From Flavobacteriales bacterium (GTDB lineage Bacteria > Bacteroidota > Bacteroidia > Flavobacteriales > UA16): a stretch of 6,031 nt of DNA. Where the stretch lies: positions 1-6,031 of the forward strand of contig JABISU010000231.1 in the NCBI GenBank assembly GCA_018700255.1, given 5' to 3'. Shown here piece after piece: positions 1-6,031 of the stretch. Every line of letters starts with the position of its first letter. The first letter of the stretch is position 1. A model generated the notes under the pieces. The model had not been told where the DNA came from. It ran no database searches and was given only the letters and a program-made list of their open reading frames with translations. Both the position numbers and the translations under genes were made by a program.

Positions 1-962
1 GCCCAGATTATGCAGGTGCGCACATTTATTATCCAACCAATGCTAGCGAGTCACTAAGCAGTATAGTTTTAGTTCCTGGCTTCATGAATTTTGAATCAAC
101 ACTTCAAAATTGGGGCCCTTTTTTAGCAGCTCACGGTATTGTAACTATGACTATTGGGGCTAATTACTTAACCGATTCCCCTACACAAAGAAAAGAAGCT
201 CTATTAGATGCCATTATTACTTTGAAAGCAGAGCAAACAAGAATAGGTTCGCCTCTTTACTACTCACTTGACATCAATAATTTTGCAGTAGGAGGTTTCT
301 CTATGGGCGGAGGCGGAGCACAACTAGCAGCAGTAAGTGATCCTACTATTAAGGCTATCATCGCACTGAACCCTTATCTTTCCAACGCTAGCGAAGCTGA
401 TCTAAACCACAACAGCCCAGTACTAATAACCTCTGGAGAACTAGATTTAATCGCTAGTCCAAGTCTGCATGCAAACGTACATTATGCTGTAACTCCAGAT
501 AGCACTCCAAAGCAACTATATGAAATTCAAAATGCCGGTCACGATCCTCTGATCGGGCCTAATGGTGGAAATGGAGAAGTCGGAATGAAAGTGCTCAGTT
601 GGCTACAAGCATTCTTGACAGACAATCATTGTTACTGTCCACCCATACTCACTGTACCTTCTACAGCATCAGGCTTCACCCATAATATAGTATGTGAAGA
701 CCTATTTATTCAGGGATGTACAGACTCAACATCTTGCAACTACAACCCTAGCGCAACAATAGACGACGGAAGTTGTGAATCACAATCCTGTGCATGCCCA
801 GGCGACCTCAATGGAGACTATGCTATTACAGTTGCTGATGTATTGTTAACTCTTTCTGAATTCGGGTGTATGACGAATTGCACCGCCGATATAAATGGAG
901 ATGGCTTCGTTAACGTAACTGACATTTTAGAATTGTTATCTATGTTCGGCACTGTATGTTAA
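1..962 (+). CDS. PETase-like secreted polyester hydrolase/esterase with C-terminal dockerin-like EF-hand pair (5' end missing)
   Basis: An alpha/beta-hydrolase predicted to cleave ester bonds outside the cell, in the dienelactone hydrolase/cutinase/PETase family. The frame is open from base 3, so the ATG at 84 is internal: the 27 residues before it (YYPTN, then VPGF) align with the strand and oxyanion loop upstream in known PETases. Numbering visible residues from base 3, the nucleophile elbow GFSMGGGG gives Ser100, the GELD motif gives Asp148 and NAGHD gives His180, with spacings close to those of Ideonella PETase. F27 and M101 fit the oxyanion hole, and Y125 sits where PETase has its mobile Trp. 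The catalytic domain ends near residue 212. A Cys-rich linker (238-258, GCTD to DDGSC) follows, then two EF-hand loops (D268-D279, D296-D307), each followed by a Leu-rich helix, as in type I dockerins. The signal peptide should lie upstream. No T9SS tail is visible. The true substrate cannot be read from sequence; another polyester, cutin or lipid ester is possible. Confidence 0.85.
   Translation, partial: PDYAGAHIYYPTNASESLSSIVLVPGFMNFESTLQNWGPFLAAHGIVTMTIGANYLTDSPTQRKEALLDAIITLKAEQTRIGSPLYYSLDINNFAVGGFSMGGGGAQLAAVSDPTIKAIIALNPYLSNASEADLNHNSPVLITSGELDLIASPSLHANVHYAVTPDSTPKQLYEIQNAGHDPLIGPNGGNGEVGMKVLSWLQAFLTDNHCYCPPILTVPSTASGFTHNIVCEDLFIQGCTDSTSCNYNPSATIDDGSCESQSCACPGDLNGDYAITVADVLLTLSEFGCMTNCTADINGDGFVNVTDILELLSMFGTVC
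714..959 (+). other. Cys-rich linker plus dockerin-like double EF-hand module
   Basis: This is the protein region after the hydrolase domain. It starts with the GCTDSTSCNYNP...DDGSC motif, a Cys-rich linker common in secreted proteins of marine Bacteroidota. Two repeats of about 23 residues follow, each with a DxNxDxxxxxxD calcium loop and a helix ending in FG. The first loop has Tyr where dockerins usually have Gly after the third ligand (NGDY instead of NGDG); the second is canonical (NGDG). Known dockerins bind cohesins in Clostridia, but in Bacteroidota the role of these pairs is not established, so a cohesin partner is inference only. Confidence 0.7.
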
Positions 963-963
963 A

Positions 964-1551
964 TTACTCCTTGCCACTAAACTCAGGGTAATCGTGTGTT
1001 AAAAAGCTTAAGTAAGCATTTACTCTATAACTCCACCTCAATGTGCCTATGTTAAATTTATGCCAATCAGCTGGATATTTCTTTGTGAATAGCACCACCC
1101 AGAAGGCAAGTATCATAATCACCTGTGATGCTATCGATCTAAAGAATAAACAAATCCCATGAGGAATCAAAACATAGATACCTCCAAAAAGAGCTCTTAC
1201 TAAAACGGAAGATCTACTAACTTTTTCTTGGTATGTAACCTGTAAATTCACTCCGGGTTGCTCAGCAGACAACCCAAACTCAGGGTATTCATCTCTGAAA
1301 TTCCACAGTGTAGAGCTAAGTCTAGCATTCCATCTCATTGCATTAACCTGAAAATCGAACCAATCTTTGGGGAATTTACCAGTAAACATGATAGTCCAGA
1401 ATGTTATTATTTGTAATACAGCAGCTCCTATCATGATAAACCAAAGCAGAAATAAATGTGGTATTACGATATATATCCATCCGAAAAAAGTTCTCAAAAG
1501 CAACTGACTACGGCTATAGTTCTCTTGAATTTCAACATTAAATTGTAACAT
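964..1551 (-). CDS. Tandem DUF4389 membrane protein
   Basis: A 195-aa integral membrane protein of unknown function, built from two copies of a DUF4389-type unit (about residues 1-95 and 100-192). Both copies share, in order, SRS, an Arg, FG.IY..IPH, a hydrophobic stretch ending FW...FT.K.P.DW, an RW..R motif and a closing YPEF. The two hydrophobic belts (about 25-57 and 122-155) are each long enough for one or two membrane passes; no signal peptide is needed. The start ATG is preceded by an A-rich leader with no Shine-Dalgarno, usual for this phylum. The reading frame stops one base from the stop of the convergent hydrolase gene. No catalytic motif is visible and I do not assign a function; the family name and membrane location are well supported. 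Confidence 0.8.
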   Translation of the reverse strand: MLQFNVEIQENYSRSQLLLRTFFGWIYIVIPHLFLLWFIMIGAAVLQIITFWTIMFTGKFPKDWFDFQVNAMRWNARLSSTLWNFRDEYPEFGLSAEQPGVNLQVTYQEKVSRSSVLVRALFGGIYVLIPHGICLFFRSIASQVIMILAFWVVLFTKKYPADWHKFNIGTLRWSYRVNAYLSFLTHDYPEFSGKE

Positions 1552-1572
1552 GATTTTTGGTGTTTATTTGCT

Positions 1573-1628
1573 TAAAGGTAGTTAAGAATGAACTTCATCT
1601 TAAAATATATTATAGCATGAGTAATCAA
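1573..1628 (-). promoter_or_regulatory. Candidate promoter region for the DUF4389 gene
   Basis: On the minus strand, TACCTTTA (1573-1580) matches the Bacteroidota -7 consensus TAnnTTTG except at the last base, but has no TTG at the right distance. A second option is TATATTTT (1602-1609) with TTG at 1626-1628 and a 16-base spacer, slightly short. Either would start transcription shortly before the ATG at 1551. This is motif matching in AT-rich DNA, so chance hits are likely. Confidence 0.25.
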
Positions 1629-1787
1629 TATTATATTCAGAACCTCAAGCACCTGTTCTATCGGTGCAACCACCTTGAAAGATAAATTCAATTTTAAGAT
1701 ATCTCTTTATTGTGTTAATTGATTGGATTCGATTGTTTCAACGTTAAATTTTAATTAGAATGACACAATTTAAAATATTATTACTTG

Positions 1788-1819
1788 TACCTTAGCTAGA
1801 TATTGTTATTTATACAATA
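1788..1819 (+). promoter_or_regulatory. Weak -7-like box and AT-rich hairpin upstream of the lectin gene
   Basis: TACCTTAG (1788-1795) differs from the Bacteroidota -7 box TAnnTTTG at one specified base, but no TTG lies at the -33 distance. Just after it, TATTGT (1801-1806) and ACAATA (1814-1819) form a perfect 6-bp inverted repeat around a 7-base spacer, ending 9 bases before the lectin start codon. It could be an operator half-site pair or a weak leader hairpin. Confidence 0.2.
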
Positions 1820-1828
1820 AGAGAGAGC

Positions 1829-4072
1829 ATGAAACTTAGATTAGTCATATATCTTTTTTTACTTCCCATGTTATTTCATGCCCAATCGTCTAATACTGTT
1901 GGAAATGCAACATCGATAGGAGATGATTGTTATTTAGTCACACCATCTCAAGATTGGCAAAACGGAGCGGTATGGTTTTCAGATCCGTTAAACTTGACAG
2001 AAGAATTTACGATTGATTTGAATATCAATTTTGGAATTTATGATAGTAATGGAGCAGATGGGATGGTTTTTGTCATGCAAACTGTAGGAACTAATCTATT
2101 AGGTGTTGCTGGAGGAGGTCTTGGATATGAAGGAATTATCCCCTCAATAGGTGTGGAAATGGACACTTGGCAAAACACAGATATGGGTGACCCTTTTCAA
2201 GATCATATCTCCATCATCTCTGATGGGAATGTAAATCATTCAGCATCTACGAATTTATTTGGACCAGTCCCAGCGAGTTCTTCAAATAGCAATATTGAAG
2301 ATGGAGAATTTCATAAGTTTCGACTTGACTGGATCCCTGATATGAATACCCTTGAGGTTTACTTTGATTGTGATTTAAGAATTTCTGTTGAAGTGGATAT
2401 TATTAACGATATTTTTGATGGAGTTACCCAGGTATATTGGGGTTTTACAGGCAGTACAGGAGGTTCTAATAATAATCAGAGTGTTTGTTTGAATGAGTTC
2501 ACTTTGGGACTCCCTGAAACGGAAACGATTTGCAATGGTGAGTCTATACAATTGGGTGTGAATGGAGGTGAAGGGTCGAGTTATTTATGGATCCCAAGTG
2601 AAGGTATCAATGATCCAACGGAACAATATCCAATATTCAATCCTTTGGTAAGTACTTACTATTCAGTTGAATATACTGATTACTGTGGCGAAACTCAATT
2701 TCAAAATGTGAATATAGACGTCACAGATTTTTCGATTGATATCCCCTCTGAAATTGACCTTTGCAACAATGAAGAGTTTTTATTTGAACCTGATGTTCCT
2801 GAGGGTTCTGTTTTGCTTTGGAATAATGAAATCGAGTCACCTACGTTTACCGCTGACGAAGAAGGCCCAGTAGAAGTTTATGGGGAGTATTTGGGTTGTT
2901 CTGATGTTTCGACATCTATGGTAACAGTGACAGATTTTTCGATTGATATTGCCCCTGAAATTAATCTTTGCAATAATGAAGAGTTTTTATTTGAACCTGA
3001 TGTTCCTGAGGGTTCTGTTTTGCTTTGGAACAATGAAATCGAGTCACATACGTTTACCGTTGACGAAGAAGGCTTTGTAGTAGTTTATGGTGAGTATTTG
3101 GGTTGTTCCGATGTTTCTTCATCTATGGTTAATATGACATTTTTTTCGGTTGATATCGCCTCTGAAATTGACCTTTGCAACAATGAAGAGTTTTTATTTG
3201 AACCTGATGTTCCTGAGGGTTCTGTTTTGCTTTGGAACAATGAAATCGAGTCACCTACGTTTACCGTTGACGAAGAAGGCTCAGTAGAAGTTTATGGGGA
3301 GTATTTGGGTTGTTCCGATGTTTCGTCATCTATGGTTACTGTTAATCCATTGCCAGACCCTTTGTACCCTCCAGAAGATGTTATTGAAACTTGTGAAAAT
3401 GAGGTGGTTGAGATCAATGCTTATTGTGATGGGTGCGTTTATGATTGGGGAGGCTATGATGAGCCGATATATTATTCAGTTAATGAAGCTGGCGTTCATG
3501 CTGTTGAAATAACAAATGAATATGGATGTACATCCTTGTTTAGTTATACCATTCTTGTCACCTCTTCTCCTCAAATCACCTTAGATAGTTTATATCAGTT
3601 TTGTAAAGGAACTGCTGGTGTTTTATCAGCAGGATTGAATTCTACAAATATGAATGTTATTTGGAATACGAATGACACAACTCCATTGATTAATGTAACA
3701 GAAACCGGCGAGTATTCAGTCTATGCGTCAAACCTATGTGGTTCAGATGAAACATCAACATTCGTTTCTTTTGACGAGTGTTCATGCGACATTTGGGCTC
3801 CAACTGCATTTACTCCTGATAATGATGGAGTAAATGATGTATTTGTTCCGATAATTAGATGTGATGCAGTGTCATATCAGTTAAATATTTTTAACCGATG
3901 GGGTGAAGTGGTTTTTTATTCTACAAATCAAGGAGAGATATGGACTGGATGTGTTCACAATGGTGATTATTTTTCGAGGGATGGAGTCTATGCTTGGGAA
4001 GTATTCTATTCTTCACAAAGTGACCAATTAATATTGCATCAAGCAAGAGGTCATGTAATATTGATTAGATAA
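1829..4072 (+). CDS. Secreted L-type lectin / Ig-like repeat adhesin with T9SS type B sorting domain
   Basis: A 747-aa cell-surface protein predicted to bind glycans. A signal peptide (1-18) ends in FHA before QS. Residues about 28-228 form a bacterial L-type (legume-like) lectin: ADG (Asp77) and the GGGLGY loop (95-100) match sugar-contact positions, and VEMDTW.N....D...DH supplies the expected metal ligands E110, D112, N116, D121 and H126. An Ig/PKD-like domain follows (about 232-298), then three near-identical 69-residue repeats (300-368, 369-437, 438-506), each with two Cys that may pair, then two more diverged Ig-like domains (about 507-650). From C653 the gliding-motility-associated type B C-terminal domain begins (AFTPDNDGVND, then FNRWGE, and a DGVYAW motif), which sends proteins out through T9SS, often onto the surface with PorP/SprF-type partners. 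The ATG at 1829 is chosen because the signal peptide begins there; a purine-rich stretch precedes it. Adhesion to algal or particle polysaccharide is inferred from the architecture. Confidence 0.88.
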   Translation: MKLRLVIYLFLLPMLFHAQSSNTVGNATSIGDDCYLVTPSQDWQNGAVWFSDPLNLTEEFTIDLNINFGIYDSNGADGMVFVMQTVGTNLLGVAGGGLGYEGIIPSIGVEMDTWQNTDMGDPFQDHISIISDGNVNHSASTNLFGPVPASSSNSNIEDGEFHKFRLDWIPDMNTLEVYFDCDLRISVEVDIINDIFDGVTQVYWGFTGSTGGSNNNQSVCLNEFTLGLPETETICNGESIQLGVNGGEGSSYLWIPSEGINDPTEQYPIFNPLVSTYYSVEYTDYCGETQFQNVNIDVTDFSIDIPSEIDLCNNEEFLFEPDVPEGSVLLWNNEIESPTFTADEEGPVEVYGEYLGCSDVSTSMVTVTDFSIDIAPEINLCNNEEFLFEPDVPEGSVLLWNNEIESHTFTVDEEGFVVVYGEYLGCSDVSSSMVNMTFFSVDIASEIDLCNNEEFLFEPDVPEGSVLLWNNEIESPTFTVDEEGSVEVYGEYLGCSDVSSSMVTVNPLPDPLYPPEDVIETCENEVVEINAYCDGCVYDWGGYDEPIYYSVNEAGVHAVEITNEYGCTSLFSYTILVTSSPQITLDSLYQFCKGTAGVLSAGLNSTNMNVIWNTNDTTPLINVTETGEYSVYASNLCGSDETSTFVSFDECSCDIWAPTAFTPDNDGVNDVFVPIIRCDAVSYQLNIFNRWGEVVFYSTNQGEIWTGCVHNGDYFSRDGVYAWEVFYSSQSDQLILHQARGHVILIR
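2726..3346 (+). repeat. Three in-frame 207-bp tandem repeats coding for 69-aa Ig-like units
   Basis: Units at 2726-2932, 2933-3139 and 3140-3346 have an exact 207-base period. They share a core of more than 50 identical bases in all three, coding EEFLFEPDVPEGSV and the residues after it. Copies 1 and 3 agree at positions where copy 2 differs (SPTFT against SHTFT, VEVYG against VVVYG), while copies 2 and 3 agree elsewhere (VSSS, and GTT against GCT). This mosaic pattern points to recent duplication with recombination or gene conversion between units. Confidence 0.95.
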
Positions 4073-4184
4073 AATTTCGCTACTTTCACACGTTATTTTT
4101 TAACATTGTCTCTAACAGTTCTAGTTGATTAGATCATGCGAGTCTAGCAGTTACGTTAGATTATTTGCGTGGTTTAGAGATACC

Positions 4185-4268
4185 TAGTCTTAAGCTTGAG
4201 GATATGCCGAGGCTATAAACCTGAATAGCTGTATCTTGTAAGTCTGAATTATAGACGATGAGATATTT
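4185..4268 (+). repeat. Leader repeat copy A, ending in the first codons of the DUF1566 gene
   Basis: This segment begins TAGTCTTAAGCTTGAGG and runs through the ATG at 4258 to ATGAGATATTT. Its first 35 bases match copy B (5028-5062) at 30 positions by eye. The distance from repeat start to ATG is 73 bases here and 72 in copy B, and the first 11 bases from the ATG are identical. The middle part is diverged. It is the 5' leader of the gene, so it may carry the promoter, although no clear TAnnTTTG box is visible. Confidence 0.75.
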
Positions 4269-5019
4269 AGTTACTTCTTTGTTATGTGTCTTTACGCTGT
4301 CTCTTACAGCTCAGTCTGTAATTACTTATCCTTACAATCCAGACTCTGATGGAGATGCATTTATATCAACGACAGATCTGATTGAAACTCTAGCTTCCTT
4401 CGGTTTAGGATTCACTCCAGATGAGATTCAAATTGATGGAGTTGGTTTAGCTGAGGCTATCAGTCTACTTGAGACTACAGTCTTTGAACTACAACAACAA
4501 GTTTATCAACTATTATCTCTTGGAGATTACTATCAAGGAGGTTACATTTTTTATCTTGATGAGTCAGGTCAACACGGTTTGGTTGCTGCTCCCGACAATG
4601 TAGGTGGGGAAATTGAAGACATTTATGGCAATTCTGGATTTCCCTGGGGGTGTGTTGGAATGGTGATTAATAGTGTTGGATTAGACTCTAGTGGAGCGAT
4701 TGGCACTGGACTCCAAAATACATTAGACATTGTCAATGCATGTACAGAAACCCCTATTGCTGCTAGCGTTTGTTTAGAATATGAAAATGATGGTTATACA
4801 GATTGGTATTTGCCTTCATTTCATGAAATGAACCTAATGTGCGAAGTAATTGGAATGAACTCTATTTATTTAGATTTTGCGCTTTTTGATGATGATGGTT
4901 ATTGGACTTCTAATCAAAACTATAGCGATTGGGCTTGGTATTATAATTTTGATCTCTGTTCGCCATACACTAATGTCAGAACGAATTTAAAAAGAGCCCG
5001 CGCCATTCGTTCCTTTTAA
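4258..5019 (+). CDS. Secreted DUF1566 (Lcl C-terminal) domain protein with N-terminal EF-hand half
   Basis: A 253-aa exported protein of unknown function. A signal peptide (1-18, ending LTA before QS) leads into a single dockerin-like EF-hand half (about 28-49: DSDGDAFISTTD, then a helix ending FG). A short helical, coiled-coil-like stretch (62-88) with a Gln-rich core follows, then the domain from G89 to the C-terminus. That domain is the DUF1566 type, known from the collagen-binding Lcl protein and from many Bacteroidota surface proteins: YYQGGYIFYLD, a W-G-C motif (130-132), GTG..NT.DIV, YTDWYLPS..E, YWTS and a closing RAIRSF. Other family members tend to sit in tandem paralogue sets; here a second leader lies directly after the stop. 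No T9SS tail is seen, so it may be periplasmic or exported by another route. Binding of a host or matrix ligand is possible but not shown. Confidence 0.8.
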   Translation: MRYLVTSLLCVFTLSLTAQSVITYPYNPDSDGDAFISTTDLIETLASFGLGFTPDEIQIDGVGLAEAISLLETTVFELQQQVYQLLSLGDYYQGGYIFYLDESGQHGLVAAPDNVGGEIEDIYGNSGFPWGCVGMVINSVGLDSSGAIGTGLQNTLDIVNACTETPIAASVCLEYENDGYTDWYLPSFHEMNLMCEVIGMNSIYLDFALFDDDGYWTSNQNYSDWAWYYNFDLCSPYTNVRTNLKRARAIRSF

Positions 5020-5027
5020 ATGATTAG

Positions 5028-5110
5028 TAGTCTTAAATTTGAGGCTATACCGAGGCTACAAAAAAATTATCTTAAATTGTAATTCTTAAGACCAAGGCTA
5101 TGAGATATTT
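5028..5110 (+). pseudogene. Leader repeat copy B with truncated start of a DUF1566-like paralogue
   Basis: This is a second copy of the leader found before the DUF1566 gene, with the start codon at the same distance (ATG at 5100) and the same first 11 coding bases, giving MRY plus a hydrophobic FFSLA stretch like a beginning signal peptide. Similarity ends within a few codons, and the frame then runs into the tRNA terminator and antisense through the tRNA-Gly gene, so it cannot encode a real paralogue. It is best read as the remnant of a tandem gene whose body was lost. Independent conservation of a shared leader element is the alternative. Confidence 0.55.
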
Positions 5111-5131
5111 CTTTTCCCTTGCCATGAAAGC

Positions 5132-5159
5132 AAAAAAGCCTCCGATGAAGGAAGCTTTT
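5132..5159 (-). terminator. Intrinsic terminator downstream of tRNA-Gly
   Basis: Read on the minus strand, AAAAGCTTCC and GGAGGCTTTT form a 10-bp stem (one G-U pair) around the loop TTCATC, and the downstream T-run is six bases long. It starts 13 bases after the CCA end of the tRNA. On the plus strand the stem has a C-A mismatch and only four T's, so it serves the tRNA transcript best. Confidence 0.85.
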
Positions 5160-5172
5160 AAGACTTTTACTC

Positions 5173-5247
5173 TGGAGCGAAAAACGAGATTCGAACTCGC
5201 GACCCCAACCTTGGCAAGGTTATGCTCTACCACTGAGCTACTTTCGC
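5173..5247 (-). tRNA. tRNA-Gly (anticodon GCC)
   Basis: A complete 75-base cloverleaf with encoded CCA (5173-5175). The acceptor stem GCGAAAG pairs with TTTTCGC (one G-T), with T as discriminator. The D arm is GCTC-AGTGGTA-GAGC, the anticodon arm TAACC-TTGCCAA-GGTTG with anticodon GCC (5213-5215 on the plus strand), the variable loop GGGTC, and the T arm GCGAG-TTCGAAT-CTCGT. It decodes GGC and GGU glycine codons. It is transcribed away from the DUF4290 gene, has its own promoter and terminator, and appears to be monocistronic. Confidence 0.97.
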
Positions 5248-5277
5248 TTATACCCGTATCGCATTCGAAGCGGTGTA

Positions 5278-5308
5278 CAAAAATAGTGTAAGGAATACGT
5301 TATCCAAA
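5278..5308 (-). promoter_or_regulatory. Bacteroidota-type promoter for tRNA-Gly
   Basis: On the minus strand TTTG (5305-5308) is followed by 19 bases and TATTTTTG (5278-5285), a full match to the TTTG-N19-TAnnTTTG consensus of the primary sigma factor of this phylum. Transcription would begin about 20-25 bases before the mature tRNA 5' end at 5247, leaving a short leader for RNase P to remove. Confidence 0.8.
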
Positions 5309-5334
5309 GTCATAACGGAAAAAAATTATAGACG

Positions 5335-5342
5335 TATCTTTG
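5335..5342 (+). promoter_or_regulatory. Perfect -7 box directly before the DUF4290 start
   Basis: TATCTTTG matches the TAnnTTTG box exactly and ends only 5 bases before the ATG at 5348. If used, the transcript would start at or very near the start codon and be leaderless. No TTG is found at the -33 distance, so the box may be a chance match. Confidence 0.35.
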
Positions 5343-5347
5343 ACGCG

Positions 5348-6031
5348 ATGACAAAAATCAACTTGAAAGAGGCAGATCGTATTGATACCCTGACCTATAA
5401 TAGTAACAGATCGGATTTGATTATTCCTGAGTATGGACGTGGTATCCATACGATGATTGATCATATGATGAGTTTAGCTGATAAAGATGAGCGTTTAAAA
5501 TGTGCCACAGCTATAGTAAGTGTGATGGGAAGTGTAGTCCCGCCAGAAGGTTCGGAAGAGGAAGGAAAGAATAAGCTTTGGAATCAATTACACTCAATGA
5601 CAGGATATTCTTTAGATGTCGACATTCCGGTTAATCTATTAGACCCTAAAGAGAGAGATGAAGTCCCTTCAAGATTAAACTATCCTAAAGAAACCTCAAG
5701 AGCAGGACACTTCGGCCGAACACTTGAAGCTATGATTAAGATGGCTAAGAAAATGGAAGATGGCGAGGAGAAATCTATTCTTATTGTCAAGCTTGCTAAT
5801 GCCATGAAGATTCATTTCCTTACTTGGAATAGAAAGACTGTTGAAAGATCGTTTATTTCAGAGCAATTGAAGGAGATGTCTGGTGGTTCGCTAATACTTC
5901 CTGAGGATGCAGTTCTTGAAAGTTCTGCAGAGATTTTACGAAGCATTAGAAAAACGTCTGATGCACTTGAAAGAAATAGATCTGGTAAGAAAGGTGGGAA
6001 TCAGAAAAAATCATCAGGAAATAGAAATAAC
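5348..6031 (+). CDS. DUF4290 family protein (3' end beyond window)
   Basis: A cytoplasmic protein of unknown function, conserved across Bacteroidota; 228 codons are visible and still open at the window edge. Family landmarks in order are YNSNRSDLIIPEYGR (17-31), a DxxER motif (47-49), MG...PP (60-66), KLWNQLHSMTGYSLDVD (76-92), NYPKETSRAGHFGR (111-124), a mostly charged helix, MKIHFLTWNRKTVE (153-166) and a SGGSLILPED stretch (178-187). After about residue 208 the chain becomes a Lys/Gly/Ser/Asn-rich basic tail of the kind seen at the end of these proteins. The start at 5348 is the first ATG in frame before the conserved block. In many relatives the next gene is murA (UDP-GlcNAc enolpyruvyl transferase); that lies outside the window and is only an expectation. 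Confidence 0.85.
   Translation, partial: MTKINLKEADRIDTLTYNSNRSDLIIPEYGRGIHTMIDHMMSLADKDERLKCATAIVSVMGSVVPPEGSEEEGKNKLWNQLHSMTGYSLDVDIPVNLLDPKERDEVPSRLNYPKETSRAGHFGRTLEAMIKMAKKMEDGEEKSILIVKLANAMKIHFLTWNRKTVERSFISEQLKEMSGGSLILPEDAVLESSAEILRSIRKTSDALERNRSGKKGGNQKKSSGNRNN

Follow-up and report, generated by a model that had tools for sequence, protein, structure and literature searches.

The window, by which we mean the whole 6,031-nucleotide stretch of flavobacterial DNA that was analyzed, opens inside a gene. A reading frame on the plus strand (positions 3 to 962) is open at its 5' end at the window start and closes with a stop codon at 960 to 962, and nucleotides 3 to 959 encode a hydrolase of the PETase family from which only the last 319 residues lie in the window. 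The features that we placed on this frame and on the rest of the window are as follows.

3 to 962, plus strand: PETase-family hydrolase with a GC-type dockerin tail; open frame, 319 amino acids plus stop.
9 to 662, plus strand: catalytic alpha/beta-hydrolase domain, residues 3 to 220 (PF12740, AlphaFold, Foldseek).
300 to 302, plus strand: catalytic serine S100 in G-F-S-M-G, invariant in 32 sequences and aligned with that of PET30.
444 to 446, plus strand: catalytic aspartate D148, invariant in 32 sequences and aligned with that of PET30.
540 to 542, plus strand: catalytic histidine H180, invariant in 32 sequences and aligned with that of PET30.
714 to 776, plus strand: Cys-rich linker repeat GCTDSTSCNYNPSATIDDGSC, from the sequence.
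783 to 959, plus strand: GC-type dockerin-like C-terminal tail, residues 261 to 319 (profile, NF041540, match to 2y3n).
804 to 839, plus strand: EF-type loop 1 (D-x-N-x-D-x6-D), residues 268 to 279, DLNGDYAITVAD, from the sequence.
888 to 923, plus strand: EF-type loop 2, residues 296 to 307, DINGDGFVNVTD, from the sequence.
957 to 959, plus strand: terminal cysteine C319, the last residue, found without exception in the 36 aligned tails.
1829 to 4072: L-type lectin/CHU_C protein of 747 amino acids, T9SS type B.
2732 to 3338: a tandem array in the lectin/CHU_C protein of three 69-residue repeats that are nearly identical to one another.
4258 to 5019, plus strand: Lcl_C-like protein of 253 amino acids, with a loop just after its signal peptide.
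4342 to 4407, plus strand: single dockerin-like loop near the N terminus of the Lcl_C-like protein; a weak match to our tail profile (12.0 bits; i-E, 0.08).
5173 to 5247, minus strand: tRNA-Gly (GCC), followed by a DUF4290 protein that runs off the window.

The initial annotation had read the catalytic part of the first protein as a PETase-like hydrolase, and our searches agree with it. The PETase model PF12740 matched residues 3 to 220 at an E value of 1.2e-43 and 149.9 bits, above its cutoff of 28, and the protein has the motifs YYPTN, VPGF, GFSMGGGG, GELDLIA, and NAGHDPL, with both the Ser-Asp-His triad and G-x-S-x-G present. An AlphaFold model of the 319 residues (mean pLDDT, 85.9) retrieved PET30 of Kaistella jeonii (7pzj) as the first-ranked Foldseek match at 53% identity and an rmsd of 1.5 Å, and entries for the Ideonella PETase stood in the same list at about 30% identity. 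The closest solved relative by sequence was also 7pzj (228.8 bits; runner-up, 130.7 bits), and a K. jeonii protein in locus L066, which we took to be PET30, was 48% identical to the window protein over 259 columns. Family, fold, and triad are common to the window protein, PET30, and PET27 of Aequorivita. The binding residues of PET30 include F80, M154, Y178, and W152, according to the excerpted text of PMC8767016, and the aligned residues of the window protein are F, M, Y, and F; the first three agree, and the tryptophan before the catalytic serine is replaced by phenylalanine. This replacement is not unique among the 120 listed homologues, with G-F-S-M-G in 21, G-W-S-M-G in 56, and G-F-S-K-G in 39. 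As part of the explanation that we favor below, the window protein would be a secreted PETase-family enzyme, most like PET30, with a predicted esterase activity.

Full-length relatives provided a view of the missing 5' end. A search of a large protein set with the window protein gave 754 relatives, 120 of them listed. Nine relatives (P0001 to P0009; 371 to 372 amino acids) are 76 to 93% identical across the whole query, start with a hydrophobic, signal-peptide-like stretch, and end in a tail like that in the window, and no T9SS domain occurs among their precomputed Pfam matches. A syntenic, full-length PETase copy of 372 amino acids in a Flavobacteriales MAG (L001; UBA974) is 93% identical with a signal-peptide-like start, and its following neighbors are those of the window, a DUF4389 protein (97%) and then the lectin/type B protein. 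From these nine relatives and the syntenic copy, we infer that a T9SS domain is very probably absent from the full window gene, as had been supposed from the window alone.

The Cys-rich linker and two EF-hand loops that had been reported after the catalytic domain were both recovered, with each loop being 12 residues long. The same type of linker repeat also lies ahead of many GC-dockerin tails and ahead of the T9SS tails of the PETase relatives P0010 to P0012. No T9SS model for a type A, B, or C CTD (Pfam, NCBIfam) matched the window protein at E values up to 0.1. The earlier proposal of a dockerin-like tail in the place where PET27 and PET30 have a PorC T9SS tail was right. A type C CTD had been a candidate for the identity of the tail and was rejected for want of any match to the window protein. 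NF041540, the NCBIfam model named "GC-type dockerin," aligned to the tail over its whole length (model positions 1 to 67 of 67, the last residue being Cys), at 26.2 bits and thus below its cutoff of 29, and Dockerin_1 (PF00404) scored 20.5 bits, below its gathering score of 22.9. A tail profile that we made from 47 tails borne by proteins other than PETases matched the window tail at 89.8 bits and matched none of 1,000 shuffles of the window protein at an E value of <1, so the likeness is not due to chance.

An alignment of the window tail with 35 tails from genomes G002 and G003, with single-loop forms left out, has seven invariant columns: D1 and D12 of both loops, one Leu, one Phe, and the terminal Cys. 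A profile of this 36-row alignment retrieved the cellulosomal dockerin 2y3n from the PDB sequences (2.4e-8). All 50 of the C-terminal tails that we fetched have a cysteine in the last five residues, and in 30 it is the very last residue. The four-cysteine pattern Cys-loop-Cys, Cys-loop-Cys is present in 41 of the 50; the other nine comprise three forms with a single loop, a fragment, three tails without the inner cysteines, and two without the first. The cysteines may form disulfides, and the loops may bind calcium. Helices after the loops were predicted at moderate to low confidence, and the tail-only model had a pLDDT of 60.

We searched for NF041540 in eight genomes reached via the loci. 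Five of these, each holding a close tailed relative of the PETase (L001, L002, L003, L005, and L006), had 13, 16, 24, 19, and 16 matches, with the strongest copies at 30 to 39 bits, and the other three (those of L008, Brumimicrobium L032, and Kaistella L066) had none. Many of the 88 matches fall below the curated cutoff, as does the window copy. We fetched 51 of the 88 copies (13 of 13 from G001, 14 of 16 from G002, and 24 of 24 from G003), and 50 of these end 0 to 4 residues from the C terminus. The C-terminal position is not absolute, given the one internal copy among the 51 and the N-terminal loop in the window neighbor. By a crude hydrophobicity rule, a signal-like start is present in 47 of 49 tagged proteins, a count that leaves out one fragment and the internal copy. 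When Pfam was run on 20 of the 24 tagged proteins of G003, 18 matched at least one family at E values up to 0.001, some of them below the cutoff. The cargo includes endonuclease I, a PAD_porph deiminase, a trypsin-like protein, two reprolysins, a BD-FAE esterase, a PHB esterase, a lysyl oxidase, an arylsulfotransferase, and FG-GAP, plastocyanin, and other proteins, and Por_Secre_tail matched none of the 20. The tailed genes can lie in a row with the PETase last, as with two genes in L001 (5305 to 7480) and three in L002 (2270 to 7304). The frame upstream of the PETase in L001 has a stop inside its tail and a long Asp run.

Across 299 genomes, an even draw of one order in which kinship makes the genomes nonindependent, NF041540 matched in 95, nine of them with a single match; the tag counts are lower bounds, with at most 19 candidates scored per genome. 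The tail region of P0001 retrieved 12 proteins from the large protein set in a search whose reach is restricted by its word-based start. Similar tails were present in P0122 and P0123, which we guess from their appearance to be planctomycete-like. Planctomycetes are not known to have a T9SS, and so the tail module may extend beyond bacteria that have this system. On the sequence evidence, the tail is a recurrent, genome-wide C-terminal tag and not peculiar to the window enzyme.

Other genes around the PETase have related features. A gene beside the PETase in L003 (7094 to 7858) has an N-terminal loop similar to that of the Lcl_C-like protein (i-E, 2.1e-4), and in L005 and L007 fuller internal GC-dockerins precede Lcl-like regions. 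The lectin/CHU_C orthologue in L001 has 885 amino acids, against 747 in the window, so the repeat number in this protein seems to vary. A nearly identical signal peptide (MRYLV/MRYLL...) is found on different genes, at 4258 in the window, at 6365, 11781, and 12608 in L001, and at 6192, 8138, and 9617 in L002; with this common start on different genes of the locus, both ends of the proteins look shuffled.

The PETases themselves carry both kinds of tail. Four relatives (P0010 to P0013) are 75 to 76% identical to the window protein in the catalytic part and carry PF18962. We built a catalytic-domain tree of 55 rows, consisting of the window, three loci, and 51 sequences that we selected out of the 120 homologues listed. 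The window clade has ten tagged rows with a support of 100/97, its nearest neighbors are the T9SS-tailed P0010 to P0012, and four changes of tail label are required on the tree. That tails were exchanged is surer than how often this happened, since two tagged rows, P0093 and P0112, have long branches and cysteines are missing from the tail of P0093. A Cys-rich GCTD linker ahead of the tail is common to tagged and T9SS-tailed PETases, and we suggest that recombination within the linker repeats could swap tails. A hydrolase downstream of the tagged PETase in L002 (9617 to 10747) ends in a T9SS tail that is 75 to 77% identical to the tails of P0010 to P0012 over 73 residues, whereas outside the tail it is just 24 to 27% identical to them over about 240 residues, which argues that tails move between genes as cassettes. 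Other endings occur in the family as well. Relatives P0022 to P0030 and P0040 end in a short ...DGTVEKKIIIE-type tail that by eye resembles a shortened T9SS type A domain, and their precomputed Pfam matches do not include PF18962. In L004, a second PETase paralogue (1611 to 2309, minus strand), about 50% identical to the tagged one and placed tail to tail with it, stops right after the catalytic domain and is tail-less.

Endonuclease I and the PAD-type deiminases also occur with and without the tag. We searched the 299 genomes with the endonuclease I of G003 and took the 30 best loci (L150 to L179) together with loci hand-chosen from further places (L180 to L199 and L200 to L219). The first 50 loci gave 48 C-terminally complete proteins, and 46 of the 48 end in the tag; the two untagged ones come from G026 and G015, the only genomes of those 50 without tag matches. 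None of the 20 more distant endonuclease I proteins ends in the tag, and a lone weak tag match was found in one of their source genomes, G293. At E values up to 0.01, eight untagged proteins match the NCBIfam family for surface endonucleases that depend on the T9SS. For the deiminases, 50 loci were taken (L220 to L249 from the search and L250 to L269 hand-chosen), and 43 of the 50 proteins could be read to their ends, with seven tagged and 36 untagged; for the other seven, the fetched stretch ends before the protein does, in two cases inside a tag. All 11 readable deiminases from tag-free genomes are untagged. Since 25 of the 32 read to the end in tag-bearing genomes also lack the tag, the switch is made gene by gene. 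Four genomes (G003, G005, G197, and G182) each have one tagged paralogue (NF041540, 37 to 39 bits; cutoff, 29) and one T9SS type A paralogue (TIGR04183, 26 to 29 bits; cutoff, 23), which are 51 to 59% identical within the pairs. G052 probably also holds both kinds, with the tagged copy cut by the fetched stretch.

With independent curated models, we scanned the last 130 residues of the 111 endonuclease and deiminase proteins that were read to their ends. Among the 58 untagged proteins, 53 match TIGR04183 and 47 match PF18962, with five lacking a TIGR04183 match. Among the 53 tagged proteins, 33 match NF041540 at E values up to 0.01 and 16 match Dockerin_1, and the tagged C termini without an NF041540 match were assigned by our own tail profile. 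No T9SS model (NCBIfam, Pfam; E values up to 0.01) matched any of the 53 tagged C termini. Judged from their sequences, PETases, endonuclease I, and PAD-type deiminases are three families in which the tag is found where a T9SS type A domain would otherwise be.

The explanation that we favor, and consider modestly probable, is that the window gene encodes a PETase whose T9SS domain was replaced by a GC-type dockerin, which this lineage uses genome-wide as an alternative C-terminal tag that targets or anchors secreted enzymes. We observed the C-terminal position of the tag, its presence on unrelated proteins with signal-like starts, the absence of a T9SS domain from these proteins, the replacement in three families, and both kinds of tail in one genome. 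A Sec signal peptide would take the enzyme to the periplasm, and the tail would fold as two EF-type loops with cysteines bracketing each half. A receptor at the outer membrane, the surface, or the matrix, other than a classical cohesin, would recognize the tail, and the tagged enzyme would thereby reach a place or fate unlike that of its T9SS type A counterparts. The outer-membrane passage of the tagged enzyme and the receptor are both steps that we infer.

Anchoring to a surface scaffold had been raised in the initial annotation, and for a cohesin scaffold this found no support. Cohesin (PF00963) was found at E values up to 0.01 in none of the eight close or comparison genomes. In the 299 genomes, 23 have a cohesin match, distributed as 7 of the 95 tail-bearing genomes (7.3 expected) and 16 of the 204 tag-free genomes (Fisher P = 1.0), and of the 78 genomes in which at least five tags were counted, three have one. 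We rejected a cellulosome with a cohesin scaffold on these results from related genomes. A version in which the tails dock on cohesins too divergent for PF00963, perhaps on a T9SS-anchored scaffold, would fit the retrieval of 2y3n by the tail profile, and the excerpted text of PMC8542988 offers a parallel in Cloacimonadota, where enzymes with dockerins were inferred for "Ca. Stygibacter," together with a cohesin scaffold that has a CTD; a planctosome has likewise been described in Planctomycetes (excerpts of PMC6461901). The tail shares with type I cellulosomal dockerins two EF-type loops with D1, N/D3, D5, and D12 and, at moderate to low confidence, helices predicted after them, but it differs from them in its terminal and bracketing cysteines and in a cargo that is mostly not glycoside hydrolases, and the cohesin counts stand against even this version, which we hold to be very improbable. 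The same failure to find a cohesin partner in the eight or the 299 genomes, the calcium-type loops with paired cysteines, the frequency of the four-Cys pattern, and the one internal copy would all suit a module that binds nothing and acts as a cap, braced by calcium and disulfides, that guards secreted enzymes against extracellular proteolysis or unfolding. We think this unlikely, as it leaves unexplained why the tag never occurred here alongside a T9SS domain, why it replaces that domain in three families, and why deiminase paralogues of the same genome differ in the tag.

The T9SS might instead read the tail directly, through PorV or a PorP/SprF-like shuttle, as a further class of CTD beside A, B, and C. 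The tail does share the position of these CTDs, on kinds of cargo whose homologues carry T9SS domains, and there is already diversity among the known CTD classes (PMC10202324 and PMC12618676, in excerpts). In each of the eight genomes, SprA was matched and PF18962 had at least 31 matches, with 46, 58, 65, 58, and 62 in the five tag-bearing close genomes. However, no T9SS model matches the tail, and similar tails are present in the proteins that look planctomycete-like. Type A CTDs are beta-sandwiches in the excerpted text of PMC12618676, whereas the tail is EF-hand-like and predicted, at low confidence, to be helical. An extra PorV-like shuttle in tag-bearing genomes was rejected, as the PorV family was not expanded in the six genomes compared: with at most seven candidates scored per genome, G001 to G005 each have three PorV_fam matches versus five in G007. 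Neither this comparison nor the cohesin searches yielded a receptor for the tail. We give this direct reading by the T9SS a low probability. A bolder reading is that roughly one in three of the genomes sampled from this order run a second, T9SS-independent address system for secreted enzymes, with a calcium-dependent, Cys-braced C-terminal tag, until now classed as a dockerin, and a noncohesin receptor, in which tags are swapped with T9SS domains, perhaps via the shared linker repeats; we regard this reading as tentative and rather doubtful.

For protein export and attachment to the surface in Bacteroidota, the C-terminal tags known so far are mainly T9SS CTDs. The name "GC-type dockerin" was not found in the literature that we searched, and neither a dockerin tag beside the T9SS nor a natural dockerin-tailed PETase appeared in the titles and abstract openings of that literature. 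PET93 and PET94 (Maribacter and Arenibacter) are flavobacterial PET-active hydrolases that, like the window protein, have no PorC, but unlike it they are dienelactone hydrolases outside the PET27/PET30 cluster (excerpts of PMC13188925); the word dockerin is absent from the main text of that paper. If the explanation that we favor is true, a second tag that replaces T9SS CTDs on homologous enzymes, while the genomes retain the T9SS, would alter the prediction of flavobacterial secretomes. Standard annotation can miss the tag, as with the copies below the curated cutoff, and PETase searches filtered on PorC would overlook the window clade.
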